A DNA stretch of 64,000 nucleotides from positions 186,001 to 250,000 of the forward strand of contig JAFCMP010000092.1 in the NCBI GenBank assembly GCA_017506865.1, read 5' to 3'. The stretch comes from Tribonema minus (taxonomy: Eukaryota; Sar; Xanthophyceae; Tribonematales; Tribonemataceae). The translations under genes and the position numbers were made by a program. Shown here in pieces: positions 1-64,000 of the stretch (positions are counted from its first letter, which is position 1; the number at the start of each line of letters is the position of its first letter). The notes beneath the pieces were generated by a model. It ran no database searches. It saw only the letters and a program-made list of their open reading frames with translations, and had not been told where the DNA came from.

Positions 1-502
1 GCTTGGAAGCATGAGTACAAACATGGTCGTTTCATTCAACCTGTGAATTCAGAAGTTAAACTTCAAGTTTGTACATGGCATGCATACACGTAAAGCAGCA
101 TTCCAACGTGGGGATTAAATCACATGGAGCATGTGTTACAGTATATGTCGCTGTCCTGCAAGTGTCAGTGAATCGAGCAGTCTCGTGCGCGCAAAGCGCC
201 GCTGCCGCCCGATGCGCATCACGCCCCCGTCATCGCCAGCAAACGTCATGCCCGGCCATGTACTAGTAGCTACTGCGGCTGTGCTGGTCATCGTAGCTGG
301 TGCGCGGCACGGCTGTAGCAGTTGCATCTTCCTTGAACCAGCACATTGAATGCTACGTCGTGCACACTTGCTACTGTAACATCAAGTTCCACTAGCACAG
401 TTTGTCGCCTCGACTGGAACCGCATGCAGCGCCGGTAACGTCCGACCAGAGTCTGCAATTGTCTGAGTCAGCCCCCCCCAATCATGATAGCATGATCCCT
501 GA
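1..502. other. No gene seen
   Basis: Short open frames exist on both strands but none has a recognisable motif, convincing splice sites or biased composition. I see only ordinary intergenic sequence here. Confidence 0.5.
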
Positions 503-919
503 TGCATTTGGCAGCAAATTAAGCGCTCGCAAAGTGCGAGCAGTGATACAGTAACTCCAGAAGAGCAATTGCAGCAGTTGTGGCGCCATCAGCCTGAGGC
601 CCCACAGTGCCATTGCAGGTGGGGTCCACCAAAGGTGCTGACAGTGTTACTCAGTCTGGTGCTTCTGCTGGCATTTCCAAGCCCACATGCTGGCATTTCC
701 AAGCCCACAAGGTTGAACGCGCTGCAGCCGCCAACTGCATCCTGGGGCGGGCAACACTCCAAAGAATCTGATGTGGCTGTAGCAATCACGGGCGCCATCC
801 GGCCCCTGGAAAGTGCTTTTGCACGCAGGTGCGGGAAAGCTGCTGGCGCCGCAGCTGCTGCTGCGGCAGCCGCCGATGCTGTCGCCGATACTGCTGCAGC
901 AGCTGCTGCCAGCGACTGA
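503..919 (+). CDS. Possible N-terminal exon with membrane anchor
   Basis: This open frame begins after a TGA and has no ATG before a hydrophobic stretch of about 15 residues (core VLTVLLSLVLLLAFP) near base 640-690. An Ala-rich tail follows. A short N-terminus, one hydrophobic helix and a low-complexity stem is the layout of a type II Golgi signal-anchor. That would suit the GT23 fucosyltransferase encoded downstream on the same strand. A possible donor (GCAG|GTGCGG) lies at 828/829, but its phase does not match the first GT23 exon directly, so an intermediate exon would be needed. The link to the downstream gene is inference; the frame may also be chance. Confidence 0.25.
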   Translation, partial: CIWQQIKRSQSASSDTVTPEEQLQQLWRHQPEAPQCHCRWGPPKVLTVLLSLVLLLAFPSPHAGISKPTRLNALQPPTASWGGQHSKESDVAVAITGAIRPLESAFARRCGKAAGAAAAAAAAADAVADTAAAAAASD

Positions 920-3459
920 ACAAGCGCGCTCCAGCCCCATTATCCGTCCTCAGAGTCTGCTGCTGACGCACTGCAGCTGCCATCAGCGCTGCAGCGGCTA
1001 CTGCGGGCGGCTCCCGCCGGCGCTCCTGCTGCTGGCGGTTGATTCCGTCCTCCGCAATGCCATGTAGGCAACACTCCAGAGGAGTGAAATTCAGTGTAGC
1101 ATGCTGGGCACTTAGGCCCCAGTCTTATCTGCATGGAGCTTGAAGAATTTCAAAGCTGTTGTTGCTGCTGCTGCGGCTGCTGACACTACTCCATCCGGTA
1201 GGCTGACATCATGACAGCCACGCTTTAAGCTTGCCAAGTAGTATCTCCCACACTCTCATCAATGATATGGTGCTGCCACTTTGACGCCTCTCGGTGTCAG
1301 CGAGCTGGCAGATTCCAGCGCCACACGGAAAATCATGTCCTCCAACCTGTACACTGTTGAATGCAACGTTCCTGTGCAGATGCGGTCGATCCTGCACAGG
1401 GTGTCATGACAGCGTGAGCAGCTGCTGACCGCTGCTGCTGCAGCCTGAGCTGCTGCAGTGCCGTCACCAAAATTATTGCAGAGGATGGCCACATACACTC
1501 ACACACACAGTGGCCACCTGGTGGGCTGAGGTTTGAATTGCGGACAACTTGTTGAACTGTTACAGGCTTGATTCAGGGAGACAGCTCCTACTACTAGCAG
1601 TAGGACTCTCTGACGGCAACAAACCATTTTGCCAAGTAGCCAGCCTGAGGTCTGGTTCAAACAAATCAATTTGAAAGTTGTCAATGAACCCCGCCAGCTC
1701 TGAAATCAAAGTTTTGCTGCTGAATATCAACATGATGCTGCCTCAGAGGTGTTGAGGTCACAGTGACGGCACTCAGTCCGGTGTAACAGCTGCAGTTCAA
1801 GTGATTAGGCTAAGCTTTAGGTGAGTCTGCCAGATATTTCCGTGATGTCATTCGCCCAGAACCCTTTTTAAAAGTTAGCGCTTTTGATCTTCACTTTGTC
1901 GTTGAACATCCCTTCCTGGCAAAAGTTCACAATGAGGATAGTCATTACGTTCATAATGTTCAAGTCCAGCTACAAGACTTGGATGGGATAATATCATAAT
2001 GATGTTATCTCAGGATATCCCAAAAATTGAAAAGATCTTAAAGTTTGTTTTGCTGCTTTGATTATTCCAAGGTATGACTTTGACTATAGATGATTCTATG
2101 TTATCCAGATACTCTCAGTGATTACAATTATTGAGCAATAGTATATTCATAGACTATTAGTCAGTAAGTATTCAAAGGGGAATTCAACTAATGTGGCACC
2201 TGTGGGTTTAAGACTTGTCAGTGACTGAGGGACCCGCTTTTGAAATCTGGCTCACTGCCGGCGCTAGGTCCTGTTTATTAAATATCTCTTGCAGTTCAAA
2301 ACTCAGGCTCCTGGGCAGAGCATGATGGTCTCTGCCGCCGCGGGGCATGCATGCCTGCAGTACATGATGAGCACATCTCATATGCACTTGCATCAGCCCG
2401 ACCGTGACACTGCCAGTGAGTCAGGAGCCTGCAGTTCTACTAGTAGTATGTTACTTTGAAAACTTCAGGCTTGTACTAGCAGAAGAAAATAAACAAACAT
2501 TCTCCAGATGACTTGAAGTTCAATTTTGACATTAAAAATGGGATTGGAAAGCACCTGACTCAGAGATTCAATTTGCTGGCAGAGCCTCACTGACACTGTC
2601 AAAGTCCGCTTCCTGACACTAGTATTACTGTCGTAGGAGTACATAGTACTTGCAGGATAATGCATTGCCATGTCATTCAATTTGTTCACAACTGCCATCG
2701 CGTGATGTGATTCGATTTAGTGTGACAGTGGCTGAGTCAGGCTGTCAGGTGTTGTATTCCAGCTGGGGCCTGCAGCAGCAGCAGCTGCTCTTGGAGTACT
2801 TGGCCAAGCCTCAATTGGCAAGAGACTGCAGCTCATGAGGGCCCAACGCCAGTTTTCAAAATGATACTACTAGTAGTACTGTTACTAAATCACTTCTTGT
2901 ATCAATGACCTCAAGTGAAGTATCCCATGTGTAGTACTGTAAAGCCACTTGATGTTTTGTGTTACTTCTCGAATACCACAGTGACTGTGTGACATCCAAC
3001 TCAAGGATTTGCACAGTGCCTGTAGCATCATGCGCACGCCGCCGCAAGGCCCTGATTGGCGTGAAAACGACCCGGATGCTAAAACGCGATACCAAGCAAA
3101 GTAGCCTTCCTTGTGTCATGCCACATTGTGAACTGCACCATTGCATTCACAGAAAACGCACGATTCGAAATGACCTACTTCAAGTTCAAATTGAAGTTGG
3201 TCATCAGGACTTATATAACTTCAACAGCCCAACTTCAGCTGATGCGTAGAAACCAACTTCAACTATCATTTGAACTTCAACACCTTTTGCACTTTTGAAG
3301 CTTCATCATCGATAAGCTCTACCTCAGCAAGCCGATCACTACAGTCAGAAGTTCTGGTATCTTCAACATCATAGAGATACTTCAACTGCGTTGTTTGGGC
3401 TGATCAGATTTGTTGCATGCCAATTGAGGTCTCGCAGACCCCATCATGATCGTGCGCGC

Positions 3460-3461
<2 letters not shown>
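920..3461. other. Non-coding or intronic, no supported gene
   Basis: This 2.5-kb stretch contains CAG/CTG-rich patches (about 820-1060 and 1150-1190, 1420-1450), scattered CTAGTAGTA motifs, and TTCAAGTT/TTGAAGTT words near 3180-3290. No open frame has domain signatures. If the upstream membrane-anchor exon is real, this is intron of the fucosyltransferase gene. Confidence 0.4.

Positions 3462-3495
<34 letters not shown>
3462..3495 (+). repeat. (CTG)n microsatellite
   Basis: About eleven uninterrupted CTG/GCT units end in CTGCAG just before the first recognisable GT23 codons. The tract could form the pyrimidine-containing end of an intron (acceptor CAG at 3494-3496), or be translated as poly-Cys in the open frame. 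The splice reading is preferred because a Cys run is unlikely in this enzyme. Confidence 0.85.
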
Positions 3496-3496
3496 A

Positions 3497-3875
3497 GACT
3501 GTCCGGCACGCCCCAAACGCGCCTGCCACTGACCGAGGAGGTGCAGGCTGACATCTGGCGCAGCCAGAACCCGCCAGCGTGCGCAGGGCATGCACTCGTG
3601 GTGCACCGACGTTCCAACTTCGGTCTGAGTGCACAGCTGCACTGGGCCGCGGGCTCTTTGGGCATGGCCATGGAGCACGGGCACATCTTCACGTGGCACG
3701 CCGCATCAGGGACAAAGGCATTCATGGGACGCTACTGTGATGAGGCAGGCGTGCACAACCCATCATGCTTCTTCGTGCCCCCCTCCAACTGCTCGGACCA
3801 GGCCGCCGCCGCCGGCGCTGCGGTGGTGCCATACGCCGTGCACAATTACACCATTCCCTCAAAGTGGAGAGAGAG
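3497..3875 (+). CDS. GT23 fucosyltransferase (FUT8-like), exon a
   Basis: First recognisable exon of an alpha-1,6-fucosyltransferase-like enzyme of glycosyltransferase family 23. Such enzymes transfer fucose from GDP-fucose to N-glycan cores or related acceptors in the Golgi. The segment GLSAQLHWAAGSLGMAMEHG corresponds to the family block G.G.QLH...Y.F..A...... and is followed by Cys-containing loops (YCDEAGVHNPSC) that resemble the disulfide region of FUT8. The start is placed after the CTGCAG acceptor. The end is placed at AG|GCAAGC, a GC-type donor, because the two leftover bases join in frame to the exon at 4390. More 5' coding sequence must exist upstream. Confidence 0.65.
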
Positions 3876-4389
3876 GCAAGCTGAGTGCATGCCTGCCAGT
3901 GTCAGCGTCTGTGACAGTAAGCAATCATGAAAGCAAGTGACAGTGTGTACTGTGCGTTCAAGCAAAATCATGATCACATGGCAATGTTGCACTCGAGAAC
4001 AGTTTGCAGAAACTTGAAGCGTCATGCTGCCAAACTCAAAGATAAGGTCAAGCACCATTAAGTTAGTGATTTGCGGTTTCCATCAAGATGGTTCTGAGGC
4101 GCCGTCACTGATTGGCATCTTTACATTGAAGTACTACTCATACATAGTAGTTGACAAGGCAATGGACATCCGATGAGACTCAGAGTCAGGACTGCGAGTA
4201 AATCCACAACTTGAAGTAAGAGGTATCCTTAGACTGCGGACGCGCTACAAGCGCTGATTCAAATGACTCACTGGCACGTACCACTTTGTTCAACACGTTG
4301 TATCCAACGTGCCACTCCCACTGCCAGCCTGAGAGGCCGGACAGCCCTGCTGACGGTGTGCGCCCAGGTAGTCACACGGTGCCGTACAG
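3876..4389 (+). other. Probable GC-AG intron
   Basis: Donor AG|GCAAGC at 3876 and acceptor GTACAG at 4389. Splicing here joins phase 2 to phase 2, rebuilds an Arg codon and brings the two GT23 blocks together without gap or stop. The alternative acceptor at 4367 gives the wrong phase. GC-AG introns are a known minor class. Confidence 0.55.
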
Positions 4390-4972
4390 GTACCGAGATG
4401 CATTGTATGGACAACAGCTGGGCGCACAACAGCATCACGCCCTTAGCCTGCTCTGCGTCACGCTGCACCTGCTTGACCCCAGGTTTGAGAGCGAAATGCC
4501 GCCAGGCAGCCCGTGGCGTAAGGTGATGACGCTCAACTACTGGTGGCGCGCGCAGGTTGCCACATACCTCTTCCGTTTCAACAAGCGGACGTCTCGTGAG
4601 CTAATTCAACGGCGACAGCGTTCGGCGGCGCGCGGTGCTCCGCCGCTGCCGCTTCCGCCCAACACCTTTTCCATCCACGTGCGGCATGGCGACAAGTGGA
4701 AAGAGATGAACCTGCAGTCGTGGGATGCGCACCTCCATGCGGCAGACGTGGCGGCACGCGCGCGCGGCGTGCCCGCGTCACAGCGCTTTGTGTACTTGAC
4801 AACGGACGACCCAAGGGTTGTCGAGAGCGCGCTGGCGACGCACGGCTGGACGGTTTACGTGCTGCCGTGCCCGCTGCAGGCAGACGGCTCGCCGTTGCCA
4901 TGTCGTACCACGGACAACACCACCAACCCAGCATTCGGCATCAGCGACTCAGAGCAGGGGCACGCGGATGCG
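4390..4972 (+). CDS. GT23 fucosyltransferase (FUT8-like), exon b
   Basis: Carries the core donor-binding motifs of GT23. NYWWRAQVATYLFRFN matches the family's WW..Q...Y..RP helix. FSIHVRHGDKWKEMN matches the HVR..DK..TE signature, whose Arg contacts the GDP-sugar. FVYLTTDDPRVVESA matches the VYLATDDP strand. The exon ends phase 0 at GCG|GTGAGA. A low-complexity insert of Arg, Ala and Pro residues (about 4600-4665) separates the helix from the HVR strand. No frameshift or stop is present, so this part of the gene looks intact. Confidence 0.8.
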
Positions 4973-5473
4973 GTGAGACATCGCAGGCGGACAGACAGCA
5001 TCTGATTTAAAGTCAAACATCTCACGTCAAGTGAGACAGTGGGTGTCTCTGCAAGGGACAGAAATGATACTTCAGATACTTCAAATTGTCGTAATGGTGA
5101 CCCCCACTAAGAACCTGGCACTTGACCGCTGTGCACCATGGTTCACTACGTATTTGAGCAGCTACTAACAACTTGGTGAATTCAAGTATGCAGTCCCATA
5201 GTATATAGTAGCTGTTTCATAGAATCGTTACGCTGCCTCGCTGATTGTTTGCGTCAAACTGTTGCTGGTGTGCCTGAGCATTGTATCGATATTGATTGAT
5301 TCACGCTGCAACACGCATAATGTGTGGCTCCTTAGCATCAGAATGCGACCACAGGGGTACACTGGGGCAAATTAAATGTGTGTTACAGTACTGTGCCAAA
5401 GTGCTGTTCGGTTTCTAAACTGCAGCTGACCGACCCCTCCCCCCCCCACACACACCGTGGCACCCCCCTGCAG
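4973..5473 (+). other. GT-AG intron of the GT23 gene
   Basis: Donor GTGAGA at 4973 and acceptor CCCCCTGCAG ending at 5473, phase 0 to phase 0. The acceptor is preceded by a C-rich pyrimidine tract. Confidence 0.8.
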
Positions 5474-5689
5474 GACGAGATCATGCTGTTTGCCCTTGAA
5501 GGCCTAATGATTGCGCTGGAGGCCACCCACTTTGTCGGACAGAGAGGGTCCAGCTGGACGGTGCTCATTGATGACCTCAGACACACGCTAGTCGGGAGCG
5601 CCTTCAGCTTTGATACCCCGTACATCGATGTGGACTGCTCACTGCACGAGTGGTACTGGCCCGAAGACTACGCCTGCGACGACCTCTGA
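5474..5689 (+). CDS. GT23 fucosyltransferase (FUT8-like), last exon
   Basis: Encodes the C-terminal helix-strand part of the catalytic domain. The sequence ALEGLMIALEATHFVGQRGS followed by SWTVLIDDLRH parallels the FUT8 block in which a helix precedes F.V.TFSS..CR...E. It ends with an acidic/aromatic tail (HEWYWPEDYACDDL) and TGA. The exon joins the preceding one in phase 0. Together the three exons give about 390 residues of catalytic domain, against about 575 for complete FUT8, so an N-terminal stem is missing from this annotation. Confidence 0.75.
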   Translation, partial: DEIMLFALEGLMIALEATHFVGQRGSSWTVLIDDLRHTLVGSAFSFDTPYIDVDCSLHEWYWPEDYACDDL

Positions 5690-6093
5690 TTCAGTTGTCA
5701 GCTGTCATATGCGCGGCACCGAGGCAGTAAGCTGGGACTGCTGAGTCTCGTGATCATATACTCATTACGTAGCCTTCGAAGAGGTGGCTCAAAGGCCATT
5801 TTTGTCATTACGGCAAGGCTTTTTTTGTCATAACATGACAGCTAAAGAGCTTGTGCACACCCAGCTGTCCCCTTCTGGGGTGCCAGGATACCCCCCATTA
5901 CCTTGGCTTGGTCCCTCAAGCCACCGTTAGGCTACGGCCCGGGATTGCGACTATTACAGCAATGCCAACGCGAGTGCAGGGAACAATGCAGAGAAGACAC
6001 CCACACACACCACAGCTGACCGGACTGTGCTTTGTGTATCATGGGGCTGCTGCTCTTGTCCGAGCCAAACAACTAACAGTCACAGGCGACACT
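5690..6093. other. Intergenic, no gene seen
   Basis: Lies between the end of the fucosyltransferase gene and a convergent minus-strand frame. No motif or repeat of note. Confidence 0.5.
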
Positions 6094-6416
6094 TTAACAT
6101 CCATTGTCACCACAGTCACCCCGCCCTAGATTGGACGACAAGGTCATGTCACACACGCTGCATTTAACACCACAAGCACATGTGTACATCATCACAACTG
6201 CATGTGAATTACAACCATGAGCGGCATCGAGGCGGTAAAATCTTTTGCCTGACAGCATGAGGCAGTCACCATGGCTTCCTCTGGCAAAATGCTGATCCAC
6301 ACAGCAAATGCATTGCCACATTTTGTGCCAACAGCATGCAGGAAACAGGTTGCAGACCGTGCAATACATTTCCAAGTGTAAGTGGCATATGACGTAGTCA
6401 TATATTTGGAGATTGA
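6094..6416 (-). CDS. Cys-rich open frame, possible further exon of the HGGG-repeat gene
   Basis: The minus-strand frame is unusually rich in Cys, with pairs such as YCTVC and CACGVKCSVC that resemble zinc-binding knuckles. It directly follows the end of the HGGG-repeat frame. It could be a downstream exon or chance. No splice junction joining it was established, and no family was recognised. Confidence 0.2.
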
Positions 6417-7222
6417 TCACGCCAGCAACAGCACCTTTGCGGAAGAGACTTTCAACCACGCCCCCCATCTCCACACCTCGTCCCTCCCGTTGCACGTCCA
6501 GTGCGCCCATGTTTCTAAATTGCAACCACGAAGTACAGCAGATGCTCTGCAAGAGTTGTCTTGTTCATCAACATGCTGGCAGCGGTTGCCACCGCCGTGC
6601 TTCACAAACATGCCGATTGCGCCGGATCCCGTCTTACTGGCAACAGCAGATGACGTGCAAGAGTTGCCTCCCTCGTCAGTATGGTGGCAGCCATCGCTGC
6701 CACCATGCTTGATGCACATACCAGCGGTACCGGATCCGCTCTTGCTACTCTGCACGGATGCTTTGCAAGAAATGTGTCCATTGTCAATGTGCTGGCAGCG
6801 ATCGCCGCCGCCATGCTTGAAGCACATACCAACGGCACCTGATCCGCTCTTGCTGGTCACAGCAGAATCTGATGCCCTGCCAAGAGTTGCCTCCTTCTGA
6901 CGTGCTGGCAGCGATCACCACCGCCATGCTTGATGCACATACCAACGGCACCGGATCCGGTCCTGCTGGTTAAAGCAGATGCCCTGCAAGAATGACCTTC
7001 TTCGTCTACATGCTGGCAGCGGTTGCCACCGCCATGCTTGATGCACATATGAACCACACCGTTTCCGCTTTTACTGATTTTGGCACATGCATTGCAAGAG
7101 TTGCCTCCTTCGTCGACGTGCTGGCAGCGATCGCCGCCGCCGTGCATGACACAGAACTCAGTGCTGCCGCTGCGAAGCACGGCCTGCTTGGTGCATCCGT
7201 TGACTTCGCATTCATGATGCAT
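6417..7222 (-). CDS. HGGG-type Cys/His repeat protein, frameshifted
   Basis: Starts at ATG 7222 and encodes six tandem 36-residue repeats of the form C(I/V)KHGGG(D/N)RCQHVDEGG(N/H)SC, three on each side of a frame break. Related HGGG..C repeats occur in WRKY19-like plant proteins and in oomycete and algal proteins, where they are thought to bind zinc; the exact role is unknown. The frame breaks near 6860-6890. Compared with intact repeats, two bases appear lost after CQHV and one base gained near NSC, and an in-frame TGA follows. Past this point the repeats resume in another frame to the TGA at 6417. Repeat five has lost consensus residues (HGGSDGCHH) and repeat six lacks its leading Cys. This is either a decaying gene or an assembly error. 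Confidence 0.6.
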
Positions 7223-7473
7223 GACTTGACAAGTTCATTGAATACTGAGTTCAAAACAAAAAACAATGCCCGCAGAACGCAGAATACATGGTCAACACAT
7301 GTATCGGCAACGCTCAGCAGCAGCAATGCAAGACAAATGCAAAATCAAACGCTGTATTATTAGTGGACCTGCACACAGCATTCTAGTTAGGCTTCAGCCT
7401 CGGGTATGTTAGACCAACTGACACACTACACCTAATTGCCTCTTGCCAGCCCCCTACGTGCACCCTCGAGACC
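7223..7473. other. Intergenic spacer
   Basis: AT-richer than its neighbours. It separates two minus-strand coding regions and holds no recognised motif. Confidence 0.4.
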
Positions 7474-9054
7474 CTATGACTGCCCAAATGTCAAGTGGGG
7501 CCAGACGATGTCAGCGCCTGTGTGCTGTGCCTGAGCAGCCGCACACGGGTACTGCTGCGCCACAGCTGGTGTGTCCGTGTGCGCAGCGCGCTGTATGACA
7601 GGCATGTATGGAAACTGCTGCTGCGCCTGCTGCTGCGAATACTGCGTCCGCGGCTGCTGCGAAAACTGCGGCCGCTGCTGCTGCGGAGACTGCACCCACT
7701 GCTGCTGCGGCACGGCAGGCATGTCCCTGAATTGCTGCTGCGGCACGGCAGGCATGTCCCTGAATTGCTGCTGCGGCACGGCAGGCATGACCATGCACTG
7801 CTGCTGCGGCACGGCAGGCATGCCCATGAACTGCTGCTGCGGCACGGCAGGCGTGCCCATGAACTGCTGCTGCGGCACGGCAGGCGTACCCCTGAACTGC
7901 TGCTGCTGCGACATCGCAAACTGCTGCTGTGACATGGCAAACTGCTGTTGCGACACGGCAGGCATGCCCCTGAACTGCTGCTGCTGTGACATGGCCAACT
8001 GCTGCTGCGACACGGCAGGCATGCCCCTGAACTGCTGCTGCGGCACGGCAGGCGTACCCCTGAACTGCTGCTGCTGCTACATGGCAAACTGCTGCTGCTG
8101 CGACACGGCAGGCATGCCCCTGAACTGCTTCTGCGGGCCGGTAGGCGTGCCCATGAACTGCATATCAGCCATGCCTGGTTGTACCCAGTCCGAAGAGGCA
8201 CGACGCTTTGGCAGGTACTCATCGGGCGGGCGCATGTCCGACTTGCGCTTTAACAGAAGACCGCGTGTAATGAGGAGCTCAAGCTTAATCTGATCTGCGT
8301 GTGCCTTGCTCTCACGCTGCAACCTATCTGCATGTGCCTTACACTCACGCTCCAATCGCTCTGCAGTTGCCCTACGCTCAAGCTCCCACCCCTCGCGTTC
8401 CTGCCGCAGTTTTTCGAGTGCGAATTTTCGTTGATCCTCTGCATTCGCTGCGAGCTGCTGCTGCTCGACAGCAGGTGAGGGGGCTTGCACTGACGGCATG
8501 GTGGGCGCAGCTGCAACAGGTGCGGCGACTGCTGCGGCCTGTGCGGCTGCTGCTGCGCGAACTGGTTGTCTCATCTGAGTGAAATCATGCGCCTTCCTGA
8601 ATGTGGATGGACCGCGGTTATTATATGACACCCGCATGGCTTCAACTGATGTGCCTAGCTGCCGTGCCCCTTCGTTCTCGATTCTGGTTGCGGTGGCGTA
8701 GTCGCCTAACCTCTCGTAATGCCTAACGAGTTCCATAATCATGGTAACGGTGTGGTGCCGGAACACGTACTGCCCCATACCGGGGAAGCCAGTGTGATAT
8801 GAGGCAATTCTGGCAACTGAGTTGTTGAAACACTCTCCTTTGATCTGCTCGCCAGACGCACCCGAGAGACCTACTAGGCTAAGCCTATCGTGTGGTGATT
8901 GCCCGTATAGCTTGCGCAGCTCCCGCGAGACGAACAGTATGACGAGGAGCAACTCGCTGAGCTCTGGCGGCACACGGATGCTGATTGGAAGAGGCGTGGA
9001 CGTCCCAGTGGCAGCAACCCAGGACGTCTTCTTGTTTTCGGGGTCGTGGATGTC
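7474..9054 (-). CDS. Tyrosine-recombinase-like C-terminal exon with Gln-rich tail, broken by TAG
   Basis: Last exon of the large minus-strand gene. The acceptor GGCCACAG precedes base 9054 and joins in phase 0 to the exon at 14329. The first ~170 residues fit the core of tyrosine recombinases. DPENKKTS gives a candidate catalytic Lys, PLPISIRVPPELSELL is the strand and helix before the active site, and QYVFRHHTVT aligns with the HxxRH box, its first His replaced. RQLGTS aligns with the LGHS box, His replaced by Thr, and MRVSYNNR would carry the nucleophilic Tyr. A charged helix (~8270-8420) and a Gln-rich repeat tail (QQQFRGMPAVP units) follow. A TAG at 8077-8079 stands where other repeats have Ser, after which the frame stays open to TAG 7474. 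Assignment is by motif pattern, so Crypton-type recombinase is a hypothesis. Confidence 0.6.
7640..8150 (-). repeat. Coding minisatellite for QQQF(R/M)GMPAVP units
   Basis: About fifteen imperfect units of roughly 27-45 bp encode Gln runs alternating with (R/M)G(M/T)PAV(P/S) or AMS. Three reading frames are open over most of it because the unit is CAG-rich and its length is a multiple of three. Confidence 0.8.
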
Positions 9055-9491
9055 CTGTGGCCCATGACAGGCATATCATGGACAGTGGAAGTGAGTGCAA
9101 CGTGGAAACAACAAGCGCCATACATAACAGCCTGCGTAAGGCTAAATGTACTTAAATAAGTCACAGTGTTGGTAATAGGTCTTAATAGGAATTGGGGTGG
9201 TAATGGGTTGCGGAGGAGGGTCCCCTGCATGAGGAGCTGGAACCCCGGGGTTATGTGTTGCATTATTTACTGCATTATGTGATTCCACAAGAAATAGCCT
9301 ACAATGCATGTTACACTACCGCATAGTTACTGTCAACTGAGGTTACTATGGTACAAGGTACATCACTAGTGAACTTCAACAATCTTCACGCCGTGGAAAT
9401 CTGTAGGCCGACAAACAACTGCCATGATGGTGTATTTGCCTCACCAAAACGACCTATCGTAGATGATTTCATCTTTGATACATAATGTTGC

Positions 9492-12400
9492 ATGGTCCAC
9501 ACATCGGCAGCCTTCAAGAACACAAGTACACTAGCACCTGATGCATCGACGGCAACAGCTACCACGTCGCTGCCACAGCAGCAACCGGCGTGCACACCCA
9601 TCGGCAACCCCTACGCAAAGGGACCAGCGCACGCGCAGCAGGCACCTGCTGCTCAGGCTGGTAGCAGCAGCTCCTCCGGCAGCTCAAAGAGGCTGGAACG
9701 CGGGGGCAGCAGTGCTACACGAGGGGGTCGGGGTCGCAGTGGAGGGCGCGGACGTGGCAATGGAGGACGCGTTCGCAGCGGCAGCAATGATGCAGACATC
9801 AGCAGTAGCAGAGCGACTAGCGGCAGCAGAACCGGAGGCGGCAGCAGCAGCGGTGCCGGCGGCGGCAGTGCAGCCGGTACTAAGGACAGCGGCGCTGGCA
9901 ACGGCCGCAGCAGTGATGCCAGCAGCCGCAGCGGCGGTGCTAGCAACAGCGGCAGTGGCGCGCGAACTCAAAACGGCCGCGGTGGCCGTGGCAGCGGTCG
10001 CAGCAGCGACAGCGGCGGACGAGGCTGTGGTCGTGGCGGCCGCGGCGGCGGCGGAGGGGGCCCCAGAGCGGCAGGTGCGGCGACAGCAGCGGCAGCGCCA
10101 GGCCCTGCAGGCGCAGCAGGTGGGGCAGGTGGGCTTTTCACGTGGACCATATCAACCCCCGCAGTCGCAGCAGTGCTTGACAGCATCAGCCTCGATGAGC
10201 TGTGCCAGCTGCAGTTCGCGACAACTAGAAGCCTTGCTAGACCACGCAATCGTCGCTATGTGGGAGCTGCACTGGAGAACGCAGCAACACATCTGTTGGC
10301 ACACACAATGACGATGTTCGTCAATGCGGCGCGGGAGCCAGATTCCGCAGGGCGGGTGCAGCGACTGCAAAGATCTACGATTCTACACCACCTCATGCCA
10401 TCACTCATCACCTCCACCGATGGCGCACCTGGCATCACTCGCTCCGACAGAATCAGAATGTTGGCACGCGGTGAGCTTGACCGGTTGGTGCCAGCGCTCC
10501 TCGCACACGCGCGTGCGCACCGGCGCTGGCGCGCGCGCCAGCAAACGGAGGCAGCGATCAACGCCTACGTCCTACAGTGCATGGGCACACGGGGGGGGCT
10601 ACAGCAGGCAGCGCGTTTCCTTCAGCCCAAAACGGTGGCGATACCTGATGATGACTGCTTTGCCGCCATGCAGTCCAAACCACCCCCCGCTGCGCCAGGG
10701 GAACAACTCCATGAGCTATCCGGCATGGTTGATCAGCTTGTGGCGAAAGCAGCCGACATGCCAGCAGAACTCAGCCTGTTACAGGGGGAGGGAATTGAGC
10801 CAGAGACGATTGCCAAGCTCATCCAGCGAGCAAGCCCTTACAGTGGAGCAGGCCCATCGGGGCTGCGCTACAGCCACCTGCAGGATGCGCTACGCACAAG
10901 CTGGGGACGGCATGAGTTTGCTGCTGTCCTCACACGGTGGCTTCAGACCGTTATGCGGGAGGCTGCGCGGCTGCTGGATGCCTTCTGGCAGTTGCATGGC
11001 GCGGGGCGCCTGACGCCACTTGCAGAACAACAGGAAGATGGTACAGCTAAGCAGCGGCCCATCGTTTGCGGCGAGGTGCTGCAGCGACTATGCACTTCGG
11101 TGTACGTGGCAGACCGCAAAGACTTCCTGGCGGAGCTCCTTGAGCCAGACGGGCAGTATGGGGTAGCCGTCTCAGCAGGAGCGGAGAAAGCGGCCATGGC
11201 CGGCAAACTCGCGTATGAGCTCGGTCACTGGCAGTTCATGCTGGACCTCAAGAATGCCTTCAACATGGTGTTCGTCCTGGCGGCAGCGGAATGGGTAGCA
11301 GCACAGGTGCCGGACTTCCTCGACTACTTCATCGGCACATACGTTTGCACTCGGCCACGCCTGCTGTTCCAGCACGTCGACGGCTCCACGCGCATCATCA
11401 TGTCTCAGCGCGGGTTTAAGCAGGGGGACCCCGCGGCACCGATGCTCTTCTGCGGCGCCATTGCTCAGTGCTTGCAACGGTTCAATGAGGCGGCGGCCGC
11501 GCAGCGCGCGCGGAGGCGGATGGGCGCCTACATGGACGATGCCAACGTCCGAACAGGCGCTTGCACGCTGACTCAGGATGACATACAGGCGGTGGCGCAG
11601 CTCAAACAACACTTTGCGGAGGTGGGGCTGGAGCTAAACCTCACCAAGTCACGCGCGCTGGCAGTGCCTGGCAGGGGGCATGTGGTGACAGACCACGAGC
11701 GGCAACTGCTGCAGCAGCTGGGCGTTCAGCTAGTGGGGGATACGGATGAAAATCAGAACCGTGGAGCTGTGTTGCTGGGGGTGCCGGTGGGCCACAGCAG
11801 CTTTGTGGACGCATGGCTGCGCAGGGAAGCGGGTGCAGGCGGGGCAGGGGCTCGATTTGCAGAGCGATGCGCGCGCCTGACATCTCCGAGGGCTATGTTC
11901 AGGTTACTGCGCTACTGCGTGGTGCCTCGCATGACGTACTGCCTGCGCACCATTCCCACTACGCAGACAGCGCCAGCCGCCAAGGAGTGGGATCGGGTCA
12001 CGCAGTGGGTGCTTGAGCACTCAATGGGCCTGCAGCCACCAGGCCAGACCTGGCGCCAGTTTGAGCAAAGTGGGGCCCACTTCCATCTGGCAGCGCACGG
12101 CCCAGCCTTACAGCAAGCGCGACTCCCAACACGGCGTGGCGGCCTTGGCATTACCAGCGCCTGCGACATCGCTGATGCTGCGTATGTGGCGGGCACGTTG
12201 CAAGCGCTGCGACCAGCACTCTCTGGATGGGCGGGGGTGCTGCAGCAGGCGGCTGCTCAAGCGGCTGCAGACAACGCTGCTGAGGATGCGGCAACACAAG
12301 CGGCACCGGCAACAGCGGCAGCAGCACCAGCACCAGCAGCATCAGCAGCGGCAACTGTTACAGCGGCAGCGGCGGTTGCCAGTGGAGGCGCGACCGCTCC

Positions 12401-13100
12401 GGCAGCGGCAACTGCATCAGCGGCTGGCCGCGCTTATGGCGCAGCCATTCCGGCAACACACGACGCAGCTGCCGCTGGATCAGGGGCCGCGGCGGCAGCA
12501 CAGGCGGCACCAGCGGCAGCAGCAGCAGCGGCGGCGCACGGCGCAACTACTCCGGCGGCAGCAGCAGCGGCGGCAGCAGCAGCTGCTCCAGCATCAGAGG
12601 CTGCTGCAGCAGCGGCAGCACATGTTGCACCTCAAGTGGCCTCGGCGGCATCACTAACTGCAGCATCAACAGCAGCGGCTGCGGGCATAGGCAACACAGC
12701 TGCTACAGGCCCTACTAGCCTAAGGGCTGCTGCAGCACCTGCAACAGGAGCAGCGTCGGCAGGCGGCGCCGCAACCGTGCCGGCTGCGACAGCGGCAATG
12801 GCGGTGGCAGCGGCCAATGCGGCAGGTGCTGCACCAACACCTGCGGCAGCAGCAACACCACTGGCAGCAGCAGCAACGGCAGGCGGCGCAGCTGCAGCAC
12901 CAGCGCACGCAGCAGCGGCAGCCGTCAATGCAGGCGCTGCGCGTTCCACACCAGCAATGCTACAAGGCGCAGCAGCAGCAGAGGTGGCGCGCCTGCCCCT
13001 CATGCGGACGATCGCCACAGCTGCCACATCTCTACGTGCAGCAACAGGTGACAAGCTGGAACATATACTGCCACCAGCGCTAACGCCACTGCAGCAGTAA
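9492..13100 (+). CDS. LINE reverse transcriptase ORF
   Basis: 1,202 codons. Residues ~55-215 are a Gly/Ser/Arg-rich, RGG-like region likely to bind nucleic acid. The RT follows: YSGAGPSGLRYSHLQ at the start of the fingers, FMLDLKNAFN (motif A with catalytic Asp, base ~11241), RGFKQGDPAAPMLF (motif B, ~11410) and AYMDDAN (motif C, 11529-11540). QQARLPTRRGGLGI is the thumb-like motif common after LINE RTs. The last ~280 residues are almost pure Ala with Thr, Pro and Gly. All catalytic residues are present, so the RT may be functional. The TAA is followed by the endonuclease in the same frame, which suggests one original polyprotein or readthrough. Confidence 0.8.
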   Translation: MVHTSAAFKNTSTLAPDASTATATTSLPQQQPACTPIGNPYAKGPAHAQQAPAAQAGSSSSSGSSKRLERGGSSATRGGRGRSGGRGRGNGGRVRSGSNDADISSSRATSGSRTGGGSSSGAGGGSAAGTKDSGAGNGRSSDASSRSGGASNSGSGARTQNGRGGRGSGRSSDSGGRGCGRGGRGGGGGGPRAAGAATAAAAPGPAGAAGGAGGLFTWTISTPAVAAVLDSISLDELCQLQFATTRSLARPRNRRYVGAALENAATHLLAHTMTMFVNAAREPDSAGRVQRLQRSTILHHLMPSLITSTDGAPGITRSDRIRMLARGELDRLVPALLAHARAHRRWRARQQTEAAINAYVLQCMGTRGGLQQAARFLQPKTVAIPDDDCFAAMQSKPPPAAPGEQLHELSGMVDQLVAKAADMPAELSLLQGEGIEPETIAKLIQRASPYSGAGPSGLRYSHLQDALRTSWGRHEFAAVLTRWLQTVMREAARLLDAFWQLHGAGRLTPLAEQQEDGTAKQRPIVCGEVLQRLCTSVYVADRKDFLAELLEPDGQYGVAVSAGAEKAAMAGKLAYELGHWQFMLDLKNAFNMVFVLAAAEWVAAQVPDFLDYFIGTYVCTRPRLLFQHVDGSTRIIMSQRGFKQGDPAAPMLFCGAIAQCLQRFNEAAAAQRARRRMGAYMDDANVRTGACTLTQDDIQAVAQLKQHFAEVGLELNLTKSRALAVPGRGHVVTDHERQLLQQLGVQLVGDTDENQNRGAVLLGVPVGHSSFVDAWLRREAGAGGAGARFAERCARLTSPRAMFRLLRYCVVPRMTYCLRTIPTTQTAPAAKEWDRVTQWVLEHSMGLQPPGQTWRQFEQSGAHFHLAAHGPALQQARLPTRRGGLGITSACDIADAAYVAGTLQALRPALSGWAGVLQQAAAQAAADNAAEDAATQAAPATAAAAPAPAASAAATVTAAAAVASGGATAPAAATASAAGRAYGAAIPATHDAAAAGSGAAAAAQAAPAAAAAAAAHGATTPAAAAAAAAAAAPASEAAAAAAAHVAPQVASAASLTAASTAAAAGIGNTAATGPTSLRAAAAPATGAASAGGAATVPAATAAMAVAAANAAGAAPTPAAAATPLAAAATAGGAAAAPAHAAAAAVNAGAARSTPAMLQGAAAAEVARLPLMRTIATAATSLRAATGDKLEHILPPALTPLQQ
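12240..13010 (+). repeat. Ala-rich GCA/GCG low-complexity linker
   Basis: About 770 bases of irregular GCA, GCG and GCC codons form an Ala-rich linker between RT and endonuclease. All plus frames are largely open here, giving Gln/Arg-rich and Ala-rich shadow frames. Confidence 0.8.
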
Positions 13101-14135
13101 CCACCTACGCAGCAGCCGCCGCTGCGGCCGACAGCAGGTGGTGGCACTGGTGCGGATGCTGCTTGCGTACTTGACGCCAGTGCTCTGCAGTTGCAGTGTA
13201 GCCTGAAGCGCCCCATTGGCAATCAGAGTGCGCTTGCAGATGCCGTCGCTACCGAGCTTGCAGATAAGGTGGAGGCGGACCTGCAACAGCTGCCGCAGGG
13301 CACGCAACGCACGCAAGCACTTGCTCGATTCCGGTCGCAGCGCCACATGCACTCGATCGGCATGGCATTCCTCAACGAGCCCATGTACTCCACAACGGCT
13401 TCGTTCGATGGCCTATCCTGGCAGCTGGCCGTCAAACGCGCCATCGGAGTAGAGGAGCAGACGGCAGGCTGCAAGCTGTGCGGGAAGTCGCCGGGCGGCA
13501 CCCTGCATGCACGGCTGTGTCAAGCGCCACGCGTCAAGGCGCACGACACCATTGTCCACAATAGCGTCAAGAGGGCCACGCAGCGCCTCCTGCGGCAATA
13601 CCTCAAAACGGGACTGGTGGACGAGGACTACACGCCGTTTCTGGGGTCCGCCGGGCCGCCGGGGAGTCGCAGGATGGACATCGTGCTGCCTGCCGACGCC
13701 TTCCCGGTGACCGGCTACGACGACCCGACACGCCACCTACCGCTCATGGTGGACGTTACCTGCTTCGAGGCACAGGTGGCGTCGCGGGCGGCGAAGACTG
13801 CAGCAGACCCCGAGCGATGCTGCCGCGACCAAGAGGCCGCCAAGACTACCCACTATTCTGGTCATTATGATCAGAATTGCTACAAACTTGCCACTTTGGC
13901 AATAGGGTCATTTGGCAGCATCGGGGAGCAGGGGCGGAAGCTGCTGGAGGCTGTGGCGACGGAGTATGCCAGCAGGATGTCAGTGCCCGGAGGAGCGCGC
14001 CCTACAGCTCTCAAAGGCATCGCCCTGGCGCGCGTACGCTCGGCACTGTCGGCAGCGCTCCACATGGCGTACTCTGGCCGTGTCATGACACACATGGCAG
14101 AATCCAGGGGGGGGGGCACATGGAGGAGGACGTAG
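13101..14135 (+). CDS. LINE endonuclease region (zinc knuckle plus PD-(D/E)XK-like)
   Basis: Continues the RT frame after the TAA; the first ATG-like start is near 13191. It has a Cys/His knuckle (CKLCGKSPGGTLHARLC, ~13470-13520), then RRMDIVLPAD and LPLMVDVTCFE (~13669-13770). This is the R-x-D ... D-V-T pattern of the restriction-like endonuclease found C-terminal to RT in several non-LTR families. A downstream K..HYSGHYDQN...LATLAIGSFG helix region completes the fold. The frame stops at TAG 14133-14135. It then stays open for 43 more codons to a TGA at 14265-14267, just before the AATAAA, so the true C-terminus is uncertain. A run of nine or ten G bases near 14107 may also hide a frameshift. 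Confidence 0.65.
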   Translation, partial: PPTQQPPLRPTAGGGTGADAACVLDASALQLQCSLKRPIGNQSALADAVATELADKVEADLQQLPQGTQRTQALARFRSQRHMHSIGMAFLNEPMYSTTASFDGLSWQLAVKRAIGVEEQTAGCKLCGKSPGGTLHARLCQAPRVKAHDTIVHNSVKRATQRLLRQYLKTGLVDEDYTPFLGSAGPPGSRRMDIVLPADAFPVTGYDDPTRHLPLMVDVTCFEAQVASRAAKTAADPERCCRDQEAAKTTHYSGHYDQNCYKLATLAIGSFGSIGEQGRKLLEAVATEYASRMSVPGGARPTALKGIALARVRSALSAALHMAYSGRVMTHMAESRGGGTWRRT

Positions 14136-14276
14136 GGGAGGACCCCGAGATGCCATTTGGCGGCGGCGGCGTTTGAGTGGTTGTCGTTGCGACACTTTCA
14201 GACTGTCATACGACATGTAGATTCCTTACAGCTAGATGCCAATCATCTGGGCTTTTTCGCGCCCTGAGCGAGAATT

Positions 14277-14282
14277 AATAAA
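14277..14282 (+). terminator. Polyadenylation signal AATAAA of the LINE
   Basis: Canonical AATAAA about 10 bases after the last in-frame TGA of the element, consistent with its 3' end. Confidence 0.5.
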
Positions 14283-14328
14283 GAGTACATTGGCTCTTGA
14301 GTACACTACTGTGAGTGTAATAACTCAC

Positions 14329-14659
14329 CACATGGATCTCCCAGACCCCGTCTTGCAAAGTTGCGTAGGTCCTTGATGCGCGGTTGTCCATAAAGTCTTG
14401 GTTGCGCTTGGATTCAATGCTCGCTAGCCTCAAGTTGAAGAACATCTCCAGCGATGCGGCGTCGTGCGTCGTTACGCCCTCCGCTTTGAGCACAGTGGCG
14501 AGGGCTTTGCCTAGTTCTGTCTCCCTGCAGGTGCTCGGCTCCGTGCTCACTGAAGTTGAGTTGGCAGACCGTGCTCAGCGTCCCCGTGAACTCGTCTGTT
14601 AACTCCTCCCAGCTCTTGTTCATACCCTCGAGGTGCTTGGTGATGGAGGCGCGCAATTT
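14329..14659 (-). CDS. Recombinase-like gene, exon 6 (apparent frameshift)
   Basis: Acceptor CTGTGGCAG precedes 14659 and donor GTG|GTGAGT follows 14329, leaving phase 0 for the last exon. The first part reads KLRASITKHLEGMNKSWEEL and on to about 14560. From about 14540 the plausible protein (ETELGKALATVLKAEG, MFFNLRLASIESKRNQDF, ending WEIHV) is in another frame. The WEIHV strand runs directly into the Lys-bearing strand of the next exon, as expected in tyrosine recombinases. One Arg in LRLASIESKRNQ is a candidate for the first catalytic Arg. Either one base was gained or lost, or a 26-base GTGAGC...CTGCAG stretch behaves unusually. Confidence 0.5.
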
Positions 14660-14889
14660 CTGCCACAGAGGTTACAACATGCATTTTATTAGACAGGCCA
14701 CAATGAATTGCATTGCGTGTGCCATTATGTGGTATACAAAAGATGGCCTATAGTGCATGTTTCCCTACTGCATAGTGATCCAACTGAAGCTGCTGTAGTA
14801 CACGATTCGTCCCAAGCTCGTTAACGCCGAAAGGCGTGGCAGCGAATGCGGCTGGTTTGGTGGGTGGGCTGGGCTGCAGGGCTTGCAGG

Positions 14890-15094
14890 AGCTAGCACCA
14901 GCGGCCCTCAGGTGATGCCAGCGTGCGTAGCCCCTTCGAGAGAACTTCAAACGTGTGGTGGTGTCTCGGAAGCCCTGGCTGGCGTGCGGAGGAGGGACAG
15001 GCAGCGGCTTGGCGTGCTTGGAGAGCAAGCGGAGTCCGCTGCACGCCACGGCACCAACCACAAGGTACAGGATCCGCTCTTCCCATCCGCGACC
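14890..15094 (-). CDS. Recombinase-like gene, exon 5
   Basis: Begins after TTTGGGTTTCAG (strong polypyrimidine acceptor) and joins the exon at 16539 in phase 0. It encodes a hydrophobic helix then SGLRLLSKHAKP, which resembles the TGLR..E box of tyrosine recombinases, and a basic stretch TTRLKFSRRGYARWHHL. The donor was not fixed; GTGCTAGC at 14898 is one candidate but gives a phase mismatch. The 3' limit is approximate. Confidence 0.4.
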
Positions 15095-15510
15095 CTGAAA
15101 CCCAAAAAGCAACCGAGCACTTATGCTATAGTGAGGTCAGTCAAGACCCTCAAACTGTTGAAGTTAGATGATAGTAGGTTGTTGGCCTCACTCAGACGCA
15201 CCAGAAGAGCTCTTGGTTGTTGAAGTTGAGATGGGTGGAGCCGTGCTATTGCACGTTGAGCAGTGATATGACAGTTGAAGTTGGCATGAAGTTGAAGTTT
15301 GAATATCACCGTTGAAGTTCAATATCACATCAGGATCAACATCAACTTCAACAAGTGGGTAGTCAGCAGATGCCCCTGACATAGGGCTACAGCATGCCAT
15401 AACCCAACTTCAATACCAGTTCTGCCCTGGAGACTTTACTACTGGACAAGGGCCTCGGTTGCTTCTTGGCTTTCAGGGTCGCGGATGAGCGGAGCGGATC
15501 CTTTACTCGC
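15060..15510. repeat. Inverted duplication of an intron/exon junction
   Basis: Bases ~15060-15115 and ~15440-15510 are imperfect inverted copies: each contains GGATCCGCT, ATCCGCGACCCTGAAA and AAGCAACCGAG on opposite strands. The first copy includes the splice acceptor and start of exon 5. The second therefore places a mirror-image acceptor on the plus strand. The loop between them is rich in TTGAAGTT words. Confidence 0.65.
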
Positions 15511-15565
15511 AGCGGTAAATGGCAATATCTTGTCAGGCTTGCAGCCTGCGGTGAGCCGTGACCTC

Positions 15566-16225
15566 GCTCATCAAGGAGGCGATGCTTTACTTAGTTATAT
15601 AGCCTTTCTCTCTAGCGTCAGCGCCTGGCGCCCAGTGACTCCCTCTGCTTATCTCTATGATATCGGGGTTCACGTAGATAGCCACAATCTCCAGTTCAGG
15701 GCCCACCATGGTGACCTTGGCCTGCATGAAAACTTTGAGATGGAGTCCGCGTGGAGCTGGGTGGCCCTTAGAAGGGTCTGTCTGTGGGGGGAGAGTCTTG
15801 CAGCTTTGTTTGGTATCCCTGCTAGTGTGTGGGGGACAGTCGCTTGCGGATGCTTTGTTGGGGGTGATATGGGAGGCCCGGTGAACCACCGTCCCGCTCA
15901 TCAAGGAGGCGATGCTTTGCTTAGTTATATAGCCTTTCTTTCTAGCGTCAGCGCCTGGCGCCCAGTGACTCCCTCTGCTTATCTTTATGATATCGGGGTT
16001 CACGTAGATAGCCACAATCTCCAGTTCAGGGCCCATTATGGTGACCTTGGCCTGCATGAAAGCTTTGAGATGGAGTCTGCGTGGAGCTGGGTGGCCCTAA
16101 CAAGGGTCTGTCTGTGGGGGGAGAGTCTTGTAGCTTTGTTTGGTATCCCTGCTAGTATGTGGGGGACAGTCGCTTGCGGGTGCTTTGTTGGGGGTGATGT
16201 GGGGGGCGGGGTGTGGCGTGCAAGC
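15566..16225. repeat. 330-bp tandem duplication, two copies
   Basis: Copies start at 15566 and 15896 (period 330, i.e. 110 codons) and are roughly 95% identical. One frame on each strand runs open across both copies (plus 15485-16237; minus 15587-16057). Many of the differences fall at third positions of the plus frame (e.g. TTA/TTG, CTC/CTT, CAC/CAT), which weakly favours plus-strand coding. Neither product was recognised. The repeat lies in the intron between exons 4 and 5 of the minus-strand gene. Confidence 0.85.
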
Positions 16226-16538
16226 TTTGCATGCTGAATTAAGAGTGAAAACAAGGCGACACACCTACAACATGGCATTTCCACAGCCACAAGTGGAATA
16301 TAATAAAAGTACACGATACCCATCACTAGTGAAGCTTCAGGTACAAACAATCATCACGAGCATGGCCGACACAGCTTAAATTGACACCCAGCCTCCGTCG
16401 AGGCTTTGTTACGACTATACGAGTACCATCACACCGGCATTCTGCTACCATGTTTGTGCATGTGCTTCAAGAAAGGCGAGAGGCCTATCATAGACTTATA
16501 GACTTTAGTATGTGATATATAGTGTTGCAGGCCCTCAC

Positions 16539-16952
16539 CTGCCATGAACCGGCTTCCATCTTCCTCCACATCTCCAGGTACATCTCGGTCGCGTCGATGC
16601 CAGGCGGAGGGCCACGACCGTCGCGCTCCAACTTGCCATACGCCTGCGCCATCGCTTTCTCACGTGGACACATATTCCGAATTCTCTTCTGGTAGGCGTT
16701 GAAGTGTTTTCGCAGCTTCTTCATGTATGTCTTTGCTGCGGCACTCCTGGCGTGGAAGATGGCTGTGTCCATGATGTTGCAGCCGTGGTTGACGAGGGTG
16801 CTTACAGTAGAGGCAGAGTAGCAATTGGTTTCTGTGTCTCCCGTCCGCCCTGCTTGCGCCGCTTTCACGAGGTGCTCCAGTTGCGCCAGCACAACTGAGA
16901 CGACCACGCCGCCTTCCATGAGGTCCTTGAGCGCAGGTGATAGCTTTGAGAA
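16539..16952 (-). CDS. Recombinase-like gene, exon 4
   Basis: Clean exon of 138 codons between acceptor GTCGTTGCAG and donor CAG|GTGAGG, both phase 0. It encodes a mostly helical, basic region (LSPALKDLMEGGVVVSVVLA, then KTYMKKLRKHFNAYQKRIRN). It could be the N-terminal DNA-binding part of a recombinase, but no named domain was recognised. Its reading frame is intact. Confidence 0.65.
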
Positions 16953-17454
16953 CTGCAACGACACAGACATTGTGTTTAAAAAGTTGTTAGAGGAGACGTT
17001 TGTGCGAAGCACTGATCCACGGCAACCACCACCATCATGTGTCCATAGCTGATGGAGAGGTCTAGCATTAATCAGCAGAACAACGCCAACCACAGAACTG
17101 CATGGCACGCAGATGAATGCTACATGCATAGGATTATCTGTTGATGAAGTACTGTACATACTCAAGTCCATGATAGGTCTGTTCCTCAGCAAATACATTA
17201 TCCTAGGCTTTTTCTCATCAGCCTCCAACTTCCTTCAAAATACATGTGAGACAACTCTTCATGTGAATTGACAAGTGATGCATTAAAAGCTAGAAGAAAC
17301 CCATGTATTTGGCTGGTGGAGTAGGCAAAGACATCATTCATGACCATCTACCAATAAACACATGATGCAATACATAACCTATTCTAGGCTGTGCGAAAAC
17401 ACATCTTCACTCCCCAACTGCAATTGCACCTTTGCCATACAGTATCAGTATTAC

Positions 17455-18013
17455 CTGGTTAGCATCGTCGGCTTCCAATAAGTCGACATCCGGCAGGTTA
17501 TAAGCAGGGAGCACCATCTTGCGGCTGAAGCGAGGACGGATCATAAGCCACTCGCTCCGGTGGAGAGGGATAAGCAGCGAACCGCAGAAGGGAATGCGGT
17601 TGACTTTGGTGGCCGTAAGGAGGATCTTCAATGTTGCGGAGGAGGGGTTGTTCTCGGCCTTGAGCTTGTGGTCAGCGTTTGTCATCGCCTCGTAGTTGTC
17701 GAACTTTGGCCAGTTGAAGTCGGGCCAGCAAGCCTCCAGGTACGTTTTCTCCATGGTCGCCTTGCTGTGGAGATGGGGCATTCCTGCCCACAGAAGCTGG
17801 CTGCACGTGAGGCGTCCAAGCGCTGCCTGAATGATGCCCCCGGAGCGTGACTTCCCAGGCTTGTTGGGGTGCTCCTCGTCCTCGTCCTTGTGTTCGCCCT
17901 CGTCCATGTCCTCGTCCTCGTCCTCGCACGGATCTGATTTTGGCGCGCTGCTGTGAGCATCAAATTTCTTGAGTTTCTGGTTCTTGACACGCGCGTTGTC
18001 ATCGTGTAGAGCC
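17455..18013 (-). CDS. Recombinase-like gene, exon 3
   Basis: Acceptor CTGCCAG precedes 18013, donor CAG|GTAATA follows 17455. The first base completes an Arg codon with the preceding exon (phase 2) and the exon ends in phase 0. It carries an acidic stretch (CEDEDEDMDEGEHKDEDEEH) followed by a folded-looking region with many Trp and Pro (LLWAGMPHLHSKATMEKTYL, ACWPDFNWPKFDNYEAMTNA). Function not recognised. Confidence 0.7.
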
Positions 18014-18582
18014 CTGGCAGTATCACACAATATGTAGAAGGTTGGACACATGCTGTCGGTGGGCGGTGTTGAGTGTGAGAGCATGCTTATGATCAGGGGT
18101 GATAATTCACCTCACTCCTCAAGGGGTATAATACCCTTTTGGGGTATGCAGCATGGTGAAACTCGCAATAGCCTAAGGTCTGTTTAACAGAAAAACAAAC
18201 GATAGGCTTTTGTCTTCAGCCTCGTACCTCCTCCAAACCACTTGATCAGCACCTCACTTGGTAGAGTAGGTAGAAGATGTGCACAAACGATGTTGTATCA
18301 ACGATTACATCCAATAATCATGTGCACGCTAACGGTGGTAAGTACCGACACACCAGATAAAGTAACGTGATCATGTTGGCCACTTAAACAAGCAACTCAG
18401 TTTCATGGCTGCTGAAGTAGGCACATACAGTCTGTATGACCATCAATCTACAAATACGTAATGCAATACATAACGCCATTTACAATGAGCTGTCTGAACT
18501 TACATAATACTGCAACCCCCACTGATTGGCGTGTGCAGAGTGAACATAATTCTATATGCTGGACGGTGCCGGCAAGACTCAC

Positions 18583-19915
18583 CTGCGAAAGCTTTCCATG
18601 CCGTTGTGCCACAGCGAGAGCGAGTTGAACAGCAAGTGCTGCCACGCCTCCGTCAGCTTCAATGCCCCGTTCTTCTCATCCAGCGCATTGCTCAGGACGT
18701 ACGTCAGCCCCACCAGCTTCACCACCTGCCCGTCGGCTAGTTTCTCCGTGCCGTACACGCCATCCTCCTCCACCGTGGTGTCCTCAGCCTGCCGGGGACC
18801 GCGTCTGGGTTTCTTGCCTTTCTTGACTTTGGCCTTGACCCTCCGGCACTGTTGGCGGACGCAGTTGAAGGAGCTGCTGTTGGCGGAGCTGAGCTGCTGT
18901 CGGAGCTGCTGCTGCTGATGCTGTCGGCGCTGCTGACGCTGCCGGTGCTGCTGCTGATGCTGTCTGCGCTGCTGCTGATGCTGTCTGCGCTGCTGATGCT
19001 GTCGGCGCTGCTGACGCTGTCGGGGCTGCTGCTGATGCTGTCCGGGCTGCTGCTGATGCTGTCGGGGCTGCTGTTGATGCTGTCGGAGCTGCTGCTGACA
19101 CTGTCGGCGCTGCTGCTGCTGCTGCTGGCTGAGGTGCTATCGGCGCTGGCGTTAAGGGAGGAGCTGGCAGTTGCGGTGGATGAGATACGGCTGAATAGAC
19201 GCCACTGCTTTCACACCGATGATAGCTCGGATGGCATATTTGTATGGAATGACGCGTACGTGAGCTCGATGTTCGCCATGTCGCCACCATACGACGGCTT
19301 GAAGTCAACTTTGCGGCGGCGCGGCCTCCTCGTAGACTTCCTCCCTGTGGTATCGTCTTGAATCAGCGGGCCGACATTACTCAGCTCGCCCCACCGCCAT
19401 GTGCGATCCTTCATGCAGTAGAGGACAATGAGTCCTTCGCGCCCCTCGGTAAGCTGCTCTACATGGAGGATGGGGTTGACCGGACACGGAGCTTGAGTAG
19501 GATCACTACCAGCAGGAACGGCAGGCTGGGGTGGTGGTGGTGGCACCGACATCGCACGTGAGGTTGTCTTTGGAGCAACAGAGGCGGTGGCTCTGGTCTT
19601 TTTCGTAGTGTTGGGCGTGTGAGCGGATGCGCCACTGCCGCTCGCGTGTGCCAGAGCAGCAACCCCCGCTGCAGATGAATACTGAGCAACCTTGAACGTG
19701 GTCATGCCCGACGTGTCGATGACGACCTCGCCAGTCTTGAGTCGCATGCCGACCGTAATGCCATGGACAGCATCGGGGACTGCGGAAACGTGCATGTCCA
19801 CCAGTTTAGTCTCCGCTTTGCCACCGGGGGCGCTGGTGGTGTACAGCAGGCGCGCGTCCTCGACGTCGCCGTCCATGAACAGCACTGTGTGTGTTGCGGT
19901 CCGCTCCCACGCCAT
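18583..19915 (-). CDS. Recombinase-like gene, exons 1-2 (internal boundary unresolved)
   Basis: The 5' acceptor TGTATGTGCAG precedes an in-frame ATG at 19915, and the 3' donor is a textbook CAG|GTGAGT at 18582. The N-part (MAWERTATHTVLFMDGDVED, then Pro-rich VPPPPPQPAVP, then LYCMKDRTWRWGELSNVGPL) is in one frame down to ~19211. The C-part, from a Gln/Ser-rich repeat through KAKVKKGKKPRRGP to LSLWHNGMESFRR, is in another frame. An intron or a frameshift must lie between ~19230 and ~18870, inside the CAG-rich repeat, and could not be placed. No family recognised. Confidence 0.6.
18870..19140 (-). repeat. CAG/GACAGCATCAG coding repeat
   Basis: Irregular units of (GCC/CCG)GACAGCATCAGCAG encode Ser/Asp-, Gln/His- or Ala/Pro/Thr-rich runs, depending on frame. 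All three minus frames are open, which hides the exon boundary. Confidence 0.75.
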
Positions 19916-20343
19916 CTGCACATACAAGGAACTAGTGGATTAGTGCAAAAAGTTACATACAGACATCTTGCTTGGGCTGCGCTGCTGCTCAAGAAGTGCT
20001 CAGCAAACTTCATTATGATGCGTTCCCTGTCGATCCTGGACGGTACTCAGCATGTGCGCGTACATAAGCGCGGTTGAATGTGCTGGTGTTGACTGCTCTT
20101 GCATGCATGCTGCTGAAACGGAAATCATCATGAAAATGTAGAAGTTGCGCTGATCGATACACTGCACTGTGAGATGGCATCATTTTTTCGCCACATGTGA
20201 CTGTCGTATGAACCGCCATCTCTCGCTTCCCTGTGTGATTGACGTGCAGATGATTAACAGGTATGCGGATCCGGTCTTCGTGGCGATCGAGAGCATCAGC
20301 GTCACATGGACGCTGGGAGGCTATCCCATGAGACTGCGAAACG

Positions 20344-20348
20344 ACTCA
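20344..20348 (+). other. 5' target-site duplication (ACTCA)
   Basis: ACTCA directly before the left LTR; CTCA (or ACTCA counting the LTR's last A) follows the right LTR at 28276-28280. Four to five bases is the usual duplication for LTR-element integrases. Confidence 0.8.
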
Positions 20349-20602
20349 TGTGGTGCCACTGGGTAGTGTCACCTGCTTCAACTCTCTGTTTCCTCAGGAT
20401 TGGGACAGTTCTGCTCAGCCACAGACAGTTCTTGGTTGGCGGTTACAGGAAGTTGAGTTTGGTTGGTTGTTTTCTGTCACTTTCGGAGTGAGCGACAGCC
20501 TGATAACACACACACTTGCTGGAGTGCTGCTGTGGGTGTCAGTGTGCTGTCTACTCTGTCTGTCACCGCTCTGGTTCGTCAACGTGCAGTGAAACCACGT
20601 CA
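20349..20602 (+). repeat. Left LTR
   Basis: TG...CA boundaries; aligns along its whole length with 28025-28276, apart from point changes and a 3-base indel in TTGGTTGGTTG. Confidence 0.9.
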
Positions 20603-20605
20603 TTT

Positions 20606-20625
20606 GGTTTCGGTACAAACGACGC
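20606..20625 (+). promoter_or_regulatory. Candidate primer-binding site
   Basis: TGGTTTCGGTACAAACG lies three bases after the left LTR. It begins with TGG, complementary to the tRNA 3' CCA. The priming tRNA was not identified. Confidence 0.45.
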
Positions 20626-20862
20626 AGTACAGACGACCTGGCTGTTGCATCGGTAGCGAAGTCGCGAACCAGAGCACCCTCACACGCGCACGTCTAGTGC
20701 CCAAGGAGCTTCGTCACTTCTTGGACCACTCTCGGCGGAGAGCATCGCACAGTCCACTGCGCGTGGCGTCACGAGCAGCACGTCAGCCGAGCACGGCTCA
20801 CCTACTGCCCTTCTGTGGCGGATACTCCGCTGCAGCTCGTTCAGAGGCGAGACTTGAAGCCT

Positions 20863-22143
20863 ATGGACGCGGGCGGATCGCCTACTATGGCCAATCCGGA
20901 CGCTAATGCGTATCACAGGCGCGCTCCCTCTACGACCCACTGGCAGCCGAGTGCAGCAGCTGGCGACAGCCAATCGTCAGCAGCGACATCTTCAGGCCCA
21001 TTCATCGCCCGTAATGACCTCGGCTCGGCGGCTAAGGCATCTAGCAGCGGTGACGAGACTTTAGCCCGCGGCTTGGCCGTGGACTACCCTGGCACTTTCA
21101 ACGCGCCTACTCGTGGCAACGCGAGCATCCGTTCCACGAGCACCGGCAGTGTTGACGGCCTTTTCGGCCATTCGGAGCAGCAGGATGTCGACCGTTTCGA
21201 CGCCAGTCCTCGCAGCATCCGACAAGCGACACTCATCAGCGGCAGGGGGGGTGAGCAGCTGCGTTGCCAAGAGCAGCTGCTTGCGTCAGGCGTCCCCGAG
21301 CACACGCGTGCCCCACTGAGCATCGCCTTTGCTGATTTGCAGCAAAAGTACGCAAAGGTCGAGGCGCAGCTCATGGCGCATCAGGAAGTGGCGGTGGCGC
21401 AGGAGGCTGCGCAGGCACAGTTCGCGGCGGACGTGCACGCGGATCTCAACGCGGCCTTGATCGCGCAGAGTGGTGCGCAGAGGAGAACAAGGTGCGCGCC
21501 ACGAATGCAGAGCAGTTGGCATCACACCTTGCCAACACAATCTCCCAGCACGTCCTTCCGCAAGTGGACGAGCTACAAATGCGGCAGACGGAGGTAGCAC
21601 AGCACGCGGCATGCGAGGTGCAAGCCGTCACGGATTGCGTTACCAGCCTCACCACCCGCGTCGACGAGCTCATGACGTCCATAGCTGGCCTGCGCGAGGC
21701 TCAGGCTACGCGATTCTACACGCCCGCTTCAGCCTTGCAGACTTCTGCACATGCCAAACTTTGCGAACGCAACCTGCGCGCGCTTGGCAGCAGCGGCGGC
21801 CGCGACGTCAGCCGCCGCGCTGTTGACGTGCGCTCCATGCTCAGCGCCCACGCCGCGCAACCCTCGGCAGCACCCGCGCGCTCCGTCGCTAGCGCGCCAG
21901 CGCAGGACCTCTCAGGCCGCGCGTCATCATCGTCGATCGCGGCTACCATCCCCGTCCACGCACACACATCTCAGCCGGATCGCTACCCATCTATGGTCGC
22001 CGCGCCTGAGCCTCTTTGCGGCGGCGACTTCGCCTCAGCCTCCAGGCGCAGCAGCCTGCTGGACATGCTCAAGCCTGACGCGCGCGCGCAGCTCGACGGC
22101 GCGGCACGTCAAGCCAGCCAGCCGCATGTATACGCTATCACGC
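20863..22143 (+). CDS. Outer element Gag, N-terminal part (frameshifted)
   Basis: ATG 20863 begins a Ser/Ala-rich protein that turns into a coiled coil (LQQKYAKVEAQLMAHQEVAV and, after the break, EENKVRATNAEQLASHLANT). The frame shifts near 21470-21480, where AGTGGTGCGCAG seems to carry two extra bases or lack one. Past it, a second coiled segment and a Ser/Ala/Pro-rich region run to the point where the inner element begins. Long coiled coils followed by a knuckle fit a capsid-forming Gag. No sequence family was recognised. Confidence 0.55.
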
Positions 22144-22361
22144 TGTTGGAATATGTAGAAGGGTCATTGTATTCTGCAGAAGTTTCCTAGGTTTCGCTTG
22201 CAAGTTCTGGCACGTTCTTGCGTGTTCTGGCAAGTTCTAGTGCCCCGTGCTGTAGGGAAGCAATTCCACCACCTTGTGTCTTGTGCATCCTGTGAATACC
22301 TCACTTCCTTTGCATCCACACAAGTTGGAACTCTCTCTTCTGCCTCTGGTGCTCTGCAATC
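22144..22361 (+). promoter_or_regulatory. Putative copia 5' LTR and leader
   Basis: Begins TGTTGGAATATG and ends at the gag ATG. It contains GCAAGTTCTGGCACGTTCTTG-like repeats. LTR length cannot be set because the partner LTR is missing. Confidence 0.45.
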
Positions 22362-23318
22362 ATGCCTGGTCAAGATGATGTGCAACACGAAGGTGAGGAG
22401 GACATATTGCTTCCGCTGGCTGGCACTCTGCGCGGTGTCAAGAAATCAACGGTTATGAGCCTTAAGCTTAAGCTCAAAGTGCAGCAGTTCAGCGGCAAGG
22501 AGGAGGAGTGGGCGATGTTCGCCATGGCGTTCGAGTCGGCACTTTGTCTCGAGGGAGTGCCACCGCCGATGGTGGACTGGGACGAGCGGTACGACCAGGG
22601 ACTGCGTGACAGCGCAACTACAGTGTACGACCTTCTCGACCTGAAGGTGTACCAGGCGCTGGTCACGGTCATCTCCACCAAGGCGACCGACATCGGCTAC
22701 GTGCTACTTCATCCAAGCAACGTGCGGCAGGGAAGGAAGTCCTTTCGGGCGCTCAGGGAGCGCTATCAGCCTAATACTATCGCGTCACGCATGGCGTTGC
22801 ACGATGAGTTGGGAGGGCTGGAGATGGGTGACATGTCGCCCATGGAGTACTTCGCGAAAGCGCGCTATCTGCGCGGTAGACTCGCAAGTCAGGGGGAGGC
22901 GGTGGCGGACGGCAATTTGCTGTCAAGGCTACTGCAAGGACTGCCTGATGCGGAAGGATACCGAGTTGTAGCCCGGACGATTCGCTGCATGGTTTCAGCG
23001 GATCTGGACGAGGCTGAGAGGCGGCTGCAGGCGGAGTACGACAGTGAGCGAGCGGCACGCAACAACGGCAAGGGCCCATCAGCCTACGCCGTAGATGCGG
23101 GTGCTGCTTCGGCTCACGGCAGTGGCAAACGGGGTACCTGCAACTATTGCAGAAAGTCAGGCCACTGGGAATGCGATTGTGCCGCCAAGAAGGCCGGCAA
23201 GAAGCCTGCAGCAGGCTCTGTCGCGGAGCTGCGCAACAAGCGCAAGAAGAAGCGGGGAGGCAAGCAGGGGTCAGGCGACTCCGACGCGCCCGCAGACGGC
23301 CCAGCTCATGGCTGCTAA
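22362..23318 (+). CDS. Copia Gag
   Basis: 318 residues. KVQQFSGKEEEWAMFAMAFE is the W-containing start of a copia-type (UBN2/gag) capsid domain. YFAKARYLRGRLASQG and LLSRLLQGLPDAEGYRVV are later capsid motifs. CNYCRKSGHWECDC is a perfect CX2CX4HX4C zinc knuckle, followed by a Lys-rich tail. The frame ends at TAA 23316-23318, and pol continues in the same frame at the next codon (ATG). Gag and Pol are therefore separated by a single stop, which is unusual for copia, where one fused ORF is common. Confidence 0.85.
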   Translation: MPGQDDVQHEGEEDILLPLAGTLRGVKKSTVMSLKLKLKVQQFSGKEEEWAMFAMAFESALCLEGVPPPMVDWDERYDQGLRDSATTVYDLLDLKVYQALVTVISTKATDIGYVLLHPSNVRQGRKSFRALRERYQPNTIASRMALHDELGGLEMGDMSPMEYFAKARYLRGRLASQGEAVADGNLLSRLLQGLPDAEGYRVVARTIRCMVSADLDEAERRLQAEYDSERAARNNGKGPSAYAVDAGAASAHGSGKRGTCNYCRKSGHWECDCAAKKAGKKPAAGSVAELRNKRKKKRGGKQGSGDSDAPADGPAHGC

Positions 23319-25738
23319 ATGAAGGCAGCTGGTGAGCCGGAGGGAGATGCTACTGCGATGGTAGCAGCCGGAGGGACCTCAGCTCAGCGTAGCTACGTTG
23401 AGGTCCTGGTGGACAGCGGCGCCAACAGGCACGTCATCGACCCGGCACTTTGGCCTGGGTGCGATGTCTCCGCATTCATGTCGTCAGTTCGGCAGGAGCG
23501 CGTGGCGCTCGCAACGGCGCACCCTGGCGAGGGTGCGTACGCGTCAGGTATTGGCGATTTGCACGTGCGCATTGCAGGCAACGGAGCGGAGGTCAAGCTG
23601 GACCTCTGGGAGTCGCTCATTGTGCCGCACTCAGGCCAGGCGCTGCTGCTGAGCGCGTCAAAGCTGGTTGCGGCAGGGGGCGAGCTCGTGCTCACGCCAA
23701 GAGCCATGTCCCTGGTGCTGCCGCCAGCAGTGCCAGGCGGCCCCAGGGTAGCAGTGCCACTGCGGCAGGAGAACGGCCTTCACAAGTTTCGGGTCAGGGG
23801 TTGCAGCGAAGGAGCGCTTCGAGCCGGCGGCGGAGGTAGTCGCCCAGAGGCGTTTGCAGCCTCAGTGTCGCTGGAGCGCTGGCATCAGCGGCTAGGGCAC
23901 CTCAACTTGGCGGACATGCGGCGTTTGGCGGGCATGGAAGGCTCAGGACTAGAGCTGCCCGACGGGGAGTTGCCACCGTGCGAGACCTGCCACTTGGGCA
24001 AGGCTACACACCACACGCACCCCCCGCGCGCCGCTCAGGGCGCAACTGCCGCCGGGCAGGTGTGGCACAGCGATACGGCCGGGCCGTACGAGGAGCGCGG
24101 CCACGACGGCAGCTGGTACTCCAGGGTGTTCGTCGACGAGCACACGCGTTACCATGTTGTGTACTGTCGCAGGTCAAAAGCAGACATGGCGGAGGATGTT
24201 GAGCGGCTGCGAGGCGACGTGCTGGCGCCCAAGGAGCGTCACCTGTTTGAGGTGCACTTGGACGGGCCCAAGGAGTTCAGGGCGGCGTCATTCAAGGAGC
24301 ACAGCGTCTCAGCCGGCTACGACATCAGCTACTCGGCGCCGTACACGCACGAGTCCAACGGCATCGCGGAGCGTGCGCTGCGCACGCTGCACAACAAGGC
24401 GCGGTGCGAGATGCTGCAGGCAGCTCTGCCTGGGTCACTGTGGCCTTTTGCTCTCCGCCATGCCACTTACCTTGTCAACAGGAGCCCTCACTCTGCGCTC
24501 GGAGGGAAGACCCCGTTCGAGGCGTGGACGGGACAGATCCCGGACCTGTCCAAGCTCAAGGTGTTCGGCTCTTTCGCGTACGTGTGCGCGGAGGGAGAGC
24601 CCGGCAAGTTCACCAACAAGGCGTGGCGCGGGCGGCTGGTGGGGTACTCAGAGGACACCAAGGGTGGTTACCTCGTGTACAACGAGCGCACGCGCCAGGT
24701 GGTCACGGCGTTCCACGTGACGTTCCGCGAGGGTCCTGATGCGGAGGAGCCGGCGGCGGGGCCCGAGGAGGGGCCCGAACAGGAGCTTGGGCAGGGGCCC
24801 GAGGAAGTTGCTAAGGAGGGCGGTGCTGTTGGCGAGGCTGCTGGCGAGGCTAGCGGCGATGCAGCAGCAGGCCAGGGGCCAGCAGCTGGGGAGGGAGATG
24901 CTGCGGATGCTGACTCGACAGCAGATGCAGCAACGCGGCCCTCACGCACACGCAGCGGGCGTGGGTACTCACGAGCCCACTTCGTTGCTTTGCTTGCAGC
25001 AGCGGCTGTTTGCGCACAGGACCCTAAGTCTTACCACGAGGCGGTAGAGGGGGCTCACAGCAGTGAGTGGCGCGCAGCCTGCAGCAAGGAGTACGACCAG
25101 CTCAATGGCCGGGGGACGTGGGAGCTGGTGGAGCAGAGCGAGGTGGAGCAGGGAGCTAAGGTGCTGGGCACCACTTGGGTGCTTAAGACCAAGTTCGGGG
25201 AACATGGCGAGGTGGCGAGGCGCAAGGCGCGCATTGTTGTTCGCGGCGATCAGCAGCGACCCGGCGTAGATTTCGATGCGGTGCATTCACCCACTGCCGA
25301 GATCAGATCGCTTCGGGTACTGGTGGCGCTAGCGGCGTACTACAACTGGGAGCTTCACGCATGCGACTTCGACAACGCCTTTGTCCAAGCGGACATCGAC
25401 AAGCCCACCTTCGTGCATCAGCCGCAGGGGTTCGTCAAGCGCGGCAAGGATGGCCAGCCACTCGTCATGAGGCTTCGCAAGAGCCTCTACGGGCTGCACC
25501 AGAGCCCACGGCTTTGGCATCAGAAGCTCATCATCGCCCTCAAGCAGCGCGGTTACAAGCAGTGCCTTGCTGACCCGTGCGTGCTGCGCAACCATCAGTC
25601 AGGCGCCATCATACTGCTGCACGTCGACGACGTGTTCATGACGGGCAGCAGCGACCAGGGCGTGCTGCAGGCGGCAGTCGACGACATAGGGGCGGAGTTC
25701 GACCTCAAGGACCTCGGCTTTCCAACCAAGTTCCTGGG
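23319..25738 (+). CDS. Copia Pol (protease, integrase, partial RT)
   Basis: Domains in order: aspartic protease (VLVDSGANRHV, ~23404); GAG-pre-integrase HHCC zinc region (WHQRLGHLN ... CETCHLGKATH, ~23881-24015); integrase core with D,D,E (WHSDTAGP, VHLDGPKEF, NGIAERALRTL, ~24063-24395) and a GKFTNKAWRGRLVGY tail; a Gly/Glu/Ala linker; and RT (WVLKTKF, ACDFDNAFVQADI, LYGLHQSPR, LLHVDDVFMTG with YVDD-type Asp pair). Coding breaks off after DLGFPTKFLG at ~25736. The palm is present, but the connection and RNase H are gone. Bases after that belong to the outer element, although the copia frame happens to stay open to 26093. Confidence 0.85.
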
Positions 25739-26152
25739 GGCGGCGGCACTGGCAGCAGCACTGGTGGCGCAGTCAAGCAGTCGCCCTACAACAGTCCCGC
25801 TAGCGACAGCAGCGCAGCACTCACTGTGGATCAGCGCCAACAACTTCAAACGGCGTACGCGATATACGAGTTCCACACTGCACCTCAGGGCCGCGCTTGC
25901 TTCAACTGCGGCAGCACTGACCACGGATTCGTCAACTGCGATGCAGACTACAACAGCACAAACTGGGACGCTGCTGTCAAGCGGCTACCATGGGTACAGA
26001 GATTCAAGCCGCACAGCGACGACGACTTCAAGCAGCTGTGCGCACGCGCGAGGCCGGGGATCAGCAAGGGCGAGCAGGGTAAATCAGCGATAGCGGCACA
26101 CAGGCGCGACGGCGGCGGCACGGGCCACAACCATGGCGGTCACAACAACTAG
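25737..26152 (+). CDS. Outer element Gag, C-terminal part with CCHC knuckle
   Basis: Resumes the outer Gag frame: a Gly/Ser-rich start, LTVDQRQQLQTAYAIYEFHT, then CFNCGSTDHGFVNC, a perfect CX2CX4HX4C retroviral-type zinc knuckle that would bind genomic RNA. The basic region RRDGGGTGHNHGG follows. TAG 26150-26152 ends this part, but the frame then stays open to 27475. Confidence 0.6.
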
Positions 26153-27475
26153 GGGTGCGACCCCGCGCCAGCCCTCGGCGTGGGGGGAGCACTTGGGGGT
26201 ACAAGTGTCGGGGGGGGTGGGAGTGATGCCCTGCCCCAGACGACAGTCAGCGCGCACGGCGCGCCCGTGGTTGCAGCAGCTTCACTACAGCAGCAGCAGC
26301 CGCACATCATCGCTCAGCAGTGGTCAACTCCGGCGGCATCAGCTCCTCAGCACCAGCAGCCGTCGATCATGGCAGCAGCACCATCCCTGCAGCAGCAGCT
26401 GCCATCTCTTCTGCACACGCACAGCACTGCCACACATGGAACCAGCACACGCGCGCCGGGCACGGCGCCGGGAATGGCTTCCACACTGCGGGCACCCGCA
26501 CTTTCCTTCACACCTGCATCGCCATCCCCGTCGCAGCAGCGCGTGCTGCCGCGGCGCCGCCACAACGCGCAGCAGCGCTCGCCGGACTTAGAGGCGGCAG
26601 GATTTGCGACTTCATACTCTGCAGCTGTGCTGGCATCACGCACGACGAGTGCCGCGCCGCAGCGAGGCGCATTGGTGCGTCGCATGTTAGCGACCACCAC
26701 AAGCATCGGGGAATCGCGCGATCAAGGGGGGGTGGGGGCTGCCCCAGCTACTGCGGCAGCAACTCCAGCGACGGCGGCGCCAGCGACGGTGCACGCTACT
26801 TCAACTGCCACATCGACAGCAACTCCTGCTCCAAGCCCAGCAGCACCCACTTCAGCGGCATCTCATTGGTGTCGACGTCAACTTCAACTGCTCCGACGTC
26901 AACTACGGCAGCGCTTTGGTCTGCGCGCAACGTGCACGCCAACGCTTTCATCTGTGCGCAATTCGCGCGCCGTGGCTTGTGCCATCACGGCGGCGGCGCC
27001 TGCGCTGGCGACTTTTCCCATGCGCTGCGCGCGCGCCTTGGCCGATGCCGTGGCGGCGCCTGCGCTGGCGACTCTTCCTACGTGCAGCGCGCGCACCGCG
27101 GACTACGCCGTGGCGCCGCCTGCACTGGCGACTATACCGACACGCATTCCACGCACCGTGGCCTACGCCATGGCTGCGCCTATGCTGCCAACTGCTTCTG
27201 CGCGCAGCATGCGCGCCGCGCCCCACGTCGCGGCGACGCCTGCGCTCAGCCTGGCGACTTCTTCTGCGCGCAGCGTGCGCGCCGCGGCCCGTGCCGCGGC
27301 AGCGCCTGTGCTGGAGACTTCTTCTGCACGCAGCGTGCGCGCTGCGGCCCGCGCCGCGTCGGCGCCTGCGGTGGCATCCTCTTCTACGCGCAACACACAA
27401 GCGCGACGTGCGACACAAGCTCGCATACGCAACTATCTACATAGGCGTCCGCGACGACGCCCTCTTCATCAGTGA
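26153..27475 (+). CDS. Outer element 3' frame, in line with Gag after TAG
   Basis: Same frame as the Gag C-terminal part. It is Ala/Ser/Thr/Gln-rich, then built of 60-bp repeats, and ends at TGA 27473-27475. Another plus frame (26320-27444) is equally open and gives a Cys/Gly-rich product with CAGDF repeats. A third (26916-27716) is Arg/Trp-rich. The continuous Gag frame makes this one the best guess, but coding status is uncertain. Confidence 0.3.
   Translation, partial: GCDPAPALGVGGALGGTSVGGGGSDALPQTTVSAHGAPVVAAASLQQQQPHIIAQQWSTPAASAPQHQQPSIMAAAPSLQQQLPSLLHTHSTATHGTSTRAPGTAPGMASTLRAPALSFTPASPSPSQQRVLPRRRHNAQQRSPDLEAAGFATSYSAAVLASRTTSAAPQRGALVRRMLATTTSIGESRDQGGVGAAPATAAATPATAAPATVHATSTATSTATPAPSPAAPTSAASHWCRRQLQLLRRQLRQRFGLRATCTPTLSSVRNSRAVACAITAAAPALATFPMRCARALADAVAAPALATLPTCSARTADYAVAPPALATIPTRIPRTVAYAMAAPMLPTASARSMRAAPHVAATPALSLATSSARSVRAAARAAAAPVLETSSARSVRAAARAASAPAVASSSTRNTQARRATQARIRNYLHRRPRRRPLHQ
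26965..27400 (+). repeat. 60-bp minisatellite, about seven units
   Basis: Units carry GCGCGCCG(T/C)GGC...GGCGACGCCTGCGCTGGCGACT(T/C)TTC, with a period of 60 bases (one unit is 66). Because the length is a multiple of three, all three plus frames remain open. Confidence 0.85.
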
Positions 27476-28010
27476 CAGCGCCCTTAGCGGTGCTGACGCA
27501 TTCGGCTCCAGCGGCCGACGTAATACTGCTGTTCCAGTGGCAACGGCTCAGCATCGACGGCGCGCACTCAGCTTATATGCGCCACCTGTGGCTGCCAGGC
27601 TTCTGCTTGGTCACCCGCTTTTCGTCGCGGTGCCACCACATTCAAGCGATCATATCCAGCAACGCGTGGGCATGTGCCCTGATCAAGCACATATGTTCGG
27701 CGGCGTACTGGAGTGATGCAGCTAGAGTTAGTGGGCTAGGCTAGCACATACAGTGGGGACTATGCAGGGCGACAAGCAGCAAGGCGGAGGCAGACATATA
27801 TACTATAGTGCTGTGCTAGTTCTGCTGTAGTTGTATGCCACATGACAGTAGTACAGATCCGCATTCGTTTTTCGTGCATAGCATACAGGCGCTGGGTGAG
27901 AGACAGTTAGCATGTGTGCTATTGTGCAGGTCTTGCACTTGTGTCATGTTATGACTGCAGTGGCATAGTGAAGTCATGGTTGCTTCCCTTTTATCGGGCT
28001 TAGCAGAGCC

Positions 28011-28020
28011 CTAGGGGGGG
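28011..28020 (+). promoter_or_regulatory. Candidate polypurine tract of the outer element
   Basis: CTAGGGGGGG four bases before the right LTR, the expected place for plus-strand priming. Confidence 0.55.
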
Positions 28021-28024
28021 TGAC

Positions 28025-28276
28025 TGTGGTGCCACTGGGTAGTGTCACCTGCTTCAACTCTCTGTTTCCTCAGAATTGGGACAGTTCTGCTCAGCCAGAG
28101 ACAGTTCTTGGTTGGCGGTTACAGGAAGTTGAGTTTGGTTGTTGTTTTCTGTCACTTTCGGAGTGAGCGACAGCCTGATAACACAACATTTGCTGGAGTG
28201 CTGCTGTGGGTTTCAGTGTGCTGTCTACTCTGTCTGTCACCGCTCTGGTTCGTCAACGTGCAGTGAAACCACGTCA
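28025..28276 (+). repeat. Right LTR
   Basis: Direct repeat of 20349-20602, ending ACGTCA and followed by the CTCA target duplication. Confidence 0.9.
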
Positions 28277-28548
28277 CTCAAGACCAGCACGTGGTGGGAT
28301 ATATGTGGTGATCTCCAATGTACGAGGTATCCTGCTGCTTGCCCGCGTGGATATTTCGATGAAAGTATCGTACAGCCTAGTACGGGGAGGGCAAATCGTG
28401 GTACGCAGACCATCTTGAAGACTCCACTGCGCATGTCAACCAGCGGCGGTATTATTTCATCGCAATATGAGAGGGCGAATCGTACGCCTCCCAGAAGAGT
28501 CTGACGCCATCCATGGAGAATGATGTGATCACGCTGCGAAAGACTCAC

Positions 28549-28838
28549 GTTTTTGACGAGCAGCTCCTCTACGATGGGCATCGACAATGACGTGTCGCGC
28601 TGACCACCCCGTCTTGTCTGCGTTTCTTCCCGCTTCTGGTTAGATATCTCCATCATGGCCATGGCCGACTCGAGGTCGGCTTCGTCGGCACCTGAAAGGG
28701 AGTATGTTTTGGCTTGTATCCCCTTCTTGCCCAAGCACCCTATCTCGTCCCATGCTACATTCTGCCGCACCATGTTTTGCTGTGGGATGCACGGGGTTTG
28801 CAGTTGGTGAGCTTCGATCAGGAAAGCCACTGGCACGC
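28549..28838 (-). CDS. Large minus-strand gene, upstream exon
   Basis: Ends at VEELLVKN with donor AAC|GTGAGT in phase 0, matching the phase-0 exon beginning at 19915 beyond the LTR insertion. The acceptor is near 28838 (CAGCGTGCCAG) but is not fixed. It encodes a charged, helical segment (ESAMAMMEISNQKREETQTR). No family recognised. Exons farther upstream were not found because the next kilobase is satellite. Confidence 0.5.
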
Positions 28839-28899
28839 TGATTGGTGTGTAGAGCTTAGATTAGGCTGGTGTCTGTGCAACACGGGTAGGTAAGAATTT

Positions 28900-29770
28900 A
28901 TCCAGTGGATTATGTGGGGCGGGAAACATCAGCATTTCAGGCATGTTGTAACGTCAGCAAGTGGCAGCGTGAACGTGTGCCGAGAGCAACCCGGTGTTGG
29001 AGCACTGCCTGCAACAAGGTTTAGTGCATGTATGTAACGGATGCAAACCGCACAAGCTTCTTTGTGGTGTACGGAGTGGTGGTGAGGGGGCTATGCGAGC
29101 CCGTGTTCTGTGGGGCGGCAAACATTAGCAGTTCAGGCACGCTGTAACGTCAGCTAGGGGCAGTGTAAATGTCTGCACAGAGCAACCCATTTTTGGAGCG
29201 CTGCCAGCAAGAAAGTTCAGCACATGCATGTTGACTTCTGCTAATTACACAAGGTTCTGTGTGATGTACAAAGTGGCGGTGATAGCAATGTGTGAGCTCG
29301 TGTACTGTGGGGAGGCTTGAACATCAGTTGTTCAGGCACGCTGTACCATGCTGATGTACGCAAACCGCACAAGGTTCTGTGTAATGTACAAAGTGGCGGT
29401 GATAGTGCTATGCGAGCCTGTGTTCTGTGGGGCGGCAAACATCAGCAGTTCAGGCTTGTTGTGATGTTAGCAAGTGTCAGCGTAAATGTACGCACAGAGC
29501 AACCCACTGTTGGAGCGCTGCCTGCAACAGTGTTCAGCGCATGCATGTTAACGTATGCGAACCGTACAAGCTTCTTTGTGGTGTACGGAGTGCGGTTATG
29601 GCGCTATGAGAGCCTGTGTTCTGGGGGCGGCTTGAACATCAGCAGTTCGGGCACGCTGTAACGTCAGAAAGAATCAGCGGAAGTGTGTGCACAGAGCAAC
29701 CCAGTGCTGGAGCGCTGCTTCAAGTTGCAAAAAAGGTTAGCGCATGCACGCTAACACATGGTTTGCAGGT
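28900..29770. repeat. ~195-bp tandem satellite, about five units
   Basis: The motif GTGGGGCGGCAAACATCAGCAGTTCAGGCACGCTG recurs near 28915, 29109, 29307, 29426 and 29621. Spacing is 194, 198, 119 and 195 bases; the third unit is internally deleted. Units also share GAGCAACCCA(G/C)TGTTGGAGCGCTGC and CGCACAAGCTTCTTTGTGGTGTACGGAGTG. Short frames in it are by-products. Confidence 0.85.
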
Positions 29771-30263
29771 GCAGGTATGTTAAAAGTGCATGTGCGTCAT
29801 GACATATATGTACTTCATGGATGGTGATACTACTTCGCGTTTGGGGCGGACACCTACCGATGCTGTAGTGTCCGCGCTGCTGGCACTGTTACCAGCTGCT
29901 ACCGCTGAACTAATGTATTCAAATGCTTGCACTGATACCAGCTGCGAGCCCTTGAATATATTTTGTCGAGTAACTCAGTGCGCGACCACCAGGCTCCATC
30001 TAGCCATGACGCGCCTGTTTAAGCTGGTTCAGATTCTGGCGCGCGCACGGGTAGTGTGAACTCTACGGCTGACGCACCTGAGTTGGGTATGCGCAGTGCC
30101 GTGCAGTCTCCGGACGCGCGCTCAGCCTTGGATCCTCCGGTTGTCTGCAAGCGTACAGTGACAGGTGTGCATGGCACCCGCATGGTTAGCATCTGCAATA
30201 CATGCTCAAAACATCTTGTGTTCTATACGTGTTTACTTTCTCTGTTTTTTTTTCTTTACCACA

Positions 30264-31377
30264 GTCAAAGCATGACACCAGCTCCTGCGGCCCAAACGAT
30301 CAATAAATCTGTAGCGGCATGCGACAACTATGTGTGCATGGAGAAAGATTGCATGTTCACGTGTATTTTGAAGTATCAGTTACTCAAACACCATCAAGAT
30401 GCGCATCCAAAGTGTGACCGTAATTCGCAAGGTATAGCAGTTTAAAGGAGCACATCAAAAGAGGGAACTGCTGCAAAGTCAAAGGGGACAAAAAACACAA
30501 CTCAGTCTGCGATATCTGTCACAAGTCATTTGCTAACCGATGAGTTATGGAAAACCACATCACGGCAATACACACGGGTCAGAGAGATTTCAAATGTGGC
30601 CAAGAACGAAGCGACTTCGCCTCTGTGACCAAAAGTGATCTCCAGTGCCACATGTGGATGCATGCGGGAATCAAATCGTTCACATGCAGCTTCGACTTGT
30701 GTGAATATCGAAGCACACAGAAGTCAACTATGGTAAATCATGAGCGAACACATACAGGAGAGCGATATCATTCATGTCTGATCAACGACTGCGACAAGAC
30801 CTTTATAGCCACAAGTACCAGAGACAGACATATGAGGTCTCTTCACGTCAAGGAGAATCAGATGCGACAGAAGAAAATGGAGTTTGCTGTCATGAAATAT
30901 CTTAAGGAGAACAGTTTCAACCTGGACGATGAGGTCCACATCCGATATAATGAAAGTGTCGTCAACGCCGATAAAGCGTATGCAAGAATTGACCTGTTCG
31001 TTTGCAACATCACAGCGTATGTAGTGATCCTGGAGATTGATGAGAAAGCTCACCGTTTCTACGAGGTCAGATGTGAGCAGACGCGTATGCTACAGATCGA
31101 CGACGCGCTGCGCAAAGGGGGGATTGCAGCCCCTGTGGTCTTCATTCGGTTCAACCCCGACGGGCTGGTGACTAGGGACGGACAGAAGTTCACGATATCT
31201 CAGGAGGAACGACTGGAGTACCTCAAACAGTACTTGACATCGATAGTAGACGGGGATGTCATATTCTCTGACCCGATCAACCTTGTGTACCTGTTCTACC
31301 CGACTCAGGATGCTCTGCCTACGGTGTGCCAGCATGATGACTACGAGCTTCAAGGACTTGTCAGATTCGTCAAATAA
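30264..31377 (+). CDS. C2H2 zinc-finger protein with conserved C-terminal domain (damaged)
   Basis: A strong acceptor (TTTCTTTACCACAG, ending 30263) precedes ATG 30270. Several C2H2 fingers follow: CMEKDC...HHQDAH, CDICHKSFANR...HITAIH, CSFDLCEYR...HERTH, and CLINDCDKTF...HMRSLH, with the TGER linker. The C-terminal ~160 residues contain YARIDLFV, VVILEIDEKAHRFYEVRCEQ, TRMLQIDDAL and PVVFIRFNPDG. This pattern is seen in algal and large-DNA-virus proteins after similar fingers. The D...LEID spacing suggests a PD-(D/E)XK nuclease-like fold, which is inference. Two lesions are present: a frameshift near 30430-30440 and an in-frame TGA at 30541-30543 inside a finger. The C-terminal domain is unbroken to TAA 31375-31377. 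Confidence 0.65.
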
Positions 31378-33440
31378 TACAATACTGTACATGTATTGTT
31401 GTGTGCCCACATGTCTCTGCTCAAGTTCTCTATACACATGCATGGCTGATGCAGAGCTGTAAAGAAGTGCATGCACTGTTGTCCATGAGAGCCTGCCTGT
31501 AGCGGGGCGACTGATGGTAAGATATCTGTATAGTGTTGTCACTGCAGCTTATGTCCATTGCGATAGTGCTATGGGTAGGCTTTTTTGAGCCCATAGAGCC
31601 AGAACTGTAGACTTGTTGAGCCCTTGGAACCACAACCACTGGTTTGCTCAGTGAGAAAGTGTTATGGCTAGGCGTTATTGAGCCCTTAGATCCACAACTA
31701 TTGTTTTGTGCAGTGCCACAGTGCTATCACTAGGCTTTTGTAAGCTCTTAGGTCTACCACTATTGCGTTGACGCGGTCCAAGCTCCCGCATTATTGATGA
31801 CAACGATGCAAGTGCTGGAGCTATTGAAGTACAAAGGTCCAAGTGCTGGAGCTGTTGAAGTACAAAGGTCCAAGTGCCCGCGTTATCGCCCACATGCTGC
31901 TCTAGTGCCCGCGCTGTTGTTGCTGACATCGTGCAGCGCCATCGCTATTGTATATGCGATTCAAGTTTCCTCACAACGGATAAGAACATGTGCAGGCACT
32001 GGGACTACAGAACTGCAGCCCCGGGCTGCAGCGCGTCAAGTGACATCGCAATGGCTCACCTGCCGCTGTAGTGGCCACGCTATTGGTCTTGGTGTCGTCG
32101 CGTAGCGGCGGCGCAATGGGGGCGGTGGTGTCCTAGCTCTGGTACTAGGGTGTGAAGAGTGAGAGAGCGTTGGAGCTATGGGAAATCCCTGCGAAGCTAT
32201 GCCACTACCCGCAACCTCTCGCCGTTGTGGTAGAGCCACGGGTACTATGTTTGTTGTGCCGGAGCTTGAAGGGTTTCTGCACTCCAAAGTGGTATCACAA
32301 GAGTGATCGGCCCCAAGTGCACAAGTCTTAAAGGTGATTCAGAGTCCGACATAGACAGTGCGTGGTGTTCGCGCAGTTGAGTTAGCAGAGCAGCGACTGC
32401 ACTGTACTGCACCGTGACTGCACTGCACGGCACTGGCAGCCATGGTGCACTGTCATGTCCTGCAGATTCCGCTGCAGAGCAGACACTGGTGACCGCGGTG
32501 ATCACGCATGAGGCTCAGCTCCTCTGAGTCAGTTAAGCTCTATCATATTTTGTCACAAGAGTGCAGCGCGTTCGTGTAGCAGGGCTATAATGCGCAAGTG
32601 TTGGTGTCCAATTGGACTCAGTCCTGAGAATTCGCAAAAGGGTGTTTGTGTGCCATGCATTTGGTGCACCATGTCAGGAACTTCTTGGAGGAACTTGCGC
32701 AAGAATGCGTGGGCATTGTGATCCATGGCCACAGTTACTGTTTGTGGGGCAGCAAGAAACCACGCACACAGCATGCCGTGATCATCATGATGATTTAGAT
32801 TCCGACATTCCAAATTGAATGTGAAGCTCAAGCCGGGCCGGGCCTGAAAAGTGGCTCGAAGGCTTGAAGTTGCAACAAGATGAGGTTAGTAACACCGTGA
32901 CTGTGACACTACTAGTCAGCAACTTGAAGCACCGGAAGGTGCGGGCCTTCAAGTCAGTCCGACTGAGTCACACACAGTGACGCTACTCATTGCAGCATTT
33001 GATGAGCAGACGATAATCCATGAGCACATGCATCACTGTGTTGCAGCAAAAGTTTTCAAAAAGTTTGTGCATTCAACCCACAGATCTGAGCAAGTTGAAA
33101 TGAATCCTCAGTGCATTTAAAAACCTTGGCCCTTCAAGTTGCGATGGTGACTGCGGCACGCCGTACTAGTACGGTAGTACCCGCTAGTCTTCCTACTATA
33201 CTAGTAGTAAGAACTCATGTAGAATGACTCTGAGAGAAAAAGCTATTTTGAAGCTGATGGACCTACTAATTCATAACCACACTCAACCTGGCAGTGGTCG
33301 TATGGCAGCCTAAGACATTCAATCTGTGGGTCATTGTGTTACAGCACCGCTTGACTGTCACTGCCACGGTGACAGTGGAAGCCGTCGAGCAGATGCGCTC
33401 ATGCAATGACTCAAATTAACTCAATGACATCATGACGCCA
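31378..33440. other. Intergenic, repeat-bearing
   Basis: Contains the ~80-bp degenerate tandem repeat at 31560-31765. A short stretch near 32335-32395 resembles the 580-bp duplicated unit at 54.7 kb (GTGCGTGGTG(T/C)TCGCGCAG...GCAGAGCAGCGACT). CTAGTAGTA clusters lie near 33160-33215. No supported gene. Confidence 0.5.
31560..31765. repeat. Degenerate ~80-bp tandem repeat, three units
   Basis: (A)GTG(C/T)TATGG(G/C)TAGGC(T/G)TT(T/A)TTGAGCCC recurs at about 31565, 31655 and 31728, with CCACAACTATTG-like tails. Confidence 0.6.
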
Positions 33441-34445
33441 TCAGGCTATGGGCGCAGTCTTGCTCTCTGGGGCGTCAAAGCAGAAGGCTACGCGCATAGC
33501 TTTGTAGTGCTCTAGGGACACGCCGCGAGCTACGGTTTTGTCGATGTGGCACCCCTCGGGCTTGGCCATGAACTCGCTTAATACCGCAAAGTGCTCAGGT
33601 GCTAGGGCGGCAATATGGTACAGCTTGTTCATGAGGCCTGCAGAGGTGTCCTTCCAGTGACAGCAGATCTCAAAGTCCAGAGCATCTGAGACCATGTTTT
33701 CGTACACCACATCGTCATACTTGTGAATATCGAGCAGCTCCCTAATGTACAGCAGCACACTAAACAAGAAACTGGCGAGTGCCGTGGGAATAGGCGGTTG
33801 TGCCTTTGTAAGACAAATCTGGAGAGCATCTTCTGTGGCTCTCGCCGAATTGGCGCTATGGACGTCACTGCCTGACCATTTTGAACTTCCGAATTGAAAG
33901 AAACCTGCGGTTGAGGAGGCTGTCAACAAGAGCCCATGCTGATCGGCACACTCTTGGTCCAAAGTATAGAAGGCTGTTTTTGTCTCTATCGCCGGCGGCG
34001 CTTCAGAGCACATCACCCAGATTGCCAGGCTGACGAATCCGACCAGCACAACCAACTTCGCGATGATGCTGGCTCGGGCATTGCGGCTCTCCTTGTATTG
34101 CTCCAACTTTGCGAGGCCCTTGAATGAAAGGCGCTGAGTCGGACCGCGGAGACCTCTAGGTATTGCGAAGATGTCGAGCAGCAGCACAGGCAGCACGACG
34201 ACAGCCACGAGGATCCCAAAGGCCATCGCGAATCCGCTGTCTAGCAGCTCATGCACGCCCGCTGCCGCGAGGCCTGCTGTGAAGAGACTGCCGATGTTGA
34301 TGTAGACCATTAGTTGGGCTCTAAGTAGCCATATGCCCGCCAAGCACGAGTTCTGCAGAAGAGCAAGGAAAAGACTGACCGTCAGTGACTGCCAGTGAGT
34401 CCAACTGAGCCACTTTTTCTTAAAGTCATGATGCATCATTGGCAT
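33441..34445 (-). CDS. Multi-pass membrane protein of unknown function
   Basis: Intact 334-codon frame; the first ATG is at 34445 and the end is TGA. About five hydrophobic segments are visible: SLTVSLFLALLQNSCLAGIW, a segment around NIGSLFTAGLAAAGV, MAFGILVAVVVLPVLLLDIF, IIAKLVVLVGFVSLAIWVMC, and SFLFSVLLYIREL. A basic cytosolic-type loop (KGLAKLEQYKESRNARAS) lies between helices 3 and 4. A larger, Cys-containing loop follows helix 4 and a ~100-residue hydrophilic tail follows helix 5. No family was recognised. The uninterrupted frame, TGA stop and hydrophobic periodicity argue for a real host gene. It has no detected neighbour in an operon-like or paired layout. Confidence 0.7.
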   Translation of the reverse strand: MPMMHHDFKKKWLSWTHWQSLTVSLFLALLQNSCLAGIWLLRAQLMVYINIGSLFTAGLAAAGVHELLDSGFAMAFGILVAVVVLPVLLLDIFAIPRGLRGPTQRLSFKGLAKLEQYKESRNARASIIAKLVVLVGFVSLAIWVMCSEAPPAIETKTAFYTLDQECADQHGLLLTASSTAGFFQFGSSKWSGSDVHSANSARATEDALQICLTKAQPPIPTALASFLFSVLLYIRELLDIHKYDDVVYENMVSDALDFEICCHWKDTSAGLMNKLYHIAALAPEHFAVLSEFMAKPEGCHIDKTVARGVSLEHYKAMRVAFCFDAPESKTAPIA

Positions 34446-34460
34446 TCGCGCTGCACACAC

Positions 34461-37400
34461 CAGCAGCTGCCAGACTGACTGAGTGTGACGCTCCGAGTCA
34501 GCTGGTCCTGTCCACTGGCAGGGCCAGGTGCCATACGAGTTAGAAGTGTCAATCCGCGCAAACTCTTCATCAGAAAACTCGTCTTACGCTGTGCACCGCA
34601 GTCTGGGGGTCGTGTAAAGGCGTCACGGTGCGCACATATTATTTTAAAAACGAGGTCGCTACAGTCACAGTGGCTTCTGTATCAAGGCCCCGGGCCAGCC
34701 AGCAATCATGAATGTGTGTACTTTTTCAAGCTCTATGAAATTATAATAGGGTCCCATTACTAATAGTATGAGCTGCCCGGCTGTATGATATATCATAAAT
34801 GGATTAATTTATGTGATTCATGTATGGCTCAAGCAAAGTTCTGCCACTGTGACATGATGTCAGAAGTATAGTCATGCAAACTTGAACCCGACCCTAACCC
34901 TAAGCTGGCCCTAACTCCAAGTCCTAACTCTAGTTCCAACTACTGTCACAACTACTAGTAGGGTTAGCGTTAGCCATGCTGCCAGGCTTGAGGTGGCAGC
35001 GCTCACCTCTGACCCTGCACCATGACCCTCATCGACAACAACTCGAACTGTTACTGTGGCAACATGTTCAAGCGACCGTCAGCTCTTGCCACATGAACAG
35101 TGACTGTTGCAGGCATTGCCAAGTTGAACTTGAATGCACTGCAGTCACTGTGCAGCGGTCACCGTGGCTATTGTCACCGTGGCTATCAGGCAGCCAGTAA
35201 ACTTGAAGCAACTTGTCAATGAGTTGAACGGGCCTGAAAGCAAGATTATGGCCAACACCATTATTTCATAAATCATCTGCAAAAGCGTCTTTTCTTGGCA
35301 ATGATCAGCAAACTTCAAGATGTACTTTAGAACGACGTAAATCCGATGAGTCATTAAACTTCGCAGGCCCTCAGGATAGGCTATTCTGTACTACATAGTA
35401 TCAATAACCCTTATTAAATAATCTGCGAGCGAAGCTCGCAGCAGGGCCTCTGGACTTGCAGAGCAGAGCGAGAATCTAGGTTGCGCGCGCGTGCGCATAT
35501 GTGCCGGGGAACGCGACCCCAAGTCTGTTTGTTTGTTTGTCTTCGAAATTGAATGGAACTTTCATGGGAAATTTACTTTTGAGTTTGTTTAGCGAAACAC
35601 AAACACACGCGGTAGCATGCCTCTGGCTTAGCGCTTTAAAGTGAAGGCTTTGCAGTCATGGCGGCTGGCTTCTCAGCAGTGGCTATCGGGCAGTGACCAT
35701 CTCAGACTGCTGTTTCCTGGATGCGAACCAGCGCTGAACTTGAGAAGTACAGGCGCGTGCTACTGGCGCTCCTAGGTGGGAGTAGCTACACTGTCACACG
35801 GTAGTACACTTCCAGCCCTGATGATGGTGCCAGCAGTGACCGTCCTGCTTGGTCTTGCGCTGTATGTATGACCATTGTGCGATGTGCGCCTGAGGCAGCT
35901 TTGGTTTCTAGTCACCGCTACAAAGGCGAAGATGCTCTTTAACCTAGCGTTAGACAGACAGCGCTGCAGAGACCAACTGCAGGACGGAACACCTGACGAT
36001 TGTTGCTACCGCAACGTTCAGCTGCGACAAGCTGCACAGCTGGGGAGCCAAGGAAGGAAAGGGTTCAGGGGCAGGCTGCCAGTGCAGTGCTGCGCAAAAA
36101 GTCACTCACGGTCACCGTGTGCTGTGGTCGACGAGGTATTGCGCTATCTTGGAGGCAAGAAGCAGCAGGGTAAGGATGAAGGAGTTTCAGACTCGAGGAG
36201 GGCATGCAGAGAGCACTGCACTGATTTAACTGAAGTGGTCGGACCTCAGCATAATCCTATTCCAACTTAGGCAGCGCAGCTGTGCATGTCCGGTTCGGCT
36301 TCATTGCAGAGCAACCGCCCCTGGGCCAGTGCCGCCACTGCAGTGCGCTCAGTGCGCTGCAGTGTACTGCTGCTGCTAGTAGTGCACTGCTGCACTGCTA
36401 TGCCTTCAGGCTACCTCTGGCATACCATGAAACGAGCAGCACTGCCGCGGCGGCACCAGTGCTGCTCAAGCATGAAGTGCAATTGCATTAATGCAGATCT
36501 GGCTGGCTGGTGGGTTTGTAATGCGACTGGGTATTACCATAACCATCTCATACGTCGGTGCATGGCAAACATACTATCATAATGGGCAGTAGATAAAGCA
36601 GAACGTATGTGTAGTGTAGCACCAGGCATTCTGTCAGTGAGAGACGTACGGTGTACGGGACACCTGGTCCAGCTGGACTGTTAAAAAAACAATTGAGTTG
36701 TCTCAACTGGAACACTTCTGAATCATCCGCCAGGACTGAGTCGAACTATAGTGTACTAGTACTACCTGTAGTTGGTTGCTGTATCACCGATAGTGTACTA
36801 GTACTACCTGTAGTTGGTTGCTGTATCACCGTGACTTATCATTCAATCGAAATTGAATTTGAATGAAGTACTACTACTAGTAGACTAAGTAATCAAAATA
36901 CAATCCACCAAGACTTTATTGTGTAACACACCAGCTTTTTGAAACATTAGAGCAGGATTAACCGGAGGTTATAGGCCGGCACTGATCACGTCAGCTTCGC
37001 TCTCTGGCCCATAGGCACTCTGTCAACTGACTCATCGGATAGAGCCTGGTACCATCATGTTGCAATCAGCCCTGAGGGCTTATTTGACAAGCTGCAGAGC
37101 TCCAAGCACTGCGGTGGCACGGCTCTCAGACTACAGGAAAGCAACGACTCGGAGCAGACTAGCGGCTGCTCAGAACGTGTCACAGCTACTGGCTATCGTT
37201 GCATCTGCCAAGGGAACCCCGGGCGACGTGAATCATCATTCAGCTGCCAGATTGAGTGCCACATCGCTGCGATCATCATCATCACTGACGCTCACCTGCG
37301 GCGCAAACTTGAAGCTGGCCATGCTGTCCTGCCCGCCGCCGTGCTGCTGCTTTGCCGCTGTCTGTGAGCCCCACAAAACGAGCCCCACACGCAAACGACG

Positions 37401-37888
37401 GTTCCGGCAAAATTTCCGGCAATTTCTGTGAGAAATGCAACGGTTCCGGCAAATTCTGGTGTGAGAAAAATCTCAAATGCACCCTCGAGAGCGGGCCAGC
37501 CAAGCGCAGAAAAATGAACTCGCGAGCCGATAGGAGGATTGGAGGCAAAGTCAAACTCTCGGCGTGGAGTTGAATTTTGCTGCTTGTGAAAAAAATTTAA
37601 CGCCACACTGCTCTCACACAGTGAGCGGGCCGCCAGGCCGCCGCCTCAGCTTGAGCTCCGCTGTCCGTTGCGATCATCTCAAAGCGAAAGCGGAGGCAAA
37701 AATTGGCGCGCTGCAATCAAGGAAATCTCCCAAAGTCGCGGAGGCAAAACAACCGAAACAACCGCGTCAACCGAGCTCGTGCTCTTCCTGTAGTACATCT
37801 CCCAATTTGAAAGCCCATGGGTGCTGCCAGGGCAACTGGGCAACACCGCCCACTTGCAAATGCGCTATCGTTGCTACACAATTTTTTT
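34461..37888. other. Intergenic, no supported gene
   Basis: Holds degenerate telomere-like CCCTAA/CCTAACTC words at 34885-34970, a 42-bp duplication at 36748-36831, and a GTTCCGGCAAA direct repeat near 37400-37455. The longest frames (35875-36270, 37057-37431) lack domains, compositional bias or splice signals. Confidence 0.5.
36748..36831. repeat. 42-bp tandem duplication
   Basis: Two nearly perfect copies beginning ATAGTGTACTAGTACTACCT, at 36748 and 36790. Confidence 0.9.
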
Positions 37889-38687
37889 GTATTATCTAGA
37901 GTTACATAACGAATCAAAAAACAACGCGTTGCTTCGTTAATTATTCGGTATTCGTTATACAACGAATAACTAACGACGCCTCTGAAGGCAATTCGTTGTT
38001 TTCGCATTTTTGAAAAATGCCCCCCTGCAGCTCGTTGCCGAGCTTGTTACGCGGTGTAAACAGCGAAGACTGCACGCATGATGTTGCGCTGACGTGCCAC
38101 AAGAGCAGCACCAGCACAGCAGCACATCTCCATCACCAAACCCGGGTTTGAGTTTGCCAGCATCGCCAAAAAGCACGCACTGCAGATAGCCGCGCACGAA
38201 GGCACTCGCCGAGTGCTTGCTTCATGCTGGTTGGCAGCAACATACGCCCAAGCCTTCATGGCAGTGATCTTCAGACTTCTGACCACCGGCTTTGTGCCTT
38301 CGCTGTTCACCATAAAAAATGAACTCCCACAGTTGTGGAACCTCAAGTAGGGCTAGGGTTCGGGGGAAGGGGTTTAAAACCGTGACCTGCACCTGTGAGA
38401 AATGCCATGCTATGATTTTACAGGCTATATAACTGATGAAGACAAGACAAGTGCAGCCACAATACATGAAAATCCGACAGAAAGGACTTGAAGGCGTTCT
38501 ATCACCCTTGACCCATTTTCAGGGTGGCGGTAGTGAAATTTGCTAGTGAAACCATCATTATCAATCAATAACGATAAAATAACGAATACATGTAAAATAA
38601 CGAATAACTAACGAATAACTAACGAATGGTCCGGCAGGCATAACGAATAACTAACTATTGCAATAGTTGCGCAACTCTAGTATTATC
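37889..38687. mobile_element. Non-autonomous hAT-type element with 8-bp TSD
   Basis: GTATTATC at 37889-37896 and again at 38680-38687 forms an 8-bp target duplication, diagnostic of hAT elements. The 783-bp body starts TAGAGTTACATAACGAA and ends TTGCGCAACTCTA; the reverse complement TAGAGTTGCGCAA pairs with the start, as a short imperfect terminal inverted repeat of hAT type. Subterminal regions are packed with TAACGAATAAC motifs (37910-37990 and 38560-38660), possible transposase-binding sites. No transposase is encoded. The interior has a minus-strand frame (38047-38346) that may be a captured gene piece. Confidence 0.75.
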
Positions 38688-39739
38688 CCCAAGGCTGCAC
38701 GCTGCCTCGCAGAAAACGTTTTAGCCGAAAAAAGCATGCGTTTTTCGGTAGAGCAGCGAGAGATAAGTGCAGTTTTTTGGACCCAAGAATGGGGCCACCG
38801 GCTTTGGGAGCCTCTGAGGGTCTAGGTCTACCGCAGGAATGAGGTTCTTGTTGCATCCTCATACTTTCTACCGTAACGGCCAAGCACGGCAACCATTGAA
38901 CGTAAGGCATACAGCTTCAACACCAGTACAATCAAAAGCGGAGCGCATCATAGCGTACACACGCGGAGCGCAAATGCTGGGCTGTGTTGCAGCTGAGCGC
39001 CGGTATCCAAGCTCCTAGGACACAGCGCAGACTAGGCTGCTGCGTAGACGCAAGCTTTTCGATTACATAGGCAACCCAGTCTCCCTTGGGCCTTCATAAA
39101 TACAAGTCCACGCGTGCATCAATGTGAACCTCCGTCGTGACTCAGTTAACACTTCAAGTTACCGTGCGACCGCGAAATTCAATGCATTATTTAGTTGAAG
39201 AGCTGCTTCAAATTTGCTCTCAGACTGATGGCAATGCAGCCACAGTGGCAGGCACCGGGGATTCCTACTAGTACTAGTATCACATCATGCATGATCCCGT
39301 CCAATGCATTCAATCCGGCGGGCCCATTTCGACTCGGAAGTCCTTTTCAATCCAATTCCATCCATTGGCAATCCTCTTCCCTAGGGATCACCAATCCCAT
39401 TTCATCTAATTCCTATCATCCCATGAATTGTGTAGACTAAGACTGGAGAGTCAAGATCTTATTGCCGCTGCCGTAGTCAATAGGGGCCGCTGCGGCAGGA
39501 CTGCAAAGTGCTGCAATAGCTAGTAGCAGCATAATAACACGCTGGGACAGGACACACATTGTCACTGAGGCTTGAAGAACTTCAATTTCAGAAGTTCAAA
39601 CTTAAAGTTTGAAAGATTGGAATTGAAGTGTAAGTTGTCAGTGAACAGTGCTTTCAAAGTTTGAAAGCAAGTCTTCGAGAAAGCCCGGCCTACTGCCAGA
39701 TCACTGACGAGAAATCTACTACCAAATGATTGAATTTCA

Positions 39740-39890
39740 AAGCAAGTAGTATTTACTAGTAGTAGTAGTGCCGGTACGGTACTACTACTAGTACCGGCGG
39801 CCGTAGTACTGTACTACTAGTAGCGGCCCCGGGCCCCGGTAATTTTTCCCTCTATTTAAAGCTACTAGTAGTACTACTAGTAGTAGCATG
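39740..39890. repeat. ACTAGTAGTAC palindromic cluster
   Basis: Alternating TACTAGTAGTA and its complement, with GCCGGTACGGTAC and GGCCCCGGGCCCCGG palindromes between. It could fold into hairpins. The same word occurs in shorter form many times across the window. Confidence 0.75.
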
Positions 39891-40157
39891 CTGTTTTGAT
39901 ATTTTATGTAACATACTTCTACCATATTGATGCTAGAAGGCTAGAAGACTTTGAATTTCATTTATTTTTTCTGCACGGCATCTTCTTTAGCTGAACACTG
40001 TGGCACGTGTGGCTGTGTCGCTCGATCCTATGTGAACTTGAAGGGTCACCTGATTCAAAAAAGCTCAGCTTCTACTAGTAGTCTATTACTAGTAGTAAGA
40101 GCCTACTATAGTATGCCCAGACTCACTGTCGGACAATTATTATACTCAAAGTTCTTG

Positions 40158-40161
40158 GTAT
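40158..40161. other. Target-site duplication GTAT (left)
   Basis: GTAT precedes the left LTR; GTAT also follows the right LTR at 51320-51323. Confidence 0.7.
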
Positions 40162-40523
40162 TGATCCAAAGGGAAAGGCCTCTGGGTTGCTCCATGAGCA
40201 GGCCAAGCCCTTCTGGGAAACAGGAGCTCACTCTCAGGATGTAGGCTAACCACTTGCATGGAGAAAAGGCCACACACCTGGTCTATCTGTGATGGCTCAG
40301 CTCCAATGAGTCCCTGCTGTCCAGTAGCTGGCTAGCAAGAGTTAGTACCCAAAGCAAGCCACTGAGATGTTGCCCCAGATTGTTCTGTGCAAGTAGTTCC
40401 TGGAACAGTCCAAGCAAATTCCTAGGAACGGCCCTCAGGTGAACTGGCCTGAAGTACACTTGTACAGTACAGTCAAAGGTGTACACAGCACTTAAACTGT
40501 ACTGTGACATGGACTTTGTATCA
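40162..40523 (-). repeat. Ty3 LTR (3' LTR of the element)
   Basis: Read on the plus strand it runs TGATCCAAAG...CTTTGTATCA and matches 50958-51319 with about ten differences. Confidence 0.92.
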
Positions 40524-40540
40524 TCCCTCTTCTTTGAAAG
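40524..40540 (-). promoter_or_regulatory. Polypurine tract
   Basis: On the minus strand, AAAGAAGAGGGA immediately precedes the 3' LTR, as expected for plus-strand DNA priming. Confidence 0.75.
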
Positions 40541-40769
40541 GGCCGCCGTCCACGGCGCGCCCACGAGACGCACGGCGTTTTATGATACTTATTTAACGTA
40601 GAAGACAGCATCGGTGTTCATTGTCGCATCATCACCACCACGGTACACGCTCTCAAGTCCCTCGTTGGCCGGCTACGCGGCGCGTGTCAAACCCTAGGCG
40701 GTCAGGCGTGCACCGGGTGCGTGACGATGACACTGCTCTCCCGTGCTTTCGCACGGGGTCAGCACAGCT

Positions 40770-41550
40770 TCAACGGCGACGCGGGCGTTTGCGCGGTCCT
40801 AGGTCATTCTGGCCCAACGCAACTTGAGGTTCTATGGGAGTGTGGGGGGTTTCGGGCTGCTCTATGACTTCCTGTGCCAGTAGCAGGTTCCACGAGGAAG
40901 GTTCAGCGTTGCGATCGTCGCGGTAGTACTCTTGGCGGAGCGTCAGGCGCCTCTCCATCGGCTTGTTACCGCGTGTATTGGGGAACTCTACATCAAATAC
41001 GTGCTCCCCGCGCTCACGGTTCGATGAGATGTGCCTCAGCAGTTTGCCACGGCTCCAGCCCGTTGGGAACCTGTAGCGCAGTACTTGCCCGACGTACAGT
41101 GGCCCAAAGTTGGTGGGAACGTGGGGGCACACCGTGACTCGCACGCCTGGGGGCGGGTCAGCCTGCAACATCTGCAACATGCTCAGCAGGGTCAGGCTTG
41201 CCTTGTTCACGCGCCAGCCTGCGTAGCCTGTCTCGCACACCTTCTGTTAGCAACGTCCCCGAGCGTACCTGTGCCGATGTTAGGTCCTCCCAAATTCCAT
41301 CCGTGTAACGCACTCGCCACTTAGATCGCACGAAGTCGCGCACTTGGCCCCAAATGTACTCAGTGGTCTTGGGATCGGCACCTGAAATTTGCCTTACCAC
41401 CTGAGTGCTACAAGGGTAGCGCTTCAACGCTTCGTCTTTGGGTAGTGAGCGGTCCTCACGTGGGCTAGGGCGATCTGCGTACGACGGCATGTGACCTTCG
41501 TGTTGGATCTCATAGAGGGCATGAAAAGTGTCTAGCACCCAGGACGGCAC
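40770..41550 (-). CDS. Ty3 Pol C-terminal extension (frameshifted)
   Basis: Follows the chromodomain in the same frame to ~41235, then shifts frame. The first part is helical with WRVRYTDGIWEDLT. The second part has VGQVLRYRFPTGWSRGKLLR and HVFDVEFPNTRG, followed by a basic end (RKRPRRR) and TGA. The alternation of short strands with aromatic and acidic residues resembles Tudor/Agenet-like modules that bind histone tails, but this is only a pattern match. Together with the chromodomain it may help target integration to particular chromatin. Confidence 0.5.
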
Positions 41551-41559
41551 TATGAAACT

Positions 41560-41661
41560 CTCTGCAAACTCCTTCTCATGAATCCACTCAGACGAGGTAC
41601 CGTCGCGTGCCAGCCACTTGTACCAGCTACCGTCCTCATTAGCCCTGCGGTCTAGAATTCT
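41560..41661 (-). CDS. Ty3 chromodomain
   Basis: Directly after TAG 41662-41664 the integrase frame continues with RILDRRANEDGSWYKWLARD and SSEWIHEKEF. This is the I(L)..R...G...Y.VKW.......W(E)P..(E/F) pattern of chromoviral chromodomains. Such modules bind methylated histones and steer integration. Confidence 0.6.
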
Positions 41662-43010
41662 CTATAACCGCTGATCAAGGTCCAGTTCTTTCAGCTGCTC
41701 TGGGTCTACGGCGGCGTGTACTCCTTCGCTGACCAGTCTAGCAGGCCTAGGGTGATATGGCTTCATGTTTTCCACGTGTGCATCAGTGAGCCGCACACGC
41801 ATGCCATTGAATTGACATTGAAATGACAGCCCTGAGTCACCGTAGGGTGCTACTAGCCTCCAGGGTCCGGTGAAGCGCTCCTCCAGGCCACTCGCGCGTC
41901 CTTCAGAGGGTGGCTTTTTGACCCATACATAGTCGCCTACACTTACATGCAGGGTGCGTTGAATCTTGTCGTTACGAGCTTGGATGCGCTCAGCCCTGGA
42001 GCTTAACGCCTCGCCTATGACAGACTCTGCCAGCTTCGAATTCTCTTGTAACCGCTTCACCTCTATGTGCAGATCTGCCGTGCACTCTGGCTTAGAGATG
42101 AGGGCATCTAGGGGGAATCTGGCCTCGCGACCGGAGACACAGAAGAAAGGCGTAAGGCCTGTCTCTTCCCTGGGAGTGTTCCTCAGTGCAAACTGTACGA
42201 TGTCAACTTGTTCGTGCCAACGGTTCTGGTAGTGCGAGCACACTCTGGCCACTGGCAGGGCCCTCTTGACACGACCGTTCAAGTTCTCAGCGGCACTGTT
42301 AGACTGGGGGTGGTATGCGCTAGTCTCTACCTTCTGAACAGCAAAGGCCCGGCAAAGGCTAGTCACCAACGCACTCACAAATTCCTTGGCTCCGTCCGAG
42401 CACAACTCCTCCACCAGTGTGCCACATTCAAGCAGCACCTTCGCAAGCAGGGGAGCTACCTCAGCAGCGGATCTTGTTTTAGTGGGGAAAATCCAGCAAT
42501 AGCCAGACCTGGCTTCCACTATCACGAGTAGGTAGCGGTGCCCCTCAAGAGATATGACTCCTGGCTCAGTGAAGTCTATGTGAAGACGTTGCCACATGCG
42601 CTGAGGGAGCATGAGCACTTGCTTGTATTGAGCTGTCGTCTGAGGGTGGGTCTGTTGGCACGCTATGCAACTGCGCACGTAGTCGCGAATGTCAGCTCCC
42701 ATGCCGCGCCAGTAGAAGTTCTCAAACACCTTGGCGTGCGTGGCGGCGGTCGATGGGTGCTGAGCGCTGCCATCGTCGTGACACATGCGTAGCACCAGGG
42801 GCTTCAGCGCCTCAGGGGTGACCCGCTGTGTGATCAGGGGTCCCCTCTTGGGGCGACTGGCTGCGAAGTGCACCAACAGGCCATCAGGCTCTAGCGTGAC
42901 GAATTCTTGGTTCTGGGGTATGAACTTTGCCAACTTGGCATCAGAAGGTTCATTGCGGTCCTCTAGGTAATTCCTCACAGCCATGCAGAAAGAGTCACGC
43001 CCTTGCCATT
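41662..43010 (-). CDS. Ty3 integrase
   Basis: Zinc-binding HHCC region: HDDGSAQHPSTAATH ... CIACQQTHPQT (~42790-42650). The catalytic triad is visible: Asp in LHIDFTEPG (~42580), Asp in CSDGAKEF (~42395), Glu in NSAAENLNGRVK (~42290), followed by the GPY/F-like FTGPWRLVAPYG (~41870). All catalytic residues are intact. The upstream frame break at ~43010 separates it from RNase H. TAG 41662 separates it from the chromodomain. Confidence 0.85.
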
Positions 43011-45060
43011 GCACAAATATTATCGCGCTCAAGCACTGCGGGCTGACCTGAGCTTCCTCCTGCAAGGTCCCCAGGGTGTTCTGAGGTTCCTGGCGCGGGG
43101 GGTTGAACAGGGCGATCAACTGACATCATGTCTACTTGAAGTTGAGGTTCCTGCTCGCTGCTGCTTTCACAGTTCTCGGTTTCGGTACGCTCACCCGTTT
43201 GCTGTGCCAAGAGTGATGCGCAGCTATCCCACACGCCATCTGGGTACACTCCGGTGCGCAGATTGCAAAGCATTGACGCCAGCGCCAGCTCCTGCAGCTC
43301 CGGCTCCGACTGCTCCAGCTGCTCACCTCCCTCTTCTTTGAAAAGCACGGCGTCCCCACTGCTGCTTTCAAGCGAGGTGTCAAACAAAGCATCTTGCACT
43401 TGTGCGGGGTTAAGTTTGAGCATGGCCTCGCTCAGGTCTGCGGATACCTGTGCGACTTTGTTAAAGCTCATGCCAGGGCCATCTGTGTATGAGGCATAAG
43501 CCCCAATCCTGCCGATATTCGCGGGGGAATCCACGACTTCTTCGCTCTCAAAGCGTACCCCAGTAGGCGGGGCAGGTCCTGCATCCGTACAGTCTGGCCA
43601 CTGCTCATCAGCGTGGTCATACTCTCTGGGGCCCAAGATTTCCGTCATTTGAGGCATTCGTGAGGGGCAGTCTGCAGTGCCATTGTCCTTACCAGGGCAG
43701 TGTACGACCATGATGTCATATTCCTGGGGGCGCATGGCCCAGTGCAGGAGTTTGCTATTATGGTTATTCAGTTTTAGCAACCAGCGCAGTGCTGACGCAT
43801 CTGTAATTACGGTCACTGGCCTACCCCACACGTATGAGCGGAAGTTGTTCAGGGCCAGCACTACAGCAAGGCATTCCAGCGCGGTGGCACCTAGCTTTGC
43901 GTCTTGCACTGAATTGACTTTGCTGTAAAATGCTACAACTTCCTCTCTGGCTGGCTTGCCATCCACCGTCTTGGCACTGCGAGTGTGAGCCCATGGAAAA
44001 TCTTTGTGCCGCTCTCGAAGCTTCTCAAGTGGCACAAACTGGGATAGCACTCCAGCGACTGCCAACTTGCTAGCATCTGTGTGTACTATGAATGGCAAGT
44101 CAAAATCTGGGTGCATGATAACGGGTGCGCTCGACATCGCGCGTTTGAGCTCTGCGAGTGCATCTCGACGGCGTTTATTCCATGTCATGTCAGCACCGTC
44201 TCTGGTACACTCCATCAATGGCGCCGCGATGGACGCAAATCGGTGAGTGTAGCGCCTGTAGTAATTGAAACACCCCATCAAGGCTAGCATGAGACGTTTG
44301 TCAACCTTGCCATCCTTACCGAGCGGGGGCATCATGGCCACCATGGCCTTGATCTTGTCCTCACATGGCCTAATGCCGTACCGGCCGACTTTGTGACTTA
44401 GTAGGTATGTCACTTCCTCGGCGAAGAGTTGACACTTGTGCCTTGACACACTCATGCCATACTCCTCCACGCGACGCAGCACATCGTCCAAGTGAGCTAT
44501 GTGATCTTCAAGCCCTTTGCTGTGAACCAGCACATCATACACATACACGCACGCATGGGTCTGTCTGGCAGCGCCTAACAGCTCGTGCATGCAGCGCGTG
44601 AAAATGCTGGGCAGACATACCAGTCCAAACGGCGCGACCTTCAAGGACCTTGTACTCCCATAGGGAGCCATCGGGCCCCCGGAAAGCCGTCTTGCAAGAA
44701 GACTCTTTGGTCATGGGAAATTGCCTATAGCCTGAGGCAAAGTCCAGAGCTGAGAAAATTCTTGAACTTGCCACCGTTTGAATCAAGTCCTCCATGTTGC
44801 CTAAGCCGTATTCGTCACGTCTTGTGACCTCATTAAGCGGTCTGTAGTCAACACAGAAGCGTATCTTGCCCTTTTGAGCCACCAGCACAGGGTTGCTGGC
44901 CCATGGTCCACTTGCAGGTCTAGTTTGCCCACGCTTCCTTTCGTCCTGAATCGCTTGAAAAATGATTTTGGCCTCGCGCTCGGCCCAACGCCGCGCCTTC
45001 AAGTTGTCGGCTATGGGGGCCGCGTCTCCGGTATCAATGTCCACGTCAAAGCGATCCGTG
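43011..45060 (-). CDS. Ty3 reverse transcriptase and RNase H (frameshifted, active site altered)
   Basis: RT: GPWASNPVLVAQKGKIRFCV, VDYRPLNEVT (~44850), ALDFASGYRQFPM (motif A Asp, ~44740). A frame break at ~44650 follows, where a 10-base CTTGAAGGTC duplication interrupts KV-APFGL. The motif that should read Y-V/I-D-D is YVYDVLVHS at 44534-44542; the first catalytic Asp is Tyr (codon TAT at 44537-44539). RNase H follows with VHTDASKLAVAGVLSQ, ALECLAV and TVITDASALRWLL (~44090-43780). An acidic linker of ~200 residues precedes the integrase. This copy's RT is predicted inactive. Confidence 0.85.
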
Positions 45061-45866
45061 ACCCTAGGGTTCTTGGGGTCTTTTGCAAAGGCAGCACGTC
45101 TAAGGCGTAGCACTTCCATGACCCGATCGTAGCACTTAACACCGTCTTTGTCGCGATCTTCTAACATAAGTATCACCTTACCATCCCGCTTCAGCACCTC
45201 TGCCAGCTCCTCGTCCGTGCAGAGCTCTAAGGTGGCATTGTGCTCTTCAGCTACCTTACGCCTGTGAGCGGTGCGTTCCGCCTCAGCCTGTGTGGTTGCT
45301 GTGGGATCTGAGCTAGGCTTCACCTGATTTACGGTTGGGGGGTCGCTAGAAAGTCGGCTGAGCGCTATGCGCGTGAGGTTAGCTGTGAGCGTCTCTTGGT
45401 CAACGTCTAGACCACACACCATCTCCGGTGTCTCAACCGCGCCTAGTATTGCTCCCTTACGGATGAGCACTGGCATTGTGGAAGTGTTTTCCGCCATTAG
45501 CCTGAGTGGTTTGTTCGGCATGGCAGTATCTACTGAGTCCAGCAACACAACGCCTTGCTCGGCCAACTTGTTCACGGCCGTCACCGCTTCTGGGATGTCC
45601 AGGGTTAGCAGCACCTCTACAGGACCTGTGCACTGCAGTGGCGGGTGAGACACCACTTTCAGCGTGTGCGCGGTGTCAGCGTCAATGACCTGGATTGAGG
45701 CTGCTCTGAGAAGATATTTGCGTTCTGGCAGTACAGGCTTGTCCTTGGTGTGTACCACTGCTGAGCCTATTTTGATGGAGTTTGCTTCGGGGGGCTCCAA
45801 GGCTCCGACGCGCGCACGTTCACGCATGGGCACAGCGGGGCCTGACGAGCCAGCGGGATAGAATTT

Positions 45867-46226
45867 CATCCCGTGCTCGTAGGCGATCACGGAGCCGTAC
45901 TTGCCAAAGAAGTTTGACCCTAAGATTGCCTGGTAAGGCAGGTCCACGACGTAGAATCGGTGCGTCAGCAGGTGGTCTTTGAAGCGCGCTTGAGCGTGCA
46001 CCACGCCTTCTACAGGTACCGACTTCTTGGCGTCAGCGAGCTCCACCGTAGTGAAGTCCCCATCAGCCAGAGGGCAGATGGTGCCCGGCGGCAGCTTGTG
46101 CGCTGAATCTTTATTGATGAACTCAGCCTCTGCGCCACCATCCACCAAAGTATCCAGGCCAAACTCTTGCACGGCATCGCCCACCTGTGTGCGCATGGTC
46201 ATGTGCACAAAGCCATTCTTGCGTGG
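45867..46226 (-). CDS. Ty3 aspartic protease
   Basis: Part of the long frame 44535-47291. TLVDGGAEAEFI carries the catalytic Asp; the usual D(S/T)GA is DGGA here. HRFYVVDLPYQAILGSNFFG is the conserved I-L-G block near the end of the domain. It would process the Gag-methyltransferase-Pol precursor. An acidic Ser/Asp-rich linker separates it from the methyltransferase. Confidence 0.75.
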
Positions 46227-46705
46227 CCTCCCTACCGGGGTTACTCTCTGGAGTGGCATGGGCGCTTTGCCCCTTGCCGCCCACCTGGGTTTCAACTCGT
46301 GCAGTGTTATGTGAGTCTGCAGTGGTGCTGCTGAGTCAGAGTCAGGGTCAGCGCTCTCTTCTACCATTGGCGTCTTGGGTGTTGCAGTCGACTGAGGCAC
46401 TGCTGGCTCAACGGTTACTCTTGGTGAGTCAGAATCAGAGTCAGACTCATCGTCGCCGTGTTGCCACTGTACTTCATTTAACTGCACTGGCTCACCTTGG
46501 CGCAGCGAAGCAAGAAACGCCCTCCCTTTCTCCCAACACCAGTGCGCAGCACTCCCTAGCGCGCTTGAGCAGGTCCCGGCGATCCTCAGTAGTGCTTGCT
46601 GCAATGCGTCCACGACCCACTCCGGCGGCGGCGCTGTGTGATCATGCACTGTTACCTCTCCAGGAGTTACGTCAGGGCCAGCGGGGGCAGGTCTCTTCCA
46701 ACAAT

Positions 46706-47617
46706 TGGGCAGAAAGGCAACAGCATGAACGCACTGCATGAGGGCGCTTACAGCCGCGGGCTGTACTAGGTCAGCGGCCCACTTGCGTCTCTGGGTGAGT
46801 GTGCCTTCGGGGTAGGGCTCATGGTAGCCCAGGCACTCCATCACCTGCTCAGGCGAGAGTATCAATGCGTCCTTCGCGGGACCGGCATCCTTGGCTCTCT
46901 GTACGTACCTTGTGGGACCCTTGCCAGGTTGGCGAGTCACAGGGCTAGGTAATGGCATGTCAGTAGAAAGCACGCCAGCACGGTGCGGTTGACGAGGATC
47001 CCAATAAAAGGTGTCCTCCATGCAACCAGTGCAATCGCGCACAGTCTTTGGGGTACTGCTGCGAAAGCGTTCATTCAACAGGGCATTCAGGCGGGCAAAA
47101 AGTGCAGGGGTGGCCTGGGTGTTGCATGCAGACACAGTATAGATGCGCTCGCGCGAACTTCCGCCATCAACATCAGTGCCACGAAATTGCACCTCAAAGG
47201 TCGAATACCCCGCCTGACGCATGTGGCCGTCGGCGCAGCCCCATGCCCCAGACAACAGCATTTGAGGCACATGAAAGACCATGTTGGCCATACATTTACA
47301 GCAAGCTGTGCAACGGAGGGCAACACGCTGGCCGCTTTGCCTTCAACGCCCTTGCCCGAGGGCGAGAAGTCAACACATGGGGCAGTGACCCAGAATGCAT
47401 CGGGTTTCAGCTGCTTTAGGCGCTTGAGCACTGCTGGACTGGCGATGTCTGCACATAGAACTTCTGTGTCAGGGAACTGGTGCTTGTACGCCTCGCATGT
47501 GTATTCGGCCCTATCTACAGCAAGGACCACTTCAACCTTGACACCTGTGTGTCTGGCAAAGTCCTCTAACCCCCTATGTACACCCCCCACCCCGCAACAA
47601 AGCTCTGCCACTCGCAG
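46706..47617 (-). CDS. Cytosine-C5 DNA methyltransferase domain inside the Ty3 element
   Basis: Motifs in canonical order. I: RVAELCCGVGGVHRGLE (AdoMet binding, ~47605). II: VVLAVDRAEYTCEAYKHQFP. III-like: LCADIAS. IV: WVTAPCVDFSPSGKG, with catalytic Cys at ~47377 and the usual PCQ as PCV. Past a frame break near 47295: HVPQMLL in place of ENVPG (VI), and GGSSRERIYTVSACN (VIII, Q/S-R-x-R). A short target-recognition region with a Cys pair follows, then ALILSPEQVMECLGYHEPYP (IX) and AADLVQPAAVSALMQ (X). The domain should transfer methyl from AdoMet to cytosine. It lies between Gag and protease in polyprotein frame. Such captures are known in a few eukaryotic retroelements. Val for Gln in IV and lack of the ENV Glu may affect activity. 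Confidence 0.85.
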
Positions 47618-48217
47618 TGGTCTGGCCGCCACGTCGGGTTCTCCGCCGTGAGCGCACGCATCCCCCTTCCTAGTCTGCAAGTGCACGAAAGTGTCACGGG
47701 GGGTGGCGCACAGATCGGAAGCAAGGTCAGTGAGATCGGCATTCCCACTTACCGCTGTAGACGCCGCGCACGGCACGCTGCGTTTGCGCTTTGCGTCAGC
47801 TCTGGCGTCGGTGTCATGGTCATTGCACCTAGCCACGCAACAGGCGCACATGATAGCTGCTAGCATGCGAGTACCGATCTCACGGCTTAGCAAATGGTTA
47901 CGCGTGCCAGTGACTTCGCAGGCTGCGGGATCAGCCTCTGGGTTCACCTGGGGAGTTGCATCTCAGGCCACTTTGCTAGCCTCTGGGGATGCGCATGCAA
48001 CTTGAACTTGAAGTTTGTGGCAGTGAGCATCGGGACCCGCCTTGGATTGCACACGCGCAGGCTCACGCTCAAGCATGCCACTCATGAAGTTTGCAGAAGA
48101 CTTAGTGTCATAGGACTCACTTTTCTGCTTCTTGTTGCCCCTCAGCTTCTCCAGCCTGGCCTGAAGCTGATCATGCGGCTTCCCTTCCTTCTTGAGCTTC
48201 TCCAGCCGCTTCTTGAG
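47618..48217 (-). CDS. Ty3 Gag-methyltransferase linker
   Basis: The Gag frame continues past TAG 48218-48220 with a clear coiled, basic segment (LKKRLEKLKKEGKPHDQLQA), then a Cys/His-poor spacer, TGA 47963-47965, and a Cys-rich stretch (MCACCVARCNDHDTDARADA) ahead of methyltransferase motif I. The coding look of the segment after TAG shows it was once translated as part of the same protein. Confidence 0.6.
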
Positions 48218-50291
48218 CTAGGGCACGCAGACGCTCTTGTGGGCCGTCAGCTCTCCGCGCGCCACCTCCTTGCTACACCCCCAGCACGCCATTTTCACGG
48301 AAGGGTTGAGCTCCTTCTTGGGAGTGCCCTTTGGCTTAGCGGCAGCTGGCGTGCCCTTGATTGGGGTCGGGGTGATGGCGGCAAGGCTAGACGGCGTCTC
48401 GTCGTCGCTGAGGTCCATGTCGCCGTCGTCCGTGCGTAGGTTGTGAGCTCGCGCCCGCTTGCCGGCGGTGGCGCCGAACTCGACTGCTGCTGCCGTGGCT
48501 GAGTGAAGGCTCTTGATCGCGGTCAGGTTGGCGCAGAACGTCTCCTTCTCAGGCTGCGTGGCGTTGAGGGACGCGTACAGGTCTTGGGTGCGGTCCACCA
48601 TGCGGTTCCAGTCCTCGCGCATCAGCTGCATTTGGTGGAAGAGCTGCTTGAGAGGCTGTGCCATCGCCGCGAAGTAGTAGGACTTGAGCAGGCTGGCGTC
48701 AGCGCAGGACATGTTCGAGGTGCGCTGCGACGCCTTGAGAAGCTTGGTGGGAAACTCGCGGGGGGTCTGCTGCGGCTCCCAGGGCATGTTTGCGAGCTCC
48801 ATCATCGCGTCTGCGCGGCCGCTGGGGTTGTCGTAAAGCTCCTGTATGGCGTCCCATATCTCGTTGTAGGACATCTCCCCGCAGGTATGCACCTTCTCCT
48901 CTCCAGTGACGGGGTCCTTGCGCACGTTGATGATCGAGCCCTGCTGCTCCGCCGTCAGGCACTTGCGCAGCGCGTAGACCCAATGGCGCGTCGGCACGCA
49001 GTTGTACTCTGCAGCTTGTTCAAACTGCCGGCGAGAAGTCGTGGTGGCGCCGACGTCCAGGGTGATTGGGATCGCCGTAGGGCTGAAGTAGCGCTGCTAG
49101 CTAGTGTCTTCGCGCTGAGCGTCGGGGGGCGCGCTGCTGCTGGTGGCGGGTGACGTGCCAACGGTGTCGCTGAGCAGGGGGGGCGCGTTGCCGCTCGCGA
49201 CGCCGTAAGGGCCGCTGGCGCGCGCTCCCATGCCGAACGGAGTAGTGGTCTGTGGGGGCGCGAAGAAAAGGCCCGCGCCGGTGAGGCCGACGCTGGGGTC
49301 CTCTCGAAGGTCGCGCGCGTCCCACTGCGCCGCATCGGCCAGCAGGCGCGGGGCAGTCTCCTGTACGAACTGGTGCAGCGCTGGGGGCCCGGCGCGCTTG
49401 GCCTCCAGCAGGTACTCCTTGATGCGCGTGTAGCGGTGCAGGCGCTCGACGAGCAGGTGGTGGTTACGCGACAGGATCGCCTGCTGCCGTCGCACGACCT
49501 CCTGGCGGTGAGCGTACTCAGCCTCCTGCCCCTGCAGCAGCGAGAGCTGCAGCTGCGAGGGGTTCGCCACAGGGCTGGGGCGGCTGTTACGACGGTCGCG
49601 CTCGACGGCGGCGGCACGCTGCTCGGCGTCCTTGAGCTCGCGCTCGGCCACGTGGCTGCTCTCGAGGGTGGTGTTGATCCAGCGCGCGCTCAAGCTCCTG
49701 GACCGTCGCTTCCAGCTCTGCCGCGGTGGGCACCGCAGTGAGGGAAGGAGGCAGAGTCGAGCGCGTGGCGAAAGGGTCTGGTGCGTGGTAGAAGGGCGCG
49801 AAGCCTGGCGTGAAGGAGGGGTGCGCTGATGAGGCCGGCGGACGAGTGCCGAGGAATGAGACGGGGGACGTCATCTCGGCCGCCTCCTTGACGGCGCGTC
49901 CCGCGAGCTGAGCCAGGGCGCCCTCTGGCATCAGCGGCAGGGCGCGTCGCAGCCCTTGCAGTATCTCGTTGAAGTCCGGTTGAGGAGCGGAGGTCGTAGG
50001 CGGGACGCCAAGACCCGCGCCGGAGGGGTCCGTGGAAGCGGGGAGCGACACCGGTGCAGCTCCGGTTGCGGGGGCGGTGGTGGTCGCCGTCACCGCGACA
50101 GTCGAGGGGGCGGCGCTCTACGCCGCTGATGAGGTAAGACCGGCCGACGACGTGAAGGGTTGCGTCGCCGGCTGCTGCTCGGGGGGCACGAGCGCTTGCT
50201 GCTGCACACCGCCACCGTTCCCTTCGCCTCCCGGGGCCGTTCCAGCCTCCCCGGAGCTGTCCGTCGCCGATCTTGATACGCTATCCGCCAT
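48218..50291 (-). CDS. Ty3 Gag (interrupted)
   Basis: ATG at 50291 starts a Pro/Ala/Ser-rich N-terminus, broken by TAG 50118-50120. A frame break at ~49690 lies between two halves of a coiled coil (ELERALDQ / SSHVAERELKDAEQR). A second coiled region (RQEVVRRQQAILSRNHHLLV) is followed by TAG 49097-49099, then a capsid-like helical domain (WVYALRKCLTAEQQG, YNEIWDAIQELYDNPSGRAD, MPWEPQQTPREFPTKLLKAS). It ends in a Cys/His finger, CWGCSKEVARGELTAHKSVC, and TAG 48218-48220. Spacing of the finger differs from the retroviral CX2CX4HX4C knuckle. Confidence 0.75.
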
Positions 50292-50957
50292 GATTCTCCT
50301 TATGTACTCCCGTTACGCTTGTTGCAGGTCGCTCTGCATGGCACAGCAATGACAACATGTCCCGTGCATACGTACGTCAGGCAGGCTCTCGCCCCTCGGA
50401 TACAGCATGTTTGACATGATTGCCAAGACACTGCCCATGATTAAATCCAGCTGTCAACACCCCCTCTTTGCAGAAGACGCTGAATCTGCAGTGGGTGTAT
50501 TGCTGGGCCTGCATCGGCTATGTAAAATGCCTAGCAGTCAGGGCTGGGTAGCAACGACGTTCCCGGCGTCGTTCAGGCCTGTACGCAGCAGTGTGATCAG
50601 TACTACTGCGTGCCTTCCTTGTCATGAGGACTACCGCTGTAGCACCCGTTCGACAGCGTCCAGTCGTAAGCGGGTTGAGCGCTCATGCGATGGTGCTACG
50701 AGCATGCATGTCGCGGCTCCAGGTGCAACGTTCTGGGCTCGGCCCTTGATGGCCGCGTTGCATGCCATGCAGATCTGAGTTATTCCGTTGCAAACACTGT
50801 GCCGCTACTCGTCGGGCTAAGCGCAGTAGCAAGCCTGGCATGGTAGTGTGCAACTCATCAATGCAACTTCTCTGGGAGGACGTCACGTTGGGTATACGGC
50901 GCGCTAAAAGTGATTCCGCGCTACGCTGGTGTTGTCCCGAGAGTTGGAGCTGAGCCA
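50292..50957 (-). promoter_or_regulatory. Ty3 untranslated leader with primer-binding site
   Basis: TGGCTCAGCTCCAACTCTCGG (minus strand) directly abuts the 5' LTR and has the TGG start of a tRNA primer site. The remaining ~640 bases to the gag ATG have no supported frame. Confidence 0.6.
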
Positions 50958-51319
50958 TGATCCAAAGGGAAAGGCCTCTGGGTTGCTCCATGAGCAGGCC
51001 AAGCCCTTCTGGGAAACAGGAGCTCACTCTCAGGATGTAGGCTAACCACTTGCATGGAGAAAAGGCCACACACCTGGTGTGTTTGTGATGGCTCAGCTCC
51101 AATAAGTCCCTGCTGTCCAGCAGCTGGCTAGCAAGAGTTAGTAGCTAAAGCAAGCCACTGAGGTGCTGCCCCAGATTGTTCTGTGCAAGTAGTTCCTGGA
51201 ACAGTCCAAGCAAATTCCTAGGAACGGCCCTCAGGTGAACTGGCCTGAAGTACACTTGTACAGTACAGTCAAAGGTGTACACAGCACTTGAACTGTACTG
51301 TGACATGGACTTTGTATCA
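50958..51319 (-). repeat. Ty3 LTR (5' LTR of the element)
   Basis: Direct repeat of 40162-40523, with the same TGAT...ATCA ends; followed on the plus strand by GTAT. The element's promoter should lie inside. Confidence 0.92.
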
Positions 51320-54300
51320 GTATGATGGCGTTGCCATATGGTATATACAATGCAAATGCATTCAAGTTGATCTCACTGATGTGTGACGTGGCACGCTAGC
51401 GGGCCGGGCTCTAGACTGAGCCTCTGAGTGTGACACTGGCAGTACTCAATTCAGATTCAGATTCTGAATCTGAAGATTTTTGTCAAATTGAATCATGCTG
51501 ATGCGTTCACTCAGTTCAAGCTGTGAGCTTCAAGTTCTGAACCTGGTCCACCCAGTAGTACTGTCACACTTTTAAATTAGAACATTGACCTCAACCGTGA
51601 GCTTTTGCAGAGATGCACCTCCAAGTTGAAGTTTTGAATATGCCCCAATCATGTTTTTCGCCAAATTGAATATCGCCATGTGGCATTCAATGTGGCAATC
51701 TTCAAAACTGGTACCTGCACCTCATAACCTAGGTACACAGTTGTCAGTGACTCGGAGGGCCTCACACACAGTCATCATATTAACAATTGACTCAGAAATG
51801 CCGCATGCCGGCGGCCGCAGCCAACACTGGCATGGTTCACTTTGGCAGCTGAAATAAATGAATATTGCAAAAAACGGGACCTGTGTTACTAGTACAGTAT
51901 TGCGGTATTGCGAATTTTTAGTAGTGTGGGTTTAAAAGGTGGAAAAAAGGGGGAAAAAAGTGGGGAAAAAAGAGCGGAAAAAGAGGAGAGTTCGGCTACT
52001 ATGTAGTATAATTCGCTGCCGCCGCCGGGGGTACTCGCCGCGCGCAGCGCGGCTTCAGGCCTATCGTCAGTATACTTATAAGATTTGTCAGCGTCTGGTG
52101 TGCAGACTCATACAGACATGCGACACAGCACATGTGGCAGCCGCTGCAAGGGCACAGCTGCAGAATCGTACGTGCAAGCAGCACTAACTTGAACTTCAAT
52201 CTGCCATATTACTAAAAGTATGTCACCACATCATGATGTGTCCGCACTGGTGAGAATCCATGGCCGTACTACGAACTTCAAGCGTTTGCGCACAAAATCT
52301 CAGACTGAGTCAGTAAGATGTGCACTTGGAGTAACATACAATACATACTCAGGCTGCATACTATGAACGATGCAATTGCTAACAAGAGCGATCAATGTAT
52401 GTGCAGACACAGACTCTCGGAATCCTGCTCGACTTTAGGGCAATTGACATTTGGGCAACGTTAAACTTTGAGGTTTACACCCCCCTGCATGGCCCCTACC
52501 AGTAGCACCTCCGCGCCGTTGCTCAGAGACCAGGTGTCCACATGTTGTGGGTTCTGATAAACAAAACATGCAATGCAGATTCAGCGCTTGCTGCACTATC
52601 ATAGCAAGTGCACCTTGCAAGCCAACATGCACCCCAAGAGCAAGCCATTGGCAAGCAGTGCAGCAGTCAGTGCCACAGTGCTCCGCCGCCCCAAACAAAC
52701 AAACTTGCGCGCCGCGCAGCGCCCCTCAACTTGAAGCCACCGGGCATGCCAGTGGTAGGCTGTGACACACTCAAATGCCGCGAAGTGTATGTGTGCCACC
52801 GCCGCTGCCAGCTGCCTGCACGCAATGCGTGTGCGCGTTGCATCCAGATGTCATAGGCAGCGCTGCAAACGTGCGCGCCGCCACGTGATCATCATGATGC
52901 CTCATCGCTTCACGTTGAATGGGCGTAGTACTAGTAATACACTAATGCAAATTACACCGAGCTGTACTGCATGACACATTGTGCCGCAGCGCAGCAACGC
53001 TTACTAATAGTATGATCACCGCCACCAGCTGAGAGAACCCACAAGCCGCAACGTACTTCCAAGTATGACATTCAATTGCCACCGGCATCCATGGGCGGCA
53101 GCAAGGCTGCATCAACAGTGACTTCGGAAGACTAAGGCACTCTCGCTGGCTGCCAGTGCTTTTAAGGTGGTAAATTTAGTGCGCACCACGGGCTCCGTAA
53201 ATATTAACACTAGTATACTTGTACTAGTACTATAGCCATGCTAATGCGCTTCGCCGCCGGCTTCAATGGGCGGCAGCACGCGTTCGCGCCGCCAGCTGCA
53301 TCATGATATGATAGTCATGTGTGTTTGAGTTGACGCCAGCGCAGACGGCGCAGCATCACAGCAGAGAACATCCTAAACATTGAGCACCAGTACTGCCGCA
53401 GCGGTGCAAGAAGCTGCGGTGAAATGCAATACAGCATGAGCACAACCTACAATCTTGTCGGGAGTAGATGGTCCACTTGTTCACGATTTGTGGCCTATGA
53501 TGATCTCTACAGCAATGTGCTAGCATCACACCCATCAGCAGGCCCGGACTGCCCGCTTTGCTTTCTGGTTTTGTGACCTTTGGATGATGTTTGGGCTCAA
53601 GACAGTGGCGGCTTCCTTGGACCTTGTTCTGTTCAAAGCATGCAGCATATACAACAAGAAAACCACACCGCAACTCTTGATGATGAACGTTTCGAATTCC
53701 CATTGTGGCCAGCCTTTGGCAGCACCAAGAACCTTGAATCCCACACACACACAACGCTTGCATTTTTCCTTCTCCACACCCATTGGGCACCAACACCCCA
53801 GCCTGCCCCCGAAGCAGCACAGGCTACCACAACAACCCCCGTCCTTCAGTTAGATAAACCACACACAATGTGAATTCCCCTGCCGCCACGTGGGCTGCTT
53901 TTGCATGCATCCCACGGCTTCAACAAACTCTCCAAACCTGCCGTTGGCTCACCACCCACTCCCTGAGAAACGTCACGCTGTCTCTGCAGCTGCAGTGGTG
54001 GGCCTTATTGTCTCACCACGCCTGAGCACTTTAATTTCGTCGGCGGTCTGCTTCGGGCACATGGCAGTGGTAAATAAGCTCACACAACCATGGTGCCCCC
54101 CCCCCCCCCCCCCTCCCCCCCCAGCTTAGCAATGTTTGATCAAGACCCCTTCATCTTTCCTTCCCTCACTCGCCCCCCCCCCCCCCCCCCCCCCCAAAAC
54201 CCGCACCACCTTCCCAATTCACCAGCACAACAGAGACGTCGTGAATGCCACCACCACTTCATAATGAAAGCGGTAGAGCGTACATGCGCTGTGTCCAAAT

Positions 54301-54478
54301 GCCTTGTTAACCACACAATCAAACCCCCATCTTGCGTCCGCTGACTAGGCATCATGTAGCAAAGGCACTTTGTCTGCGTCAAACGCGGCCCGCGCTGCAA
54401 CAGCCCCCCTCAACATGTGCGGTGCGCTGACCCTTGTAGTCTGCCCTTGCGCACGGCCCGCCGCTTGCTTTGTGCGTT
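51320..54478. other. Intergenic, no supported gene
   Basis: Contains a purine-rich patch (GGAAAAAAG repeats, 51938-51995), CTAGTA motifs near 52925 and 53205-53230, and long C runs at 54092-54121 and 54173-54196. Open frames at 53356-53873 on both strands show no domain. Confidence 0.5.
54092..54196 (+). repeat. Two long poly-C tracts
   Basis: Runs of about 19 and 24 C, the first followed by T and more C. They could form G-quadruplex/i-motif structures, and their length is likely unreliable in an assembly. Confidence 0.9.
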
Positions 54479-54707
54479 CTAGCTGCAGCGTTCCGCGATG
54501 GGCACGTCAAGGCTGCGATACACCTGCGGAGGCGTGGCCGTCTGAGCATCACCATCTGCAGCATCCATCGCGTCTTCCGCCGCATCAGAGTTGATGGTGT
54601 CTAAAGGAGCGTGAACGGGTTGCATGGCGCGTGGCGATGCGACAGGCTCCAGGCCGTAGGCGTGGCATGTCTCAGCGGCTGCCACTGGCGACGCGCCTGC
54701 AGAGGGC
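54479..54707 (-). CDS. Coiled-coil gene, last exon
   Basis: Acceptor ATCTTCCAG precedes 54707. One base completes the Lys codon left in phase 2 by the exon at 55834, then 76 codons run to TAG 54479-54481. It encodes an acidic, Ala/Pro-rich tail (AAETCHAYGLEPVASPRAMQ, TINSDAAEDAMDAADGDAQT). The phase match supports the model, but no domain is recognised. Confidence 0.5.
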
Positions 54708-55810
54708 CTGGAAGATGACAAGAGGGGCGTTTTCCAGAGTCAGTGACGTTAAAATGCGTGGTGCTCGCGCAGCTGATGCGGCAGAGCAGCGACTAGCCAA
54801 GAGCAGAACCTGATCTCAATGAACGAGGCTTGGCTCCTCGTTTCGGCTCCCGGGCCGCAATTGAGCGCACAAAAGCTACAGTCTGCGTTCATGTACATGG
54901 GCAGGGCAGGCCCATGATGCAAATGTTGGTATATCCAAGAACTCAGAGCCATGAAGTTTCGCTACATGGTCATTTTTTGCGCTATAAGATGTGGTGGCAG
55001 AGAGAGTATTGCACAAGGTGCGTGCACATCTACGGCACTGTTCATGAGGCGTCTAAACCCGGTCATACCAGCATAGGTGATGTGCTTCTCACAAAATTGT
55101 GGGAAACCCGCAGCAACAGATACCGACGTGCATGCAATTGCCTATAACTTCCCCTCAACTGAGCAGTGCCGCACAGTTGATAAGTAACACAGTGCAAATT
55201 GTGCAATTGGTACAATTCCTCAGCATGACAAGGCCGTAGGCGTGGCATGTCTCAGCGGCTGCCACTGGCGACGCGCCTGCAGAGGGCCTGGAAGACGACA
55301 AGAGGGGCGTTTTCAGAGTCAGTGACGTTAGAATGCGTGGTGCTCGTGCAGCTGATGCGGCAGAGCAGCGACTACAGCCAAGAGCAGAACCTGATCTCAA
55401 TGAACGAGGCTTGGCTCCTCGTTTCGGCTCCCGGGCCGCAATTGAGCGCACAAAAGCTGCAGTCTGCGTTCATGTACATGGGCAGGGCAGGCCCATGATG
55501 CAAATGTTGGTATATCCAAGAACTCAGAGCCATGAAGTTTCGCTACATGGTCATTTTTTGCTCTATAAGATGTGGTGGCAGAGAGAGTATTGCACAAGGT
55601 GCGTGCACATCTACGGCACTGTTCATGAGGCGTCTAAACCCGGTCATACCAGCATAGGTGATGTGCTTCTCACAAAGTTGTGTGAAACCCGCAGCAACAG
55701 ATACCGATGTGCATGCAATTGCCCATAACTTCCCCTCAACTGAGCAGTGCCGCACAGTTGATGAGTAACACAGTGCAAATCGTGCAATTGGTACAATTCC
55801 TCAGCATGAC
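54651..55810. repeat. 580-bp tandem duplication over the last intron/exon junction
   Basis: Copies 54651-55230 and 55231-55810 are nearly identical. Each contains the acceptor and first ~55 bases of the last exon of the coiled-coil gene, so the gene now has an extra, upstream copy of that acceptor at ~55287. The duplicated exon start runs into non-exon sequence after ~55231. Confidence 0.9.
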
Positions 55811-55833
55811 AAGAAGGAATTTGAGGTACGCAC

Positions 55834-56051
55834 TTCAAGGGCGCTCGCGGCAGCACGCACTTCAACGCCGCGGTCGGCGGCACGCACTGCGACGGCGTGG
55901 GCGGCTGTGCTCCCGCCGTTGTTACGCAGCTGTCCCCCTGCCTTCCCCCAGCATTGTCCCCCTGCTCCCCAGCGGTGGGGTCAGAGCCCCCTGGCACTGG
56001 CGACGCTAGCGCTGCCGCCGTTGCGGAGCGGGAGTCGCGCGTGCGGAAGTT
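55834..56051 (-). CDS. Coiled-coil gene, penultimate exon
   Basis: Acceptor CGTCACAG, donor AA|GTGCGT, phase 0 in and phase 2 out. It encodes a Pro/Ala/Gly-rich non-coiled stretch with Cys-containing repeats (PSQCVPP, LKCVLPRAPLK). Confidence 0.5.
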
Positions 56052-56568
56052 CTGTGACGCGGCAGTGAGATCATGTGGCATGGCTCAGCGCACTACTTGA
56101 TCGTTGCGTTCAGTGTAGGAGAGCGATGATGCGCTCGCGCTTGTGGTCTGCTGCGTTGTCAGTGCGCTGCTTGCTTGTTGTTGTGTACATTGACAGGAGC
56201 GCGGTGGTGTGACGTGCTTGCACTTGTGGTACGCTGCGGTTGCGTTCTGATGCGTACATGTGACAGAAGGTACTTCATCGGTCATGGCTCATTGCGCTCC
56301 TGGTGTTGCGGATGATTTCTGGAGACAGTCAAAGTCTGCCTGGAAAGTACCTCACCTGTACATCAGCAAATCACATCTCAATACCATGATGCCCTGTCAT
56401 ATCTCACAAGTGATCGCGAGCACTGACGCTCATCATTGGCGGCATACTGACTAGTATACGCATCGTGCAACCCGACATATCCCTTAAGAGCTCTGGTAGT
56501 ATGTTGAAGTCTGCGTCACGCAGGCATTCACTAACCTCAAACTGTTACTTCAAGTATAGGCACGTCAC

Positions 56569-56709
56569 CTGAGCTGGGGGTGTGTGCACTTCCTGCACGT
56601 TTGCCAGGTCGTTGAGCAGGTTGAGCACTTCGTTCTCCCTGGTAGTCGGCGTGACGGTCAGCGTCTCACACAACTGCGTCAGCTCCTCCTGCTTGGCTGT
56701 CAGCATTGC
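56569..56709 (-). CDS. Coiled-coil gene, 47-codon exon
   Basis: Acceptor GTGCTGCAG, donor CAG|GTGACG, phase 0 at both ends. It encodes a heptad-like helix (AMLTAKQEELTQLCETLTVT, ENEVLNLLNDLANVQEVH). Confidence 0.6.
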
Positions 56710-56953
56710 CTGCAGCACACGCAGGGCACGCGCACGAGGGCAGTGAGCAGACCATTGTGCGTGCAATGCTCTCTGTGCGTACGTCTTCGGCCTGCGAAAG
56801 CCAAAAGCGCATTGGCAGGCCACGATTCAGCCAACAAGTCCAGGCACAAGCCAGCAGATCCAGCAACACAGGGAGCGTTTGCAGCAAAGACGACGGGTGC
56901 ACCACAAGCATGAACCTCTCCCTCTGCAATCGTACGCACACACGCAAGCTCAC

Positions 56954-57949
56954 CTGCTCCACTGCAGCGGCGACGCGCTCCTCCGCCTCCGCACGCGCCA
57001 CCGCCGCCTGAGCATCCGCCTCAGCCCGCACGTCGCGCGTCCGCTGCTCCGCAGCAGCGGTGCGCTCCTCCGCCGCCGCGGCGCGCGTCTCCGCCGCACC
57101 AAGCCGCCGCTCCGCCGCCGCCTGCGCATCCGCAATGCAGCGCTGTGCCGCCGCCCGCGCCGCCGCGACGCAGCGTTCGTTATCGGCGGCGCGCCGCTCG
57201 ACCTCAATCAGCCGCTGCTCGGCAGCAGCGAGGCGGGCTGCCGCCGCCGCCGCCGCCGCAGCGACGCGCCGTTGAGCCGCCGCCTCTGCGCCCTCGGCGC
57301 GCTCCTCCGCAGCGTGGCGCTGTTGCTGCGCAGCGGCGGCGCGCTCGTCCGCGGCCGCTGCCTGCGCCTGCGCCGCCGCTGCCGCGTCGCGCGTGCGCTG
57401 CTCTGCGGCAGCGGCGGCGCGCGCCTCCGCCGCCGCCACAGCATCCGCGACGCCCCGCTCTGCCGCCGCGGCGCGCTGCTCCGCCGCGGCCAGCTTCTGC
57501 TCCTTTGCGGCCAGCTGCTGCGCAGCGGCGGCGGCACGGGCGTCCGCCGCCGCCTGAACCTCCGTGCCGAACCACTGCGCCGCCGCCCCAGCGTCCTTCA
57601 GCAGCTGCTCTGCGGCGGCGGCACGCAGCTCGGCGGCGCCTGCGCACTGCTCCGCTGCGGCGGCGCGGCGCTCTGCGGCGGCAGCGCGCTCATTTGTCGC
57701 CGCCTCCGCAGCAGCGATGCGCGTGTCCGCCGCCGCCTCGGCGTCGGCAGCGCGCTGCTCTGCGTCACGCGTGCGCTGCAGCGAAGCGGCCAGCTGCTGC
57801 TCAGCTGCGGCGCGCTGCTGCTCGGCGGCAGCAGCGGCGGCAGCGGCGGCATGCTGCTGCCCTGCTGCCTGAGCCTCTGCAATGCGTCGCTCTGCTGCTG
57901 TGTGAGCGTCCGTGATGCGCTGGTCGGCCGCCGCAGCGGCGGCAGCAAG
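56954..57949 (-). CDS. Coiled-coil gene, main 332-codon exon
   Basis: Exactly 996 bases without a stop between acceptor CGTGCTGCCAG and donor CAG|GTGAGC, phase 0 at both ends. It contains no useful ATG, so it is easily missed in favour of long plus-strand shadow frames. It encodes an almost continuous Ala/Glu/Gln/Arg helix with repeating (A)AAAEQR(A/T), e.g. AAAEQRLIEVERRAADNERC. The pattern is typical of long cytoskeletal or flagellar-rod-type coiled coils. The function is unknown; composition alone does not assign a family. Confidence 0.7.
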
Positions 57950-58691
57950 CTGGCAGCACGAGGGGCAATGGGGGAAAGGGGGGAGGGGGGGGGCGGCAAT
58001 TCACATTACAAACGTCGATGTATGGTGTGAGAATGGCAGGGGGCCTCGTCGATTGCACTAGAGCTTCTGATATGTGACGTGCATATCATGGATGGAGGTT
58101 GGCGACCTATCACGAATGCTGTTACTGGCAGCTGTGCTGGTGTTCACTGCCGTCAAGTGCGCAGATTTCCGCCCTTTGCAGTCAAAACACCGCTGCCTCA
58201 AGTGCTGCAGTACTCATCAGCCGGGCGTGCGCAACACAGCACTGCATGCTTCAGCACTCATGATGTGTGCGTTTGCCCCTCCCACCTCCCAGTCCCAAGC
58301 CGTGCTGCATCGCGCGCAGTGCTCAGCGCTGAGCACTGATGCACCAGCGCTCATCAGCGGCGGCTGCGGCAGGTGCCGCAAGTGGCAAGTGACTCGTGTG
58401 CTGGCGCATGTCCCTCAGGTTTAGGCTAACCCTCGCACTAACTCTAACACTACGGCCCTGCTCCCTCCGGAGCATCACAGCGATGGACAGTGCTATGTGG
58501 CAGCTAGCACTTGCGATACACACGACAAGATGCCTAGGCAGTCAAGAAAAAAAAGTACAAAACTGCATTAAGGCTCGAGTGAAACTCTCAGGTGAGCCAG
58601 TTCTCGGTAAAAAAACTCAAGGGTCAAAACCCCAGACCCTTACCCAATTCTGTATCGCAACCTCCAAATTGCAAACAAATTCAGTGCCCAC

Positions 58692-58787
58692 CTGCTTTTG
58701 ATGGGATGTCTCCAGGGCCAGAGCTCGGTCATGCAGGTCTCGCGCCTTGGCTTTCTCCGCGAGGCACTCCTTTGTGATAGCGCTCAG
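58692..58787 (-). CDS. Coiled-coil gene, 32-codon exon
   Basis: Acceptor GACAATAG, donor CAG|GTGGGC, phase 0 at both ends. It encodes LSAITKECLAEKAKARDLHD and ends in SHQKQ. A partial second copy of this exon with its own acceptor lies at about 58880-58915. Confidence 0.55.
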
Positions 58788-58799
58788 CTATTGTCGTAA

Positions 58800-59030
58800 A
58801 CGCGCAGCATCGTCCAGACATGCAGCAGGTAAGTAGGGAGAGGGTGAGTAGGGTCAGGGTTTGTTTTCTAGTAAGGTTAGGCTTGGCTTTCTCCGCGAGG
58901 CTCTCCTTGGTGATGGCGCTCAGCTACAGGTGTACTCGCAGCATCGACAAGACGTGCATTGAATAAGTAGGGTTAAGGTGAGTAGGGGTCAGGGTCAGGG
59001 TCAGCGACTTCCTACAGGCGTGCCGTTCAA
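58800..59030. repeat. Duplicated exon fragment and GGGT-rich minisatellite
   Basis: The exon start CTGAGCGC(T/C)ATCAC(A/C)AAGGAG is repeated (minus strand) near 58914. The sequence between and beyond is rich in AGTAGGGTCAGGGT and GGGTTAAGGTGAG units. Confidence 0.65.
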
Positions 59031-59547
59031 GCAAACACTGAACACTGGAAAACCGCCAACGCTAACACATAAACCCTAGTTGCTTGCAAGGCTATTGCTG
59101 CATGAATTGTTGTGCAGCAGCCCAGCACCTGGGCACGCAGGTCGCAAAGTGCGACTGGTGCATGCTATGACGAGTCAACGAGTCACGTGACACCCGGAGT
59201 GGTGGCGACCTCTCAGCACAAGAGGCTGTTGCGAAATTTCCTGGATTTGTGCTCAAGCGACCTGAGCTCGTCCTGCTTTTTTTTTTAATTCAACATCACA
59301 AGTATCCTAATTTGCCCATTTCTGTCTGTGCCTGGTGGCATATGGCATCCATCCATCTCGGACAATACCCAGCATGGATGCCTGCTGATAGTTCCAGCAG
59401 CTTTCGTCCAACGTTCTAGACTAAGCAGGGCTGCCCTCCTTTTAGCCGCGCTCGTCCACCTAAATGTAGTCTTGACCACAGAACAGCCATCAGCCTCCGC
59501 CCTCCTTCCTGCACCTAGCCCGAACCAAAACCTACATGACAAAACCT

Positions 59548-59571
59548 AACCCTAACCCTAACCCTACATGA
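59548..59571 (+). repeat. Interstitial telomere-like (CCCTAA)3
   Basis: ACCTAACCCTAACCCTAACCC, three-plus perfect units, in an intron of the coiled-coil gene. Looser CCCTAA or GGGTTA words occur at 34885-34970 and 58430-60430. Confidence 0.8.
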
Positions 59572-59766
59572 CCCCCATGATGCCCTACTCACTCCAGCCT
59601 GCTTAGCCCTAGCCCAAACAGCAACCCCCTACCCCTGCCCTTACATGGCCCCCACATCGCAGTTTGCTCCTGCGACATCCGCCCACTCTACGCAGCCTAC
59701 CACAGCCCACCCACAAACACCCCATATCCCAATGCTGCCGACCCCCCTTCCCTACTCGGAACTCAC

Positions 59767-59976
59767 TGTTGCCTCCTGTGACTTCCGCTCTGTCTCTCTG
59801 CCGCTCTGCCTGCCTTCCTCCCACGCCTTCTGGCGCTTAGCGACAAATTCCGCTTGGAGGCGCACTAGCGCGGCTCTGTCACTGTTGCCAGCACCGCCGC
59901 TGTCCGCTGCCCGCGCGCGTTGGGCACCGGCAGCGGCTGCGTCTCGCTCTGCGCGTAGCTGCTCCAGACTCGCTTG
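59767..59976 (-). CDS. Coiled-coil gene, 70-codon exon
   Basis: Acceptor CTTGTCAG, donor ACA|GTGAGT, phase 0 at both ends. It encodes QASLEQLRAERDAAAAGAQR, a Gly/Ser break, and RLQAEFVAKRQKAWEEGRQS. Confidence 0.65.
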
Positions 59977-60089
59977 CTGACAAGGTCAGAGTCAGAGTGG
60001 AATCCAGGGAGAAGCAGGATTGACGTGAGCACCCGGGCTTGCGAGCATACTCAGGGTAAGGTTGGATAAGTTGATTGGGGCCAGGTTTG

Positions 60090-60680
60090 AATTGGCATTG
60101 GCAGCGGCTGCGTCTCGCTCGGCCCGTAGCTGCTCCAGACTCGCTTGCTGACAAGGTCAGAGTCAGGGTCGGAGCAAGGGTAGGGTCAGGGTTAGATTTA
60201 CACGGACGTAGAAACACGCGTGCACAGTCAGCGTTACGATTCGACTATGAACAGCACTGGAGAGTTCCACTTAGGCTTGACATCGACAGCAGCTACATCT
60301 CATGCGGCACGTAGCTGTTCCAGACTCGGATGCTGACAAAGTCAGAGTAAAAATTTGAGTGAGGGGAATGTAAGAGTCCGGATTGCAACTAGGATTTAAG
60401 CGGAAGTGCACACTTAGGGTTAGGGAGAGGATGAGATTGGATTTAGGTATAGGCTGGAAAGGCAAGGTCGAGATTGGTGCCAGCGGCAGCTGGTTTTGAG
60501 CAACATGACGCTGCTCCAGGATCGCATGCTGGTGACGCCACGATCAAGGTCAGAGTGCAAGGTCATAATCAGGGTTTGAAAAAGGGTTACGAAGGCGCGC
60601 GTGCACAGATAGCGCTAGCGTTGGGTTCATTACGAGTAACACGTCCCATAGCCGTTCAAGATTCGCTTGCTGGTGGGGTC
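60090..60680 (-). repeat. Array of decayed copies of a coiled-coil exon
   Basis: CAGCAAGCGAGTCTGGAGCAGCTACG-like segments, each preceded by a splice-acceptor-like TTGTCAG or TGACCCCACCAG, recur near 60155, 60335, 60525 and 60675. They are degenerate versions of the exon at 59976. Identity falls along the array and some copies contain stops. They lie in the intron between 59977 and 60824. Confidence 0.65.
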
Positions 60681-60824
60681 AGAACCAGAGCCGGAGTCAG
60701 GTGAGGATAAGGGTTGAAGCGAGTACACCACATGGTCCATGCCCCCCCCAGTGCAAGAGAGATTATCAGCAACGACCTTAGATGTTCGGGGCCCAAACGG
60801 CATGACTGGCATCTTGTCACTCAC

Positions 60825-60893
60825 CAGCTTGTTGTTGGCAACCTTGAGGTTATTGATCTGCGCTTGCTCCGAGCTGTTGGCGCGCGCCGCGTC
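60825..60893 (-). CDS. Coiled-coil gene, 23-codon exon
   Basis: Acceptor ATTTTGACAG, donor CTG|GTGAGT, phase 0 at both ends. It encodes DAARANSSEQAQINNLKVAN plus NKL. Confidence 0.6.
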
Positions 60894-61364
60894 CTGTCAA
60901 AATGTGAAGTATAGTAGGTAGGTATTAACACGCACCAGTCACAAACTTCAAGTGAGCAGTTGCTGAGCGATGATGTCGTGATACGGCTCAACTGGAGTGC
61001 TGCCGCAGCTCCCGTCATGTAAGTCAGCATTGCTTTCCGAGTAATATCGCAGATGCAGCATTGCTGCTTTTTGTTGAGACAAATGGGTAACTCAAGCATA
61101 ACTGTGAGAAAAATGTGCAAACACATGGCACGAAGGCGCGCAACTCACAAAGGGCAATATGTACAGTCTTAACTGGCAATTCTACGTGCGTGCGCCTGAG
61201 CGCATATATCATGCAAACAAGAGGAGTTTTGTCATGTATACAGACAGCTCATACTTCGAAGTACATCAATACTTAGCAAACAGCATACTTCACACCAGAT
61301 CTTGAAGTGCTATAGTTATGGCACGCGTTGCCACAAATGTATGCGCAACCAAATGCAAACTCAC

Positions 61365-61487
61365 CCTCTCTTCCTTGAGACCGTCGCACTCCGCAGTCTT
61401 CTGCTTGACCTTGTCTGCCATCACATCGAGCTGCTGTTTTGCGGCCTTTAGCTCCGCACAAACGGCTGCGAGGCTGGGCTGGGGATC
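61365..61487 (-). CDS. Coiled-coil gene, 41-codon exon (most upstream found)
   Basis: Acceptor GATGCAG, donor AGG|GTGAGT, phase 0 at both ends. It encodes CAELKAAKQQLDVMADKVKQ followed by KTAECDGLKEER, a clear heptad pattern. A start codon was not found; the gene should extend upstream. Confidence 0.6.
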
Positions 61488-64000
61488 CTGCATCAGTGTT
61501 CAGCACGTTCATGCAGGAGTGAGTGGCAACTCTATATTATATGGCGACAACGCACGTAATGCTATAACTCATCGCTAAGGATCATGTAGAGTTCTCTTTT
61601 TGTGACAGGTCAGAAGTTCATACTTGCTCTGCTGCACGCAAATGCGACAGCACATTCAGTTGTCTGCAAGTTGCTGAGACACTGTCACTACTTTGAGAGG
61701 ACACGAGGCAAGCTCCCTTACAGTGACCCCAACATTAATCCTTACTCTAGCCCTCATCATTCCTTACATGCCCCTTCCCTAGATACATTGTCCGCGCCCC
61801 TAACCTTACCCCCCACGCTGATCTCAACATAATGCAGCTCTCGTCCGGACCCCCAGATAGCGGTCCCCACTAGGCTCCACCACGTGGTCATCACGAATTG
61901 ACTTTACAATTCATGACTTTACAGTAATGCCCGACTTGGCCCTCTCTCAAGGTTTAAGGTCCCGGTTAGGGTTAGACCTCAAGAGCACCTGATTTCCGCA
62001 TGTTTGGCCTATGGCAGCTCGATAGGCAGACATTTCCACTGAAAAACTGCCTTGAGGGCATTGTGGATTGTCCCCCAGAGACAAACACAACTTCACCTTG
62101 CTAAGGATACCACAAGTGAAGCTGCGTGATGGTTCTCTCGTCAGCTGCGTGGATATGACTCATGCACAAGGCACGGTTGGCAGGGCGGCATTGCAAGTCT
62201 GTGCAACACCCCCAATACTTCACATTCTCCGATGCACGGCACACCACTTTAAATCACCCCCCCCACACAAACCAGTCTACCCCCTTGCCCCACCTTATGG
62301 CCATCCTCAACTGCCCCCCTCGCACCCCCCTGGTCTGCCGAGCGCTGCTGCTGTGGTGGAGCTGCTGCGGCACTGGTCGCTGCCACCGTGTGCTGGGCCC
62401 CGTTGGCCGGTGGTTGCTCTAGTCTAGTGGTGGGTCGGGTGATCTGACAGTCAATGACAGGGAACGAGAGCGGAGAAGGCTGGAGCAGTGGGGGGGAGGG
62501 GGGGGGGGGCAAAGGGGGCAACACACAATGTTCAGTAGGATTTCCTGCGCCCTCGCGGCTACGCAACGAGTTCACAGTACAGTACATGCCAGTACTAGCA
62601 AGGGACCAGCGCAGTTCAACTGTGGCCTGCACACGAGATCCCGTCAACACGCCCTGCACTGCGGGAATGATTAATGCGATACGTGGACATGTTGCAAGCA
62701 GCAGCACCCGGACATGCCGGAACGACGAGTGTCAATGAGCCCAGTGGCGGGCCGCTGCCTTTCAGCAGCGACCTCTCGCATTTCGCCGAAAGCAGTGCCA
62801 GTTTGATGCAGGCAAGAAGCGGCTGTGAGCCGGTGGTTGCCACGTCCGTTGCCGCCGACAAGTCTCAGCGCCACACACATGCATAGTCTCACAGGGATTG
62901 CTGCATGGACACAGGACGCCAGGCCTCGTCCGGTGTGCAATGGCACCGAGGGGCTTACATTGTGCTGCGCGCCACCCCCTGCAGGCTGGGGTGGAGGGTG
63001 CCACTGATTATTCCTGGGGGGGGGGGCGCCGGTGCCGTGCGGGGCCGGTTGCGCAGGGGGCTGCGAGAACAGCGCAGGTGAAGTTAAGAGTTGAAGTTGA
63101 GCAGTGGAGCTTCTACTATAAAGCGTGACGTGCCAGATGAATGCGGCCTGATCGACAGGACGTAGGCTTTGTATCAGAAGCAAGCACCATACGTGCATGC
63201 TTGTTGCCTGGCATCGGGGACCTGGTGTCGGAGTTGAAGTATTTGATGAAGATTACGAAGCAATTCCGTAGGCATAATGCATTAGCCATATATGTAGAGA
63301 GTGACACGTCGTAGTAGGCTGGAAAAGAAAAAACGCAACCAATAGTGGTACATGCAGCAGTCTCTTGTAGAAAGTATGTACGGGGTAAAATCACCAAGTG
63401 GTGCTTCATACGCTGCTGCCTCCTCCAGATCTTCGCAACAATTTCACACTCCACAGCCGATTCCCTGCAATACGCGGTACCGCCACAAGGTGCTGACGAA
63501 ACTAGCGAACACGCGTGACTGGACTGCTGGCTCAGATGAGCATCATCATCAGCACGATGAGCACCTGATTTCTGATTGACGTGGTGATGTCATCTATGGC
63601 TACGCTTGCCCCTAGTCAAGCCTACTCTGAGATGCTGATGACTTCAAGTATTTACATTTAGCGCGCATCTATGGAACACCACTACCGAAACTGCTTCAGC
63701 AGCAGAGGCACCAAAAACATGAATGAGAGACGATAAATATTCAGGTGCTTGGCGCCATTTGTTCACAGGCAAGACAAGAATGTTGCATTTGCAATGCCAA
63801 TCTGGCTTTTCTGCTTCCAACTCTGCAAAGGTCAAAGCTTCCCATAACTGCACTCATATGTCGTTTCAAATGATTTGCGGCATTTCATCATGACCTCCCA
63901 ACAGAGTGGGTGCTTCTCAAGTTCTCACATAGGTGTTGCACGGGCGCACTACCACACCACCGCCCCCGGGCTGGGCGAACAGATACCCCTGGTGGTTCCA
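61488..64000. other. Upstream region of the coiled-coil gene, no further gene supported
   Basis: The 5' exons of the coiled-coil gene probably lie here or beyond the window, but no exon could be placed with matching splice sites. C- and G-rich tracts occur at 62255-62290, 62490-62512 and 63015-63030. Open frames at 62249-63198 and 63116-63454 have no recognised domain. Confidence 0.4.

Follow-up and report, generated by a model that had tools for sequence, protein, structure and literature searches.

The closest described counterpart of the element reported here is KnitGypsy-Dnmt3 of the charophyte Klebsormidium nitens, which carries a DNMT3-type cytosine methyltransferase in its Pol polyprotein (de Mendoza et al. 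2018; PMC5890265). In the available text of that report, the enzyme had no detectable activity in yeast, a result that its authors judged inconclusive, while SymbioDIRS-Dnmt3 of dinoflagellates produced de novo CG methylation there (PMC5890265). SymbioDIRS-Dnmt3 and SymbioLINE-Dnmt resemble the elements described below in being retroelement-borne cytosine methyltransferases present in very many copies, but they belong to other retroelement classes, and, as far as the same text goes, the DIRS enzyme is of DNMT3 type and the LINE enzyme of an orphan class (PMC5890265). DIRS elements with Dam-type methylases likewise place a DNA methylase on a retroelement (PMC5890265, PMC6338049; parts of both); these are, however, tyrosine-recombinase elements with adenine methylases, described as structurally unrelated in PMC5890265.

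DNMT3s carried by LTR and DIRS elements are mentioned for streptophytes and dinoflagellates in a 2025 survey (PMC12344493, available portion). According to the accessible part of an opinion piece, stramenopiles, red and green algae, and charophytes harbor gypsy and DIRS elements that encode Dam and Dcm, with the kind per group unstated (PMC6338049); that sentence could cover relatives of the elements studied here. None are reported in the available portions of PMC9998398, PMC11244446, and PMC12459048. By title or abstract, no paper among those listed in searches of the freely accessible journal literature concerned cytosine methyltransferases in gypsy elements of xanthophytes or other ochrophytes.

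Like KnitGypsy-Dnmt3, the elements of Tribonema minus have a cytosine methyltransferase in the Ty3/gypsy coding region, with conserved key residues and apparent purifying selection (Ka/Ks <0.2 for KnitGypsy in the available text of PMC5890265). Unlike it, they match no solved DNMT3, occupy three positions in the polyprotein, and combine ordinary LTRs with a stramenopile host and a weak Tudor-like match in the tail, whereas KnitGypsy-Dnmt3 is described as having a DNMT3-type domain and repeats arranged in a DIRS-like manner (PMC5890265, in part). New here are the host group, the domain without a solved DNMT3 match, and the three positions. A stramenopile case at large scale, without a solved DNMT3 match, in three positions, and under selection suggests that capture has been recurrent and modular.

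A methyltransferase inside a Ty3/gypsy element

The window (the whole 64-kb stretch of DNA that was analyzed) contains a complete but broken element on the minus strand, running from 51319 to 40162. With paired LTRs (352 of 362 positions identical, TG...CA ends), a target-site repeat, and the order protease-RT-RNase H-integrase, it is a Ty3/gypsy element. Its features are as follows.

51320..51323, no strand: GTAT, right copy of the 4-bp target-site repeat, in flanking sequence
50958..51319, minus: 5' LTR, 362 bp
50940..50957, minus: candidate primer-binding site, TGG at its start, adjoining the 5' LTR (by eye)
50244..50291, minus: start of the Gag-Pol polyprotein, common to T. minus protein P0020
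48227..48292, minus: Gag C2HC finger (by motif)
46706..47617, minus: C5-cytosine methyltransferase domain, in two frames in this copy
46116..46154, minus: aspartic protease active-site region (by motif)
44402..44873, minus: reverse transcriptase (RT), in two frames (Pfam)
43718..44107, minus: RNase H (Pfam)
42307..42816, minus: integrase, H2C2 zinc finger and core (Pfam)
41266..41358, minus: Tudor-like stretch in the C-terminal tail (Pfam match below cut-off)
40524..40535, minus: purine-rich tract preceding the 3' LTR (by eye)
40162..40523, minus: 3' LTR, 362 bp
40158..40161, no strand: GTAT, left copy of the 4-bp target-site repeat, in flanking sequence

The Gag finger had no match in the Pfam search. 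The order RT, RNase H, integrase was read by Pfam in the window itself, and the element order by Pfam in L061, an intact copy, and L064, with the L061 protease read by motif; a Pfam protease match was obtained in L064 and in the environmental proteins P0017 and P0018.

An earlier note on this DNA, made from the sequence alone, had placed a C5 methyltransferase inside a complete LTR element, and the profile search that it proposed bears this out. The N-terminal half of the domain (frame 47087-47962, minus strand) matched PF00145 with an E value of 3e-10 and 40.5 bits, above the curated cut-off of 22 bits, over profile positions 2-105 of 324. In the other frame the C-terminal half had no PF00145 match of its own in the Pfam search; over 198 aa it shares 96% identity with an intact copy's methyltransferase. 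Motif reading placed the following sites, which carry the usual motif names of C5 methyltransferases.

47582-47614, minus: motif I
47348-47395, minus: motif IV
47133-47159, minus: motif VIII
46923-46949, minus: motif IX
46749-46781, minus: motif X

All five lie in order and on one strand, beyond the Gag finger and before the protease site, as the note had it. The note needs correcting in that the domain of this copy is split over two frames and has a damaged motif VI. Since the frames are broken in gag, methyltransferase, and RT and motif VI is damaged, the window copy yields no enzyme; it is dead. Elsewhere in the window, at 54651-55675, there is a tandem duplication with a spacing of ~580 bp, made up of 300-, 84-, and 65-bp pieces with 95 to 99% identity.

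Further copies and intact relatives

The genome searched was that of T. minus or a near-identical strain (Xanthophyceae, PX clade, Stramenopiles; 158 Mb in 554 contigs). A DNA search with a 1,261-bp region as the query returned 41 matches including the window itself. Nineteen are further copies of the window family at 96 to 97% identity (17 spanning the whole query and two nearly the whole), 18 belong to a sister subfamily at 66 to 67%, and three are short pieces. An uninterrupted 314-aa methyltransferase with motifs IV, VI, and VIII is present in 17 of the 19 other copies, and open frames at window-family copies reach 3,165, 3,176, and 3,501 aa. The search for further copies with the same segment and intact frames thus turned up 19, mostly intact, which speaks against the local chimera that the note had named as a possible explanation. 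Broken frames in the window copy are what would favor a chimera or assembly artefact; that explanation is hardly credible and is ruled out by the 19 copies, the sister subfamilies, and the environmental polyproteins described below.

The intact copy L061 was read over 10 kb; from 927 onward one frame stays open to the limit of that stretch, encoding the Gag finger (residue 678), the methyltransferase (904), and the protease motif (1393), followed by RT, RNase H, and integrase. L061 and other representatives also scored above the PF00145 cut-off (L061, 60.7 bits; L062, 67.1; L063, 55.5; L064, 63.8; L071, 63.1; L072, 59.0). The public T. minus protein P0020 (JKP88DRAFT_354395) matches the L061 polyprotein in blocks with 207 of 208 and 113 of 113 identical residues. 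Its gene model joins gapped retroelement pieces, as if spliced, ahead of EGF-like domains; such models would conceal the methyltransferase from protein-based surveys. One copy, at G000:C311:3907-7305, was reported in a 6,208-aa open frame, twice the usual length, and is perhaps two elements head to tail.

Three positions in the polyprotein

Across the genome, PF00145 gave 123 scored matches among 378 candidates, and at least 260 distinct methyltransferase places, fragments included, were found by pooling one DNA search, three protein searches, and four places from the PF00145 profile search. At least 176 are of the Gag type, at least 71 of the protease-RT type, and at least 14 of the RNase H-integrase type, with one place in two types; these types were assigned by domain similarity, and the actual position was read in the fetched copies. 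Three positions were seen in the copies read: between Gag and protease (L061, L063, and L064), between protease and RT, and between RNase H and integrase. The second was read in L062, with the protease motif at residue 625, the methyltransferase at 867-1179, and RT at 1753. For the third, in L071 and L072 the end of RNase H (profile positions 63-103 and 69-105 of 105) directly precedes the methyltransferase; in L071 the methyltransferase is separated from the start of integrase by a stop codon, and the stretch beyond the stop aligns to the run-up to integrase in L061. The protease of L061, L062, L018, and P0003 was recognized by motif, without a Pfam match. Because their RTs share 34.5% identity, L061 and L062 represent distant gypsy lineages.

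A Gag-type methyltransferase place lies 1.5 to 5.5 kb upstream on the same strand in 123 of the 149 L061-related RT places listed. The other 26 have none in that interval; one of them (contig C28) has a methyltransferase ~6.2 kb upstream.

Environmental contigs show both the Gag-methyltransferase-protease and the protease-methyltransferase-RT positions. P0017 (3,241 aa) and P0018 (3,112 aa) run from methyltransferase through protease, RT, and RNase H to integrase, and P0019 (1,769 aa) has the finger, methyltransferase, RT, and RNase H. The shorter P0001 (543 aa) holds the methyltransferase domain and the beginning of a protease-like stretch, in P0003 (556 aa) a protease motif precedes the methyltransferase, like the protease-RT type, and P0016 shares 99.7% identity with the window family's intact domain. 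A scan of viral contigs was uninformative. Pairs rank alike by RT identity and by methyltransferase identity (A-B, 91 and 63%; A-P0017, 77 and 45%; A-C, 61 and 34%), the pattern to be expected for the Gag type if the methyltransferase had travelled along with its element.

Conservation, selection, and affinity of the domain

The catalytic cysteine of motif IV, ENV of motif VI, and RxR of motif VIII are invariant in all 11 intact representatives. Some motifs depart from their textbook form; in motif X, for instance, AN-V-P stands in place of GN-V. Values of dN/dS were 0.13 to 0.43 in seven subfamily pairs and 0.54 in a pair containing a decayed-looking copy (one out-of-frame pair was dropped, and one listed pair was skipped for want of coordinates). 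As judged from these substitution rates, the methyltransferase has been kept under purifying selection.

The predicted structure of a relative has a fold like those of HhaI and DNMT1, and the top rows of the structure comparison are the DNA enzymes 3g7u and HhaI. No DNMT3 appeared among the best 50 rows of this VIA-align comparison, which excludes nothing. The family profile matched 53 solved sequences, including DNMT2, bacterial enzymes, DNMT1, and DNMT5; none of the 53 is named DNMT3. DNMT2 was the best (2.8e-24; HaeIII, 3.7e-19), and it also ranked first among solved sequences when the window family was taken by itself.

Two trees were built from bacterial enzymes, DNMT2, and retroelement domains, with DNMT1, 3, 4, 5, and 6 outside their sampling. 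In both, DNMT2 and a host DNMT2-like gene pair together, apart from the retroelement domains. The first tree has K_L017 among the retroelement domains, by an open fork; the second leaves out K_L017, P0012, and P0015. Neither includes P0002, P0004, P0005, P0006, P0009, P0016, L003, or most near-identical copies. On this sampling, the domain may have been captured once and then exchanged, or captured several times from a single unsampled host gene.

C-terminal tail

The earlier note had also proposed a chromodomain as a second chromatin-facing module. The searches lent this no support: no Chromo Pfam match was found in the window tail or in L061 9174-9998, where a degenerate chromodomain could escape such a search. 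A Tudor-like match (PF21743) appeared instead, below cut-off in both P0017 (E = 0.0074) and the window (E = 0.048); the Pfam search did not find it in L061 9174-9998 or P0018, and a PDB search with the polyprotein tail was uninformative. A C-terminal Tudor domain has been described in the Ty3/gypsy element Gypsy-10_Ec32 of Ectocarpus, with one T. minus homologue (PMC12477816, available text). The weak Tudor-like matches found here recall the Tudor-bearing element of T. minus; the Gypsy-10_Ec32 text, as far as available, differs in mentioning no methyltransferase (PMC12477816).

CpG substitutions

Compared with L061, the window copy has C-to-T or G-to-A changes at 46 of 1,446 CpG positions versus 59 of 4,401 other positions (odds ratio, 2.4; P = 2e-5). 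The reverse comparison shows little difference (26 of 1,402 versus 64 of 4,574). Over 18 copy pairs, which share references and are therefore nonindependent, transitions occurred at 499 of 13,764 CpG versus 230 of 15,772 GpC positions (odds ratio, 2.5), and transversions were also raised at CpG (odds ratio, 1.6). The CpG excess was present in 15 of the 18 pairs and absent in three, all of low divergence. There was no gross CpG depletion, with observed/expected ratios of 0.81 to 0.94 in the elements and 0.74 to 0.96 in the rest of the window. The transition excess is an indirect hint that fits CpG methylation of the elements and names no enzyme; host enzymes or a mutation bias could have produced it.

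Proposed role and alternatives

Our preferred reading is that the window holds a dead copy of a family encoding a C5-cytosine methyltransferase that would be packaged and would methylate cDNA or new insertions. It starts from direct observations: how the domains are ordered, how many copies there are and that some relatives are intact, that catalytic residues are conserved and selection has been purifying, and that related domains occupy three positions. This structural part alone is nearly certain; as a whole, the chain that leads to methylation is evenly balanced between holding and failing. Because the methyltransferase shares one frame with Gag and Pol, it should be synthesized in step with Gag in the window family and enter the particle, so the packaging that the earlier note had argued from position is to be expected from the single open frame of L061. 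The protease would then release the enzyme, which would be near the cDNA once the latter is double-stranded and might methylate it, the fresh insertion, or both, probably at CpG. A host maintenance enzyme (DNMT5) could copy the mark, and new copies would thereby arrive bearing the mark of resident DNA; the Tudor-like tail might play a part in choosing the insertion site. Maintenance of such marks is plausible because DNMT5, HELLS, a putative CDCA7, and a DNMT4-like protein have been reported from T. minus; it is also reported as an exception in lacking DNMT1, and the text is silent on DNMT3 in this alga (PMC10538959, available portion throughout). That an element should write a silencing mark on itself runs against intuition; hosts normally use such marks to silence elements. 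In a host with DNMT5 maintenance, the system makes testable the question of where new methylation arises when few of the usual enzymes are present. A further extension, which we consider doubtful, is that a large part or the whole of the de novo CpG methylation in T. minus comes from retrotransposons, the module having passed among distant gypsy lineages into three Gag-Pol positions and host maintenance perpetuating the self-written marks. If true, de novo methylation would be the parasite's trait and not the host's.

Against the preferred reading stand the absence of the CpG excess from three of 18 pairs, CpG observed/expected ratios no lower in the elements than elsewhere in the window, the possible origin of the excess in host enzymes or mutation bias, the lack of detectable yeast activity of the Klebsormidium gypsy enzyme, and the fact that the nearest solved sequence, for the family profile and the window family alike, is a tRNA methyltransferase, DNMT2. 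The last of these would suit an enzyme that methylates RNA, either the element RNA or the tRNA primer in the particle, and an RNA target is discussed for the LINE enzyme in the available text of de Mendoza et al. (PMC5890265). We nevertheless find it unlikely, as the trees place DNMT2 and the host DNMT2-like gene away from the retroelement domains, the top structural rows for the predicted model are DNA enzymes (3g7u and HhaI), and the domain also sits elsewhere than in Gag.

An enzyme acting mainly in trans, on host chromatin, rival elements, or invading viruses and to the benefit of either element or host, is favored by the high copy number, and methyltransferase genes of another kind occur in what look like viral surroundings (L001, below). 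Transposon methylases have been suggested to act against viruses (PMC6338049, accessible part). A domain within Gag-Pol is, however, placed to act in the particle, and with nothing here pointing to trans action we hold this to be quite unlikely. It is very improbable that the domain has lost its enzymatic function and is retained as a nucleic-acid-binding part of Gag-Pol: the window copy lacks a working domain and AN-V-P replaces GN-V in motif X, but all 11 representatives share the catalytic cysteine, ENV, and RxR without variation, and dN/dS is well below 1.

Other methyltransferase genes in the genome

Several further methyltransferases were encountered in the genome. L004 (G000:C523:358815-359333) is a DNMT2-like exon that pairs with human DNMT2 in the trees and is probably the host's tRNA methyltransferase. 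Another type (L014, L016, L017, and L073), with the signature VADLCAGIGGF...GPPCTDFT, is repeated in the genome and has long open frames; the stretches read showed no retroelement domain beside it, and one tree sets it among the retroelement domains by an open fork. The genome's best PF00145 matches (L001 1405-2574, L002 1459-2559, and L003) are of yet another kind, in open frames of ~370 to 390 aa that do not lie within a gypsy polyprotein in the stretch read and that look like endogenous giant-virus genes. In L001, a kinase-like frame on the opposite strand adjoins the methyltransferase frame.
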